Below are positions 1 to 46,072 of a stretch of 46,072 nucleotides of DNA, one piece after another (within the stretch, counting starts at the first letter, position 1; every line of letters starts with the position of its first letter). The DNA is from Crocinitomicaceae bacterium. GTDB lineage: Bacteria > Bacteroidota > Bacteroidia > Flavobacteriales_D > Crocinitomicaceae. The translations under genes were made by a program, and so were the position numbers. The stretch spans positions 1 through 46,072 of the forward strand of contig JAOASF010000171.1 of the NCBI GenBank assembly GCA_025210175.1, given 5' to 3'. Under the pieces are notes generated by a model that saw only the letters and a list, made by a program, of their open reading frames with translations, was not told the DNA's origin and did not search any database.

Positions 1-51
1 AATTTAACCGACGGAAATATCCGCATTACCTTTTTTACCACAAATGAGTGA
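1..51 (+). CDS. possible 3' end of an upstream coding region
   Basis: Frame 1 is open from the window edge to a TGA at 49-51 and would end in NLTDGNIRITFFTTNE. Frame 3 is also open, to 47, so the reading frame is not certain. The piece is too short to assign to a family. It is listed only because the next gene begins about 38 bases further on in the same direction. Confidence 0.25.
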   Translation, partial: NLTDGNIRITFFTTNE

Positions 52-88
52 ACTTAGTTGTTTACTTAGCAGAATCAATTCGAAAGAA

Positions 89-775
89 ATGGGAAAACGC
101 ATATTAATAACCGGTTCAACGGGAATGGTGGGAAAGGGAGTTTTATTGCAATGTTTGCAAAATAGCTCAATCGAGGAGGTGGTTGTAGTCAATCGTTCCA
201 AACTAGGAATGGAGCATTCTAAATTGACAGAAGTTCTGCTAAGTGACTTCTCGAACCCAGATTCTATTCAAGAGCAACTGGGAAAAATTGATGCTTGTTT
301 TTACTGTATGGGAGTTAGTTCTGCCGGAATGAATGAGGAGAAATTTTCTGCACTTACCTTTGATTTTGCGAAGGCTTTTGCTGATGTTTTATATGCCAAT
401 AATCCAGAAATGACTGTGGTTTATGTTTCTGGTCAAGGTACAGACAGTTCAGAAAAAGGTCGAATCATGTGGGCGAGGGTAAAAGGGAAAACGGAAAATT
501 ATTTCTTCGACAAAGGTTTTAAATCAGCCTATGCCTTCCGCCCGGGTATCATCTTGCCTGAAAATGGACTGCGCTCGAGAACCACTCTTTATAATGTAGG
601 ATACGTCATTTTAACTCCATTTTTCCCACTGCTTCGTAAAATGAAAAGTGTTACCACGACAACGCGTTTGGGAAATGCGATGATTGCAACTTTGATCGAA
701 CAAAGCGAGAGAAAGATTGTGGAAAATGAGGGAATCAATGAATTAGCGAATAAACTAGAAAAACATGACAGGTAA
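89..775 (+). CDS. NAD(P)-binding Rossmann-fold protein (atypical short-chain dehydrogenase/epimerase-like)
   Basis: The product is about 228 residues. It opens with a beta strand and a glycine-rich dinucleotide loop (ILITGSTGMVGKG), the signature of extended or atypical short-chain dehydrogenases. A YVSGQGTDSSEKG stretch followed by a lysine-containing helix sits where the family has its Ser/Lys region, and a RPGIILPENG segment matches epimerase-like proteins. I chose the ATG at 89 because it puts the Rossmann strand at the N-terminus; an ATG at 44 in the same frame would add 15 residues with no family resemblance. The last 11 bases overlap the next gene, so the two are probably translated together. 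The substrate is unknown. Confidence 0.75.
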   Translation: MGKRILITGSTGMVGKGVLLQCLQNSSIEEVVVVNRSKLGMEHSKLTEVLLSDFSNPDSIQEQLGKIDACFYCMGVSSAGMNEEKFSALTFDFAKAFADVLYANNPEMTVVYVSGQGTDSSEKGRIMWARVKGKTENYFFDKGFKSAYAFRPGIILPENGLRSRTTLYNVGYVILTPFFPLLRKMKSVTTTTRLGNAMIATLIEQSERKIVENEGINELANKLEKHDR

Positions 776-1805
776 ACAGTTTGGTGCGAAATTGACAAAA
801 CAGCAAATAGGTGAATATGAAAGCTCTCCAAATTGGAAACATGGGGAGTTCCAAAACTTAGAAAACACACCTATGGAGTTTTCGCTGCGTGACATGCCAC
901 GAATGTTGTACAAGCAGTTTACGCCAAGTCAGAACAAAACTCCAAAATCTCCATTGAAAGTTTTGAAGTTGAATCCCGATTTTAATGAAGGGATGGAAAC
1001 GAAAATGATTTGGTATGGCCATTCCGTTATGCTGATTAGAATGAATGGTATGAACATTTTAATTGACCCGATGTTTGGACCGAACGCAGCACCGATATCT
1101 CCTTTTCCAGCCAAGCGTTTTTCGCAAAATACATTGGATATTATCGATGAACTGCCCGAAATAGACCTAGTACTTCAAACCCATGATCACTACGACCATT
1201 TAGATTTAGCGAGTATCAAGAAGTTAAAAGGCAAGGTTAAAAAGTTTTTTGTGGCTTTGGGTGTGAAACGACATTTGGTACACTGGGGTGTCGATGAAGA
1301 TAGCATTCAAGAATTTGATTGGTGGGACCAACAAGAGTTGGGTGGAATACATTTTCACTTTACACCAACGCGCCATTTTTCAGGAAGAGGATTAAAGGAT
1401 CGCTTCAAATCACTTTGGGGTGGATGGGTTCTTAAAGGACCAAATGAAAACATTTGGTTTAGTGGGGATGGTGGTTATGGAAAACACTTTGCCGAAATCG
1501 GTAATCGATTGGGTCCATTTGACTTTGCAATGATGGAATGTGGTCAGTACAATGATGATTGGCCGTTGATTCATTTGTTTCCCGAACAAGCCATTCAAGC
1601 AGCTATTGACGCTAAGGCTAAAAAGGTAATGCCGGTGCATTGGGCTGGTTTTTCACTTTCCTACCAGCATAATTGGTACGAACCTGCAGTTGAGTTTAAA
1701 CGGCATGCAATGGAGAAAGGAATTGAATTTTTATTGCCGCGAATAGGTGAGGAGTTTCAGTTGAATTCTCACTTTCAATTGAACTGGTGGGAAATGTTGG
1801 GCTAG
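765..1805 (+). CDS. MBL-fold metallohydrolase, NAPE-PLD-like
   Basis: This 346-residue protein has the metallo-beta-lactamase fold. Near residue 140 it carries the zinc-binding motif THDHYDHLD (HxHxDH). Later metal ligands are likely in the RHFSGRG region, in GDGGYGKHF and in the final HWAGF. The order and spacing, with an N-terminal segment rich in charged residues before the WYGHSVMLI strand, match the N-acylphosphatidylethanolamine phospholipase D / UlaG-like branch. It has no signal peptide, so it is probably cytoplasmic. The start codon lies inside the previous gene (11-base overlap). The exact substrate cannot be read from the sequence; lipid phosphodiester hydrolysis is an inference from the family. 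Confidence 0.8.
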   Translation: MTGKQFGAKLTKQQIGEYESSPNWKHGEFQNLENTPMEFSLRDMPRMLYKQFTPSQNKTPKSPLKVLKLNPDFNEGMETKMIWYGHSVMLIRMNGMNILIDPMFGPNAAPISPFPAKRFSQNTLDIIDELPEIDLVLQTHDHYDHLDLASIKKLKGKVKKFFVALGVKRHLVHWGVDEDSIQEFDWWDQQELGGIHFHFTPTRHFSGRGLKDRFKSLWGGWVLKGPNENIWFSGDGGYGKHFAEIGNRLGPFDFAMMECGQYNDDWPLIHLFPEQAIQAAIDAKAKKVMPVHWAGFSLSYQHNWYEPAVEFKRHAMEKGIEFLLPRIGEEFQLNSHFQLNWWEMLG

Positions 1806-1930
1806 CGAAGTACCACTTAAAGTAGCGTACTTGAATTAAATTTCTAGTGGAAATCTGGCGTCTTTTCCGTAAATTGAAAGCAGAAAACTATCCCTTCCAT
1901 ACTCGCTTGCATTAATTGATCCTTCTAGCT

Positions 1931-1963
1931 ACTGATTGAGTATTTACCCTAAATACAATCAGT
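1931..1963 (+). promoter_or_regulatory. large hairpin immediately before the start codon
   Basis: ACTGATT (1931-1937) and GTATTTA (1940-1946) pair with TAAATAC (1950-1956) and AATCAGT (1957-1963). This gives 14 base pairs with a two-base bulge and a CCC loop. It ends one base before the ATG at 1965 and has no T run after it, so it is not a normal terminator. It may be a translational control hairpin or a dyad operator. Confidence 0.55.
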
Positions 1964-1964
1964 T

Positions 1965-2975
1965 ATGAAAAGTTGCTTTACACCACAGGCGAAGGTTTTC
2001 TGGGCGAAAACCTTGCATCAGTTATCACTATTTCTAATCTTCACTTTATCTGTAAATCTGCTCACTGCTCGGACGTATTATGTGACGTATTCTGGTGATT
2101 CGGGTACTGGGTCTTTGCGTCATGCATTGAATCTTGCGGCCAACAGTCCAGGAGAAGATATTATTGAATTCTCTATAGGTTCGGGTGTACAATACTTAGA
2201 GTTATCACAACCGTTGTTTGTGCCATCTGGCGTATTTATCGATGGCATGTCGCAACCAGGATATACCGGATTACCCTTGATTCATTTTATTGGTTCAGGT
2301 TACATCCGTATCGAGAACGCAGAGCAAGTGGTGATTGAATCTTTGGATTTGAGTGAAACAAGCTCTGATTATGCAATTTGGTTGAAGGATGTGTACAATT
2401 GTTCGGTTCTACATTCCAATTTGAGTGGACATAAGTATGGAGTTTTTTCCCAAGCCAAAAGTGCAGCGTGTCACTTTGTAGGCAATCGTATTTATGGTTG
2501 CGACTATGGAATTTATGTAGAAGGGCCGCATCAAGATATGTTAGTGGCCGACAATGATTTTGCCAGTTTTCTAAATGAAGGCATCTACAGTACAGACCGC
2601 TTGCTTGTGGAGCTTGATGGAAACAAATTTCATTCCCAGAATGGCATCGGTTCAAGGGTAATAGGGCTACCATTGGAACACAAAGTTAAAGAGTCACCAG
2701 TAAGTTCTTCTCGCGTAAGAATGTTGCGATTTGATGCCTACACCTTCGCTCTTTTGAAGGGAGAAAATGAAAAGAGTTATGGATTGATTTTCTCAGGACC
2801 TGCCCAAAAGGTTGCAGATTACATGTTGGTTCATTCATCCGGTAGAGTTGTGGTTTCAGGTAAAATTGAAGCGAACTCGAATGAATTGGTAAAGTTAGCA
2901 CTTGAGCCGGGAGAGTATAACCTCTTCGTTCGATGCGGAGGAGGGGTGAAAATGCTGGAGGTTATTGCAGATTAA
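1965..2975 (+). CDS. secreted right-handed beta-helix-like protein
   Basis: The 336-residue product starts with a signal peptide (hydrophobic LSLFLIFTLSVNLLTA, cleavage probably near residue 35). It then shows the motif SGDSGTGSLRHALNLAA followed by DIIEFSIG, which in Bacteroidetes surface proteins opens a parallel beta-helix (CSLREAI-like). Residues about 100-230 contain repeated strand-turn units (VVIESLDLS, CSVLHSNLSGHKYGVF, HFVGNRIYGCDYGIYVEG, MLVADNDF) typical of such a helix. The C-terminal 90 residues look like a small beta domain, but I see no clear T9SS sorting consensus. A hairpin directly precedes the start and a terminator follows. The function is unknown; it may be a carbohydrate-binding or adhesive surface protein. 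Confidence 0.7.
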   Translation: MKSCFTPQAKVFWAKTLHQLSLFLIFTLSVNLLTARTYYVTYSGDSGTGSLRHALNLAANSPGEDIIEFSIGSGVQYLELSQPLFVPSGVFIDGMSQPGYTGLPLIHFIGSGYIRIENAEQVVIESLDLSETSSDYAIWLKDVYNCSVLHSNLSGHKYGVFSQAKSAACHFVGNRIYGCDYGIYVEGPHQDMLVADNDFASFLNEGIYSTDRLLVELDGNKFHSQNGIGSRVIGLPLEHKVKESPVSSSRVRMLRFDAYTFALLKGENEKSYGLIFSGPAQKVADYMLVHSSGRVVVSGKIEANSNELVKLALEPGEYNLFVRCGGGVKMLEVIAD

Positions 2976-3003
2976 ACCTTGAAAAAATATAGTACTAGTG
3001 GAC

Positions 3004-3033
3004 AAGGGGCTGATTATGTATTGGCTCCTTTTT
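3004..3033 (+). terminator. intrinsic terminator of the beta-helix gene
   Basis: AAGGGGC (3004-3010) pairs with GCTCCTT (3024-3030), one G-U pair included, and is followed by a short T run. The loop is long (13 bases), so it is weaker than the terminator facing it. Confidence 0.5.
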
Positions 3034-3037
3034 GCAT

Positions 3038-3061
3038 AAAAAAAGGAGGCCTAAACCTCCT
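3038..3061 (-). terminator. intrinsic terminator of tpx
   Basis: Read on the minus strand, AGGAGG, a six-base loop and CCTCCT are followed by a run of seven or more T. It lies just after the tpx stop codon. Confidence 0.8.
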
Positions 3062-3067
3062 CTTGTA

Positions 3068-3568
3068 TTATTTCAACGCTGCTAATGCGGCATCGTAATT
3101 GGGTTCTAATGGAATGTCCGGAATCAATTCGTTGTGAACAACTGTTCCGTTTTCATCAAGAACTACAATGGCACGGGCGTGAAGATTTTTTAATATACCA
3201 TCCTCCATATTTACGCCATAAGTTCTTCCAAACTCACCCGTTGAGTAATCCGAAAGGTTGACAACGTTTTCAATTCCCTCAGCTCCGCAAAAACGGGATT
3301 GAGCGAATGGTAAATCACGTGAAATGCACAAAATGGCTGTGTTTTCGAATTCTGCAGCACGTTTGTTGAACGTTCTTACAGAGGTAGCACACGTTCCTGT
3401 GTCGATACTCGGAAAAATATTTAGGACCACTCGTTTCCCAGCATATTTAGAAAGGTCAACTGGTTGAAGATCTTTCCCGATCAATTCAAAATTAGGAGCC
3501 TTTGTTCCTACTTGAGGAAGCTCACCATTGGTAATAACGGTTCTATCACCGTGTTTGATTGTAGCCAT
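3068..3568 (-). CDS. tpx: thiol peroxidase (Tpx, atypical 2-Cys peroxiredoxin)
   Basis: This 166-residue cytoplasmic enzyme reduces hydroperoxides with electrons from thioredoxin. It matches the family length (about 165-168). The peroxidatic cysteine is C60 in DTGTCATS and the resolving cysteine is C94 in SRFCGAEG, the spacing of E. coli Tpx (61/95). The ATG at 3568 (MATIKHGD) fits the family start; the open frame extends ten codons upstream but without similarity. It lies 22 bases after the MFS gene on the same strand, so the two may share a transcript. A strong terminator follows. Confidence 0.93.
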   Translation of the reverse strand: MATIKHGDRTVITNGELPQVGTKAPNFELIGKDLQPVDLSKYAGKRVVLNIFPSIDTGTCATSVRTFNKRAAEFENTAILCISRDLPFAQSRFCGAEGIENVVNLSDYSTGEFGRTYGVNMEDGILKNLHARAIVVLDENGTVVHNELIPDIPLEPNYDAALAALK

Positions 3569-3590
3569 TTTATTCTTTTTTATAAAAACG

Positions 3591-4811
3591 TTAAACAATT
3601 TCTTTTGTTCGGTTGTCGAGCTTCATGGTTCGCAGGAATACCAGCAAGCCCACAATACACAATCCTGTAAAGAACCACCAAGTTAATGGATAACCATAGA
3701 AATGAATCAATTGCATTCCAGAGTTATGTCCCAAAATATGTGAAATGGAAAAGGAGAGTGTATACAAGCCCATGTATTGTCCAAGTTTCCCTCGTTTTGC
3801 TCTTTCCATAGCAAAGGCGTTTGCAAATGGAAAGGCATACATTTCTCCAATACTCATCCAAAACATTCCAATCCATAACCACCCCGTCCAATGATTTAAA
3901 TTAAAGACAAGGAAGGAGATGAGTAGCATCAAAACCCCTAGAGATGCAAAGTACAATGGATGCTTTTTACGTGCCTCTAAATATTTTATTAAGGGCATTT
4001 CAAAAACAAATACTAATAGTCCATTGAAGCCCATCAATAGCCCAATAACCTCTTCGCTTAAATGATAGGACTGTCGATAATACAAGGGAACCGTTGAGAA
4101 GTATTGTAAAAAGATAAATCCGAAGAGCATGACACCAAGAGCAAAAAGGAGGTAAACTCTGTCCTTGTATGCCGACTCTGCCTTGGTGGTATCTTGTTCC
4201 TCTTGTTGATTGATCGCCTTTTTGGGATTGAGTTTCAGAATTAACAAAAGAGCCGCAAGTGTGCAGGTTACACCGTCTACCCAAAAGAGTGCTCCATAGC
4301 CACCATATGAAATGAGAAAACCTCCCAAAGCAGGTCCAACTGAAAATCCTAGGTTAATCGCCAAGCGAATCAAGGAAAGACTTCTGGTTTGGTTTTCGGG
4401 TTTGCTATAGGCGCGTAAGGCTACAAACATGGCTGGTCGAAAAATGTCGGCCGCCAACATCACGATGAATACCATAAAGGAAATGGCGTAAATATTCGTT
4501 GGGTATTGCGCAATGGTAAACAATACACCCGAAGCAAAAAGGGAGAAGACCATGGTTTTGTAGGAACCAATTTTGTCATTTAAGTACCCTCCCAACCAAG
4601 ATCCACCAACGGACCCCAAACCAAAGGCCGACATGACCCAGGCAACATTCTCCAAAGAGAATCCTCTATCCTCCGTAAGGTAGAGGGATAAAAAAGGAAT
4701 AACCATGGTTCCTGCACGGTTGATCAAAGTCAACAGGGCGAGCCACCAAACTTCCTTCGACAGTCCTTTAAAAGAACTGATATAAAACGATGACATACTT
4801 TTAATAGTCAT
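3591..4811 (-). CDS. MFS transporter
   Basis: The 406-residue inner-membrane protein has about twelve hydrophobic segments. The loop after the second helix carries GGSWLGGYLNDKIGSYKTM, the MFS signature (G-x-LaDrxGxkxxl). A central charged cytoplasmic loop (KAINQQEEQDTTKAESAYKDRVY) separates the two six-helix halves. The size suggests a DHA1-type drug or metabolite exporter, but the substrate cannot be told. An alternative start is the ATG at 4796, five codons in. It lies just ahead of tpx on the same strand; no obvious -7 box was found upstream. Confidence 0.85.
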   Translation of the reverse strand: MTIKSMSSFYISSFKGLSKEVWWLALLTLINRAGTMVIPFLSLYLTEDRGFSLENVAWVMSAFGLGSVGGSWLGGYLNDKIGSYKTMVFSLFASGVLFTIAQYPTNIYAISFMVFIVMLAADIFRPAMFVALRAYSKPENQTRSLSLIRLAINLGFSVGPALGGFLISYGGYGALFWVDGVTCTLAALLLILKLNPKKAINQQEEQDTTKAESAYKDRVYLLFALGVMLFGFIFLQYFSTVPLYYRQSYHLSEEVIGLLMGFNGLLVFVFEMPLIKYLEARKKHPLYFASLGVLMLLISFLVFNLNHWTGWLWIGMFWMSIGEMYAFPFANAFAMERAKRGKLGQYMGLYTLSFSISHILGHNSGMQLIHFYGYPLTWWFFTGLCIVGLLVFLRTMKLDNRTKEIV

Positions 4812-4896
4812 ATTGTGAATTTACTTGTTTTCCCATCACGAGATTGGGAAAGGTTTATCAATTGTTTTTATAGGTGATAGAGAACCTTGATGCAAC

Positions 4897-4927
4897 AAAA
4901 AAGCCGCTTGTCAATGACGAGCGGCTT
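4897..4927 (-). terminator. intrinsic terminator of sucAB
   Basis: A 12-bp stem (4901-4912 with 4916-4927, one wobble) has a three-base loop. On the minus strand it is followed by a T run (plus-strand A run 4897-4902). It lies 20 bases after the sucB stop. Confidence 0.88.
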
Positions 4928-4947
4928 CTTGCTTTGGTATCTTCATT

Positions 4948-6213
4948 TTAAAGACCAAGTAAAACTGCGTGTGGATCTTTCGCTCCGAACAACATTCTTT
5001 CTGGGTTCTCTAACATTTCTTTCACTTTTACCAAGAAGCTCACTGATTCTTTACCGTCAATGATTCTGTGATCGTACGACAATGCGAGATACATAATCGG
5101 ACGAATCTTGACCTCTCCGTTGATGGCTACTGGGCGCTCAACAATGTTATGCATTCCCAAAATCGCCGATTGAGGAGGGTTGATGATTGGCGTTGACATC
5201 ATCGAACCGAATACACCACCGTTGGTGATGGTAAAGGTTCCACCTGTCATTTCGTCTGGAGTGATTTTCCCGTCGCGAGCTTTAATTGCCAAACGCTTGA
5301 TTTCCTTTTCAATTTCGGCCAAGCTCATTTGTTCGGCATTGCGAACAACTGGTACCATTAGTCCTTTTGGAGATGAAACGGCAATACCGATATCTGCATA
5401 ATCGTGGAAGACCATTTCGTTTCCTTCGATTTGCGCATTTACTGCAGGATACAAATTCAAGGCTTCAGTAACCGCTTTGGTGAAGAAGGACATGAATCCT
5501 AGGTTCACTTCGTGGTGCTTCGCGAATTGATCCTTGTATTTTGAACGAAGGTCCATGATTGGTTGCATGTCTACTTCGTTAAATGTCGTCAACATCGCAG
5601 TCTCAGATTTCACCGCAACAAGGCGTTCAGCCACTTTACGACGAAGCATGGACATACGCTCACGTTTTTGGTCGCGTGTTCCACCCCAACCTTGAACATT
5701 AGACGCATCAAATCCACCTGAAAGAGCCGCCAAAACATCTTGTTTTGTAATGCGACCGTCTTTTCCTGTAGCTTTTACTTGATTTGCCTGAACTCCGTTT
5801 TCGTTCATCATTTTAGCTGCAGCAACAGAAGGAGTTCCTGAAGCGTATGATGTTTTTTCGTTTACTGGTCCTGGGTTTGGAGCTGGAGTTGCTGCAGGTG
5901 CCTTCTCTTTTGCAGGAGCTGGCGCTGCTTCTTCTTTAACTTCTTCTTTTTTCGGTGCTCCCGCTGGTGCTTCAGCAGAAGTATCGATTAAACAAACTAC
6001 TTGTCCAACTGCAACTACATCACCTTCCTCTGCTTTCAGAGTGATGATTCCAGATTCTTCAGCTGGCAATTCCAAGGTCGCCTTGTCAGAATCAACTTCA
6101 GCAATTGCTTGGTCTTTTTCTACATAATCTCCATCTGAAACCAACCATTGTGCGATTTCTACTTCTGAGATGGATTCGCCCGGTGAAGGGACTTTCATTT
6201 CTAATACTGACAT
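4948..6213 (-). CDS. sucB: 2-oxoglutarate dehydrogenase E2, dihydrolipoyllysine succinyltransferase
   Basis: E2 core of the 2-oxoglutarate dehydrogenase complex of the citric acid cycle; it transfers the succinyl group to CoA. In order: one lipoyl domain (residues 1-75; lipoyl Lys K44 in DSDKA), an Ala/Pro/Lys/Glu-rich linker (about 80-120), an E3-binding domain (about 122-165, PSVAAAKMM...[12 protein letters not shown]), and the catalytic acyltransferase domain ending with SYDHRIIDG (active H382 and D386). The 421-residue length is normal. It starts 18 bases after sucA and is surely co-transcribed with it. The E3 subunit (lpd) is not in the window. Confidence 0.97.
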
Positions 6214-6231
6214 ATAGATAGTTTGTATCGA

Positions 6232-8952
6232 CTATTTTACATTAACCGTTGCGTAGGCAAAAATTTGCTCGTACAAGGCTTTCAATCTTCTTTCGTGCAA
6301 TTTCTTCGATCCTTCAGCTGCTGCTGGTGTTGCAGGACGAGTAATTCCAACTACTGGTTTTTCGCGCAAGTTCATTGCGATGTATGACCAAGCTCCCATG
6401 TTTGCAGGTTCTTCCTGTGCCCAAATCCAGTTTTTCGCATCAGCGTATTTCGCATAGATTGTTTCCAACTGTGTTTTTGGCAATGGGTAGATTTGTTCCA
6501 AACGAACGAAGGCCATGTTTTCAGCACCCATTTCCTGTGCTTTTTCCTTCATTTCATAATAGAACTTACCTGAACAAAGAACTACTGTGTCTACATTTTT
6601 TGCATTTGCTGTTGGATCATCCAATACTTCTTGGAAAGTTCCTGTTGCCAATTCATCCAAAGTCGAAACGGCAGCTGGGTAACGCAACAACATTTTTGGC
6701 GAGAATACGACCAATGGTTTGCGGAAAGGACGAGCCAATTGTCTTCTCAACAAGTGGAAGTGGTTCGCTGGAGTGGATGTATTTGCAACCTGAATATTGT
6801 ATTCAGCACATTGTTGCAAGAAACGCTCCATACGACCTGAAGAGTGTTCTGCCCCTTGACCTTCGTAACCGTGTGGTAACAACATCGTCAAACCAGACTG
6901 TGTGCTCCACTTGTCTTCACCCGCTGTGATGAATTGGTCAATCATAATTTGAGCTCCATTGAAGAAGTCTCCAAATTGTGCTTCCCAAATGGTTAACCCG
7001 TTCGGCGTTGCCAAAGAGTAACCATATTCAAAACCAAGAACGGCGTATTCAGACAACAAAGAATTGTAAATGGAGAATTCAGCTTGTTTGTCAGATAGAC
7101 CATTTAAGGTGATGATTTCTTCCTCTGTGTCTTCTGTCTTAACAACAGCGTGACGGTGTGAGAAAGTTCCACGCTCCACATCTTGTCCGGAAATTCGAAT
7201 AGGGTGGCCATCCTCCAAAAGGGTTGCATAAGCCAACATTTCCGCTGAACCCCAATCCAATTTATCTTCAGTGATTGCCGCTAGACGATCGTCGAAGATT
7301 TTCGAAATTTTTCGGATATATTTTTTCCCTTCAGGAAGGGTTGCTAATTTCTTTCCTAGCTCCAATAATTTTCCTTTCTCAAACGAAGTGTCTGGAGAAG
7401 TCTTGAAGTCTTCTGGTGTGCTTTTTCTGTATCCTTCCCAAGTTTTGCTCAAGAAATCCCATACGACCGCTTTTTCTGCCTGACGAGATTTTTCGAATTC
7501 TGCTTCCAATTCTTCTTTGTAAGCATTTTCCATCTCTTTCGCCGCGTCCTTCGTCAAGATTCCTTGTGCCTCCAATTCCTTGAAGTAGATATCTTTTGGA
7601 TTTGGGTGGTTCTTGATCAAGTTGTACAAGTTCGGTTGGGTAAACTTAGGCTCATCACCTTCGTTGTGACCGTATTTTCTGTAGCACAATAAGTCGATGA
7701 AAATGTCGCGGTTAAACTGTTGACGGTACTCAATTGCCATTTGAAGGGTTTGAACCACAGCCTCTACATCATCTCCATTCACGTGGAATACTGGGGACAA
7801 GGTTGTTTTTGCAACATCCGTACAGTAAGTCGACGAACGAGCGTCCAAATAATTGGTTGTAAAACCAACTTGGTTATTCACTACAATGTGTATGGTTCCA
7901 CCAGCGCGGTATCCATCCAATTGAGCCATTTGTATCACTTCATAAACCACACCTTGACCCGCAATGGCAGCATCGCCGTGTACCATAATTGGACAAACCT
8001 TTTTTTCATCCTTATACAGGTGATCTATTTTGGCACGAGCAATACCTTGAACTACTGGATCTACTGCTTCTAGGTGAGAAGGGTTTGGAGATAAGGTCAA
8101 ACCAACTTTTTTCCCTCCTTTTGTTGTGATTTCAGAAGTAAAACCTTGATGGTATTTTACGTCACCATCAAAATCGTCTTCGTCAAATTCTTTTCCTTCG
8201 AACTCCGACAGAATGTCTCTTGCTGGTTTTTCGAAGATATTCGTCAAGGTGTTCAAGCGTCCGCGGTGGGCCATACCCATTACGAAATACTCAACGCCTA
8301 AATCTGCTCCTTTTTCAATCAAGCCATTCAAACCAGGAATAAGGGCTTCACCACCTTCAATTGAGAAGCGCTTTTGACCAACGAATTTTTTTCCCAAAAA
8401 AGCCTCAAAATTGGTCGCTCTATTAAGGTTCGAAAAAATATTGATCTTGTCTTCTTTGCTGTATTGAGGTCGGTTGGTTAACTCGATCTGTTTGCGGAAC
8501 CATCCCAATCTTTCCGGGTCGCGAATGTACATGTACTCGATACCTATCGATTGACAATAGGTTTCTTCCAAGTCTTTGATAATGTCGCGCAAGGTTGCAG
8601 GTCCTATTCCTACTTCAGACCCCGATTGAAAAACGGTGTCTAAATCTTTTTCGTCCAAACCGAAGTTGGCCAAATCAAGAGTGGGAGAGTATTTTCTTCT
8701 CTCGCGAACGGGGTTCGTTTTCGTGAACAAGTGCCCTCGAACACGATATCCGTTAATAAGGTTCAAAACTTTGAATTCTTTCTGAACGTTTTCTGGAACT
8801 TCTCCCTCCTCGAAATTGGTTCTAGCGAAATCAAATCCTTCAAAGAATTTTTGCCAACCAATATCCACGCTTTCAGGGTCTTTTCGGTACTCCTGATAGA
8901 GGTGATCAATAGCGTTTACATCTGCATTTCCGACGTACGAAACTTTATCCAT
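6232..8952 (-). CDS. sucA: 2-oxoglutarate dehydrogenase E1 component
   Basis: The 906-residue thiamine-diphosphate enzyme decarboxylates 2-oxoglutarate and passes the succinyl group to the lipoyl arm of SucB. The N-terminal segment (YVGNADVNAIDHLYQEYRKDP) is the peripheral region typical of SucA. MGMAHRGRLNTLTN, HGDAAIAGQGVVYE and VNNQVGFTT mark the ThDP-binding core, and GYEGQGAEHSSGRMERFLQ with PANHFHLLRRQ marks the C-terminal transketolase-like half. I chose the ATG at 8952 (MDKVSYVG); the frame continues to a TTG at 8967, which is less likely. It is the first gene of the sucA-sucB operon. Confidence 0.97.
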   Translation of the reverse strand: MDKVSYVGNADVNAIDHLYQEYRKDPESVDIGWQKFFEGFDFARTNFEEGEVPENVQKEFKVLNLINGYRVRGHLFTKTNPVRERRKYSPTLDLANFGLDEKDLDTVFQSGSEVGIGPATLRDIIKDLEETYCQSIGIEYMYIRDPERLGWFRKQIELTNRPQYSKEDKINIFSNLNRATNFEAFLGKKFVGQKRFSIEGGEALIPGLNGLIEKGADLGVEYFVMGMAHRGRLNTLTNIFEKPARDILSEFEGKEFDEDDFDGDVKYHQGFTSEITTKGGKKVGLTLSPNPSHLEAVDPVVQGIARAKIDHLYKDEKKVCPIMVHGDAAIAGQGVVYEVIQMAQLDGYRAGGTIHIVVNNQVGFTTNYLDARSSTYCTDVAKTTLSPVFHVNGDDVEAVVQTLQMAIEYRQQFNRDIFIDLLCYRKYGHNEGDEPKFTQPNLYNLIKNHPNPKDIYFKELEAQGILTKDAAKEMENAYKEELEAEFEKSRQAEKAVVWDFLSKTWEGYRKSTPEDFKTSPDTSFEKGKLLELGKKLATLPEGKKYIRKISKIFDDRLAAITEDKLDWGSAEMLAYATLLEDGHPIRISGQDVERGTFSHRHAVVKTEDTEEEIITLNGLSDKQAEFSIYNSLLSEYAVLGFEYGYSLATPNGLTIWEAQFGDFFNGAQIMIDQFITAGEDKWSTQSGLTMLLPHGYEGQGAEHSSGRMERFLQQCAEYNIQVANTSTPANHFHLLRRQLARPFRKPLVVFSPKMLLRYPAAVSTLDELATGTFQEVLDDPTANAKNVDTVVLCSGKFYYEMKEKAQEMGAENMAFVRLEQIYPLPKTQLETIYAKYADAKNWIWAQEEPANMGAWSYIAMNLREKPVVGITRPATPAAAEGSKKLHERRLKALYEQIFAYATVNVK

Positions 8953-8977
8953 TTTATTTGGGCTCAATTTGGAAGTG

Positions 8978-8985
8978 CAAATTTA
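8978..8985 (-). promoter_or_regulatory. -7 box of the sucAB promoter
   Basis: On the minus strand the sequence reads TAAATTTG, matching the Bacteroidetes TAnnTTTG box, 25 bases before the sucA ATG. No clear -33 TTG is present at the usual distance. Confidence 0.5.
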
Positions 8986-9166
8986 AAGAAATAATAGAGC
9001 GTCAGTAGCTTTTTTACTGGATAAATTCAGTGAGAATGAGGGTGATTCTGTGAAGTTTTACGCACGGAAAATTGTAATCCTAATTCATAATATCTCCCTC
9101 CGAACTTCAGATTGTTGTGAGAACAATGGGAGAATTGTGCAGGATTATCTCTTGAGAGATGAGAGT

Positions 9167-10303
9167 TTAGTCCCAGTCTGAATCGGAATGAGGGTCTGTT
9201 GGGTATCGCTCCAAATCGGTTATAAACTCGTCAATTTGTTGCTTTGTTACGTTGGGCATACAGATGACATGGCTGTAATCTGACTCGGTGGCCAATTGCC
9301 ATTTTGCTTTGACTTCTTTGGATACTTTCGGAAAAACGACCGTGATGGCCTGTGGATTTCTCCAAGCTTGTATTCCCAAATCCAAAATGCGTTTTTCGCA
9401 GTATTCTGCTACTTCCAAACTGTGTTGGTATCTGGCGCGCATTCCATCAATTCCCAGTTTTTGGATAGCGTACCACATGAAGAGTGGAGAATGACCGTTT
9501 CGAGATCCGGTGATGGTTGTGTCTAGCGAACCGATGTACGAAATTCCTTTGGATATGCGATCTGTGTTGGATTTCTTTGACACGATTACGCCACAGGGAA
9601 TGGGTGAACCAATGAATTTGTGACCTGATATAGAAAGACTGTCCGCACCATCTTTGAAATCAAAAGGGATTTTTGGTTCGATAAAAGATCCAAAACTACC
9701 AGCCAAGGCGCCATCTACGTGTATGTAATGATCGTGGATGGCCAGTTTTTTTAGGATGGATTTAATCTTGGAAACGTCGTCCTTTGCCTCGGTCATGGTG
9801 GTTCCAAAATTGGCCAAACAAATCACAGGCATATGTCGATTCATCCGCACGGTATTTTCAAAATCTTCGTAATCGATTTCTCCATTTTCTTGGGATCGTA
9901 TGGCAATGCTCGGAATGTTTAACAGATGAATGTTCTTTCGTACCGAATAATGCGTGCTCTCAGAGTAATATACCATTCCTTTTGGAAAAAGTTCTCTGGC
10001 GAGATAAAGTCCATACAGGTTGGATTCGCTTCCTCCATTGGTTACATAACCCCAGTAATCAGAAGGGTTGGCTCGAAAAAGTTTCGCAAAAAAACTAACG
10101 ACTTCCCTTTCCATTTCATGGGTCTGCACTCGGTAGGTGGAAGCGTTAAACGGATCACCTAGGTTGTTGATTGGGAACTCAAGAAAGTCGTTCAATTCAG
10201 AGTAATCAAAGTCTTTTGAAACAGGGTAGCCGAGAAAGGAGTTTCTAGCCTCTGAAATTTTTTGTCTGAGTTGAGAAATTTGCAATTCTTGTTCCTTTTT
10301 CAT
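9167..10303 (-). CDS. hdc: pyridoxal-phosphate-dependent histidine decarboxylase
   Basis: The 378-residue group II PLP decarboxylase has the exact length of the well-studied Gram-negative histidine decarboxylases that make histamine. Key sites: VTNGGSESNLYG (phosphate-binding region, residues 88-99), H118 in STHYS (stacks on the cofactor ring), D197 in IHVDGALAG, and the Schiff-base lysine K229 in SISGHKFIGSP. There is no signal peptide. It starts three bases after the PAP2 gene ends, so the two form an operon. Histidine is the likely substrate by overall resemblance, but related enzymes act on other amino acids and only an assay would settle it. Confidence 0.85.
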   Translation of the reverse strand: MKKEQELQISQLRQKISEARNSFLGYPVSKDFDYSELNDFLEFPINNLGDPFNASTYRVQTHEMEREVVSFFAKLFRANPSDYWGYVTNGGSESNLYGLYLARELFPKGMVYYSESTHYSVRKNIHLLNIPSIAIRSQENGEIDYEDFENTVRMNRHMPVICLANFGTTMTEAKDDVSKIKSILKKLAIHDHYIHVDGALAGSFGSFIEPKIPFDFKDGADSLSISGHKFIGSPIPCGVIVSKKSNTDRISKGISYIGSLDTTITGSRNGHSPLFMWYAIQKLGIDGMRARYQHSLEVAEYCEKRILDLGIQAWRNPQAITVVFPKVSKEVKAKWQLATESDYSHVICMPNVTKQQIDEFITDLERYPTDPHSDSDWD

Positions 10304-10306
10304 CGC

Positions 10307-11101
10307 TTACCTGAAATTTTCCGCAAAGATAGTGTTTTGTCGTGGTGATGCAGAGTTATTGAAAGACAAAACAAAACCAGCTTGACCTATTCCTATTGAT
10401 GGGCTTATATTTATTTTGCTGGATATTGTCGTAGACTTGTTTGATCCAATCTTTGCCTTAATTCTCGGATAGAGGTAATAAAATAACTTGGTTGAAAGCA
10501 TTCCCACTCCAGCACCGCATACCACGTCAGAGAACCAATGTCTATTGTTATACATTCGCAAGTAGGCCACTCCACTTGCCAAGGCGTAGCCTCCAAAACT
10601 GAACAAAATTGAGCGATGCTTGTATTCTTGATGCAGAAATTCAGCCATCATAAAGGCCGTTGCTGTGTGACCAGAAGGAAAAGAGTTGTAGGTAGTACCA
10701 TCTGGACGTTGAATTTTGGTGGTGTATTTTACTGTGTTGACCGTAGCGCCCATAATAGCATAGGAACCTCCAAGTAGAAATAACTGGTCCAACAGGGTGT
10801 TTTTTCCCTTGTATCCGAAGGCAGTCAAGCCGAATACAGCTGCACCAGGTGCGTATTGCAGATAATCGTCTATCCGCACTTTCGGGTGTCCATCACCCCA
10901 TATTTCATGTTTCAATCGAAGGTTTACTTTTTTCCAAGAGGGGTCGTATGTGCCGACTAAGCCTATGGATATCAACCCTAGTGGAGCCAATGTGTGTCTG
11001 AATTTTAAGGGGTGATCTAATGAGTCTGTCGAAGCTGGCTTTTCTTTTTGGCCAAAAGCTACAGCTGAAATAAGTAATGTAATAAGGAACCAGTATCGCA
11101 T
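10307..11101 (-). CDS. PAP2-family phosphatase
   Basis: The 264-residue membrane-associated protein has a signal peptide (WFLITLLISAVAFGQ) and the three phosphatase motifs of the PAP2 / vanadium haloperoxidase superfamily: KYTTKIQRPDG, SFPSGHTATAF and RMYNNRHWFSDVVCG. The conserved catalytic histidines lie in the second and third. Such enzymes remove phosphate from lipids such as undecaprenyl pyrophosphate or phosphatidic acid on the periplasmic side. The C-terminal 50 residues (SPSIGIGQAGFVLSFN) look like beta strands, a common Bacteroidetes extension. The histidine decarboxylase gene follows after three bases. Confidence 0.87.
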   Translation of the reverse strand: MRYWFLITLLISAVAFGQKEKPASTDSLDHPLKFRHTLAPLGLISIGLVGTYDPSWKKVNLRLKHEIWGDGHPKVRIDDYLQYAPGAAVFGLTAFGYKGKNTLLDQLFLLGGSYAIMGATVNTVKYTTKIQRPDGTTYNSFPSGHTATAFMMAEFLHQEYKHRSILFSFGGYALASGVAYLRMYNNRHWFSDVVCGAGVGMLSTKLFYYLYPRIKAKIGSNKSTTISSKINISPSIGIGQAGFVLSFNNSASPRQNTIFAENFR

Positions 11102-11390
11102 ACGCGAAGATACAAGGATTAATGTTTCGCCGAAAATGTTCGTCTTAAGCCTTTAATTCGGAATATTAACTTCGTGCGAAAAGTGAAATTCGAACCGATA
11201 TACCCTAATTTTCGAATTCTTCAATAAATAGTAAAGCATTATAAATCAACACTAAAACCGTTTTCAAATGGATATAAGCGACTAATATTCGACATTAAAT
11301 GTTTAATATACGACTGGAGTTTTAAGGTCTCTGGAACTTTGTAGAAAGCTCGAAACAACTCGAGGAATTATTCATCAAATTTTACGCATT

Positions 11391-11747
11391 ATGAACAATT
11401 TAAGAAACAAAGTTAGCCTGATAGGGCGCTTGGGACAGAGTCCAGAATTGAAAACAACTGGTCAAAAGAATACATCGAAGTATGTGCGTATTCCAATGGC
11501 AATCAATGAGAATTACAAAAACAAGAATGGCGAGTGGGTTGAAAATACCAATTGGCAGAACCTGGTGTTTTGGGGAAAAATAGCCGAATTGATTGCGGAC
11601 AAAGCCGAAAAAGGGCAGGAGATCATGATCGAAGGTAAACTTAAGAGTTCCGTTGTGGGTGAAGGCAAGGATAAGAGATATTTCACGGATGTGGAAGTCT
11701 CCGATTTTTTGGTAATCGGTCACAAGCCAGAGGCGAAGCAACAATAA
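11391..11747 (+). CDS. ssb: single-stranded DNA-binding protein (short SSB)
   Basis: The 118-residue product has one OB fold with the SSB signature: NKVSLIGRLGQSPELK, a VRIPMAINENYKNKNGEWVENTNWQNLVFWGKIAE core, and KGQEIMIEGKLKSS. It lacks the long disordered tail and acidic tip (DDDIPF type) through which the main replication SSB recruits partners. It is therefore probably an accessory SSB of the short Bacteroidetes type. It is the first of three tandem SSB-like genes, with 12 bases to the next. It starts with ATG 11391; no Shine-Dalgarno site or clear -7 box was seen upstream. Confidence 0.88.
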   Translation: MNNLRNKVSLIGRLGQSPELKTTGQKNTSKYVRIPMAINENYKNKNGEWVENTNWQNLVFWGKIAELIADKAEKGQEIMIEGKLKSSVVGEGKDKRYFTDVEVSDFLVIGHKPEAKQQ

Positions 11748-11759
11748 AACCGTTTGGAC

Positions 11760-12071
11760 ATGAACACCGTGAATCTAATTGGATCCATTGTTGCTCCTCC
11801 AAAGTTCTTCGAACGTCAAGGCAGGCAGCAGGTAGAAGTGATACTCAAAACGAAGGAACCTTATTTGGACAAATTCGGAGATCAGCATTTCCTACAGAGC
11901 TCGCATGCCTTGGTCGGTTGGGGAAAGTGGAGTAGCCTACTTGAAAAACACGCTCAACCTGGACTTGAAATATGTGTTCAGGGAAGTTTGAGGTCAAAGA
12001 TTTACCAAGATCAAACGGGCCAAAAACACTGCAGAACTGAAATTGAAATATTAGAATTATTACTCATGTAA
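11760..12071 (+). CDS. SSB-like OB-fold protein, divergent
   Basis: The 103-residue product starts at ATG 11760; a TTG two codons upstream in the same frame is less likely. NTVNLIGSIVAPPKF corresponds to the first SSB strand. HALVGWGKWSSLLEKHAQPGLEICVQGSLRSK corresponds to the WGK and G-x-L-R-S region of the preceding gene. Similarity is clear in order but weak residue by residue, and the usual Trp/Phe DNA-stacking positions are partly replaced. It has no acidic tail. It sits between two better SSB copies (12 and 18 bases away), so it probably arose by duplication and may form mixed oligomers with its neighbours. Confidence 0.75.
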   Translation: MNTVNLIGSIVAPPKFFERQGRQQVEVILKTKEPYLDKFGDQHFLQSSHALVGWGKWSSLLEKHAQPGLEICVQGSLRSKIYQDQTGQKHCRTEIEILELLLM

Positions 12072-12089
12072 ACTTTAAACTACACGACT

Positions 12090-12416
12090 ATGAAAACGTT
12101 GAACAATCAGGTAACACTCATCGGAAATATTGGAGTGAAACCTACCATCACTGAATTAAGCAAAGGATTCAAAATCGCAAACTTTTCGCTGGCCACTCAT
12201 GACATGCGGAAAAATCGAGAAGGTAGATGGTATGCCGACACCACATGGCATCAGATTCAAGTGAAAGGCCAACAGGTGAGCTTTATTGAGAATTATGGCA
12301 GAAAAGGGACCAAAATGTTGGTGATCGGAAAGATCGTGGATAAAGAGATCACCAACAAAAGAGGTCAGAAACGATTGCTCAAAACAGTTGAAGCATCTGA
12401 TATTAAAGGTTTATAA
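12090..12416 (+). CDS. single-stranded DNA-binding protein, third tandem copy
   Basis: The 108-residue OB-fold protein reads NNQVTLIGNIGVKPTITEL, FKIANFSLATHDMRKNREGRWYADTTWHQIQVKG and GTKMLVIGKIVDKE, which fits SSB from end to end. As in its two neighbours the C-terminal acidic tip is missing. It ends the three-gene set, and a strong terminator follows within 60 bases. Three different SSB-like genes in a row suggest specialised roles such as recombination, natural transformation or phage defence; this is inference. Confidence 0.85.
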   Translation: MKTLNNQVTLIGNIGVKPTITELSKGFKIANFSLATHDMRKNREGRWYADTTWHQIQVKGQQVSFIENYGRKGTKMLVIGKIVDKEITNKRGQKRLLKTVEASDIKGL

Positions 12417-12470
12417 CTTCCAAACTACCTACTACTTAGCGGAGCGATATGCAATGTTCCGATTGAATGA

Positions 12471-12495
12471 GGGATGAATTATTTCATCCCTTTTT
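12471..12495 (+). terminator. intrinsic terminator of the ssb cluster
   Basis: GGGATGAA (12471-12478) pairs perfectly with TTCATCCC (12483-12490) around a four-base loop, followed by TTTTT. Confidence 0.88.
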
Positions 12496-12509
12496 CTTTT
12501 ACTAATACG

Positions 12510-12517
12510 TATATTTG
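12510..12517 (+). promoter_or_regulatory. -7 box of the helicase promoter
   Basis: TATATTTG matches TAnnTTTG and lies only seven bases before the helicase ATG, so the mRNA leader would be only a few bases long. It follows directly after the ssb terminator, separating the two units. No good -33 TTG is seen. Confidence 0.5.
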
Positions 12518-12524
12518 AACACCT

Positions 12525-13739
12525 ATGAAATTTTCTGAACTAGGCTTATCTTCTGATCTCTTACAAGCCCTCGACTATATGGGCTTTGAAAAGGCCACTC
12601 CGGTACAAGAACAAGCTATTCCCGCCATTTTGTCAAATCAAGACTTATTGGCCTGCGCACAGACAGGTACGGGTAAAACAGCCGCCTTTATTTTGCCCAT
12701 TTTGAACAAATTAGTCGGTAAAGAAGACTCGAAAATCAACACCTTGATTATTGTTCCTACTAGGGAATTGGCCTTGCAGATTGATAAGGAGATACAAGGT
12801 TTGTCTTATTTTGTTTCAGTGGGCTCCATGGCTATTTATGGAGGAGGCGATGGCGCTGGGTTTAATGAACAAAAAGCCGCATTGGTTGAAGGAAGAGACA
12901 TCATCGTTGCAACACCTGGAAAATTGCTTTCGCATTTGAACTTGGGCTACGTCAATTTCGATCATGTTCAACATTTGATTTTGGACGAAGCAGATAAAAT
13001 GCTCGACATGGGGTTCCACGATGATTTGCACAAAATCATTTCTTACCTCCCAAAGAAGAGACAGAATTTATTGTTTAGCGCAACCATGGCTCCAAAAATG
13101 CATGCCTTGGCCAGAAAAATATTGCATTCTCCAAAGGAAATTCGTTTGAGTATTTCAAAGCCGGCTGCGGGTATTGCTCAAGGTGTTTATTTCGTATTCG
13201 ACGAACAAAAGGATAAAGTATTGGTTCATTCATTGGAAGAGAGAAAGGAATATACCAGCATTATTTTGTTTACATCATCGAAAGACAAGGTGTATCAAAT
13301 TACACGTATGCTTCACACCAAAGGATTCAAGGCCAAAGGAATTTCGTCCAACTTGGATCAAGAAGAACGGGAGGAGGTATTGCGAAAGTTCAGATCCAAA
13401 AGAATACCAATCTTGGTTGCAACGGATGTACTTTCAAGGGGAATTGACATTAAGGATATCAACTTGGTGATCAATTATGATGTGCCGATGGACGCAGAAG
13501 ACTATGTGCACCGAATCGGAAGAACGGCGCGGGCGAATACAAAAGGTGAGGCAATTACCTTGGTGAACCCGAAGGACATGCGTCGTTTTAAAAGCATTGA
13601 AAACCTAATTGAAAAAGAAGTTCCTGTTTTGAAGGTGCCTGAAGAGTTTGGAGAAACGCCTAAATACGAGGTAGGAAAGTCCAAACCCAAACGAAAGTTC
13701 CACCGCAAGCCTAAAGGCAAACCCAAAAAATCAAATTAG
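12525..13739 (+). CDS. DEAD-box RNA helicase (RhlE-like)
   Basis: The 404-residue ATP-dependent RNA helicase has all motifs in order: Q motif region FEKATPVQEQAIP, Walker A AQTGTGKTA, PTRELALQ, the DEAD box in LDEADKMLDMGF, SAT, LFTSSKDK, the ATDVLSRGIDI region and HRIGRTAR. The short basic tail (KPKRKFHRKPKGKPKK) probably binds RNA, as in RhlE-type helicases acting in ribosome assembly or RNA turnover, often under cold. The last four bases overlap the end of the convergent barrel gene. Confidence 0.94.
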   Translation: MKFSELGLSSDLLQALDYMGFEKATPVQEQAIPAILSNQDLLACAQTGTGKTAAFILPILNKLVGKEDSKINTLIIVPTRELALQIDKEIQGLSYFVSVGSMAIYGGGDGAGFNEQKAALVEGRDIIVATPGKLLSHLNLGYVNFDHVQHLILDEADKMLDMGFHDDLHKIISYLPKKRQNLLFSATMAPKMHALARKILHSPKEIRLSISKPAAGIAQGVYFVFDEQKDKVLVHSLEERKEYTSIILFTSSKDKVYQITRMLHTKGFKAKGISSNLDQEEREEVLRKFRSKRIPILVATDVLSRGIDIKDINLVINYDVPMDAEDYVHRIGRTARANTKGEAITLVNPKDMRRFKSIENLIEKEVPVLKVPEEFGETPKYEVGKSKPKRKFHRKPKGKPKKSN

Positions 13740-15172
13740 TAGTTTCTATAGTCGTTCCAAAGTCTTGACCTGATCCCGATGATCAGTTGATTGTTGGGCT
13801 GTATGAGCGTTGTATTGTATCTGTTTTGGTATTCAACAAATGCGTTCAAAGCACCTGATTTCAGTAAACGGTAATTGACACGAATGAGTGAAATGAATGC
13901 ATTGTTGTGAACGCCTTGACCAATTGTGTGACCATACTCGTCTGGTCGATTGATATAAGGGATAAAAATGTTCCCACCCATGTTGAAGGTAGAGTCATAC
14001 CCTTTGAGTGAGTATGAAATGAACAATTCGGCCATCCATTTCTTGTGTTGAATTTTGGCATCCAGTAATAATTCGTAAAAATTGGCACCTAAGGGATGAG
14101 CCAGAACGCTTCCATTATTGGTGTAGCTTTGCTTCAGACTGAGGTGTGAGTAGGTATAAGGTCTTGATGTGTTGAATTCTGCTCGTAAGAAGATGGGGTC
14201 ATTCCCAATTTTTTGATGGGTTTTTATACCTGTTTGAACAGCATATTTATTGGCCCACCATTTGGTTTTGGCTCGAATTTCGGTGAGTGAAAACTCGTCC
14301 AAAAGTAACTGACTATAAAAGGTGAACTTTTTTACATCGATTGCCATGTCGAAGCCAATCAATACATTATCCGAAGATCCCAAGGCATATTCTTGCGGTC
14401 TGAAAAAAATCATGGGATTCAAGTATTCAGGTTCAAAACCCCTGTTGAGCAAGGTGTCTGTCGGACCAAAAAACACCGTTTCAAAAAGACCAAATTGAAG
14501 CCACTTTGTAGCAGATACATTGAGATAATGGGTGGTTCCAAATTTATTCACCCTCTCGCTGCCAATTCTCTCTCGCATGAATTGATAAAGTACGAGGTAT
14601 TCAGCCCTCCAAAAATTCAATCGAACTTGACCAAAGCCTAAAGGTTTACCGTAATCGCTTAATAATAATGATCGCTGTCCTTCGCCGATGAAATTTTCAT
14701 CGTATCCAGCTTGTAAGTTGACAAAGCGATTTGGCGTATATGAGACTCGACCACGCAGGTCAAGTTTTTGAACCATCTCACCATTCTGACCAGGCTCAAA
14801 GGGTGTTGCCAAACGAAAAATATCCCCTCCATTTTCAATTCCTTGCAAATAAGAAAAACGCCCATACCAATCATTCCCTTTGTTATACTCAGTGCCCACG
14901 CCCAGCATTGTTCGGTATTGATTTTGGTAAGAACGATAACCCAAATCAGCCAGTGGAAAAAAGGAGAGATGCGACTTTGCCTTTCCTCTTTTATTTGTGT
15001 CTAAACTTATCGATACACTTTGTATTCTTGGCTGAATGGAAAGGTGGGTATGAAGGTCTCTGTTTTGGGTGTCTTTTGGCAATTCTTCCACCAAAAAACG
15101 CAATTTAGCCTGACCGAATGCGGAAAGAATCGGGAAGGTAACAAGTACTGCTATGTATAAGAGATTTTTCAA
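13736..15172 (-). CDS. outer-membrane beta-barrel protein, RemB/Wzi-like (copy B)
   Basis: The 478-residue protein has a signal peptide (LLYIAVLVTFPILSAFGQ) and then alternating amphipathic strands rich in aromatic residues, ending with a strand (LIIGIRSRLWNDYRNY) as expected for a barrel. The segment GYDENFIGEGQRSLLLSDYG matches a motif seen in proteins annotated as gliding-motility RemB or capsule-assembly Wzi family. The same motif occurs in the next gene upstream (FIGRGYRSLFLSDN), so the two are tandem paralogues. Translation is coupled to that gene by a 4-base overlap. A role in surface polysaccharide handling or motility is inferred from the resemblance only. Confidence 0.65.
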   Translation of the reverse strand: MKNLLYIAVLVTFPILSAFGQAKLRFLVEELPKDTQNRDLHTHLSIQPRIQSVSISLDTNKRGKAKSHLSFFPLADLGYRSYQNQYRTMLGVGTEYNKGNDWYGRFSYLQGIENGGDIFRLATPFEPGQNGEMVQKLDLRGRVSYTPNRFVNLQAGYDENFIGEGQRSLLLSDYGKPLGFGQVRLNFWRAEYLVLYQFMRERIGSERVNKFGTTHYLNVSATKWLQFGLFETVFFGPTDTLLNRGFEPEYLNPMIFFRPQEYALGSSDNVLIGFDMAIDVKKFTFYSQLLLDEFSLTEIRAKTKWWANKYAVQTGIKTHQKIGNDPIFLRAEFNTSRPYTYSHLSLKQSYTNNGSVLAHPLGANFYELLLDAKIQHKKWMAELFISYSLKGYDSTFNMGGNIFIPYINRPDEYGHTIGQGVHNNAFISLIRVNYRLLKSGALNAFVEYQNRYNTTLIQPNNQLIIGIRSRLWNDYRNY

Positions 15173-16704
15173 AAGTCGTTGTAATGATTAAGAATGGCCG
15201 TTGAAAGTCCCAACATAAGCACCTGCGTTTTCTCAAATTGACCCACGTTTTCTGTTCTAAAAAGATGTCGAGCAAATACTTTTAAGTCGTTTCTCGGATT
15301 AAAGCGGTATCCTATTTCAAGTTGCTGATGAAAAACAGATTGTGTAAATCTATCTGAACTGGCAGGGCTAACAACCAATGGGGTATTTTGATAGGACTCC
15401 AAGGTATAATGAACCCATTTAGCGTCTATATAAAAACGTTGATAGGTATAACTCATCCGAACGATGACTTCCTGGAAACTTTGCCCTTTGGGGTGCGCCA
15501 ACGGAAGATTGTAAGCTGCATAGTTAAGTCGATTTCTTGAAGCAGAATAAATTCCATCTGGCACATTGTTGTACTCCATTTGAAACAATAAGCCTTTTAA
15601 TTTTGGTGGATAGATTCGCACTCCAAGTTGTAATGCAGCCTTGTCGGTTCGCGTTCCATTGATTGCCAATTGAGAATAAGCACAAAAAGAGGCAAAGGAA
15701 AACTCCAATTGTAAACCATTTAAACTATAAAGATTGGAATCGTTTTGAGTAATTGTTTGTGTAACAAAGGGTAGAGGCAAATAATAACTGGGGTCCACTT
15801 TGGTGGTGCTTACCGAGTCGCCAATCCACCATTTGCTGCCCTCAAAATAAGAAACCTGTAACCACTTTGCTGGTCGATAACTCAAGAATTGGGATGAAAA
15901 TAAATTCTGTTCATAGTAGGCTTCAACAGTGGTTCTAAATGGCCTTCTCAAAAGAGAGAAATGCTTGGATCGATAGATGGAATAGGATAGATTTTGAAAT
16001 TGAATATCTGTTCGAATATAAGTGGAAGGAACTGAATTATCCGACAAAAATAGGGATCGATATCCGCGACCAATGAAACTTTGGTTATTCCCTCCCATGA
16101 AGGTTAAATATGGGTTTGGTCGATAAACCACAGTTCCGATTGCGTAGCCATAATCATAGGCGTCCTCCTTAAAAGGTTTGGTTCTTGCAGCTCCGGGGAT
16201 AACGGCATTTTCTATTCGGTAAGTCGTGTCTGAACTCGGGTATCTTTCGCCTATCGAATTGTAATAACCGTGTTCGTACAGGGTAAAGCGGTTTTGATTT
16301 TCATAATAGGCGGTGGATAAGGAAAACTTTTCGAGTAAGTCAATATCTACAGAGAACCCTCTGGTATTGTTAAAAAGTGTTCGCGGGTTGGTGTCAGCTT
16401 TGTCATTTCCTCTTCCAATATCTAGGACCGGTTGAATGTCAATTCTGTAGCCGTCGCCCTTTATTTCAAAGAGATATTCTTTGTAGAGCTTTTGGGTGAG
16501 GATATAGTACTGCTTGCTTGAATCAGAAATGATTTTCCGAAGGGCAAATTGACTCTCGGGTTGAGGTAAAAAGGAAGAGGGAAGAGCTGGGTTAAGACTC
16601 CAGAGTCTGTCTTTGTGATAGAGGTCAATTGGCTCCAATGTTTGTTGGCTCCAGCTTGACGAAACCAGCAGAATAAACACATAGAGAGTCCAATTTTTTA
16701 TCAT
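15169..16704 (-). CDS. outer-membrane beta-barrel protein, RemB/Wzi-like (copy A)
   Basis: The 511-residue product has a signal peptide (TLYVFILLVSSSWSQ) and a beta-strand pattern throughout: YEQNLFSSQFLSYRPAKWLQVSYFEGSKWW, LQLGVRIYPPKLKGLLFQMEY, LEIGYRFNPRNDLKVFARHLF. MGGNNQSFIGRGYRSLFLSDNS is the motif shared with copy B. Four-base overlaps join it to the small lipoprotein gene before it and to copy B after it, a tight translational series starting at cysQ. The function is unknown; gliding or polysaccharide-related outer-membrane work is the best guess. Confidence 0.65.
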   Translation of the reverse strand: MIKNWTLYVFILLVSSSWSQQTLEPIDLYHKDRLWSLNPALPSSFLPQPESQFALRKIISDSSKQYYILTQKLYKEYLFEIKGDGYRIDIQPVLDIGRGNDKADTNPRTLFNNTRGFSVDIDLLEKFSLSTAYYENQNRFTLYEHGYYNSIGERYPSSDTTYRIENAVIPGAARTKPFKEDAYDYGYAIGTVVYRPNPYLTFMGGNNQSFIGRGYRSLFLSDNSVPSTYIRTDIQFQNLSYSIYRSKHFSLLRRPFRTTVEAYYEQNLFSSQFLSYRPAKWLQVSYFEGSKWWIGDSVSTTKVDPSYYLPLPFVTQTITQNDSNLYSLNGLQLEFSFASFCAYSQLAINGTRTDKAALQLGVRIYPPKLKGLLFQMEYNNVPDGIYSASRNRLNYAAYNLPLAHPKGQSFQEVIVRMSYTYQRFYIDAKWVHYTLESYQNTPLVVSPASSDRFTQSVFHQQLEIGYRFNPRNDLKVFARHLFRTENVGQFEKTQVLMLGLSTAILNHYNDF

Positions 16705-16985
16705 TTCTTGATACGTCGTCTTACTTTAATGATTTCTGCATAGGGATGATAGGCATCACATTTTACGGAGTCTTCGCAAACGGCAAGTTTTTTATACTTC
16801 ACAAGAGTAAGTTGATTCACATCCTTTGGTTCAAAGAAATCACCATTGCACACAAAATAGTCAACGTTTTGATGGCGGATGTAATAGCCCGTACAATCAT
16901 TCAAAACGATTCCAGATAGCTCACCATAATTCGCACAAGACGATAAGGTAAATATGACAACTAAAGAGAAGAATAATTTATTCAT
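16701..16985 (-). CDS. small lipoprotein of unknown function
   Basis: The 94-residue product has a clear lipoprotein signal (LFFSLVVIFTLSSC, lipid-modified C17). The mature part is short and has four more cysteines (DCTGYY, YFVCNGDF, LAVCEDSVKCDAY), possibly two disulfides, and a basic end (KVRRRIKK). I recognise no family. It is embedded between cysQ and the first barrel gene with 4-base overlaps on both sides, so it may be a partner of the barrels. Confidence 0.7.
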   Translation of the reverse strand: MNKLFFSLVVIFTLSSCANYGELSGIVLNDCTGYYIRHQNVDYFVCNGDFFEPKDVNQLTLVKYKKLAVCEDSVKCDAYHPYAEIIKVRRRIKK

Positions 16986-17800
16986 AAATCTTGCGGTAAA
17001 GATGGTATGTGTTGAATAAAATTAGCGGTTTTTGCGACAAAATGAGGATTCAAAAGGTTTTCCTTTCCATAAACAAAGGGTGTATCATCCCAATGAGTCA
17101 AATCTCCACCTAATCCTTTTAGCAAGGCGTGTCCTGCGGCCGTATCCCATTCCATGGTAGGCGATTTCCGAGGATATACATCTACATTTGACAAGGCCAA
17201 ATCCAAAAATTTAACAGCGCTGCCTCGGAAGTGGTGGGTTATTTTTTGGAAATGGGGCTTCATTGCTTCTTCAAAAGTGAGCAAGTTTTGTGGAACACTT
17301 CGAGAGCCTATGATCCGCAACTCGCTGTTTTGAAATTCAGGTTCAAGCCTTTTGGTCTTTTCTGATTCAGGATCACAGAGATAATCCCATAAGGTGACAG
17401 GATGTGAAGTACCACCATACAAGCAAATCCCAAATACGGGAATGGCCAAAACGCCAAAAACTGGCTTTCCTTTTTCGATGTAACCCAGATTGATACAAAA
17501 CTCATCGTTTCGATGCACAAACTCTTTGGTGCCATCCAAGGGGTCAATTAACCAAAAGTCTTCCCAGTTCTTTCGAACGGAATAGGTGGGAATGTCCGCT
17601 TCTTCAGAAATCAATCGATTGGAGAATTGCGAAAGATGAGCAAGTAGAATAGCCGAAGATCGTTTGTCGGCAACGGTTACAGGAGAGCCATCCGATTTGT
17701 GTTCGGTCGCAAAATCTTGTTGATATACCTTCATGATCTCCTTGCTTGCCTCTACGATGGCTTTTTTACAAATGGAAATCTCTCTTTTTGAAATTGGCAT
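16982..17800 (-). CDS. cysQ: 3'(2'),5'-bisphosphate nucleotidase CysQ
   Basis: The 272-residue inositol-monophosphatase-fold enzyme hydrolyses adenosine 3',5'-bisphosphate (PAP) left over from sulfate activation. Metal-binding motifs are LISEEAD, WLIDPLDGTKEFVHRN and EWDTAAGHALLKGLGG, in family order. Length is as expected. It is the first gene of a four-gene series whose members overlap by four bases. It has no clear TAnnTTTG box, and the terminator of the T9SS gene lies just upstream. Confidence 0.93.
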   Translation of the reverse strand: MPISKREISICKKAIVEASKEIMKVYQQDFATEHKSDGSPVTVADKRSSAILLAHLSQFSNRLISEEADIPTYSVRKNWEDFWLIDPLDGTKEFVHRNDEFCINLGYIEKGKPVFGVLAIPVFGICLYGGTSHPVTLWDYLCDPESEKTKRLEPEFQNSELRIIGSRSVPQNLLTFEEAMKPHFQKITHHFRGSAVKFLDLALSNVDVYPRKSPTMEWDTAAGHALLKGLGGDLTHWDDTPFVYGKENLLNPHFVAKTANFIQHIPSLPQDL

Positions 17801-17811
17801 AGAACGAAAAT

Positions 17812-17840
17812 AAAAAAGCCCCAGAAAAATCTGAGGCTTT
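17812..17840 (-). terminator. intrinsic terminator of the T9SS cargo gene
   Basis: On the minus strand AAAGCCTCAG pairs with CTGGGGCTTT (one G-U) around ATTTTT and is followed by more T. It separates the gene at 17861-18586 from cysQ. Confidence 0.85.
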
Positions 17841-17860
17841 ATCCATATTATTACAAGTGC

Positions 17861-18586
17861 TTAATGTCGTACGACCACCTTTCTGGTCACAGTAGCAAAT
17901 CCTTCACCAGAAATGGTAATGAAGTATACCCCGTTTTTGAAAGTGCTTGTGTTTAATGTTTTACTTCCATTGAAAGATTCAACCATGATTACGTTACCCA
18001 AAACGTCAACCACTTTTAAGGTTCCTTTATCTACACCCGGTACTTTAATCGAAACCACATCGCTAGCTGGGTTAGGAGAAACAGACAGGGCTACTGTCTT
18101 TTTCATTTCCTTAACTGAAGCAACATTCTTTACGATTACATCCACTGAATCTTGGTAAGGATCCTGAGGCGTTCCAAAGTAATAACGGTAATGAGAATTC
18201 TCTGGGGCATTCGGTGAAATTTTCAAGTTGGCCAAGGCTACATCGTTGTTCGCCAAAGTAACAGCATCTCCCGAGTTCATAACCCAATCATTTGTCGGTG
18301 GGTCTACACAAGTTCCTCCAGAAGCATTTCCGTAACAAACTTGGTCTGTCCATCCAGTAACAGGATCGATTACCTTGCGTGCAACAATTGAATTAACGGT
18401 TCCTCCAGAAACATTTTTAACATTCCAGTCTAGGTAAATGTAATCTGAATTTGAAATGTCAACCGTAATTACTGAATTCACAATATCTTGGCCGTTTCCA
18501 CCTAGCACAGTAATTTCATGATTCTGAGCAAAAGAAGCTCCGAAAAGAAATGTTCCTGCTAATAACGAAAGTATTTTTTTGTTCAT
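17861..18586 (-). CDS. secreted protein with T9SS type A sorting domain
   Basis: The 241-residue protein has a signal peptide (ILSLLAGTFLFGASFAQ). A central beta-sandwich-like region of about 120 residues contains the two non-signal cysteines (QVCYGNASGGTCVDPP, possibly one disulfide). From about residue 165 to the end there is a typical type IX sorting domain: LSVSPNPASDVVSIKV, LKVVDVLGN, FKNGVYFITI and the end VTRKVVVRH. It is therefore exported to the cell surface or medium. The function of the central part is unknown. It has its own promoter (18641-18668) and terminator. Confidence 0.85.
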   Translation of the reverse strand: MNKKILSLLAGTFLFGASFAQNHEITVLGGNGQDIVNSVITVDISNSDYIYLDWNVKNVSGGTVNSIVARKVIDPVTGWTDQVCYGNASGGTCVDPPTNDWVMNSGDAVTLANNDVALANLKISPNAPENSHYRYYFGTPQDPYQDSVDVIVKNVASVKEMKKTVALSVSPNPASDVVSIKVPGVDKGTLKVVDVLGNVIMVESFNGSKTLNTSTFKNGVYFITISGEGFATVTRKVVVRH

Positions 18587-18640
18587 AGGCTGTATACTTA
18601 TTTCTACATAAGTTTAGTTGTGAGACATTTTAGCTCCAAA

Positions 18641-18668
18641 CAAAATTAAAGAAAAGTTTTTGTTTCAA
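18641..18668 (-). promoter_or_regulatory. promoter of the T9SS cargo gene
   Basis: On the minus strand TTG (18666-18668), a 17-base spacer and TAATTTTG (18641-18648) match the Bacteroidetes -33/-7 pattern. The ATG lies 54 bases further on. The 317-base divergent gap 18587-18903 holds this promoter and the facing one at 18825-18858; nothing else was seen in it. Confidence 0.6.
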
Positions 18669-18824
18669 CAAGCTATCAAAACTTTTGCCAAAGTGTAGCA
18701 ATCAAAGTTTGAATCCAATTTGTTTTTCTTGAATTGCCGATTTAAATAACTGATAATAAGAGCTAAAGGTGGTTTCCTATTCAGTAATTCAGAAATTAGG
18801 AAACCAAGACTTTTTCAAAAGACG

Positions 18825-18858
18825 TTGATAATCTACCCTGAAAAATTGGCTATTTTTG
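18825..18858 (+). promoter_or_regulatory. promoter of the TlpA-barrel-Omp28 operon
   Basis: TTG (18825-18827), a 23-base spacer and TATTTTTG (18851-18858) match the Bacteroidetes promoter pattern, with a leader of about 40 bases before the ATG at 18904. Confidence 0.6.
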
Positions 18859-18903
18859 GCTTTCGGCAAGAAATTTGAAACCGATTGACTTAAAACACAT
18901 AAA

Positions 18904-19416
18904 ATGAAGAAATTACTTTTTACACTATTTATTTTTGCACTAGGAGTAAATGTTCAGGCTCAGGAAGAGGGTTTAACAGCAGGAAAGCAAGTTCCATCAG
19001 TGAAATTGATGGATATGGACGGCAACGAAGTCAACACTGCTGAATTGGGGTTTGACGGTCCTGTGGTTATCTCGTTTTGGGCGACTTGGTGTTCTCCGTG
19101 TAAAAGAGAATTGAATACGATCAATGAGGTTTATGTGGACTGGCAAGAAGAGACTGGCGTAACGCTAGTTGCGGTTTCAATCGACGATCAAAAAACAAAG
19201 AATTCAGTTCCACTTTATGTAAATGGAAAAGGTTGGGAATACTTGGTGTTGATGGATCCGAATGGAGATTTCAAAAGAGCCATGGGTGTGAACAATGTAC
19301 CGCATACTTTCTTGATCGATGAAAATGGAGTAATCGTTTATTCTCACAACAATTACGCTCCGGGCGACGAAGAGAAATTGTACCAAGAAATCTTAAAACT
19401 GAAAGGGACTAATTAG
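18904..19416 (+). CDS. TlpA-like periplasmic thioredoxin
   Basis: The 170-residue protein has a signal peptide (LLFTLFIFALGVNVQA) and a thioredoxin fold of the TlpA/ResA type. The redox motif is WCSPC (C63, C66) after VVISFWAT, and the cis-proline region is VNNVPHTFLID. Proteins of this type reduce or oxidise disulfides outside the cytoplasm. It is first in a three-gene unit with 10 bases to the barrel gene; the third gene also has a CxxC pair. A client among these products is a reasonable inference. Confidence 0.9.
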   Translation: MKKLLFTLFIFALGVNVQAQEEGLTAGKQVPSVKLMDMDGNEVNTAELGFDGPVVISFWATWCSPCKRELNTINEVYVDWQEETGVTLVAVSIDDQKTKNSVPLYVNGKGWEYLVLMDPNGDFKRAMGVNNVPHTFLIDENGVIVYSHNNYAPGDEEKLYQEILKLKGTN

Positions 19417-19426
19417 TATTCATTCG

Positions 19427-21097
19427 ATGAGTTCAACTTTAAAATTGGCTATAGGGGCTACGGCACTTTGTAGCCTTTCTTTTGTTTACGGACAGGAGAA
19501 AAGCAATGCACCAAGTATTACAGGTAATATGGAAACAACCGTCCAATACCTGAACGAAGACACCTTAATTGGGGCCAATCAACCCGATGAAAAGGCTTTG
19601 ATGAATACGTATATGAATGTATTTTATCGTCAAGCTGGATTCAAGGCGGGTATGAGAATTGAATCCTACACTCCTCATATTTTAGGATATCCGAACAATT
19701 TCGATGGAACAGGTTTGGGAATGCGTTATTTCGGTTACGAAAACGACTTTGTGGACGTCACAGTGGGCCATTTTTACGAGCAGTTTGGTGCAGGTATGAT
19801 TTTTCGTGCTTATGAAGACAGAGCTCTTGGTTTTGACAATGCCATGGATGGATTGCGCTTGATCGTTCGACCAATGAAGGGGGTTACTTTGAAAGGGGTT
19901 TACGGACGTAATCGCTATCAGTTCTCTGGAGGTAGAGTAATCAATTCTGCAGGAATTGTTCGAGGCGTAGATGGGGAGTTTCATCTCAATGAGTTGGTGC
20001 CAAAATTGAGTTCTTCCAAATTAGATATTTCCCTTGCAGGTTCTATGGTGTCAAAATACCAGGCAGATGATCGAGATGATTTGATTTTGCCCGAAAATGT
20101 AGCTGCTTATGGAGGTAGAGTTCGTTTGGCTTATGGTAAAATTTATACGGATTTTGAGTACATCCACAAGGACAATGATCCGAGTGTAGACAATAACTAT
20201 ATCTACAACACGGGTCACGCAGCTCTTTGGAATATAGGTTATTCGACCAAAGGTTTAGGGATTTTGTTGAGCGCTAAGTCAGTAGATAACTTCTCCTTCC
20301 GATCAGACAGAAACGAAAGTTTGCAAAATGTGTTGATCAACTTTTTGCCGCCAATGAATAAAACGCACACGTATAACTTGGTGGCTTCCTTGTACCCATA
20401 TCAAACACAGCCTGTTGGTGAAATGGCGTACCAAGGTGAGGTTTTGTACACGTTTAAAAAGGGTTCGCCAATTGGTGGAAAATATGGAACGTCTATCAAC
20501 ATGAACGTTTCTACGGCATGGGCACCTGTGCAACACACCAGTGGTTTCGTCAATCCAGACTCGAATCGAGTGTACTACGAAACCAATCTTTTCGACAAGA
20601 GCAATGAACTTTATTGGAGTGATGTGAATTTCAATATTTACAAGAAGTTTTCGAAAAAATTCAACATGACCTTCAGTTATTTCAACATAAGTATCAATAA
20701 CGACGTTACTAAGATTACAAGTGATGCCAAAGGCATTATTTATTCTGACATTTTTGTTCTTGAAACGGGATATAAAATCAACAAAAACCATTCGATACGA
20801 ACAGAATTTCAGAGTTTGACAACCAAGAAAGACAAAGGAGATTGGGCCACAATTTTGGTGGAATACAATATTAGTCCTAACTTTTTCTTTAGTGTAATGG
20901 ACCAGTACAATTACGGTAATCCAGTGGAGGAACTTAGGGTTCATTACTTGATTGGTGTATTTGGATACATTCACGAATCATCGCGCTTTACGCTGACTTA
21001 TGGTCGCCAACGCGCTGGTTTGTTTTGCGTAGGAGGAGTTTGTCGCTTCGTGCCTGCGAGCAATGGTTTGACAGTTAACTTCACTCATAGTTTCTAA
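19427..21097 (+). CDS. outer-membrane barrel protein, DUF6029-like
   Basis: The 556-residue protein has a signal peptide (LAIGATALCSLSFVYGQ) and a long run of alternating beta strands (MRYFGYENDFVDVTVGHFYEQFGAGMIFR, GVTLKGVYGRNRYQF, RVRLAYGKIYTDFEYIH). The C-terminal strand LTVNFTHSF ends in Phe, as many outer-membrane barrels do. The pattern matches what is annotated as DUF6029 in Bacteroidetes. It sits between a TlpA thioredoxin and an Omp28 lipoprotein (10 and 4 bases away). One CVGGVC pair near the end could be a disulfide. No transported substrate is known. Confidence 0.75.
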   Translation: MSSTLKLAIGATALCSLSFVYGQEKSNAPSITGNMETTVQYLNEDTLIGANQPDEKALMNTYMNVFYRQAGFKAGMRIESYTPHILGYPNNFDGTGLGMRYFGYENDFVDVTVGHFYEQFGAGMIFRAYEDRALGFDNAMDGLRLIVRPMKGVTLKGVYGRNRYQFSGGRVINSAGIVRGVDGEFHLNELVPKLSSSKLDISLAGSMVSKYQADDRDDLILPENVAAYGGRVRLAYGKIYTDFEYIHKDNDPSVDNNYIYNTGHAALWNIGYSTKGLGILLSAKSVDNFSFRSDRNESLQNVLINFLPPMNKTHTYNLVASLYPYQTQPVGEMAYQGEVLYTFKKGSPIGGKYGTSINMNVSTAWAPVQHTSGFVNPDSNRVYYETNLFDKSNELYWSDVNFNIYKKFSKKFNMTFSYFNISINNDVTKITSDAKGIIYSDIFVLETGYKINKNHSIRTEFQSLTTKKDKGDWATILVEYNISPNFFFSVMDQYNYGNPVEELRVHYLIGVFGYIHESSRFTLTYGRQRAGLFCVGGVCRFVPASNGLTVNFTHSF

Positions 21098-21101
21098 TAC
21101 G

Positions 21102-22034
21102 ATGAAAAAGATAATTTATAGTTTGACATTAGTAGCGGCTTTGTGGTCTTGCGACAAGGTCGAAAATCCGTATCCACCGAAGCAGGAGGGTGCCTTGAAC
21201 GAAAGTCTTTATCCAGGTGATTTTGCGAATTATCCATGGCCGACTTTTGAAGAGAATACCAACACGGAGAGAAATGTATTGGTGGAAGATTTTACGGGTC
21301 ATAAGTGTGTGTACTGTCCAGCTGCAGCAGATACAGCTCATAAATTAATGGAAGACAAAGAGGGACGAGTTTTCGTTTCTACCATCCATTCAGGCCCAAC
21401 GGGAGAAGAGGCTTTTCAGTCTTATTCATCCGCTCCTTTCACGTACAATTTCACGAATCCGATAAGTATTGCCATTGCAAAATACATCGCTGGTTTGCCT
21501 TCCTCCGGCTTTTCTGGGAATCCAAGAGGTTCGATTTCGAGAAAATTGTATAACAACAATTTTGCATTTGCGGCCAACCAATGGCGAGCAGCTACAATGG
21601 ACTTGTTGAACACCAATGATTTGAAGGTGAATTTACAAGCAGTAGTCAATTACTATCCTGAAACACAAGGGGCTTTTATTCACATAGAAGCGGATGTTTT
21701 AGACGAAAATTTGGATCCCAATAACTTGGGGTTGATCGTCGGTTTTTATGAAGATTCCATCATTAAACCCCAATTGTATCCCTCAACAAGTCCTTATCCA
21801 AACCATATCAATGATAATTATGTGCACCGAGATTTGTTAAAGTTGCACCTGAATGGAGATATAAATGGAACAACCTTGGTGGATGAGTACTTAGTGGATG
21901 GAAAGTATCGCTTTGATTACTCCTACAAGATTTCAGCGCCTTATACTGCAGACAATGCACATTTGTTGATCTATGTGGTCGACAAAACTACTTCGGAGGT
22001 TTACCATGTGATAAAAGAGAAGTTTAAGCCGTAA
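21102..22034 (+). CDS. Omp28-related outer-membrane lipoprotein
   Basis: The 310-residue protein has a lipoprotein signal (IIYSLTLVAALWSC, lipid Cys C17). It then has the Omp28 core, where VEDFTGHKCVYCPAAADTAH forms a thioredoxin-like strand with C69xxC72. The remaining part (ILSLxx-type beta regions, HRDLLKLHLNGD, YKISAPYTADNAHLLIYVVD) fits the family's beta-sandwich half. It is the last gene of the TlpA-barrel-Omp28 unit, four bases after the barrel gene, and is followed by a strong terminator. The family is widespread in Bacteroidetes outer membranes; its task is not known. Confidence 0.85.
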   Translation: MKKIIYSLTLVAALWSCDKVENPYPPKQEGALNESLYPGDFANYPWPTFEENTNTERNVLVEDFTGHKCVYCPAAADTAHKLMEDKEGRVFVSTIHSGPTGEEAFQSYSSAPFTYNFTNPISIAIAKYIAGLPSSGFSGNPRGSISRKLYNNNFAFAANQWRAATMDLLNTNDLKVNLQAVVNYYPETQGAFIHIEADVLDENLDPNNLGLIVGFYEDSIIKPQLYPSTSPYPNHINDNYVHRDLLKLHLNGDINGTTLVDEYLVDGKYRFDYSYKISAPYTADNAHLLIYVVDKTTSEVYHVIKEKFKP

Positions 22035-22062
22035 GGTTCAGTTTGTTAAATATTCAATAGAG

Positions 22063-22096
22063 CTCCATGTCGCACTCTTTGTGGCATGGAGTTTTT
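22063..22096 (+). terminator. intrinsic terminator of the TlpA-barrel-Omp28 operon
   Basis: CTCCATG (22063-22069) pairs with CATGGAG (22085-22091). Four inner pairs extend the stem to 11, and TTTTT follows. Confidence 0.88.
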
Positions 22097-22209
22097 GTTG
22101 ACAAGAAACTAACCGAAAATTTAACAGATAGTTGAAAACTTTTAACAGGCCTTTGCAAATATCGTTGGCCAAGGATCGTTAAATTCGAGGAACTCAAAAG
22201 ACCCATGCT

Positions 22210-22404
22210 ATGCTTGAATTAACAAAGAAGATCCTTAGAGGAGTAAGTTTCGATCGCTTTTTGTTTAAAAAGGAGTTAAACAAAGCTTTGAGTTGGATTA
22301 CCGAACCCGAAGAAATTAAAAAATTCAGAACGTGGTGCATTGTAGAGTTTGGGGATATTTACCCAACCATCGTACGCAATGCCTTTAACCGTTACGCTTT
22401 TTAA
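22210..22404 (+). CDS. small conserved-looking protein of unknown function
   Basis: The 64-residue product is mixed alpha-helical with no signal or membrane segment: LTKKILRGVSFDRFLFKKELNKALSWI, then EEIKKFRTWCIVEFGDIYPTIVRNAF. Codon use is like the neighbours and the ATG is followed by a coherent amphipathic pattern, so I think it is real. Small cytoplasmic proteins of this look occur widely in Flavobacteria, but I cannot name a function. It ends 11 bases before the convergent biotin-carrier gene. Confidence 0.6.
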   Translation: MLELTKKILRGVSFDRFLFKKELNKALSWITEPEEIKKFRTWCIVEFGDIYPTIVRNAFNRYAF

Positions 22405-22415
22405 GTTGAATTGGT

Positions 22416-22880
22416 TTATTCAAATTCGATAAGGATTGCTCCCTTGTCCACCACTTGATTAGGTGCTGTAAAAATGGATTTTACCTTACCAGTTCCTTCC
22501 GCCATCAAAACGTTTTCCATTTTCATTGCTTCCAGAGATAGGATTTCGTCTCCCACTTCAATTTCTTGACCAACTTCTACCGCCAAAGAAACGATACGTC
22601 CAGGCATCGGTGCAGCCAATTCTTTCAATTTCTTCACTTTCGGAATATCCAATCCCAATTGAGAAATCAAGTCATCTAAAGGTCCTTTTTTCTTCACTTG
22701 AAAAACGCGATGGTTGATTTTAATCTCCATCTGATGGTTTTCAGTTGAAAGTGAAACCACTTCTCCATTGAAAACTCTTCCTTTGAATTCAAGCGTAAAG
22801 TATCGCTCGTTTTCCCACTTCACTACAGCTCCACTTGTTGCTGTAATTTCATTTCCATCAAAAGACCACTGTTTTGTCAT
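22416..22880 (-). CDS. biotin carboxyl carrier protein (acyl-CoA carboxylase subunit)
   Basis: The 154-residue product ends in a biotinyl domain with the EAMKMEN motif; K120 is the biotinylated lysine. The domain starts near residue 88 (ELAAPMPGRIVSLAVEVGQEIEVGDEI). The N-terminal half has a beta fold (TLEFKGRVFNGEVVSLS) as in carrier subunits of propionyl- or acetyl-CoA carboxylases of Bacteroidetes. No biotin carboxylase or carboxyltransferase gene is next to it here, so its enzyme partners must be coded elsewhere. It could also serve a decarboxylase or another biotin enzyme. Confidence 0.83.
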   Translation of the reverse strand: MTKQWSFDGNEITATSGAVVKWENERYFTLEFKGRVFNGEVVSLSTENHQMEIKINHRVFQVKKKGPLDDLISQLGLDIPKVKKLKELAAPMPGRIVSLAVEVGQEIEVGDEILSLEAMKMENVLMAEGTGKVKSIFTAPNQVVDKGAILIEFE

Positions 22881-22987
22881 TGTTCAAAAAGGTTTGGGCA
22901 AAATTAACATTATTAGTCTTTGTTAACTACAATTGATTGTGAGCCATGGTTTTTTTGAGCAGTTTTGTGGATTCAAACAAAAACTAT

Positions 22988-25624
22988 ATGAATAAGAATG
23001 TCTATCTAATCGCTATTGGTTTTTCGATTTTGACTGCGTGTGGGGCGCCGAAAAATAAGAAAACGGAAGTGGCGAAAGAATCATCTCAACCAGTGGTTGA
23101 AGAGGTAGTGGTTGAGGAAGAAGTATTGGAGGTGGTTGAGCCTGCTGTGTACAGAGAAACAGAAACAGTTTTAACCGATCTTATTCACACCAAGTTGGAG
23201 GTTCGATTCGACTGGGCGAAAAGTCAAATGAAAGGTTTGGCAACCATTACGGCGAAGCCTCATTTTTATGCAACTGACTCACTTATTTTGGATGCTAAAT
23301 CCATGCAAATCAACGCCGTGAAAATGGATGGAAAAGATTTGACTTTTAGCTATGCAAATGATTTTTTACGTATCCACTTAGGAAGGACATTTACTAGAAA
23401 TCAGCAATACACAATTGTTGTAGATTACATCGCAAGACCGGAAGAACGAAAAGAAGGCGGTAGCGCTGCTATTACTTCCGATAAAGGATTGTTCTTCATA
23501 AATCCAACTGGAGAAGACAAGACAAAAATGACGCACTTGTGGACACAGGGAGAAACAGAAGCTTCTTCGGTATGGTTCCCCACGATCGATTCTCCAAATG
23601 CCAAAACTTCGCAAGAAATTTTCATGACGGTGCAAGACAAATATGTCACTTTGTCGAATGGAAAGTTCATGGGATCAAAGAAGAATGCTGATGGCACGCG
23701 TACGGATCACTGGAAACAAGACTTACCACATGCGCCCTACTTGTTCATGATGGCAGTAGGAGAATTTGCAGTTGTAAAAGATGAGTTCGTACGAGCAGAC
23801 GGAACAAAAATGCCAGTTCATTACTACGTCGAGAAAGAATGGGAACAATACGCTCGCGACATCTTCGGTGAAACCCCGGCGATGATTCGTTTCTTCTCCG
23901 ACTTGTTGAAAGTAGAATATCCTTGGGATAAATACCACCAAATCATTGTTCGTGATTATGTATCAGGAGCGATGGAAAACACAGGAGCTGTCATCTTTGG
24001 TGAATACGCTTACAAGACGAAAAGAGAATTGTTGGATAACAACGACAACAGTACAATTGCACACGAATTGTTTCACCACTGGTTTGGGGATCTCGTTACG
24101 GCAGAATCTTGGTCGAATTTGACACTGAATGAGTCTTTCGCCAATTATTCACAGTATTTGTGGGACGAACACAGACATGGCTTGGATGAAGCAGATTACC
24201 AAGCGCAAAAAGAAGCGGAGGGATATTTTGCATCGGCTCAACAACAGGGGTATCACAACCTGGTATGGTTTGATTACGACGACAAGGAGCAAATGTTTGA
24301 CGGTCACTCATACAACAAAGGTGGACGCATCTTGCACATGTTGAGAAACTACTTAGGAGACGAGGCTTTCTTTGAAGGAATCAGCCAGTATTTGAAGAAA
24401 AATTCATTCAAAGCAGCTGAGTTTCACAACTTGCGATTGGCCTTGGAAGAGGTTTCAGGAAAGGATTTGAATTGGTTTTTTAACCAATGGTACTTGGCAT
24501 CTGGACACCCTGTCTTGGATGTAGAACAAGCTTTTGACCCGGAGAAAAAAGAATTGACAGTTACGGTAAAACAAAGCCAAAATTTGGAAGACTTTCCTTT
24601 GTTTAAATTGCCAATCGATGTGGCTGTTTTTGATGCGAACGGAAAGAAAGTTCATCGCATCTGGGTTGATCAAGTTGAGAACAGCTTTACCTTCCCTGTA
24701 GTGGGTGATTTGAAAGGATTCATTTTCGACAACCAGCAAATGTTATTGGCAAAGGTTCGAGAAACCAAATCGATGGAGCAGTGGGTGTATCAGTACTACC
24801 AGGGTGAGCGCTTTGCTGCTCGTCAGGCGGCATTGATGAATGGCGTGAAGGACGGCAATGCAATTTCAGACAAAATGATCTTGGACGCCCTAAACGATCC
24901 GTTTTGGAAAATTCGTACCATGGCCATTGAAAAGTGTAAAAACTTGTCCGAAGAGAATAAGGTGAAAGCTTTACAAATTGTTAAGAATTTAGCAGTTCAG
25001 GATGCGGATTCATACGTGCGCTCTGCAGCAGTCAACTATATCTCTTCCAACGAAAAAGGGGCCGAGTTGATCACTTTGTTGCAATCTGTGATTGAAAAGG
25101 ATCAATCTTACATGGTAATTGGGTCGGCCTTGAAAGGTTTTGCCAATGAAGATCCAGAGAAAGCAATGATGGCTGCCAAGAAGTTGGAATCAGAAAACTC
25201 TTCCAAAATGCTTTCAGGTATTTGCGGGGTTTACGGAAAATACGGTGGCAAAGATCAGGTAGACTTTATGAGAAGTGCTTTGACTGGTGGTAAAATCACT
25301 GGTTTTGACCAATTGGGGGCAATGAATGCCTTCACTTTGTTGAATAGTCGTTTGGATGTAAAGGATATTTCAGGAAGTGTGGAAACGTATGAAAAATTGG
25401 CTGAAAATGGCGGTTACTACACAAAAATGTTCTTGCCGAAAAACATCGATTACTTGCTGAGAGGATTGAATGAGAAAACCCAGGAACTTCAAGCAGCAAT
25501 AGAGGAAGATACTGCAAATAACGATGTTGCATTGGCCGATGCCAAGCGCAAGGAACTGAAAGAAATCGAGGTTTTGGTTGAACGTTTGTCTTCACTGGCA
25601 ACCCAAGAGGAAACAGAAGAATAA
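22988..25624 (+). CDS. M1-family aminopeptidase lipoprotein
   Basis: The 878-residue zinc aminopeptidase has a lipoprotein signal (YLIAIGFSILTAC, C18), so it is membrane-anchored outside the cytoplasm. The exopeptidase motif GAMENTG lies near residue 327. The zinc site is HELFHHW (H359, E360, H363) with the third ligand E382 in LNESFANY, exactly the HExxH-18-E spacing. The C-terminal third (from about 600) is helical with repeated segments such as MAIEKCKNLSEENKVKALQIV, resembling HEAT repeats. After the lipid Cys comes an acidic low-complexity linker (VVEEVVVEEEVLEVVE). I chose the ATG at 22988; an ATG at 22946 would put 14 extra residues before the signal peptide. Confidence 0.92.
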   Translation: MNKNVYLIAIGFSILTACGAPKNKKTEVAKESSQPVVEEVVVEEEVLEVVEPAVYRETETVLTDLIHTKLEVRFDWAKSQMKGLATITAKPHFYATDSLILDAKSMQINAVKMDGKDLTFSYANDFLRIHLGRTFTRNQQYTIVVDYIARPEERKEGGSAAITSDKGLFFINPTGEDKTKMTHLWTQGETEASSVWFPTIDSPNAKTSQEIFMTVQDKYVTLSNGKFMGSKKNADGTRTDHWKQDLPHAPYLFMMAVGEFAVVKDEFVRADGTKMPVHYYVEKEWEQYARDIFGETPAMIRFFSDLLKVEYPWDKYHQIIVRDYVSGAMENTGAVIFGEYAYKTKRELLDNNDNSTIAHELFHHWFGDLVTAESWSNLTLNESFANYSQYLWDEHRHGLDEADYQAQKEAEGYFASAQQQGYHNLVWFDYDDKEQMFDGHSYNKGGRILHMLRNYLGDEAFFEGISQYLKKNSFKAAEFHNLRLALEEVSGKDLNWFFNQWYLASGHPVLDVEQAFDPEKKELTVTVKQSQNLEDFPLFKLPIDVAVFDANGKKVHRIWVDQVENSFTFPVVGDLKGFIFDNQQMLLAKVRETKSMEQWVYQYYQGERFAARQAALMNGVKDGNAISDKMILDALNDPFWKIRTMAIEKCKNLSEENKVKALQIVKNLAVQDADSYVRSAAVNYISSNEKGAELITLLQSVIEKDQSYMVIGSALKGFANEDPEKAMMAAKKLESENSSKMLSGICGVYGKYGGKDQVDFMRSALTGGKITGFDQLGAMNAFTLLNSRLDVKDISGSVETYEKLAENGGYYTKMFLPKNIDYLLRGLNEKTQELQAAIEEDTANNDVALADAKRKELKEIEVLVERLSSLATQEETEE

Positions 25625-25654
25625 AATCTTGTCTTCGGATTAGAATAAAATTTG

Positions 25655-25684
25655 TTGTGGTTTGGCAAAGTTTGCCTACCTTTG
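25655..25684 (+). promoter_or_regulatory. promoter of the ATP synthase operon
   Basis: TTG (25655-25657), a 19-base spacer and TACCTTTG (25677-25684) match the Bacteroidetes TTG-N19-TAnnTTTG promoter well. The leader to the ATG at 25714 is about 25 bases. Confidence 0.72.
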
Positions 25685-25713
25685 CGCAAAATTTTAAAGG
25701 TCACCCTCTTAAA

Positions 25714-26886
25714 ATGTCCAGAATGACGTTGAGTAACATATTGAAAACAACCGTTTTAGCTATTTCAGCTTTGTTCTTCTCATTTGCCGTTTCAGCAAAT
25801 CCAGAAGAAAATCACCACGGACCGGCACAACACGAAGAGCATGCAGGTCACGATTCTCATGGGGATGCACATGGAGAAGAGCACGAATTCAATGTAGGTG
25901 AAATGATCATGGAGCACATCAAGGATGCTCACGAATATCACTTATGGGGTGGTCACCACGATGCAACTTCAATCTACTTGCCAATCATTTTGTTTGACAA
26001 TGGAATGAAGACATTTTCTTCTTCTTTGTTTTACCACGGAGAGCCAAAGCAAACGATCGATTCCAAAACTGGAGAAGAGGTGAGCTTTATGGCAGGAGTA
26101 GGTGCAGCGGAAGGATATGCTATGTACCATGAGAAAATCTATCGATTGGAAAATGGAAGCTTGAACATCGAAGATGGAGCAGCCTTGAATAGCAAGCCAA
26201 AAGATTTTTCGGTTACTCGTAACGTAATTGCTTTGTTCTTGAGCATGATTGTGATTTTGTTGTTGACCCTATCTACAGCTCGTCACTACAAGAAACACGG
26301 AGCAGTTGCGCCGAAGGGTATTGCGAAGTTTATTGAGCCAATCGTATTGTTCGTTCGCGACGATATCGCTAAGGTGAACATTGACGAGCACAAGTACAAG
26401 AAGTACGTTCCTTACTTGTTGACGATTTTCTTCTTCATCTTCATTTCAAACTTGCTTGGTTTGATTCCAATCTTGGGGTCCAACTTGACTGGTAACATTA
26501 CAGTGACCATGTCCTTGGCGGTTTGTACTTTGTTGGTGACCGTATTCTCAGGAAACAAACACTACTGGCAACACGTTTTCGCAATGCCAGGAGTTCCAAA
26601 ATTTGTATTGATCATTTTAACGCCAATCGAATTGGTTGGGGTGTTGACAAAGCCATTTGCCTTGATGGTACGTTTGTTCGCAAACATCACGGCTGGTCAC
26701 ATCATCATCTTGGCGTTGATCTCCATCATCTTCATTAACAAGAGTGCAGCTTGGGGTGCGTTGTCCGTACCAATGGCTTTGTTTATCTCTGTATTGGAGT
26801 TGTTAGTTGCTTTCTTACAAGCGTACCTTTTCGCAATGCTTTCAGCCTTGTTCATTGGTGCAGCAGTTGAAGAAGCACACCATTAA
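25714..26886 (+). CDS. atpB: ATP synthase F0 subunit a
   Basis: The 390-residue subunit a forms the proton half-channels against the c ring. The C-terminal half carries the conserved helices: TPIELVGVLTKPFALMVRLFANITAGH contains the essential arginine (in MVRLFAN), and LLVAFLQAYLFAMLSALFIG ends the protein. As in other Bacteroidetes the N-terminus is long. It has a cleavable-looking signal (VLAISALFFSFAVSA) and a His-rich stretch (residues about 30-60, at least eight His). I chose ATG 25714; 25723 is possible, and an upstream frame to 25657 overlaps the promoter. It is first in the operon. Confidence 0.95.
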   Translation: MSRMTLSNILKTTVLAISALFFSFAVSANPEENHHGPAQHEEHAGHDSHGDAHGEEHEFNVGEMIMEHIKDAHEYHLWGGHHDATSIYLPIILFDNGMKTFSSSLFYHGEPKQTIDSKTGEEVSFMAGVGAAEGYAMYHEKIYRLENGSLNIEDGAALNSKPKDFSVTRNVIALFLSMIVILLLTLSTARHYKKHGAVAPKGIAKFIEPIVLFVRDDIAKVNIDEHKYKKYVPYLLTIFFFIFISNLLGLIPILGSNLTGNITVTMSLAVCTLLVTVFSGNKHYWQHVFAMPGVPKFVLIILTPIELVGVLTKPFALMVRLFANITAGHIIILALISIIFINKSAAWGALSVPMALFISVLELLVAFLQAYLFAMLSALFIGAAVEEAHH

Positions 26887-26912
26887 TTAGTAATTATTTA
26901 AACACAAATAAG

Positions 26913-27125
26913 ATGTACGGAAGTATAGCAGCAATTGGAGCAGGTTTGGCAGTATTAGGTGCCGCTTTAGGTATCGGTAGAATCGGTGGTTCAGCAATGG
27001 ACGCGATCGCTCGTCAACCAGAGGCTTCAGGAAAAATTCAAACTGCGATGATTATCGCGGCTGCGTTGATCGAAGGTGTTGCACTTTTCGGTGTAGTAGT
27101 TGGTCTACTAGGAAACGCGAAATAA
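26913..27125 (+). CDS. atpE: ATP synthase F0 subunit c
   Basis: The 70-residue hairpin of two membrane helices forms the rotor ring. The polar loop is ARQPEA, and the ion-carrying glutamate is in AALIEGVALFGVV. The residue after this Glu is Gly rather than Ser/Thr, so it looks like a proton rather than sodium type. A strong terminator-like hairpin follows 13 bases after the stop, before atpF. Confidence 0.96.
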   Translation: MYGSIAAIGAGLAVLGAALGIGRIGGSAMDAIARQPEASGKIQTAMIIAAALIEGVALFGVVVGLLGNAK

Positions 27126-27138
27126 TTTTTCGACACAG

Positions 27139-27176
27139 ATTCTTGAAGCAACGGTTGGTTGCTTCAAGAATTTTTT
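27139..27176 (+). terminator. terminator-like hairpin between atpE and atpF
   Basis: A perfect 14-bp stem (27139-27152 with 27158-27171) has a five-base loop and is followed by TTTTTT. It has every feature of an intrinsic terminator but lies inside an operon. It may end a share of transcripts after atpE and thereby raise the yield of subunit c, or protect an mRNA 3' end. Confidence 0.85.
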
Positions 27177-27211
27177 AAAACAAACACAACAAACATTAAA
27201 TACTTAGAGAA

Positions 27212-27706
27212 ATGGATTTGATTTTGCCAGACATGGGTCTCTTATTTTGGACCAGTTTAGTTTTCGCTATTTTATTGATTATTCTAGCGAAATTTGTTTG
27301 GAAACCAATCTTGGGAGCAGTTAACGAACGCGAGCAAAAAATTGCTGATTCATTGGAATTGGCTGAAAAAACGCAAGCGGAGATGAAAGCTTTGCAAGCA
27401 CAAAACGAAAACTTGTTGAAAGAAGCAAGAGTGGAGCGTGATGCAATCGTTAAAGATGCGAAAGAGACAGGTTCTAAAATGATTGAAGACGCAAAAGCTG
27501 CAGCACAAGCTGAGGCTGAGAAGGTGATGAAATCTGCTCAAGATGCAATTCAATCTGAAAAAGCAGCTGCAATCGCTGAATTGAAATTGCAAGTAGCTTC
27601 TTTCTCTTTGGAGATCGCTGAGAAAATTGTTCGTGGAGAACTTTCTTCTGATGAAAAACAAAAAGCGTTGGCTGACAAATTGGCGGCTGATGTTAACATG
27701 AATTAA
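27212..27706 (+). CDS. atpF: ATP synthase F0 subunit b
   Basis: The 164-residue peripheral-stalk subunit has one N-terminal membrane helix (GLLFWTSLVFAILLIILAKFVW) and a long charged helix with Ala-rich heptads (EKTQAEMKALQAQNENLLKEA to about residue 125) that dimerises as a coiled coil. The end (VASFSLEIAEKIVRGELSSDE) binds the delta subunit. It lies eight bases before atpH. Confidence 0.95.
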   Translation: MDLILPDMGLLFWTSLVFAILLIILAKFVWKPILGAVNEREQKIADSLELAEKTQAEMKALQAQNENLLKEARVERDAIVKDAKETGSKMIEDAKAAAQAEAEKVMKSAQDAIQSEKAAAIAELKLQVASFSLEIAEKIVRGELSSDEKQKALADKLAADVNMN

Positions 27707-27714
27707 TTCGAACC

Positions 27715-28248
27715 ATGAAAGGAACGAAATCAGCAGTACGATACGCAAAAGCTCTTTTGGATCTTGCCATTGAAAAAAACATGGTGGATGCAGTTTTGGG
27801 CGATATGCGTTACTTTTACGAAACGTACAAGGACAGTCGTGATTTGCACAACTTCCTGAACAACCCGGTAATCAATGCTTCTAAGAAAGTAGATGTATTG
27901 AAAGAGGTATTTGGTCAGTTCGAAACCTTGACGATGTCATTCGTTGAATTGATCGCGAAAAATGGTCGTGAGAATATCCTTCCGGAAATTGCAGCTTCAT
28001 TCGAAGCGCAAGTGAAAGAATTTAAAGGAATTGTACCTGTAGAAATCGTTTCTGCAGTAGCGCTAGACGCAAGTACAAAAAGTAATATTTTGGCAAAAGT
28101 TGAAGCATCTGTAAAAGGTACTTTGGAGGTAACAGAAACAGTTGACCCTTCGATCATCGGAGGTTTCATCGTGAAGATGGGTGACCGTCGCATTGATGCA
28201 TCAATCTCTAGTCAAATCAATAAATTAAAACAAAGTTTAACACACTAA
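27715..28248 (+). CDS. atpH: ATP synthase F1 subunit delta
   Basis: The 177-residue subunit connects the peripheral stalk to the alpha subunits. The N-terminal six-helix domain begins SAVRYAKALLDLAIEK. The C-terminal signature TVDPSIIGGFIVKMGDRRIDASISSQINKLK is characteristic. It lies eight bases after atpF and 25 before atpA. Confidence 0.95.
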   Translation: MKGTKSAVRYAKALLDLAIEKNMVDAVLGDMRYFYETYKDSRDLHNFLNNPVINASKKVDVLKEVFGQFETLTMSFVELIAKNGRENILPEIAASFEAQVKEFKGIVPVEIVSAVALDASTKSNILAKVEASVKGTLEVTETVDPSIIGGFIVKMGDRRIDASISSQINKLKQSLTH

Positions 28249-28273
28249 ATAACTTAGTGCAATTTACCATAGT

Positions 28274-29848
28274 ATGGCAGATGTGAAACCGGCAGAAGTT
28301 TCTGCAATTTTGAGAGAGCAGCTATCTGGATTTAAATCTGAAGCTGAATTACAAGAAGTAGGTACAGTTCTTCAAGTCGGAGACGGTATCGCGCGTATTT
28401 ACGGATTGACTGGATGTCAGTCTGGAGAGTTGATCGAATTCGACGGTGGTTTGCAAGGAATTGCGATGAACCTTGAAGAAGACAACGTAGGTGCCGTATT
28501 GCTTGGACGTTCAACTGAGATCAAAGAAGGTGATACTGTAAAACGTACAGGTCGTATTGCTTCTGTGAAAGTAGGTCACGGAATGTTAGGACGTGTTGTT
28601 GATACTTTGGGTAACCCAATTGATGGTAAAGGACCAATCGAAGGTGAAACTTTCGAAATGCCAATCGAAAGAAAAGCACCAGGGGTTATCTACCGTGAGC
28701 CAGTAACTGAGCCAATGCAAACAGGAGTAAAAGCAGTTGATGCGATGATCCCTGTAGGTCGTGGACAACGTGAGTTGGTGATTGGTGACCGTCAAACTGG
28801 TAAAACAACAGTTTGTATCGATACCATCATTAACCAAAGAGAGTTCTACGATCGTGGTGAGCCTGTTTTCTGTATCTACGTTGCAGTAGGTCAAAAAGGA
28901 TCAACAGTAGCTGGTATCGTTAAGAAATTACAAGATGCAGGTGCAATGGACTACACAGTTGTAGTAGCGGCTAACGCTGCTGATCCAGCGCCAATGCAGT
29001 TCTACGCTCCAATGACGGGTGCAGCGATCGGAGAATACTTCCGTGACTTGGGTAACCCAGCATTGATCGTATATGATGATTTATCAAAACAAGCGGTAGC
29101 TTACCGTGAGGTTTCTTTGTTGTTGCGTCGTCCTCCAGGTCGTGAGGCTTACCCAGGTGACGTATTCTACCTTCACTCTCGTTTGCTTGAGCGTGCTGCG
29201 AAAATCATCAACGATGACGCTATTGCAGCACAAATGAATGACCTTCCAGATTCTTTGAAAGGTAAAGTAAAAGGTGGTGGTTCATTGACAGCCCTTCCAA
29301 TTATTGAAACACAAGCAGGTGACGTTTCTGCCTATATCCCAACGAACGTAATTTCGATTACAGACGGTCAGATCTTCTTGGAGACAGACTTGTTCAACGC
29401 GGGTATTCGTCCAGCGATCAACGTAGGTATCTCTGTATCTCGTGTAGGAGGTAACGCTCAGATCAAATCAATGAAGAAAGTAGCAGGTACTTTGAAGTTG
29501 GATCAAGCACAATACCGTGAGTTGGAAGCGTTCGCGAAATTCGGATCTGATTTGGATGCGGCAACTAAGTCTGTATTGGACAAAGGAGCTCGTAACGTAG
29601 AGATCTTGAAGCAACGTGAAGGAGATCCATTCCCAGTAGAGAAGCAAATTGCTATCATCTACGTAGGAACAAAAGGATTGATCCAAAACGTACCAGTAAA
29701 TAAGGTAAAAGCATTCGAAACTGAATACTTGGATTACCTTGCTGCAAAACACGCTGATGTATTGGCTGGATTGAAGTCTGGTAAATACACAGATGAATTG
29801 ACAGACGTGTTGAGCAAAGTAGCGAAGGAGATCGCTGCGAAGTACTAA
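28274..29848 (+). CDS. atpA: ATP synthase F1 subunit alpha
   Basis: The 524-residue non-catalytic nucleotide-binding subunit shows the Walker A motif GDRQTGKTT, the Walker B region [48 protein letters not shown] (conserved signature) and the [30 protein letters not shown] region. Length is normal. The stop codon overlaps the first unit of the heptamer array that begins the inserted cassette. The beta and epsilon genes (atpD, atpC) do not follow, as is usual in Bacteroidetes, where they lie elsewhere. Confidence 0.97.
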
Positions 29849-29881
29849 TTAAGAATTAAGAGTTCAGGGTTCAGAGTTAAG
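29847..29881 (+). repeat. left heptamer array
   Basis: Five consecutive 7-base units: AATTAAG, AATTAAG, AGTTCAG, GGTTCAG, AGTTAAG. They match the reverse complement of the right array; the best 22-base alignment (from 29860) agrees at 19 positions. Confidence 0.8.
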
Positions 29882-29901
29882 ATTTTGAACCCTGGGTTTT
29901 T
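29865..29901 (+). terminator. hairpin with T run after atpA
   Basis: CAGGGTTCA (29865-29873) pairs perfectly with TGAACCCTG (29886-29894). The stem can grow outward by G-U pairs, and TTTTT follows at 29897. Its left arm is built from the heptamer array. It could stop some transcription before the inserted gene and atpG. Confidence 0.6.
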
Positions 29902-29910
29902 ACATAAGTT

Positions 29911-30249
29911 TTGTCCTTAGGAGGTAACATACAAGATAAATCATTTGCCTTTGCAGTTGAGGTTATCAAGTTCCGAGAGGAAGTCATCAACGAGAGACAT
30001 TACGAAATTGCTTCTCAATTCGTTAGAAGTGGAACTGGAATCGGAGCCAACATTCGAGAAGCTCAAAGAGCTGAATCGAGAAAAGATTTTAGACATAAAC
30101 TTCAGATAGCGCTGAAAGAAGCTGATGAAACAAAATATTGGTTGGAACTTATAGAACAAACTATTCGTCCAGTGCCCAAAGCCTTGTTTGATCAAAACGA
30201 AGAGTTAATAAAAATTTTGGTTACAATTATCAAGAATACGGAGATCTAG
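29911..30249 (+). CDS. four-helix-bundle protein (23S rRNA intervening-sequence protein family)
   Basis: The 112-residue protein has the family hallmarks: DKSFAFAVEVIKF at the start, QFVRSGTGIGANIREAQRAESRKDFRHKLQIALKEADETKYWLELI in the middle. The family was first seen inside intervening sequences of 23S rRNA genes and includes relatives that bind nucleic acid (the Avd accessory protein of diversity-generating retroelements has the same fold). The frame starts with TTG at 29911. A perfect AGGAGGT (29919-29925) lies inside the frame, three bases before an in-frame ATA at 29929, where an ATG may have been lost. It is flanked by inverted heptamer arrays and sits between atpA and atpG. Confidence 0.88.
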   Translation: MSLGGNIQDKSFAFAVEVIKFREEVINERHYEIASQFVRSGTGIGANIREAQRAESRKDFRHKLQIALKEADETKYWLELIEQTIRPVPKALFDQNEELIKILVTIIKNTEI

Positions 30250-30250
30250 T

Positions 30251-30278
30251 CTGAACTCTGAATTCTGAACTCAGAACT
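30251..30278 (+). repeat. right heptamer array (inverted)
   Basis: Four consecutive 7-base units: CTGAACT, CTGAATT, CTGAACT, CAGAACT. They are the reverse complement of the left-hand consensus AGTTCAG. The array begins one base after the stop of the inserted gene and ends five bases before the atpG ATG. Confidence 0.8.
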
Positions 30279-30283
30279 AAAAA

Positions 30284-31159
30284 ATGGCGAACTTAAAAGA
30301 AATACGAAACCGAATCAATTCCGTTGGATCTACCATGCAGATTACCTCTGCAATGAAGATGGTATCTGCGGCTAAATTGAAAAGAGCGCAAGATGCAATT
30401 ACGCAAATGCGTCCTTACGCAGTGAAATTGGAAGAGATTTTGGGGAACTTGAGTGCAACTTTGGATCTTTCTGAAAATGCACTTTCGGAAGCGCGTCCAG
30501 TTAAAAACGTATTGATTGTTGCAGTTTCTTCAAACCGTGGTTTGTGTGGAGGTTTCAACAACAACGTCATCAAACGTGTGAACCACTTGGTGAATGTTGA
30601 ATACAAGGATGCTAATCCAAAAGTTCTTTGTTTAGGTAAAAAGGTGAAGGATGTTTACAAAAGAACTCCAGCTTATTTCGTAAACGATACATTGGCTCCG
30701 CTTGAGGATATCTTCTCTGACTTGTCGTTTGAAAAGAACACAGATGTAGCTGAAGAGTTGATGAAATTGTTCTTGACTGGTACTTTTGATCGCATTGTTG
30801 TGGTATACAACCACTTCTTGAATGCAGCGTCTCAATCGATCCAAACAGAGCAATTCTTGCCAATCGTTCCTGCAGTTCAGGAGGACGGTAAAGCGGCAGG
30901 AGATTACTTGTTTGAGCCATCTAAAGAAGAAATCGTTGCTGAATTGATTCCGAAGTCTTTGAAGATTAAACTATTCAAAGCGTTATTGGATTCACACGCG
31001 TCTGAGCACGGAGCTCGTATGACGGCGATGCACAAAGCAACAGACAACGCAAAAGAATTGCAAAAGAGTTTGAAATTGTCATACAACAAAGCACGTCAAG
31101 CGGCTATTACAAACGAGATCTTGGAGATCGTTGGTGGAGCAGAAGCATTGAATGCTTAG
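30284..31159 (+). CDS. atpG: ATP synthase F1 subunit gamma
   Basis: The 291-residue central-shaft subunit has the paired ends typical of gamma: IRNRINSVGSTMQITSAMKMVSAAKLKRAQDAI at the N-terminus and SEHGARMTAMHKATDNAKELQKSLKLSYNKARQAAITNEILEIVGGAEAL at the C-terminus, which form the rotating coiled coil. SSNRGLCGGFNNNV marks the Rossmann-like globular part. It is the last ATP synthase gene here. Its start lies directly after the right heptamer array, so the inserted cassette supplies its upstream translation context. Confidence 0.96.
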   Translation: MANLKEIRNRINSVGSTMQITSAMKMVSAAKLKRAQDAITQMRPYAVKLEEILGNLSATLDLSENALSEARPVKNVLIVAVSSNRGLCGGFNNNVIKRVNHLVNVEYKDANPKVLCLGKKVKDVYKRTPAYFVNDTLAPLEDIFSDLSFEKNTDVAEELMKLFLTGTFDRIVVVYNHFLNAASQSIQTEQFLPIVPAVQEDGKAAGDYLFEPSKEEIVAELIPKSLKIKLFKALLDSHASEHGARMTAMHKATDNAKELQKSLKLSYNKARQAAITNEILEIVGGAEALNA

Positions 31160-31175
31160 TAGACATATACATTGT

Positions 31176-31207
31176 AAAAAAGGGAGTTCGTTTGAGCTCC
31201 CTTTTTT
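31176..31207 (+). terminator. intrinsic terminator of the ATP synthase operon
   Basis: GGGAGTTC (31182-31189) pairs with GAGCTCCC (31194-31201), one G-U included, around GTTT, extended by an A run before and a T run after. Confidence 0.9.
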
Positions 31208-31233
31208 GTTTTTTTAAATTCCCATCAAAGCCT

Positions 31234-31241
31234 TATTTTTG
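31234..31241 (+). promoter_or_regulatory. -7 box before the lipoprotein gene
   Basis: TATTTTTG matches TAnnTTTG, 23 bases before the ATG at 31265. The nearest TTG (31206-31208) is 25 bases away, slightly beyond the usual spacing. Confidence 0.5.
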
Positions 31242-31264
31242 CACCCTGATTACAAACCAACCTT

Positions 31265-31810
31265 ATGCGACTGAACTATTCACTCATAATCCTTTGCATA
31301 CTCATGCTGGGTTTATCCTCTTGCAAGAAACGTAGACAAAATTTAATAAGGAATTTTAGTGATAAAATATTCGAATTAACAGATTACAGAGCTACAATTT
31401 ATTACCCGAATGATTCCATTGTGACACTAATAGGTGGTATTGATTACTGCTACCTTGACTTTGTAGCGACACAAAATCATGGTTGTCAGTTAACTTTTAA
31501 AGTTTCAGATTCAGAACATTATCGTTCGCGCACGACCTTTTATTATTGGGCACATGGAGGCATTAAAATTGACACTAGTTCTTATTATAAGGAACATTCA
31601 AAATCAGTCTTTGTAAGTTACCCTGGAGAGACTAGAAATAAAGTTCAAATGGAGTTTATTCTCAATAGTACTCTTTTTAAGTTAACAAAACCATTTGATA
31701 AAAGAGATACCGAATTTGAAGCAACTCACCTTGTATCTATATTTTCAAACGAGTCAACTATTTTACCAGATAGTATTCGAGAGACTTATATTTTTAAAGA
31801 AATGGAGTAA
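31265..31810 (+). CDS. lipoprotein of unknown function
   Basis: The 181-residue product has a lipoprotein signal (YSLIILCILMLGLSSC, C20) and then a basic stretch and beta-rich sequence (RATIYYPNDSIVTLIGGIDYCYLDFVATQNHGCQLTFKVSD). No family is recognised. It is AT-richer than the ATP synthase genes beside it. It lies between two copies of the 14-base sequence AGTTCGTTTGAGCT (31185-31198 and 31820-31833), the first being part of the atp terminator, so it may have been inserted here. Confidence 0.65.
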   Translation: MRLNYSLIILCILMLGLSSCKKRRQNLIRNFSDKIFELTDYRATIYYPNDSIVTLIGGIDYCYLDFVATQNHGCQLTFKVSDSEHYRSRTTFYYWAHGGIKIDTSSYYKEHSKSVFVSYPGETRNKVQMEFILNSTLFKLTKPFDKRDTEFEATHLVSIFSNESTILPDSIRETYIFKEME

Positions 31811-31819
31811 CCAAAATTA

Positions 31820-31842
31820 AGTTCGTTTGAGCTTCTCTTTTT
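31820..31842 (+). terminator. possible weak terminator, copy of the atp terminator core
   Basis: AAGTTC and GAGCTT around GTTT can form a six-base stem with one G-U, followed by CTCTTTTT. The core 14 bases are identical to those of the terminator at 31176-31207, but the flanks no longer pair well. Confidence 0.4.
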
Positions 31843-31955
31843 GTGTTTAAAGTGTTTTAATAGTTAAAAATGGTGTTCATTATTTCAGGATTGGGGTTTG
31901 AGCTTTTTATACTTTGTGAACAATGAAAATGGATAATGGGGCACACAATGACTCA

Positions 31956-32300
31956 TTACAACCAATACAAACTTAAATAGAACATATAAACACATAAAAT
32001 AGTATATCCTTGAACAAGTAGCAAAGCAACAAAAGATGGAACCCTATTGGCTAAGCTTTGTACTTTTTTATAGGGTTTGACATTTAATCGATAACCATGA
32101 TAGACCAATCCCAGCCCAAAAGCTATATATGCTAAAATAGAATGTGGAAAGTAATCGGCGATCAATTGGAATGAAACATTAGTAATAGTCGCAATTGAAG
32201 AAACCACAATGATCATCAGGTACAAATCTTTGAACCTTCTGCTTTCAAATTGAGAGGTTTGAAGATCTATTAGTGTATATAATCCATTAAAGAAATTCAT
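31956..32300 (-). CDS. small membrane protein of unknown function (three helices)
   Basis: The 114-residue product shows three likely membrane helices: LYLMIIVVSSIATITNVSF, HSILAYIAFGLGLVYHGYRL and FVALLLVQGYTILCVYMFYL. No family recognised. It is the last of three small minus-strand genes spaced by 15 and 20 bases, all AT-rich. The three probably form one operon of unknown purpose. Confidence 0.55.
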   Translation of the reverse strand: MNFFNGLYTLIDLQTSQFESRRFKDLYLMIIVVSSIATITNVSFQLIADYFPHSILAYIAFGLGLVYHGYRLNVKPYKKVQSLANRVPSFVALLLVQGYTILCVYMFYLSLYWL

Positions 32301-32315
32301 CTATAATTTTTGAAA

Positions 32316-32735
32316 TTAAAAGAAGGTCTCCAAACGGATGCTCGAATTCGTGTAAAGTTTTTCACCATCTACATAAATTGTTAATTGGTCACCAAAATAG
32401 AAACTAGGCCTTATTTCATAAGTAATATTTTTCCCCTTTTCAATTTTCAAGTGATTAACTTGTCTATATCTAATATAAGTAACAGTTAAACTTTGTTCAT
32501 CTTGTTCTAGACGAAGTAGATAAAATTTTTTGATTAAGAAGAGGAGCAAATAGCTTAAGAAACAAAAGATTGGATAATAAAAAAGAAATCTAAAATTGGT
32601 CCCGTCATGATATAAAGTAAGGCAAAAGAGAATGACAAATATAAGTGAAGGATACTTGAGAGATAAAACGATCAAATGCCATCGTGATTGACGATAGTTT
32701 AACGGTGACTCATAAACCAATTTTTTACTTTTCAT
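32316..32735 (-). CDS. membrane protein of unknown function (two helices and a beta domain)
   Basis: The 139-residue product has two hydrophobic segments (LKYPSLIFVILFCLTLYH and FLFYYPIFCFLSYLLLFLIKKFY), then a soluble end of about 65 residues with beta-strand pattern (LRLEQDEQSLTVTYIRYRQVNHLKIEKGKNITYEIRPSF). The layout resembles small membrane proteins with a PH-like cytoplasmic domain, but I cannot assign a family. Confidence 0.55.
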   Translation of the reverse strand: MKSKKLVYESPLNYRQSRWHLIVLSLKYPSLIFVILFCLTLYHDGTNFRFLFYYPIFCFLSYLLLFLIKKFYLLRLEQDEQSLTVTYIRYRQVNHLKIEKGKNITYEIRPSFYFGDQLTIYVDGEKLYTNSSIRLETFF

Positions 32736-32755
32736 TGCTTAGATTCTTAAGTGCC

Positions 32756-32959
32756 TTAAACTTTCGCGAGTTGATATAAAAACAAAATCAAATTAAAGAA
32801 GCTAAAAAGTACTAGACTGATACCATATGAATAACGTGAATAATTATTGATGCGTGGATTGTTTCTACCTGATTTGATCTTGTCCTTTATCATTTTGATA
32901 CCAAGGATTGTCGTAGTTAAAATAGTTACGATATAGAACAGTATTGCTTTTGCTTCCAT
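32756..32959 (-). CDS. very small membrane protein of unknown function
   Basis: The 67-residue product has two hydrophobic segments (AILFYIVTILTTTILGIKM and YGISLVLFSFFNLILFLYQLA) joined by a basic loop (KDKIKSGRNNPRINN). It is first of the three small minus-strand genes. No family recognised; the coherent two-helix pattern supports it being real. Confidence 0.5.
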   Translation of the reverse strand: MEAKAILFYIVTILTTTILGIKMIKDKIKSGRNNPRINNYSRYSYGISLVLFSFFNLILFLYQLAKV

Positions 32960-33111
32960 GTGGTATTGTTTACTATATTTTTATCCTATTATATTTTCTC
33001 ATAAAGGAATTTCATCAACCATATCAAAGGTTCAATGTTTTTCAATGCATCTAAATATATACTCTTCTCTTTGGTTTGAGACCTAATCCATAAAGAAATT
33101 CAATAACCAAA

Positions 33112-33137
33112 AAAGGCACCTCCTACGAGATGCCTTT
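33112..33137 (-). terminator. intrinsic terminator of the aldehyde dehydrogenase gene
   Basis: On the minus strand AAAGGCATCT and AGGTGCCTTT form an imperfect stem followed by a T run (plus-strand A run 33108-33114). It lies 25 bases after the stop. Confidence 0.75.
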
Positions 33138-33161
33138 CCAATAAACTAAGACTTTTAAAAT

Positions 33162-34718
33162 TTACAATTCAAACTTGATTCCTTGCGCGAGTGGCAAGCT
33201 GTCTGAATAGTTGATCGTATTCGTTTGACGGCGCATGTAAACCTTCCATGCATCCGAACCCGATTCGCGTCCTCCACCGGTCTCTTTTTCACCTCCAAAG
33301 GCTCCACCGATTTCGGCTCCTGATGTTCCGATGTTCACGTTGGCAATTCCACAGTCAGATCCCGCACATGATAAGAATGCTTCTGCCTCTTTCAAGTTGC
33401 TCGTCATTACAGCTGAGGACAATCCTTGAGGAACCCCATTTTGAATCGCAATGGCATCGTGAATGTCGCCGCTGTATTTGATCAAGTACAAGATCGGCGC
33501 AAAGGTTTCGTGTTGAACGATGCTGAAGTTGTTGTTTGCCTCTGCAATGGCAGGTTGAACGTAACAGCCACTTTCGTATCCTTCTCCTGTCAAAACTTTT
33601 CCAGGAACTACGATGTTTCCACCTTCTTCTACCACCTTCTTTAATGCGCTTTCGTACATCTCAACAGCCATCGTATCGATCAATGGACCTACGTGATTGT
33701 TTTGATCCAAAGGATTTCCAATTTTTAATTGACCGTAAGCCTTCACCAAAGCAGCTTTTACTTGCTCGTAAATGCTATCGTGAATGATCAAACGACGAGT
33801 GGATGTACATCTTTGTCCGGCAGTTCCAACCGCACCAAATACAGCACCTGGAATAACCATTTTCAAATCCGCATTCGGTGTAATGATAATGGCATTGTTT
33901 CCTCCTAATTCCAACAAAGATTTACCCAAACGAGCTCCAACTGTTGCAGCAACGGATTTACCCATTCGCGTAGATCCTGTTGCAGAAATCAACGGAACAC
34001 GCGTGTCTTCTGTCATCACCTTTCCAAGGTCAGCTCCACCGATTACCAAATTCGATACTCCTTCTGGAACATCGTTGGCTGCAAAAACCTCTTGTGTCAA
34101 TTTCTGACATGCGATAGCCGTCAAAGGCGTTTTTTCGGATGGTTTCCAAACACAAACGTCTCCACATACCCAAGCAAGGGCTGTGTTCCAGTTCCATACG
34201 GCAACCGGGAAGTTGAAGGCAGAAATAATTCCGACGATACCTAGTGGATGGTATTGTTCGTACATGCGGTGACCTGGACGTTCAGAGTGCATGGTCAAAC
34301 CGTATAACTGGCGCGACAATCCAACAGCGAAGTCACAGATATCAATCATCTCTTGAACTTCACCCAAACCTTCTTGCAAGGATTTCCCCATTTCGTAGGA
34401 AACCAATTCACCAAGTGGCTGTTTGTACTCACGAATTTTCTCTGCCAATTGGCGAACAATTTCTCCGCGTTTAGGTGCTGGAATTTGTCTCCACTCAACA
34501 AAGGCTTTTTGAGCTGTTTGAATAACTTGTTCGTAGTGTTCAGGGGTTGCAGCTTGCACCGAAGCAATGGCTTTTCCGTCAACTGGAGAGTACGATACAA
34601 TCGTTTCACCATTCGTTTCCATCCAAAGCGCTCCTGTAGAAGCTCCGTTATTTAAAGATTCGATTCCCAATTTGGACAAAATCCCTTGGACATCGATCGT
34701 TGCTTTCACATCTTCCAT
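33162..34718 (-). CDS. antiquitin-type aldehyde dehydrogenase (ALDH7, aminoadipate-semialdehyde dehydrogenase)
   Basis: The 518-residue NAD-dependent dehydrogenase has the glutamate in LLELGGNNAIII, the catalytic cysteine in GTAGQRCTSTRR, NAD-binding SATGSTRMGKSVA and the ending ETGGGRESGSDAWKVYMRR, all as in the ALDH7 (antiquitin) group. Those enzymes oxidise alpha-aminoadipate semialdehyde in lysine breakdown. The saccharopine dehydrogenase 2 kb away would make exactly this aldehyde, which supports the role. I chose ATG 34718 (MEDVKATIDVQG); the frame continues 16 codons upstream without resemblance. It has its own terminator. Confidence 0.88.
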   Translation of the reverse strand: MEDVKATIDVQGILSKLGIESLNNGASTGALWMETNGETIVSYSPVDGKAIASVQAATPEHYEQVIQTAQKAFVEWRQIPAPKRGEIVRQLAEKIREYKQPLGELVSYEMGKSLQEGLGEVQEMIDICDFAVGLSRQLYGLTMHSERPGHRMYEQYHPLGIVGIISAFNFPVAVWNWNTALAWVCGDVCVWKPSEKTPLTAIACQKLTQEVFAANDVPEGVSNLVIGGADLGKVMTEDTRVPLISATGSTRMGKSVAATVGARLGKSLLELGGNNAIIITPNADLKMVIPGAVFGAVGTAGQRCTSTRRLIIHDSIYEQVKAALVKAYGQLKIGNPLDQNNHVGPLIDTMAVEMYESALKKVVEEGGNIVVPGKVLTGEGYESGCYVQPAIAEANNNFSIVQHETFAPILYLIKYSGDIHDAIAIQNGVPQGLSSAVMTSNLKEAEAFLSCAGSDCGIANVNIGTSGAEIGGAFGGEKETGGGRESGSDAWKVYMRRQTNTINYSDSLPLAQGIKFEL

Positions 34719-34914
34719 TTTCGTAAAAAATTTTACATAAAAGTACGTATTTCGCACAATTTTCACAGTTGTAGAAAGGGTTAATTCCCGTTAAAATGGA
34801 AAAGAAGTGCGTTCTGAATTTGATTGTCAGATAGTTGTGAAGGGTCAAGCATCGATTCACAGCACAACGTTTGTAAGCTGGGTTTTACCTCCTTTTTTCT
34901 GGCGAATGATTTAG

Positions 34915-34922
34915 TATATTTG
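34915..34922 (+). promoter_or_regulatory. -7 box of the antiporter gene
   Basis: TATATTTG matches TAnnTTTG, 21 bases before the ATG at 34944. No matching -33 TTG was found. Confidence 0.5.
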
Positions 34923-34943
34923 GTTACATCTTAAAATCGAGGA

Positions 34944-36257
34944 ATGAATCCGTATCTATTAATCATCATGGTCTCAAGTGTTATCATCTTGAGTTTCTTC
35001 TTTAATATCATTTCGAAGAAGACCAATCTTCCGAGTGTGCTTTTGCTTATTGCTTTGGGAATGGGGATCAAAGGAGTGATGAACATGACGGAGTTGCGCG
35101 ATAAGGATTTGGGAATCGATAGCTTGCTCGAGGTTCTTGGAAACATCGGTTTGGTGATGATCGTTTTGGAAGCTGCTTTGGATTTGAAATTGGAACGAAG
35201 AAAAGCAGGCCTTTTGCTAAAGTCTCTTTCTGTATCAGTTCTTAGTTTGACGGGTGGAATCTTCGGGATCGCAGGTTTGTTCATGTACATTTTCCCGGGA
35301 ACACATTTTTATACGGCTTCGATTTATGCCGTGCCTCTGAGTATCATGTCGAGCGCCATCATTATTCCGTCGGTTGGAGCCTTGAGAGGTGTGAAGCGCG
35401 AATTCATGGTCTACGATTCTACCTTCTCAGATATCCTTGGGATTATGGTGTTTTACTTCATGCTGGGCGAAGAAGGAACGGCAGGCGGAACGTCATTTGG
35501 CGGAATCATGTCGAACATTTTTGCGACGATTTTGATGTCGATCGTTGTCGCTTATGGATTGGTTTATCTGTTTCAACATTTAAAAATGCAGGTAAAACTA
35601 TTTTTGATCATTGGGGTACTGCTTTTGATGTTTGCCTTAGGAAAATACTTCCACCTTTCTTCTCTATTGACTATTTTGGCTTTCGGGTTGGTGCTGAACA
35701 ATACGGATGTCTTTTTCCCCGGCAGGTTTGCCAAGTTTTTCGATCGGGAGGCGGTGAAACCCATCTTGCATGATTTCCATAATTTGACCCTAGAAAGTGC
35801 CTTTTTGGTAAGAACCTTCTTCTTTGTATTATTCGGAATTAGCATCACATTGAGCTCCCTTTACGATTGGCGTGTCGCTGTGAATGGAGTTTGCATTGTA
35901 GCCATTTTATATGCCGTGCGATACGTGGCATTGCGTTTGATATCCAAGGACAACCTTTTCCCTGAATTGTGGATTGCGCCTCGCGGGTTGATTACGGTTC
36001 TTTTGTTCTTCGTGATTTTGAAAGACCCTCGTGTAAACATCCCAGGTTTCGATCCAGGTTTGCTTTTGTACCCGATTATCATTACTAGTATAATAATGAC
36101 CATTGGTTTGATTACGCATCAAGGTGAAAAGGTGAAAGATGTTTTGTTCAACAAGTTGCCTTTGGTGAAGACCGATTCCGATGGCAAGGACATGAATGAT
36201 ATCTACGATCAAAGAATGAGTGAGAATGTTGAAAAAAGAGATTTTGATGGTTTTTAG
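34944..36257 (+). CDS. cation:proton antiporter (CPA1/NhaP type)
   Basis: The 437-residue inner-membrane protein has about 12 hydrophobic segments. LPSVLLLIALGMGIKG opens the first repeat and VMIVLEAALDLKLE matches the family's helix with acidic residues. YDSTFSDILGIMVFYF carries an aspartate in the position of the ion-binding ND/DD motif of CPA antiporters. The end is a short charged cytoplasmic tail. It probably exchanges sodium or potassium for protons. The lipoprotein gene that follows starts inside its 3' end, so both are co-translated. Confidence 0.85.
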   Translation: MNPYLLIIMVSSVIILSFFFNIISKKTNLPSVLLLIALGMGIKGVMNMTELRDKDLGIDSLLEVLGNIGLVMIVLEAALDLKLERRKAGLLLKSLSVSVLSLTGGIFGIAGLFMYIFPGTHFYTASIYAVPLSIMSSAIIIPSVGALRGVKREFMVYDSTFSDILGIMVFYFMLGEEGTAGGTSFGGIMSNIFATILMSIVVAYGLVYLFQHLKMQVKLFLIIGVLLLMFALGKYFHLSSLLTILAFGLVLNNTDVFFPGRFAKFFDREAVKPILHDFHNLTLESAFLVRTFFFVLFGISITLSSLYDWRVAVNGVCIVAILYAVRYVALRLISKDNLFPELWIAPRGLITVLLFFVILKDPRVNIPGFDPGLLLYPIIITSIIMTIGLITHQGEKVKDVLFNKLPLVKTDSDGKDMNDIYDQRMSENVEKRDFDGF

Positions 36258-36783
36258 AGTAGCAGTTATAGCGGTAAGTCTGTGGTGTATGTCTTTTGGT
36301 TGTTCCAATCAAAGAGAACTCGCAGCTGCCAATGTGGAGAAAGAAATGGAGATCACGGTGACGAGTTTAACCCCACATTGTGGAGGTATGGCTCCTATGC
36401 CGGGTGAACGATACCCGAAGTCGGCACCCATGGTGAATTTTACCCTCGATGTGTTTACCATTGATAACAAGGGCAATAGAAAAGAGAAAGTAGGATCCAT
36501 CACCACAGACGAAAATGGAAAGGCCAAGATTATTTTGCCTGTGGGCAATTACCAGTTATGGCGACCAGATAAATTGTTGAGCTTACAAGAATTTATGGAC
36601 ACCAATAAAACAGGCAGAGGAGACAATTATGTCTATGCCAATGAAGAGTGTTTCCAAAAATGGAAGGATACACCAGATGGTGAATTCAAAACCTACGAGG
36701 ATAGGTATGAAATAGTCTACCGTAGAAGATGCTATGTAGGTGCCAACCCTTGTATGGAATACAAAGGGCCGGCCGCTCCTTAG
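36226..36783 (+). CDS. lipoprotein of unknown function
   Basis: The product is about 185 residues with a lipoprotein signal ending in SLWCMSFGC. The body includes TVTSLTPHCGGMAPMPGERYP, a beta-sandwich-like section (VNFTLDVFTIDNKGNRKEKVGSITTDENGKAKIILPVGNYQLW) that resembles prealbumin-like or Cna-B folds, and a Cys-containing tail (EECFQKW, RRRCYVGANPCMEY). Start ATG 36226 overlaps the antiporter by 32 bases; ATG 36247 (11-base overlap) is equally possible. The last four bases overlap the convergent saccharopine dehydrogenase gene. Function unknown. Confidence 0.7.
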   Translation: MLKKEILMVFRVAVIAVSLWCMSFGCSNQRELAAANVEKEMEITVTSLTPHCGGMAPMPGERYPKSAPMVNFTLDVFTIDNKGNRKEKVGSITTDENGKAKIILPVGNYQLWRPDKLLSLQEFMDTNKTGRGDNYVYANEECFQKWKDTPDGEFKTYEDRYEIVYRRRCYVGANPCMEYKGPAAP

Positions 36784-38117
36784 TGTTTAATTTCTACTTC
36801 CTTTTCTACAAAGGAGATTCCCAGTTCGTCTAATTCTTCGAGAATGGGCATGTATATGTCTGGTACAATGGGCATTTGCACCCCGCGCTCCTGAATTTCG
36901 TCGTTCAAAATCATCTTGGCACAAATAGCAAGTGGTAAACCGACCGTATTACTCATAGACGTGTAGGTTTTATCCTCTCCAATGTTCACCATTTGGGAAG
37001 TTACCTTGTAGGCCTTTTCACCCAATGTATATTCGAACTCATGGTGCATTACGAGCATGTCTTTGTCATCAGGATCCAAGGTTAGTTTGCGGACCAAAAT
37101 TTCTTGCAACATTTCCGCTGGACTAGCTTCTGGCTTTTCAAAGCGAATGTCATCATTGAAGAAATCCAACCATTCAAACTTCTTGTAGAGAATGGGGTTT
37201 TGGAGAAGTAAAGTCAATTTTTCCTCAACGCGCTTTTCTTTGTCATAGGGTAAAAAGGCGTTCAAGAATTTGCGTGGACTCATTTCCTTGATGTTGGTCA
37301 TCTTGTAGGAATCATCCGTCAATCCAAGTTGAATGAGTGCATTCCAAAATTCGCAATATCCCGGTCTACGCAAGGTGCCTCGGTAAATGGTAGGAATATC
37401 GTCCAAACCATAAATGCTGCGGTACTTTAAAGAGTCTCTATTCGCATAGCCTTCAAAATCGCCGTATCCATCCACCGACATGACTTCTGTTCTAGTGAAA
37501 AGTCGGTGATAGGGAATGTACTTGTATTCTCCATTTTGAATGAAACAACTCGCACCACCTTGACCAGCTAGGACTACGTTTCGTGGATTCCAAGTGAATT
37601 TATAATTGAGTGGATTATTGTCATTTTCGGGAGCAATCAAACCCCCACAGAAGGATTTAAAGCTGGTCAATTCGCCACCTTTTTCTTCAATTTCATGGAT
37701 GATTTTCATAGCACTCATGTGGTCGATTCCTGGGTCAACCCCCATTTCATTCATGATTAGAATACCCTTTTCTTTCGCTGCAGCATCCAATTCCTTCATT
37801 TCTGGAGAAATATAAGACGGAGTCAAAAGGTGAACACCCAGATCCACACAGTCTTTTGCCACATCGATGTGGAAACGTGCAGGCAACATGGAAATGACGA
37901 GGTCGGCAGTCTTAATGTGTTCTCGTCGTATGTCTGAATCAAGGGCATTGAAGTCGTAGGCCTTTGCAAAAGAAGAATTGCCTAATTTATCTTGAACCAA
38001 AGAAAGAGACTGATCAACCACATGCAAGAACCAATCATTTTCCTCAGCATGTTGAAGAAGGTATCGCAAAAGGGAGGAGGCAGACAAGCCTGCTCCGAGC
38101 ACTAAAACGTTTTTCAT
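36780..38117 (-). CDS. saccharopine dehydrogenase (glutamate-forming, LYS9-like)
   Basis: The 445-residue protein begins with a Rossmann fold (NVLVLGAGLSASSLLRYLL). ADLVISMLPARFHIDVAKDC, MNEMGVDPGIDHMSAMKII, FKSFCGGLIAPENDNNPLNYKFTWNPRNVV and GYGDFEGYANRDSLKYRSIYGL belong to the saccharopine dehydrogenase C-terminal domain. The enzyme splits saccharopine into glutamate and alpha-aminoadipate semialdehyde, the substrate of the ALDH7-type enzyme coded nearby. The other half of the pathway (lysine-ketoglutarate reductase) is not in the window. A -7 box lies five bases before the ATG, so the mRNA may lack a leader. Confidence 0.9.
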   Translation of the reverse strand: MKNVLVLGAGLSASSLLRYLLQHAEENDWFLHVVDQSLSLVQDKLGNSSFAKAYDFNALDSDIRREHIKTADLVISMLPARFHIDVAKDCVDLGVHLLTPSYISPEMKELDAAAKEKGILIMNEMGVDPGIDHMSAMKIIHEIEEKGGELTSFKSFCGGLIAPENDNNPLNYKFTWNPRNVVLAGQGGASCFIQNGEYKYIPYHRLFTRTEVMSVDGYGDFEGYANRDSLKYRSIYGLDDIPTIYRGTLRRPGYCEFWNALIQLGLTDDSYKMTNIKEMSPRKFLNAFLPYDKEKRVEEKLTLLLQNPILYKKFEWLDFFNDDIRFEKPEASPAEMLQEILVRKLTLDPDDKDMLVMHHEFEYTLGEKAYKVTSQMVNIGEDKTYTSMSNTVGLPLAICAKMILNDEIQERGVQMPIVPDIYMPILEELDELGISFVEKEVEIKH

Positions 38118-38122
38118 TCAAG

Positions 38123-38130
38123 CAAATTTA
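38123..38130 (-). promoter_or_regulatory. -7 box of the saccharopine dehydrogenase gene
   Basis: The minus strand reads TAAATTTG, matching TAnnTTTG, only five bases before the ATG. The nearest TTG (38157-38159) is 26 bases upstream, longer than usual. Confidence 0.5.
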
Positions 38131-38285
38131 GAAGAATATGTGGATTAAAAAATTAACAAAAGAGGCTTGGAGTGTTAGAAATGAATCGATGTGTCAAATC
38201 AAAACAGTCAGTTGATTTTATTCTTATCCAGTATGAGTTGATCATCCAATGGCTTGAAGTTTCTTTTAATCGGGTAAATTTTTGA

Positions 38286-38475
38286 TTAATAGACGAGGTC
38301 CAAGATTACGAAATAATTTTACTAGATATTGCTGATACTATCCGGAATTGGAATCAGGGTGCGAATAGAATTAAGGGGTATGAATTCAATGAGATCATTG
38401 GTGAAAATTTCACCTTATTTTACACCAAAGCCTTTAACAATTGAGATGATAAAAGCGTTGAGAAGTATGGAATAG
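38286..38475 (+). pseudogene. remnant of a PAS-domain gene (probably a sensor kinase)
   Basis: In the 358-base gap 38118-38475 the plus strand reads LIDEVQDYEIILLD, then RNWNQGANRIKGY, EFNEIIGENFTLFY and TKAFNN up to a TGA at 38442. This is the first half of a PAS domain as found in histidine kinases (the WNxGAxxIKGYxxxEIIGxxFxxFY pattern). An in-frame TGA lies at 38283, no start codon is available, and what follows (DDKSVEKYGIVRSE) continues the domain weakly in the same frame across the stop. No kinase domain follows, so only a fragment is left. Confidence 0.7.
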
Positions 38476-39096
38476 TTAGAAGCGAAATCCGAAACCAAAG
38501 TTGAAATGCTTCAATTTCAATCGTACATCCTCTTGTTCGATTTGTGCCGTTACCTTTTTACTTGAATAAGCGAAGGACAAAAAGTTTTTGCCAATATTGA
38601 AGCGAATACCTGGTAGAAAGCCATAGGAAATCCCACTTTCTTTTTGTTTCCCATCAAAGGATTTTGCGGTAACAAAGAACAATCGATAATCCAAATAAGG
38701 TTGAATACTGAACTTTGAAGCGGTTTGTAAATGAAAACCAATTCCAGGAGTTGGAATTCCGATAAGTGTTCCATGCATTTCTCCCAAAAAGAATCCCATA
38801 GTGATAAGGTTGGCTTTTACAAAGATTCCGGCGCTCTTATTAAAAGCATGATAATAGTTTTGCGCATATTCAACCTGACCTCCAATCAAATAAGTAAAGT
38901 ACTCGGATTGTGAAGTTCCGAAAGATCCCTGAGGTTGAGGGTCATACAATCCTGCCTTTTCGTTGAAATAACCAAAGCGCAAGTAGTTGCGATACCATTC
39001 TTTTGTGGGGTCGAATTTGGTAATGTCCTTGGTCTGAGCGAAAATGGATGGAATCCAGAAATTGAGGATGAAGGCTAGTAGTAAGGTCTTTTTCAT
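38476..39096 (-). CDS. outer-membrane beta-barrel protein, unknown function
   Basis: The 206-residue product has a signal peptide (TLLLAFILNFWIPSIFAQ) and a beta-strand pattern with aromatic girdle residues (FTYLIGGQVEYAQNYYHAF, GIGFHLQTASKFSIQPYLDYRLFFV, GISYGFLPGIRFNIG), ending KHFNFGFGFRF. The length and C-terminal Phe fit a small porin-like or OmpW/PorT-like barrel. No closer family can be given. It stands alone on the minus strand, next to the PAS remnant. Confidence 0.65.
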   Translation of the reverse strand: MKKTLLLAFILNFWIPSIFAQTKDITKFDPTKEWYRNYLRFGYFNEKAGLYDPQPQGSFGTSQSEYFTYLIGGQVEYAQNYYHAFNKSAGIFVKANLITMGFFLGEMHGTLIGIPTPGIGFHLQTASKFSIQPYLDYRLFFVTAKSFDGKQKESGISYGFLPGIRFNIGKNFLSFAYSSKKVTAQIEQEDVRLKLKHFNFGFGFRF

Positions 39097-39250
39097 TTTT
39101 TAGAAGAATAGAATGTAAAGGTAAACAGGTTTTTGAATGGACGAACTATTTCGTTAAATCAATGACTTTGACACTTTAGGCAATCATTCGAAGAGTGCGG
39201 TTAGATTTCCTGTGCAGGCATTTAAATTCGTTTTACAAATCTTGCTAGAA

Positions 39251-41368
39251 ATGAACAAAACTTTACTCTCTATTATTTCGGCACTCGCAATCCTTCCGGT
39301 CTTTTCGCAAGACTATTTCAATTGTGGGGCCAATCATCAACATCAACAACTGTATACAGATAATCCTCAGTTGGAAAAAGACTACAAACAACTTTTTCTC
39401 AATGGATTTCAGAAAAGCAATGACAGTACCGTATTCGTTATTCCAGTTGTGTTTCACATTCTTCATCAATATGGAAATGAGAATATTACGGATGACCAAG
39501 TAAGAAACCAAGTAGACATTCTTAACAGAGATTATCGATTATTGAACAACGATACCTCTGCCGTAATCCAAGAGTTTAAGGCGCTATATGGCGATGTGCG
39601 AATTGAATTCAAATTGGCAACTGTCGATCCCTTCGGGAATTGTACAAATGGAATTGAACACATTTATACCCATTTGACCAATCAAGGAGACGATGATTCG
39701 AAGATTCATCAATGGTATCGGCAAAATTATTTGAACGTTTGGGTGGTGAACTCCATTGGATCTCAAGGGGTGGCAGGTTATGCTTACTATCCAACTGCTG
39801 TAAACAACGAAGGTTTCTGGCGTGATGGGATCATCATTTTGAACAATTACATCGGTTCTACTGGAACTGGAAATGCTTTTCGATCGAGAGCCTTGACTCA
39901 CGAAATTGGTCACTGGTTGGGTCTGCCTCATGTTTGGGGAAGTACCAACGATCCGGGGGTGGCTTGTGGCGATGATGGAATTGCCGACACACCGATTTCA
40001 AAAGGGTTCAATTTTTGTCCGACCAACACCAATCAAGCAAAAGTCTGTGATCCGACAATTGTAGAGAATTACCAAAATTACATGGAGTATTCATACTGTT
40101 CGGTGATGTTCACCAAAGGTCAAATCGAGGCCATGCGTTCTATTTTGCAAGGTGGTGACGGCGGTCGCAAAAATTTAATCACAGCGGATAATCACCAGGC
40201 AACAGGAGTTGATTTGACCACACCTCCAGTTTGTAAGCCCATTCCTGATTTTAATGCAACCAGCAGAAACACATGTATAGGTGAATTAGTGACTTTCAAA
40301 GATTGGTCCTACAATGGGCCAGTTGATTCCAGAACATGGACCTTTCAAGACGGTAGTCCCGCTACTAGCTCAGATGCCAATCCTACGGTATCCTTCAATT
40401 CTTTTGGAATGAAAACAGTAACCTTAACGGTGTCGAATGCGGCAGGCTCGGAAACCAAGACTTTTGAAGGTTATATCAATGTAACCAATGGATTTGCGGA
40501 GGTTACGGGTCCAACCAACTTCGATTTGGAATCGAATCATGTAAACTGGTTCCGTGTTGAAAATCCTGAAGAAAATGAAGCGCGTTTTGCTTTAAGTTCG
40601 GGTACAGGAGTGAATGGTTCGAAGAGTTTTAAGTTGAATAACTACAAAAATGTAGCTGGAGCAGCGCCATATTCGGCAGATTATTTTTACTACCGTCGTT
40701 TGGGAGGTTCAGTAGATGCCTTGATTACACCGGCTTTTGATTTGCGTTATTCTCAAAACGTGACCATTTCGTTTGATTATGCCTACGCCACCAATACGCA
40801 GAGTACGGCCAACATGACAGAGAAAGTACGTGTGCTTTTCTCCAGAAACTGTGGTAAAACATGGACTCCTTTGGGGCAAGCGGTAACCGGAGTTGATTTA
40901 TTGACCGGTGGTTTTGCAAGCGGCTATGATTACAAACCAACGCAAGCTAGTGAGTGGAAGACCATAACGCGAACTTTCCCAGCCTCTGGATTGGATGAAA
41001 ACACGCGTTTTAAAATTGAATTCACGGCCTCAGATTACTCCAATAATTTTTACGTCGACAATATCAATGTGACTGGAACACTTGGCATGAACTTCGATGC
41101 ATCCGTTGCACAAACTTTAAATGTGGCACCCAATCCTGTTCAAAGTGGATCAGAATTGAAAATTTCATATACAGCAGAGAACGAACCTGTTCAATTCATT
41201 TTGAGAAACTTACAAGGAGAGGTTGTGATGCAAACTGAACGAACAGAGCAAAATCAATTGGTGGAATTCGCCTTGCCGATTGCAGCCGACCTTCCTGCGG
41301 CATGCTATTTGCTAGAGGTGAATAGTATCAACTTCCGCAAGGTGATCAAGCTGGTTGTGGTGAAGTAA
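39251..41368 (+). CDS. secreted M43-type zinc metalloprotease with PKD and T9SS domains
   Basis: The protein is 705 residues from ATG 39251 (signal peptide LLSIISALAILPVFSQ); the frame extends 13 codons upstream. The peptidase domain carries HEIGHWLGLPHVWG, the HExxHxxGxxH zinc site (H217, H221, H227), and the methionine turn NYMEYSYCSVMF, typical of pappalysin-like M43 proteases. A PKD domain follows (about residues 330-420, SRTWTFQDGSPATSSDANPTVSF), then a jelly-roll-like region. The end is a type A T9SS sorting domain (VAPNPVQSGSELKISY ... FRKVIKLVVVK). It is exported to the surface or medium, probably to digest protein. A strong terminator follows. Confidence 0.92.
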   Translation: MNKTLLSIISALAILPVFSQDYFNCGANHQHQQLYTDNPQLEKDYKQLFLNGFQKSNDSTVFVIPVVFHILHQYGNENITDDQVRNQVDILNRDYRLLNNDTSAVIQEFKALYGDVRIEFKLATVDPFGNCTNGIEHIYTHLTNQGDDDSKIHQWYRQNYLNVWVVNSIGSQGVAGYAYYPTAVNNEGFWRDGIIILNNYIGSTGTGNAFRSRALTHEIGHWLGLPHVWGSTNDPGVACGDDGIADTPISKGFNFCPTNTNQAKVCDPTIVENYQNYMEYSYCSVMFTKGQIEAMRSILQGGDGGRKNLITADNHQATGVDLTTPPVCKPIPDFNATSRNTCIGELVTFKDWSYNGPVDSRTWTFQDGSPATSSDANPTVSFNSFGMKTVTLTVSNAAGSETKTFEGYINVTNGFAEVTGPTNFDLESNHVNWFRVENPEENEARFALSSGTGVNGSKSFKLNNYKNVAGAAPYSADYFYYRRLGGSVDALITPAFDLRYSQNVTISFDYAYATNTQSTANMTEKVRVLFSRNCGKTWTPLGQAVTGVDLLTGGFASGYDYKPTQASEWKTITRTFPASGLDENTRFKIEFTASDYSNNFYVDNINVTGTLGMNFDASVAQTLNVAPNPVQSGSELKISYTAENEPVQFILRNLQGEVVMQTERTEQNQLVEFALPIAADLPAACYLLEVNSINFRKVIKLVVVK

Positions 41369-41397
41369 TACCTTACAATTTTTTTAAATCTTATTTC

Positions 41398-41427
41398 AAA
41401 AAGGAGGGCTAACGAGCTCTCCTTTTT
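41398..41427 (+). terminator. intrinsic terminator of the M43 protease gene
   Basis: A 13-14 bp stem (41398-41410 with 41415-41427, one G-U) has loop AACG and a T run in the right arm. The arms are AAAAAGGAGGGCT and AGCTCTCCTTTTT. Confidence 0.88.
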
Positions 41428-41493
41428 GTGTAACGGAAGTTACTATTCTCTTTGATCAAAGTCCAATCCCAAGTGTTTTGAAAAAGGAGTTTG

Positions 41494-41501
41494 TAAATTT
41501 G
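41494..41501 (+). promoter_or_regulatory. -7 box of the thioredoxin gene, next to its start codon
   Basis: TAAATTTG matches TAnnTTTG and ends four bases before the ATG at 41506, so transcription should begin at or next to the start codon. No well-placed -33 TTG. Confidence 0.45.
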
Positions 41502-41505
41502 CAGC

Positions 41506-41796
41506 ATGGGAAAATTTCAAGATATCATCCAATCGGACACGCCAACCTTGGTGGATTTTTATGCAACCTGGTGTGGACCATGTCAGGCCATGATGCCAAC
41601 GATTGATCAATTGAAACAAAAGAAAGGCAATAGCCTTCGAATCTTGAAAATTGATGTGGACAAGAATCAAGAAGTTGCTGCACGATTCAAAATTCGCAGT
41701 GTACCTACATTAATGCTCTTTAAAAAAGGCGAAGTTATCTGGCGCCAAAGTGGTGGAATGGACTTGAATACCTTGATCCAAAAAACGAAGGTCTAG
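41506..41796 (+). CDS. thioredoxin-family protein
   Basis: The 96-residue cytoplasmic thioredoxin has LVDFYATWCGPCQAMMPTIDQLK (C23, C26), the ILKIDVDKNQEVAARFKIRSVPTLMLFKKGE core with the cis-proline in SVPT, and a C-terminal helix. It is slightly shorter than standard thioredoxin 1 at both ends. It reduces protein disulfides and could supply Tpx, although that gene lies 38 kb away. A -7 box abuts the start, and a 24-base palindrome follows the stop. Confidence 0.9.
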   Translation: MGKFQDIIQSDTPTLVDFYATWCGPCQAMMPTIDQLKQKKGNSLRILKIDVDKNQEVAARFKIRSVPTLMLFKKGEVIWRQSGGMDLNTLIQKTKV

Positions 41797-41816
41797 CCTT
41801 TCTGCAGCCCTGTCAA

Positions 41817-41840
41817 CAGAAAAAAGAGCTCTTATTTCTG
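41817..41840 (+). terminator. near-perfect 24-base palindrome after the thioredoxin gene
   Basis: The twelve bases on each side of the centre (41828/41829) are complementary except at one symmetric pair. It is followed by AATTTTAAT. It is probably a terminator, though the T run is poor. The rest of the 292-base gap to 42088 is AT-rich and holds only the -7 box at 42052. Confidence 0.5.
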
Positions 41841-42051
41841 AATTTTAATCTAGGATTTTGTTTTAGGTTAAATATATAATAATCAGATATTTGTTCTTTT
41901 TTTAAATTTTGCATGGATGGGGTAATTGCATCTTATGCTTTGTCTTTTATTTGTCTTCCACATTATATTCTACAAGCAGCCCGTTTTCATTCAATTCATT
42001 CGGCAGGTTTTCTTGGGAAAAACCAATAGAGTAGTTTTCAATTAAAAATGC

Positions 42052-42059
42052 TACATTTG
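42052..42059 (+). promoter_or_regulatory. -7 box of the pyrophosphatase gene
   Basis: TACATTTG matches TAnnTTTG, with a leader of about 25 bases to the ATG at 42089. No clear -33 TTG. Confidence 0.5.
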
Positions 42060-42088
42060 CGCGCTAATTTAGATGTAAACACAAAAGG

Positions 42089-44533
42089 ATGAATTCTAAT
42101 TTAATTTATGTGCCAATCGGTTTGGCAATTGTTGGTTTGCTTTTCATGCTCGTGAAAATGTCATGGGTGAAAAAGCAAAGCGCTGGAAATGATAAGATGC
42201 AAGGTATTTCTAAGAGCATCAAGGAAGGTGCAATGGCATTCTTGTCTGCCGAATACCGTTTGTTGGCAATCTTCGTAGTAATCGCTTCAGGTGCATTGTT
42301 CTGGATTTCAAGTGTTGTTGAAACAACTTCTTGGATGATTGTTCCTGCATTTGTAGTAGGTGCTGTATTCTCAGCTGTTGCTGGAAACATCGGTATGCGT
42401 ATTGCGACAGATGCGAACGTTCGTACAACTGAAGCTGCAAGAACTTCTTTGCCGAATGCATTGAAAGTTTCTTTCGGTGGTGGTATCGTAATGGGATTAG
42501 GAGTTGCTGGTTTGGCAGTTCTTGGTTTGTCTTTGTTCTTCATGGTCTTCATTGGAAGCTTCATGACAGAAGGAGGAAACTTCTACAACGACATGACAAT
42601 GGTATTGGAAGCTTTGGCTGGTTTCTCTTTGGGAGCTGAGTCGATTGCTTTGTTTGCACGTGTTGGTGGAGGTATTTACACGAAAGCTGCTGACGTTGGT
42701 GCTGACTTGGTAGGTAAAGTTGAAGCTGGAATTCCTGAGGATGATCCGCGTAACCCTGCAACTATTGCGGATAACGTAGGTGATAACGTAGGTGACGTTG
42801 CTGGTATGGGTGCTGACTTGTTCGGTTCATACGTTGCAACTGTATTGGCATCTATGGTTTTGGGTAACTACATTATTAAAGACATGTCGGATGCGGCAGG
42901 TTCTCAATACTCAGATTCATTCAATGGAATGGGACCTATCCTATTGCCAATTATGATTGCTGGAGTTGGTATCATCGCTTCTATCATCGGTACTTTCTTG
43001 GTACGTGTTAAAAACAATGACGCGAAAGAAGCGGAAGTTCAAAAAGCATTGAACATTGGTAACATCGCTGCTATTGTTCTTTCTGCTGCTGCAGGTTGGT
43101 TCTTGGTTGACATGATGTTGCCAGAAACTATTAAAGGAATGAAATTCTTCGGTGAAGCTGCAAGAGATATCCCTTCACGCCACATTTTCTACGCTACATT
43201 GGTAGGTTTGGCAGTTGGTTACTTGATCTCTTTCTTCACAGAATACTACACAGCTCTTGGTAAGAAGCCAGTTTTGGACATCGTTAAAAACTCTTCTACA
43301 GGTGCTGCAACAAACATTATCGCTGGTTTGTCAACTGGTATGATCTCTACTTTCTCTTCAGTTATCTTGTTCGCAGTTGCGATCTGGGGTTCTTACGAGT
43401 TGGGTGGATTCTACGGGGTAGCTATCGCTGCTTCTGCTATGATGGCAACTACAGCTATGCAGTTGGCAATCGATGCTTTCGGACCTATCGCTGATAACGC
43501 AGGTGGTGTTGCTGAGATGTCTGAATTGCCAGACGAAGTACGTGGACGTACAGACGTTTTGGATTCAGTAGGTAACACAACTGCTGCCGTTGGTAAAGGA
43601 TTCGCTATTGCTTCTGCTGCATTGACAGCCTTGGCTTTGTTCGCTGCTTACGTAACATTTACAGGTATCGACGGAATTAACATCTTCAAAGCAGATGTAT
43701 TGGCTGCCTTGTTCATCGGTGGTATGATTCCAGTTGTATTCTCTGCATTGGCGATGAAGTCGGTAGGTAAGGCTGCAATGGACATGGTAATGGAAGTACG
43801 TCGTCAGTTCAAGGAAATTCCAGGAATTATGGAAGGAACTGGAACGCCAGAGTACGGAAAATGTGTTGAGATCTCTACAAAAGCTGCATTGCGTGAAATG
43901 ATGTTGCCAGGTGCAATCACTATCATTTCTCCACTTATCATCGGATTCACAATGGGTGCTGAGGCTCTAGGAGCCTACATGGCAGGTGTTGCTGTTTCAG
44001 GTGTTCTTTGGGCAATCTTCCAAAACAACGCTGGTGGTGCTTGGGATAACGCGAAAAAATCTTTCGAGGCAGGTGTTATGATCAACGGAGAAATGACGTA
44101 CAAAGGTTCTGATGCTCACAAAGCGGCAGTGACGGGAGATACAGTTGGTGATCCATTCAAAGATACTTCTGGTCCATCGATGAATATCTTGATTAAATTG
44201 ACTTGCTTGGTAGGTTTGGTTATCGCTCCAATCTTGGGTAACGGTCACCACGGTGATTCTGCAAGCGCAGCTGGATGTGTGAAATCAGAAGCTTCTTGCA
44301 AGAAAGATAAGTCTTGCAAAAAAGATGCGAAGTGCACGGCTGATGCGAATGAAACAATGAAAATGTGTTGCAAAGACTCAGGAAAAGAAATGGCATCTAT
44401 TACAAAAGAAGAGTGCATGAAAATGTGCGAAGAAAAAGGATGTACAGCTGAGCAAAAAGCAGAATGCATGAAAAACTTCGACGAGAACGGAAACTTCGTT
44501 GGCGTGAAGAAAGAATGCTGCAAAAAGCACTAA
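42089..44533 (+). CDS. hppA: membrane-bound ion-pumping pyrophosphatase with a Cys-rich tail
   Basis: The 814-residue inner-membrane enzyme couples PPi hydrolysis to pumping of protons or sodium. Catalytic loops are [48 protein letters not shown] and [34 protein letters not shown] has Ala where the potassium-independent type has Lys, so it should be the potassium-dependent type. The conserved body ends near residue 720 ([10 protein letters not shown]). The last 90 or so residues are an unusual soluble tail with 12 cysteines, many lysines and several Met ([25 protein letters not shown]). In this family the C-terminus faces outward, so the tail may bind metal there. Confidence 0.95.
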
Positions 44534-44562
44534 GACATAGATTTTAGGTCTGATTGAAATAG

Positions 44563-44596
44563 AAAATCCCTCGGTCAATTTGATCGGGGGATTTTT
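44563..44596 (+). terminator. intrinsic terminator of hppA
   Basis: AAAATCCCTCG (44563-44573) pairs with CGGGGGATTTT (44585-44595), one G-U, followed by T. Confidence 0.88.
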
Positions 44597-44673
44597 GTTT
44601 TCCCATGGGACAAATAGCCACTTTATCAATGTGTTATTTCTTTTCAAGCTGTTTCACAATTGAAAATAGGCCG

Positions 44674-44681
44674 TATATTTG
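44674..44681 (+). promoter_or_regulatory. -7 box of the histidine operon
   Basis: TATATTTG matches TAnnTTTG. It lies 14 bases before the leader-peptide ATG at 44696. The -33 box is weak (TTTC at 44652-44655). Confidence 0.55.
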
Positions 44682-44695
44682 CCCAAAAAAAGGAA

Positions 44696-44749
44696 ATGAT
44701 TTTATTCAATCTACATCATCGTCATCATTACAAATGCCCTCAGGCGTAA
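44696..44749 (+). CDS. hisL: histidine operon leader peptide
   Basis: A 17-codon frame reads MILFNLHHRHHYKCPQA and stops at TAA 44747-44749. Four of five consecutive codons are His (44714-44728), as needed for sensing charged histidine tRNA by ribosome stalling. It lies between the promoter box and a terminator, directly upstream of hisG, with AAAAAAAGGAA just before the ATG. It has no function beyond regulation. Confidence 0.85.
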   Translation: MILFNLHHRHHYKCPQA

Positions 44750-44819
44750 TGGTGTTTCTATGTAGATAAGTAAAAGAAAATAACATTAAACCGTCTGAGT
44801 AAAATCAGGCGGTTTTTTT
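44739..44819 (+). promoter_or_regulatory. histidine operon attenuator (antiterminator and terminator)
   Basis: Terminator: AAACCGTCTGA (44788-44798) pairs with TCAGGCGGTTT (44805-44815), one G-U, followed by seven T. Antiterminator: CTCAGGCG (44739-44746), inside the leader peptide's last codons, pairs with CGTCTGAG (44792-44799), one G-U. A ribosome stalled on the His codons would leave 44739-44746 free and prevent the terminator. A ribosome reaching the stop codon would cover it and allow termination. All parts of classical attenuation are present. Confidence 0.85.
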
Positions 44820-44855
44820 ATTCCCACGATTTTGCTCAGACCCATTTCAAAAAGA

Positions 44856-45713
44856 ATGAGCACAATTAGATTAGCACTGCAAAAGAAAGGTCGACTTAGT
44901 GAAAAGTCGCTCGAATTACTGAAATCGTGTGGTATAAAAATCTCGAACGGAGATCGTACCCTCAAAACCCAATCTTCCAATTTCCCAATTGAGATCCTCT
45001 TTTTGAGAGATGATGACATTCCCCAATATGTCGAACAAGGTATTGCTGATTTGGGAATTCTAGGTCAAAACGAGGTTTGGGAAAAGAACAAGAAGGTAGA
45101 GGAAATTCTAGCATTGGGATTTGCGGGCTGTAGAATGTCGATTGCCGTACCTAAAGAACTAGACTACCCAGGTCTGTCGTATTTCAATAACAAACGCATC
45201 GCAACTTCCTACCCAGGGATTTTGGCCAAGTACTTAACCGACAATGGAATCAATGCTGAATTGGAAGAAATTGGAGGAAGTGTTGAAATCGCAACTGGGA
45301 TTGGTTTGGCAGATGGAATCTTCGATATTGTTTCCACGGGTTCAACCTTACTCATGAATGGTCTCAAAGAGGTCGAAACGGTAGTGAAAAGCGAAGCAGT
45401 TTTGATCTCCAATCCGAATCTTTCGTCTGACAAAACTGCCTTATTATAAAAACTCGTTTTTAGAATACGAGCGGTATTAGCGGCAAAGGAAAACAAATAT
45501 TTCTTGCTGAATGCTCCCAATGACAAAGTAGTAGCGATTTCTTCTGTATTACCCGGTATGAAAAGCCCAACGATTCTACCCTTGCAAGATTCTGGTTGGT
45601 CAAGTATTCACTCAGTCGTGGAAGAGGATCAGTTTTGGGAAAGAATTGACCAAATCAAAGCATTGGGTGCTCAAGGAATTCTTGTTGTTCCAATTGAAAA
45701 AATGATCCTATGA
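44856..45713 (+). pseudogene. hisG: hisG, ATP phosphoribosyltransferase, interrupted by one in-frame TAA
   Basis: The first enzyme of histidine synthesis joins ATP and PRPP. From ATG 44856 (MSTIRLALQKKGRLSEK) the frame codes for a complete catalytic part, including GSVEIATGIGLADGIFDIVSTGSTLLMNGL at the PRPP site. It then meets TAA at 45447-45449 (codon 198). The same frame continues without shift into KLVFRIRAVLAAKENKYFLLNAPN ... GAQGILVVPIEKMIL, the C-terminal regulatory domain of long-form HisG, and stops at 45711-45713. Read through, the length is 285 codons, normal for the long form. The stop replaces one codon (family usually Asp/Glu in ALLxKLxFRI). The 197-residue piece might still act like a short-form HisG. 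Otherwise the gene is inactive or the TAA is a sequencing error. Confidence 0.85.
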
Positions 45714-46072
45714 AACTGATAAAGTATCCAGCGAAGAAAGACTGGAAAGAGTTAACAAAAAGGCCCGCTTCAGATTTGAGTCAGTTGCAAGCTGTGGTCG
45801 ATGAGATCTTCCAAGAAGTGCAAAACAATGGAGACCAAGCATTGATTGCTTTGACCAAGAAGTTTGACAAATGTGCTTTGGAACAAGTGGTCGTTCCAGT
45901 CGAAAAAGTGTCATCTCGCATCAACAAAGACTTGCAAAATGCGATTGATATCGCTTATCGAAATATCAAGACTTTCCACAGAACGCAGATTCAAGAAAAA
46001 GAGCCTAAAGAAACGACGGCTGGTGTGGTTTGCTGGAGAGAGGCAAGACCAATCGAGAGTGTTGGCATGTAT
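45710..46072 (+). CDS. hisD: histidinol dehydrogenase, N-terminal part (cut by window end)
   Basis: From ATG 45710 (overlapping the hisG stop as ATGA) 121 codons are open to the window edge. The product reads MKLIKYPAKKDWKELTKRP, then AVVDEIFQEVQNNGDQALIALTKKFDK, RNIKTFHRTQIQEKEP, GVVCWREARPIESVGMY. These match the start of HisD, which oxidises histidinol to histidine; the usual next residues (IPGG) lie beyond the edge. Gene order hisG-hisD and the 4-base overlap fit a histidine operon under the attenuator upstream. Confidence 0.93.
   Translation, partial: MKLIKYPAKKDWKELTKRPASDLSQLQAVVDEIFQEVQNNGDQALIALTKKFDKCALEQVVVPVEKVSSRINKDLQNAIDIAYRNIKTFHRTQIQEKEPKETTAGVVCWREARPIESVGMY

Follow-up and report, generated by a model that had tools for sequence, protein, structure and literature searches.

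The DNA in front of hisG in a contig of a Crocinitomicaceae bacterium (JAOASF010000171.1, 46,072 nt analysed in full, hereafter the window) is very probably a ribosome-mediated, leader-peptide transcription attenuator of the his operon, and the sequences compared here indicate that such an attenuator is the usual state before hisG in Bacteroidia. The parts named in the original prediction, i.e., a promoter box, a 17-residue leader with four His codons, an antiterminator and a terminator, can all be read within 44674-44819 (Table 1). The conserved anatomy runs beyond the end of that segment, up to the hisG start codon region (about 44856-44866), and two of its features had been overlooked: a conserved strand that follows the terminator (strand 5) and a near-leaderless start of the leader, free of any Shine-Dalgarno site. 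We tentatively propose a four-state attenuator, in which the 5′ arm and loop of the terminator may pair with a strand that would otherwise shut the hisG start, so coupling transcription to translation initiation; we see this as a serious possibility rather than as the established reading.

Table 1. Features of the his attenuator and its operon in the window. Helices are written by the strands that form them (for example, 2:3).
Feature	Position	Strand	Sequence	Remarks
Promoter box, TAnnTTTG (-7)	44674..44681	+	TATATTTG	read directly; fits the element of the Bacteroidota housekeeping sigma factor
Leader peptide ORF	ATG 44696 to TAA 44749	+	MILFNLHHRHHYKCPQA	17 codons, then stop; read directly
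1:2 hairpin	44709..44767	+	ATCTACAT/ATGTAGAT and CATCATTAC/GTAATGGTG	His codons in the 5′ side, strand 2 in the tip
Strand 2, antiterminator	44739..44746	+	CTCAGGCG	complements CGTCTGAG (44792-44799), 8 bp including one G-U
Intrinsic terminator, strands 3 and 4	44788..44815	+	AAACCGTCTGA-GTAAAA-TCAGGCGGTTT	loop GTAAAA; T-run 44813-44819
Strand 5	44828..44841	+	GATTTTGCTCAGAC	complements 44793-44806 over 14 bp (terminator 5′ arm, loop and 2 nt)
Strand 6, at the hisG start codon	44857..44866	+	TGAGCACAAT	complements 44829-44838 at 9/10 positions
hisG (ATP phosphoribosyltransferase)	44856..45449	+		the regulated operon starts with this gene
Next gene of the operon	45710..46072	+		open at the end of the window; probably hisD, judging by position and sequence

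Our identification rests on the arrangement of these parts. An ORF with four His codons, all CAT (44714-44728), lies between promoter and operon, a terminator stands before the first structural gene, and a covarying antiterminator excludes that terminator. Both helices need strand 3 and are therefore mutually exclusive, as had been claimed, and the modelled ribosome stalls give matching outcomes. Compared with shuffled sequences, the attenuator fold has z = -7.26, with no shuffle equally good. We used constrained folding, an equilibrium calculation for the RNA made so far in which the footprint lengths are approximate. A ribosome footprint on any of the four His codons, with strand 3 out, gave an antiterminator probability of 1.00, and free RNA or a ribosome at the leader stop gave 0.00, with the terminator forming; in the model, a stall thus frees strand 2 and a ribosome at the stop codon masks it. 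At equilibrium the terminator is the more stable of the two helices, so that switching must be kinetic, as it is in other attenuators.

From these modelled states we infer how the element would respond to histidine in the cell. Transcription would begin about 10 nt ahead of the leader ATG. While charged His-tRNA is ample, the ribosome would reach the leader stop and cover strand 2, leaving strands 3 and 4 to make the terminator. When charged His-tRNA is scarce, the ribosome would stall on the His run, hairpin 1:2 would open and strand 2 would pair with strand 3; with 2:3 formed, RNA polymerase would read through into hisG. On a leader that carries no ribosome, hairpin 1:2 would sequester strand 2 and the terminator would form.

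Within the order, 73 of 245 genomes yielded hisG; the DNA upstream of it was compared among these and in a broader set of loci from the class and phylum. A His-rich leader precedes hisG in 71 of the 75 order-level regions and at 75 of 80 named Bacteroidota loci, including those of Flavobacterium, Fluviicola, Empedobacter, Epilithonimonas, Elizabethkingia, Nonlabens, Taibaiella, Proteiniphilum and several Bacteroidales; it was not found at two Prevotellaceae among the 80. When at least four His are required within eight codons, 65/75 order-level and 70/80 named loci still qualify; control DNA just further upstream then gives 0/74 and 0/76, the reverse strand none and shuffles 0.000. Because relatives carry His leaders and the controls carry none, chance is excluded for the leader of the window. 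A laxer criterion (three His) places a leader at 50 of 69 class- and phylum-level loci, a count in which one class-level locus (L081) was misread and entered as having none; by this criterion the leader is missing in most sampled families outside the class. The leader of a genus-mate (G002) reads MNFLNLHHHHHKCPQA, which puts the Arg of the window's leader one base change away from His. The claim that his attenuation in this phylum deserves notice therefore has to be split: the element is real and conserved, but it is no rarity, being the usual arrangement before hisG in Bacteroidia on the present comparison.

The pairing is conserved as well as the peptide. On 64 aligned loci, 94.3% of cells are paired in the antiterminator, with 56 two-sided changes vs 18.8 in shuffles, and 98.4% in the terminator, with 64 vs 20.5. 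Sliding the partner by one column lowers pairing from 94% to about 40% for the antiterminator and from 98% to about 52% for the terminator. Strand 3 must match both strand 2 and strand 4, so all three vary jointly (CAGGCG/CGTCTG, CAAGCG/CGTTTG, CAAGCG/CGCTTG). At the order level, covariation of the 1:2 hairpin is weaker than that of the other helices, since its register shifts between loci, which blurs a column-wise count. The check that had been suggested, an alignment of the hisG upstream regions of relatives, thus found the His codons kept and the alternative stems covarying. This bears on the reading of the His-rich ORF as a chance product or as a working metal-binding peptide that happens to precede an ordinary terminator. 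His runs do generally bind metals, and yet we find this scarcely credible: the leader outside the His run is conserved as RNA covarying with the terminator, its position, promoter and length are alike across the class, and the controls exclude chance.

As a separate observation, one genome harbors a second, decaying his attenuator before a partial hisG (locus L077, G104:C77), whose leader ORF is interrupted by a stop after MNFT; its terminator and antiterminator are still readable.

The promoter box is shared among relatives: a perfect box is located at most 45 nt from the leader start at 62 of 71 order-level loci, as against 3% of control windows. In published mapping, transcription starts 4-5 nt after the box (PMC6847099) and the box spans -12 to -5 (PMC9723704). 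With that spacing, the transcription start in the window is predicted at 44686-44687 and the 5′ UTR at about 10 nt. No Shine-Dalgarno site was found at usable spacing before the leader of the window, and Shine-Dalgarno-like sequence is nearly absent before the leaders at large (4/71 at the order level, 1/74 and 1/50 in the other sets). Among the 60 order-level loci considered here, all with a perfect box, the distance from box to leader start is bimodal: an in-frame start lies 3-7 nt after the box in 22, and most of the remaining loci have it 14-21 nt after. Taken together with the published start, 4-5 nt past the box, these distances predict that about one third of the leaders with a perfect box are leaderless or nearly so; leaderless mRNAs, according to the F. 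psychrophilum transcriptome study, make up only 5.5% of the mapped mRNAs of that organism (PMC9723704). In one genus of the order-level set (for example, L007, L032, L034, L040 and L045), the leader start ATGAAAATG follows the box at a distance of 4 nt, and the leader is predicted to be leaderless. The same genus has kept the 3:5 helix, but in most of its loci the hisG start no longer pairs with strand 5, which is useful for separating the two proposed roles of strand 5 discussed below.

The element resembles the enterobacterial hisL attenuator (Rfam RF00514) in its promoter, its peptide with a His run, its 1:2/2:3/3:4 logic and a terminator before hisG. It differs in that the Bacteroidota leaders mostly have four to six His codons and lack a Shine-Dalgarno site, with a 5′ UTR of about 0-15 nt, in that a strand 5 able to pair with the hisG start is present here, and in that no covariance-model relation links the two. 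The His_leader model (RF00514, gathering score 49 bits) gave no match at that score, either in the window or among 20 related loci; its sole weak match, at 23.5 bits, sits on the terminator of the upstream gene, off the attenuator. At gathering and at relaxed thresholds alike, Rfam returned chance matches only for the window and the related loci. Nothing pointed to a T-box riboswitch: no Rfam family reached threshold and no T-box was among the relaxed matches. We interpreted marginal RNA-model matches (E ~1e-4) at other places in the relatives as ordinary terminators.

Part of this element has been sighted before. A 2021 transcriptome study of F. psychrophilum described a structured element 5′ of hisG, conserved in other genera and matching no Rfam family, together with strong clues for leader-peptide attenuation before amino-acid operons (PMC9723704). 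That element is probably the same as ours, given the same gene and family-level conservation. The noteworthiness originally attached to his attenuation in the phylum holds as to its presence and gives way as to priority, such an element having already been noticed in that study (PMC9723704), and the basic attenuator finding is consequently not wholly new. The main-text passages of that study contain no peptide, pairing, covariation, class-wide range, leaderless starts or strand 5 (PMC9723704), and we found no earlier description of these, as we read them from the sequences, in the literature searched. A 2010 survey places leader-peptide systems, the same kind of mechanism, in Proteobacteria, Actinobacteria and bacilli, with no Bacteroidetes case in its main text (PMC2965389), and the relevant portions of a 2021 paper on the his genes of the Bacteroidota superphylum mention attenuation for enterobacteria only (PMC8305728).

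Strand 5 has a counterpart in most Flavobacteriales loci. It is not general, however: it was significant in 3 of the 32 class- and phylum-level loci in which it was sought, and most of the other Bacteroidia orders in the sample lack it. Its complementarity to strand 3 survives changes of sequence, the loop included (GCTTGGATTAT/ATAATCCAAGC, GCTTGGAAGAT/GTCTTCCAAGC, GTCTGAGTATATC/GATATACTCAGAT), and pairs taken from the same locus outscore all 20,000 between-locus permutations. Over 55 distinct triplets, pairing in the 3:5 helix reaches 92%, and two-sided changes number 41 vs 11.3 in shuffles. In most Flavobacteriales loci, strand 5 has a second complement at the hisG start (for example, TTTGGTTTACTCA / TGAGTAAACTAAA), and this 5:6 helix is 92.7% paired, with 26 two-sided changes vs 8.3, a signal partly owed to kinship and to the anchoring of strand 5 by the 3:5 helix. 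At Leu codon 4 of hisG, the first base follows its partner in strand 5 (C-G 26, C-A 1; T-A 12, T-G 5; Fisher p = 3e-6, ignoring relatedness). Tree-independent pairs number about 14 with and 0.2 against pairing for five 3:5 columns, and 2.5 with and 0.6 against for two 5:6 columns, where pairs are few. On this comparative evidence, we regard the 3:5 helix as well supported and the 5:6 helix as moderately supported.

We hypothesize that strand 5 provides a second, translational lock. In read-through RNA in which the terminator hairpin has formed, 5:6 would shut the hisG start; in antiterminated RNA, where strand 3 is free, 3:5 would release it. Translation would then be conditional on antitermination, and leaked transcripts would be silenced. 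Our belief in the direction of this lock stops somewhat short of the halfway mark. In folding with the terminator hairpin formed, strand 5 pairs with the hisG start in most loci tested; the 5:6 pairing probability averages 0.81 and is 0.97 in the window. The modelled stalled state is less simple: most loci retain 5:6 over 3:5 (mean P 0.74 vs 0.09), and in the window, as in few loci, 3:5 wins (0.77), with the AUG mostly paired in another weak helix. The proposed ON state is thus not the thermodynamically favored one in most loci, where 2:3 and 5:6 prevail side by side at equilibrium with a stalled ribosome, and the lock would hang on the order of co-transcriptional folding.

Three other readings of strand 5 must be weighed against the lock. 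Its complementarity could be non-regulatory, a relic of duplicated sequence or a matter of mRNA stability only, which we hold to be rather unlikely. The short motif TGAGTAAA and its complement do recur, giving free matches, and many loci are related; against this, covariation extends into the terminator loop, a part that the terminator itself does not constrain, the tree-independent pairs lie nearly all in the expected direction, and the Leu codon 4 association points the same way. The pairing could instead act in trans. The terminated leader RNA, which should be abundant in histidine-replete cells, would then serve as a small RNA that silences leaked hisG mRNA through pairing of its terminator loop with strand 5 just before the hisG start codon. 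Trans-acting small RNAs derived from an attenuator are known from a rhizobial trp leader, the 3:5 helix takes in the entire terminator loop, a common seed position, and it persists in lineages that lack 5:6. The retention of 3:5, mostly in the absence of 5:6, in the leaderless genus indeed suggests that 3:5 may have a separate role, in cis or in trans. We nevertheless consider action in trans unlikely, because the conserved exclusion of 3:4 and 5:6 by 3:5 within one molecule is equally explained in cis.

A repressor binding to strands 3 and 5 as a DNA inverted repeat is far less probable still, even though the repeat of up to 14 bp adjoins the operon start. Sequence varies while complementarity is kept, and the wobble is strand-specific: G-U exceeds A-C by 81 to 20 for 3:5 (p = 7e-10) and by 75 to 20 for 5:6. 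A DNA palindrome would not show such an excess, which indicates that the pairing acts in the sense RNA, and the palindrome reading was rejected on this asymmetry. The translational lock has a partial parallel in tlrB (yxjB) of B. subtilis, where a single leader peptide governs a terminator and also a hairpin that closes the gene start in read-through RNA (PMC6851288), the dual control that we propose here. In tlrB, a tylosin-stalled ribosome is the trigger, there is no antiterminator and a Shine-Dalgarno site is sequestered (PMC6851288), whereas the attenuator proposed here would respond to amino-acid starvation, use an antiterminator and place a helix at the start codon in competition with a terminator strand.

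The locus and its host genome, a fragmented assembly of 217 contigs and 93% completeness, offer some further observations. An in-frame TAA in hisG (45447-45449) sits right at the junction of the catalytic (PF01634) and regulatory (PF08029) domains; in the relatives read, the equivalent position holds Asp or Glu (or another residue). The stop, which splits off the regulatory domain, may be an error of one base in the sequence, or it may reflect a genuine loss of feedback control or decay of the gene. HisZ is reported as not found in Bacteroidota (PMC8305728). The H+-pyrophosphatase gene at 42089-44533 ends in a Cys/Lys-rich C-terminal tail of about 90 residues (...ECCKKH), beyond the Pfam domain, which by its sequence looks metal-binding.

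Two other leader peptides are found in the same genome, both on the reverse strand of their contigs. A Trp-rich leader, MFKNSQNTNWWWHKNNSWRA (L229, G000:C186), precedes a chorismate-binding gene, probably trpE; the promoter box TAGATTTG lies a few nt ahead of this leader, and a terminator follows the leader. A Phe/Tyr-rich leader, MFNKHFHFYWYMLDKVGK (L227, G000:C196), is followed by a terminator upstream of pheA. With a Trp and a Phe leader each placed before a terminator, leader-peptide attenuation is probably a general device in this genome. No equivalent of strand 5 was seen by eye in these two leaders, and no gene of the ilvD family was found in the genome.

Taken together, the comparisons indicate that amino-acid attenuation by ribosome position is general before hisG in Bacteroidia, a class whose ribosomes do not use Shine-Dalgarno sites, and that the Rfam library overlooks it. 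Sensing on very short or leaderless 5′ ends implies tight coupling between the first ribosome and RNA polymerase. If strand 5 works as proposed, a textbook switch would have an unrecognized second lock.

Follow-up and report, generated by a model that had tools for sequence, protein, structure and literature searches.

HisG, the ATP phosphoribosyltransferase of histidine synthesis, is described in two forms that frame the locus reported here. Long-form HisG (HisGL) joins a catalytic domain (PF01634) to a C-terminal regulatory domain, HisG_C (PF08029), is encoded ahead of hisD in the operon and goes without the partner protein HisZ, whereas short-form HisG (HisGS) has no regulatory domain and is found with HisZ. 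An extract of one published survey gives the size of the short form as 214 +/- 9 residues and describes all 91 of 91 HisG proteins in one superphylum as long form, with HisZ not found there (PMC8305728). A third point of comparison is the engineered HisG core of C. jejuni (PDB 5ub9, 5ubg, 5ubh, 5ubi), a long-form HisG from which the regulatory domain has been removed, as would be the case for the product considered below.

The window, by which is meant the whole stretch of 46,072 nt analysed here, comprises positions 1 to 46,072 of the forward strand of contig JAOASF010000171.1 (Crocinitomicaceae bacterium, assembly GCA_025210175.1). It forms one contig, C155, in the draft genome of an uncultured Bacteroidota bacterium, which is 3.25 Mb long, split into 217 contigs and 93% complete. 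Towards its end, a hisG gene with both domains of the long form is interrupted by an in-frame stop codon, and the features of the locus are as follows:

44696..44749, + strand: His-rich leader ORF MILFNLHHRHHYKCPQA, upstream of hisG; similar leader ORFs occur in 102/119 distinct hisG upstream regions
44788..44819, + strand: terminator-like hairpin, then seven T; fold of -15.7 kcal/mol on 44788-44827
44856..45446, + strand: 5' part of hisG, 197 codons, encoding the catalytic domain but little of its last helix (helix 191-210 in the AlphaFold2 model); Pfam HisG match of 168.4 bits
45447..45449, + strand: in-frame TAA, codon 198 of hisG; a sense codon in 124/124 other distinct hisG genes
45450..45713, + strand: 3' part of hisG, with the end of the catalytic helix, the regulatory domain HisG_C (Pfam match of 95.9 bits) and the natural stop TGA
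45710..46072, + strand: first 121 codons of hisD (NCBIfam hisD match), its ATG overlapping the hisG stop (ATGA, read directly), cut by the contig end; the remainder lies on contig C86

From the ATG at 44856 to the natural TGA at 45711-45713 the gene spans 285 codons, and codon 198 is TAA in the assembled sequence. Read through, the product matches Pfam HisG at residues 51-205 and HisG_C at 210-282, both above cut-off and in the order of a long-form enzyme, from which the gene differs in that its frame is broken at codon 198. Aligned with 33 relatives, the window's hisG gives 285 columns that are free of gaps near the stop site; therefore a substitution, not an indel, explains the stop, and a gene split by frameshift is ruled out. 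The earlier note, which had reported a single in-frame TAA at 45447-45449 with the frame intact on either side over 285 codons and one base change as its cause, is borne out on these points, as it is in holding that TAA is not generally recoded, since TAA ends 23 of the 33 listed window genes and is the commonest stop among them.

The stop is peculiar to this gene. When 125 distinct (deduplicated) hisG genes were compared, the window's included, only the window's had a stop at codon 198; in the 124 others the codon specifies D (67), E (26), N (17), K (9), Q (2) or, once each, R, H and T, and 28 of these 124 codons are one change away from TAA. The assembly thus shows one mark of a nonsense pseudogene, a stop in frame where the relatives have an open gene. 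Further, hisG and HisG_C each occur once in the 93% complete assembly, with no second hisG copy elsewhere.

Taken as it stands in the assembly, from which the stop is known, the lesion is probably a nonsense mutation of recent date, through which hisG is inactivated and the strain, or a part of the population, is auxotrophic for histidine. A recent single-base substitution would have created the nonsense codon, and ribosomes would halt at codon 198. The resulting 197-residue product, with no regulatory domain at all and with the closing helix of its catalytic domain largely gone, would be inactive or unstable, so that the first step of histidine synthesis would be lost and the cell would have to import histidine. 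Fewer ribosomes would probably reach the overlapping hisD start as well (polarity), and the sampled population may be polymorphic for the lesion. The four readings offered in the earlier note fare unequally against the evidence assembled here: recent loss of histidine synthesis agrees with it best, sequencing or assembly error is its main rival, a functional truncation is weakened, and read-through found no support.

The position of the cut within the protein is one ground for this reading. When the read-through protein is modelled with AlphaFold2 (mean pLDDT 87.7), its catalytic domain ends with a 20-residue helix (191-210) and its regulatory domain starts at 213, which places the stop seven residues into that helix; Pfam boundaries agree in that HisG reaches 205 and HisG_C begins at 210, the stop at 198 preceding both. 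The earlier note had set the stop exactly between the catalytic and regulatory domains, a placement that is off by about 12 residues. In the structure comparison, the 18 listed short-form entries (ranks 17-22 and 24-35, some called short form by chain length) all align to model residue 207-212 and keep the last helix. The four C. jejuni core structures, 4/4, also align to 207-212, and that core retains the helix to query residue 212, whereas the window's product stops at 197. In the sequence search, every short-form chain match likewise extends to query residue 200 at least. Because the cut falls in the helix while the short-form structures reach 207-212, the 197-residue product is, on the model, an incomplete catalytic domain and not a short-form HisG, and the recent-loss reading draws on the fact that the 18 listed short forms and the four cores keep the helix that is cut here.

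Compared with HisGS, the product would share the absence of the regulatory domain; its C-terminus, in contrast, is some 10-15 residues shorter, so that the complete catalytic domain of a short form is wanting. The likeness to the short form proposed beforehand therefore holds for the missing HisG_C domain and fails for size, 197 residues lying below the 214 +/- 9 range given in the extract of PMC8305728. The hisZ gene that the earlier note had proposed to look for does not appear either: nothing in the 93% complete genome scores above the TIGR00443 cut-off of 271.65, and the best match, at 135 bits, is histidine--tRNA ligase.

The remainder of the pathway is in good order. Contig C86 carries the rest of hisD followed by hisC, hisB, hisH, hisA, hisF and hisIE, all open, and the his genes other than hisG are thus intact in this genome; since decay has not yet reached the other pathway genes, the lesion appears to be young. 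Recent loss is favoured because both halves of hisG are intact around the in-frame TAA, hisG and HisG_C are each single, and the other his genes are open. It is favoured also because the scan for split domains between neighbours among 32 further window ORFs against Pfam (28 with a match) found none and because the 3' part of hisG has no clear relaxation. Between the window and its congener G002, pN amounts to 0.195 for residues 1-122 and to 0.162 for residues 210-284, with synonymous sites saturated, and conserved columns are changed at 5/108 in the 5' part against 2/43 in the 3' part. By these two measures, relaxed constraint after the stop is not clearly seen, though, when branches were measured for the 3' part on a fixed tree, the window's came out longest of 34, with the fourth-highest ratio to its 5'-part branch; were that length to mean relaxation, it would indicate an older event and count against a young one. 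Overall, the constraint data are what either a recent event or an artefact would give.

A family survey of 240 genomes, 151 of them near-complete, found a hisG match in 81/240 (56/151 of the near-complete) and a hisD match in 80/240 (56/151), and pathway absence is therefore common in the family; 95/151 near-complete genomes are without detectable hisG, and 95/151 without detectable hisD. In-frame stops within hisG occur in two of the 81 hisG-bearing family genomes, the window's and that of G124. The decaying his locus of the latter (L160, G124:C31) has in common with the window a His-rich leader followed by a hisG with an in-frame TAA. It differs in that its stop is at codon 166 and its hisD, with an in-frame TAG, is broken and cut short (match only to position 162 of 411), whereas the window's operon is otherwise intact; a full-length HisA or HisF match was not found in G124. 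As a shared truncation G124 was rejected, its stop sitting at another codon. Congeners G001 and G003 are without hisG, hisD and hisB and have only weak HisA/HisF-family matches (genomes about 82% complete), while G004 has a hisF-like gene and is likewise without hisG, hisD and hisB (about 82% complete). The absence of the pathway from most of the family, the decay in G124 and the missing genes of G001 and G003 all speak for the recent-loss reading; that G004 keeps a hisF-like gene counts against it, as does the low completeness, about 82%, of the three congeners that lack hisG.

Another congener, G002, has his genes, with hisG split across two contig ends and hisD frameshifted. Two candidates for a natural hisG truncation were set aside, that in G019, where the match ends at residue 208, being explained by a contig end, and that in G002 being the split over two contig ends instead. 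The hisD gene appears to be in two pieces in G002 (L135, G002:C314) near 1364-1383, by an A7 run, and in G052:C92 at 94454-95670. On another contig of G002 (L134, G002:C71) lie a second hisB and further HisA/HisF matches, perhaps from a second strain or contamination. Absence of or damage to the his pathway is thus common in the genus and family, although some of the breaks in draft genomes may be errors. A literature search on histidine biosynthesis or auxotrophy in metagenome-assembled Flavobacteria found no paper.

An assembly, consensus or sequencing error, with the organism itself having a sense codon and an ordinary long-form HisG, is the main rival and, though unlikely, the one that survives best. 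The draft character of the assembly counts against recent loss here: the contig ends inside hisD, 625 bases downstream of the stop, and the facing ends of C155 (46061-46072) and C86 (L132) share a 12-base overlap in hisD that contains one mismatch, perhaps through strain variation at the break; this hints that strains were mixed or coverage was poor. The intactness of all other his genes, to which the conservation of the hisG 3' part may be added, is equally expected from a simple error. Consensus substitutions that create stops should, however, be rare compared with real nonsense mutations, and the 32 ORFs scanned in the window include no other split gene. Unless raw reads reveal an assembly error, the lesion is ordinary gene decay.

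It is very unlikely that the 197-residue catalytic part is a functional truncated enzyme that works alone, free of histidine feedback. The Pfam HisG match is barely altered by the cut (172.2 to 168.4 bits), and structures are available for engineered catalytic cores of C. jejuni. Going by the titles of papers, a dimeric HisG catalytic core has reportedly been obtained, the short-form HisG of L. lactis is said to catalyse independently, and the work of Mittelstadt in 2018 is said to concern the HisG catalytic core. Those engineered cores and the short forms listed, however, all continue beyond the point within the helix at which the window's product ends, HisZ is wanting above the cut-off, the residues past the stop are still conserved, and long forms alone, without HisZ, are described for the superphylum in the extract of PMC8305728. 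More doubtful yet is the stronger version, in which the whole species carries the stop and the piece serves without HisZ as a feedback-free ATP phosphoribosyltransferase; if true, it would capture a natural long-to-short transition of HisG at its first step, in a group for which the extract of the 91-genome survey records only long-form HisG (PMC8305728).

Least credible of all is read-through of the stop, or a translation restart beyond it, yielding a full-length or two-piece HisG: the 3' part is intact and conserved and an ORF of 69 codons with a TTG start opens at 45504, but that TTG corresponds to residue 217, within the strand (213-221) with which the regulatory domain begins in the AlphaFold2 model, TAA is the ordinary stop of the window's genes, a suppressor tRNA was discarded in that no TAA-complementary anticodon occurs among the tRNAs typed at 21 of 23 tRNA loci (an incomplete set), and no Rfam family matches at gathering score across the window.

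Returning to recent inactivation of hisG, if the stop is real the locus would offer an early snapshot of histidine-pathway loss, in which hisG, the operon's first gene, is broken while the attenuator-like leader and the remaining genes are intact. It would be useful for studying the origin of auxotrophy in uncultured Bacteroidota, the mechanism itself being ordinary.

Two further observations concern the region upstream of hisG. The stretch 44696-44819, in which the His-rich leader ORF is followed by the terminator-like hairpin, has an attenuator-like layout, and the recurrence of such leaders (102/119 distinct upstream regions) compares with an average of 0.05 after mononucleotide shuffling, done 20 times. 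An extract of a Flavobacterium psychrophilum transcriptome study mentions attenuation by leader peptides ahead of amino-acid operons, and such control has therefore already been noted in the group (PMC9723704). Further upstream, at 42089-44533, the window encodes an H+-translocating pyrophosphatase whose Pfam domain ends at residue 712 of 814, leaving a Cys- and Lys-rich C-terminal extension of about 100 residues.
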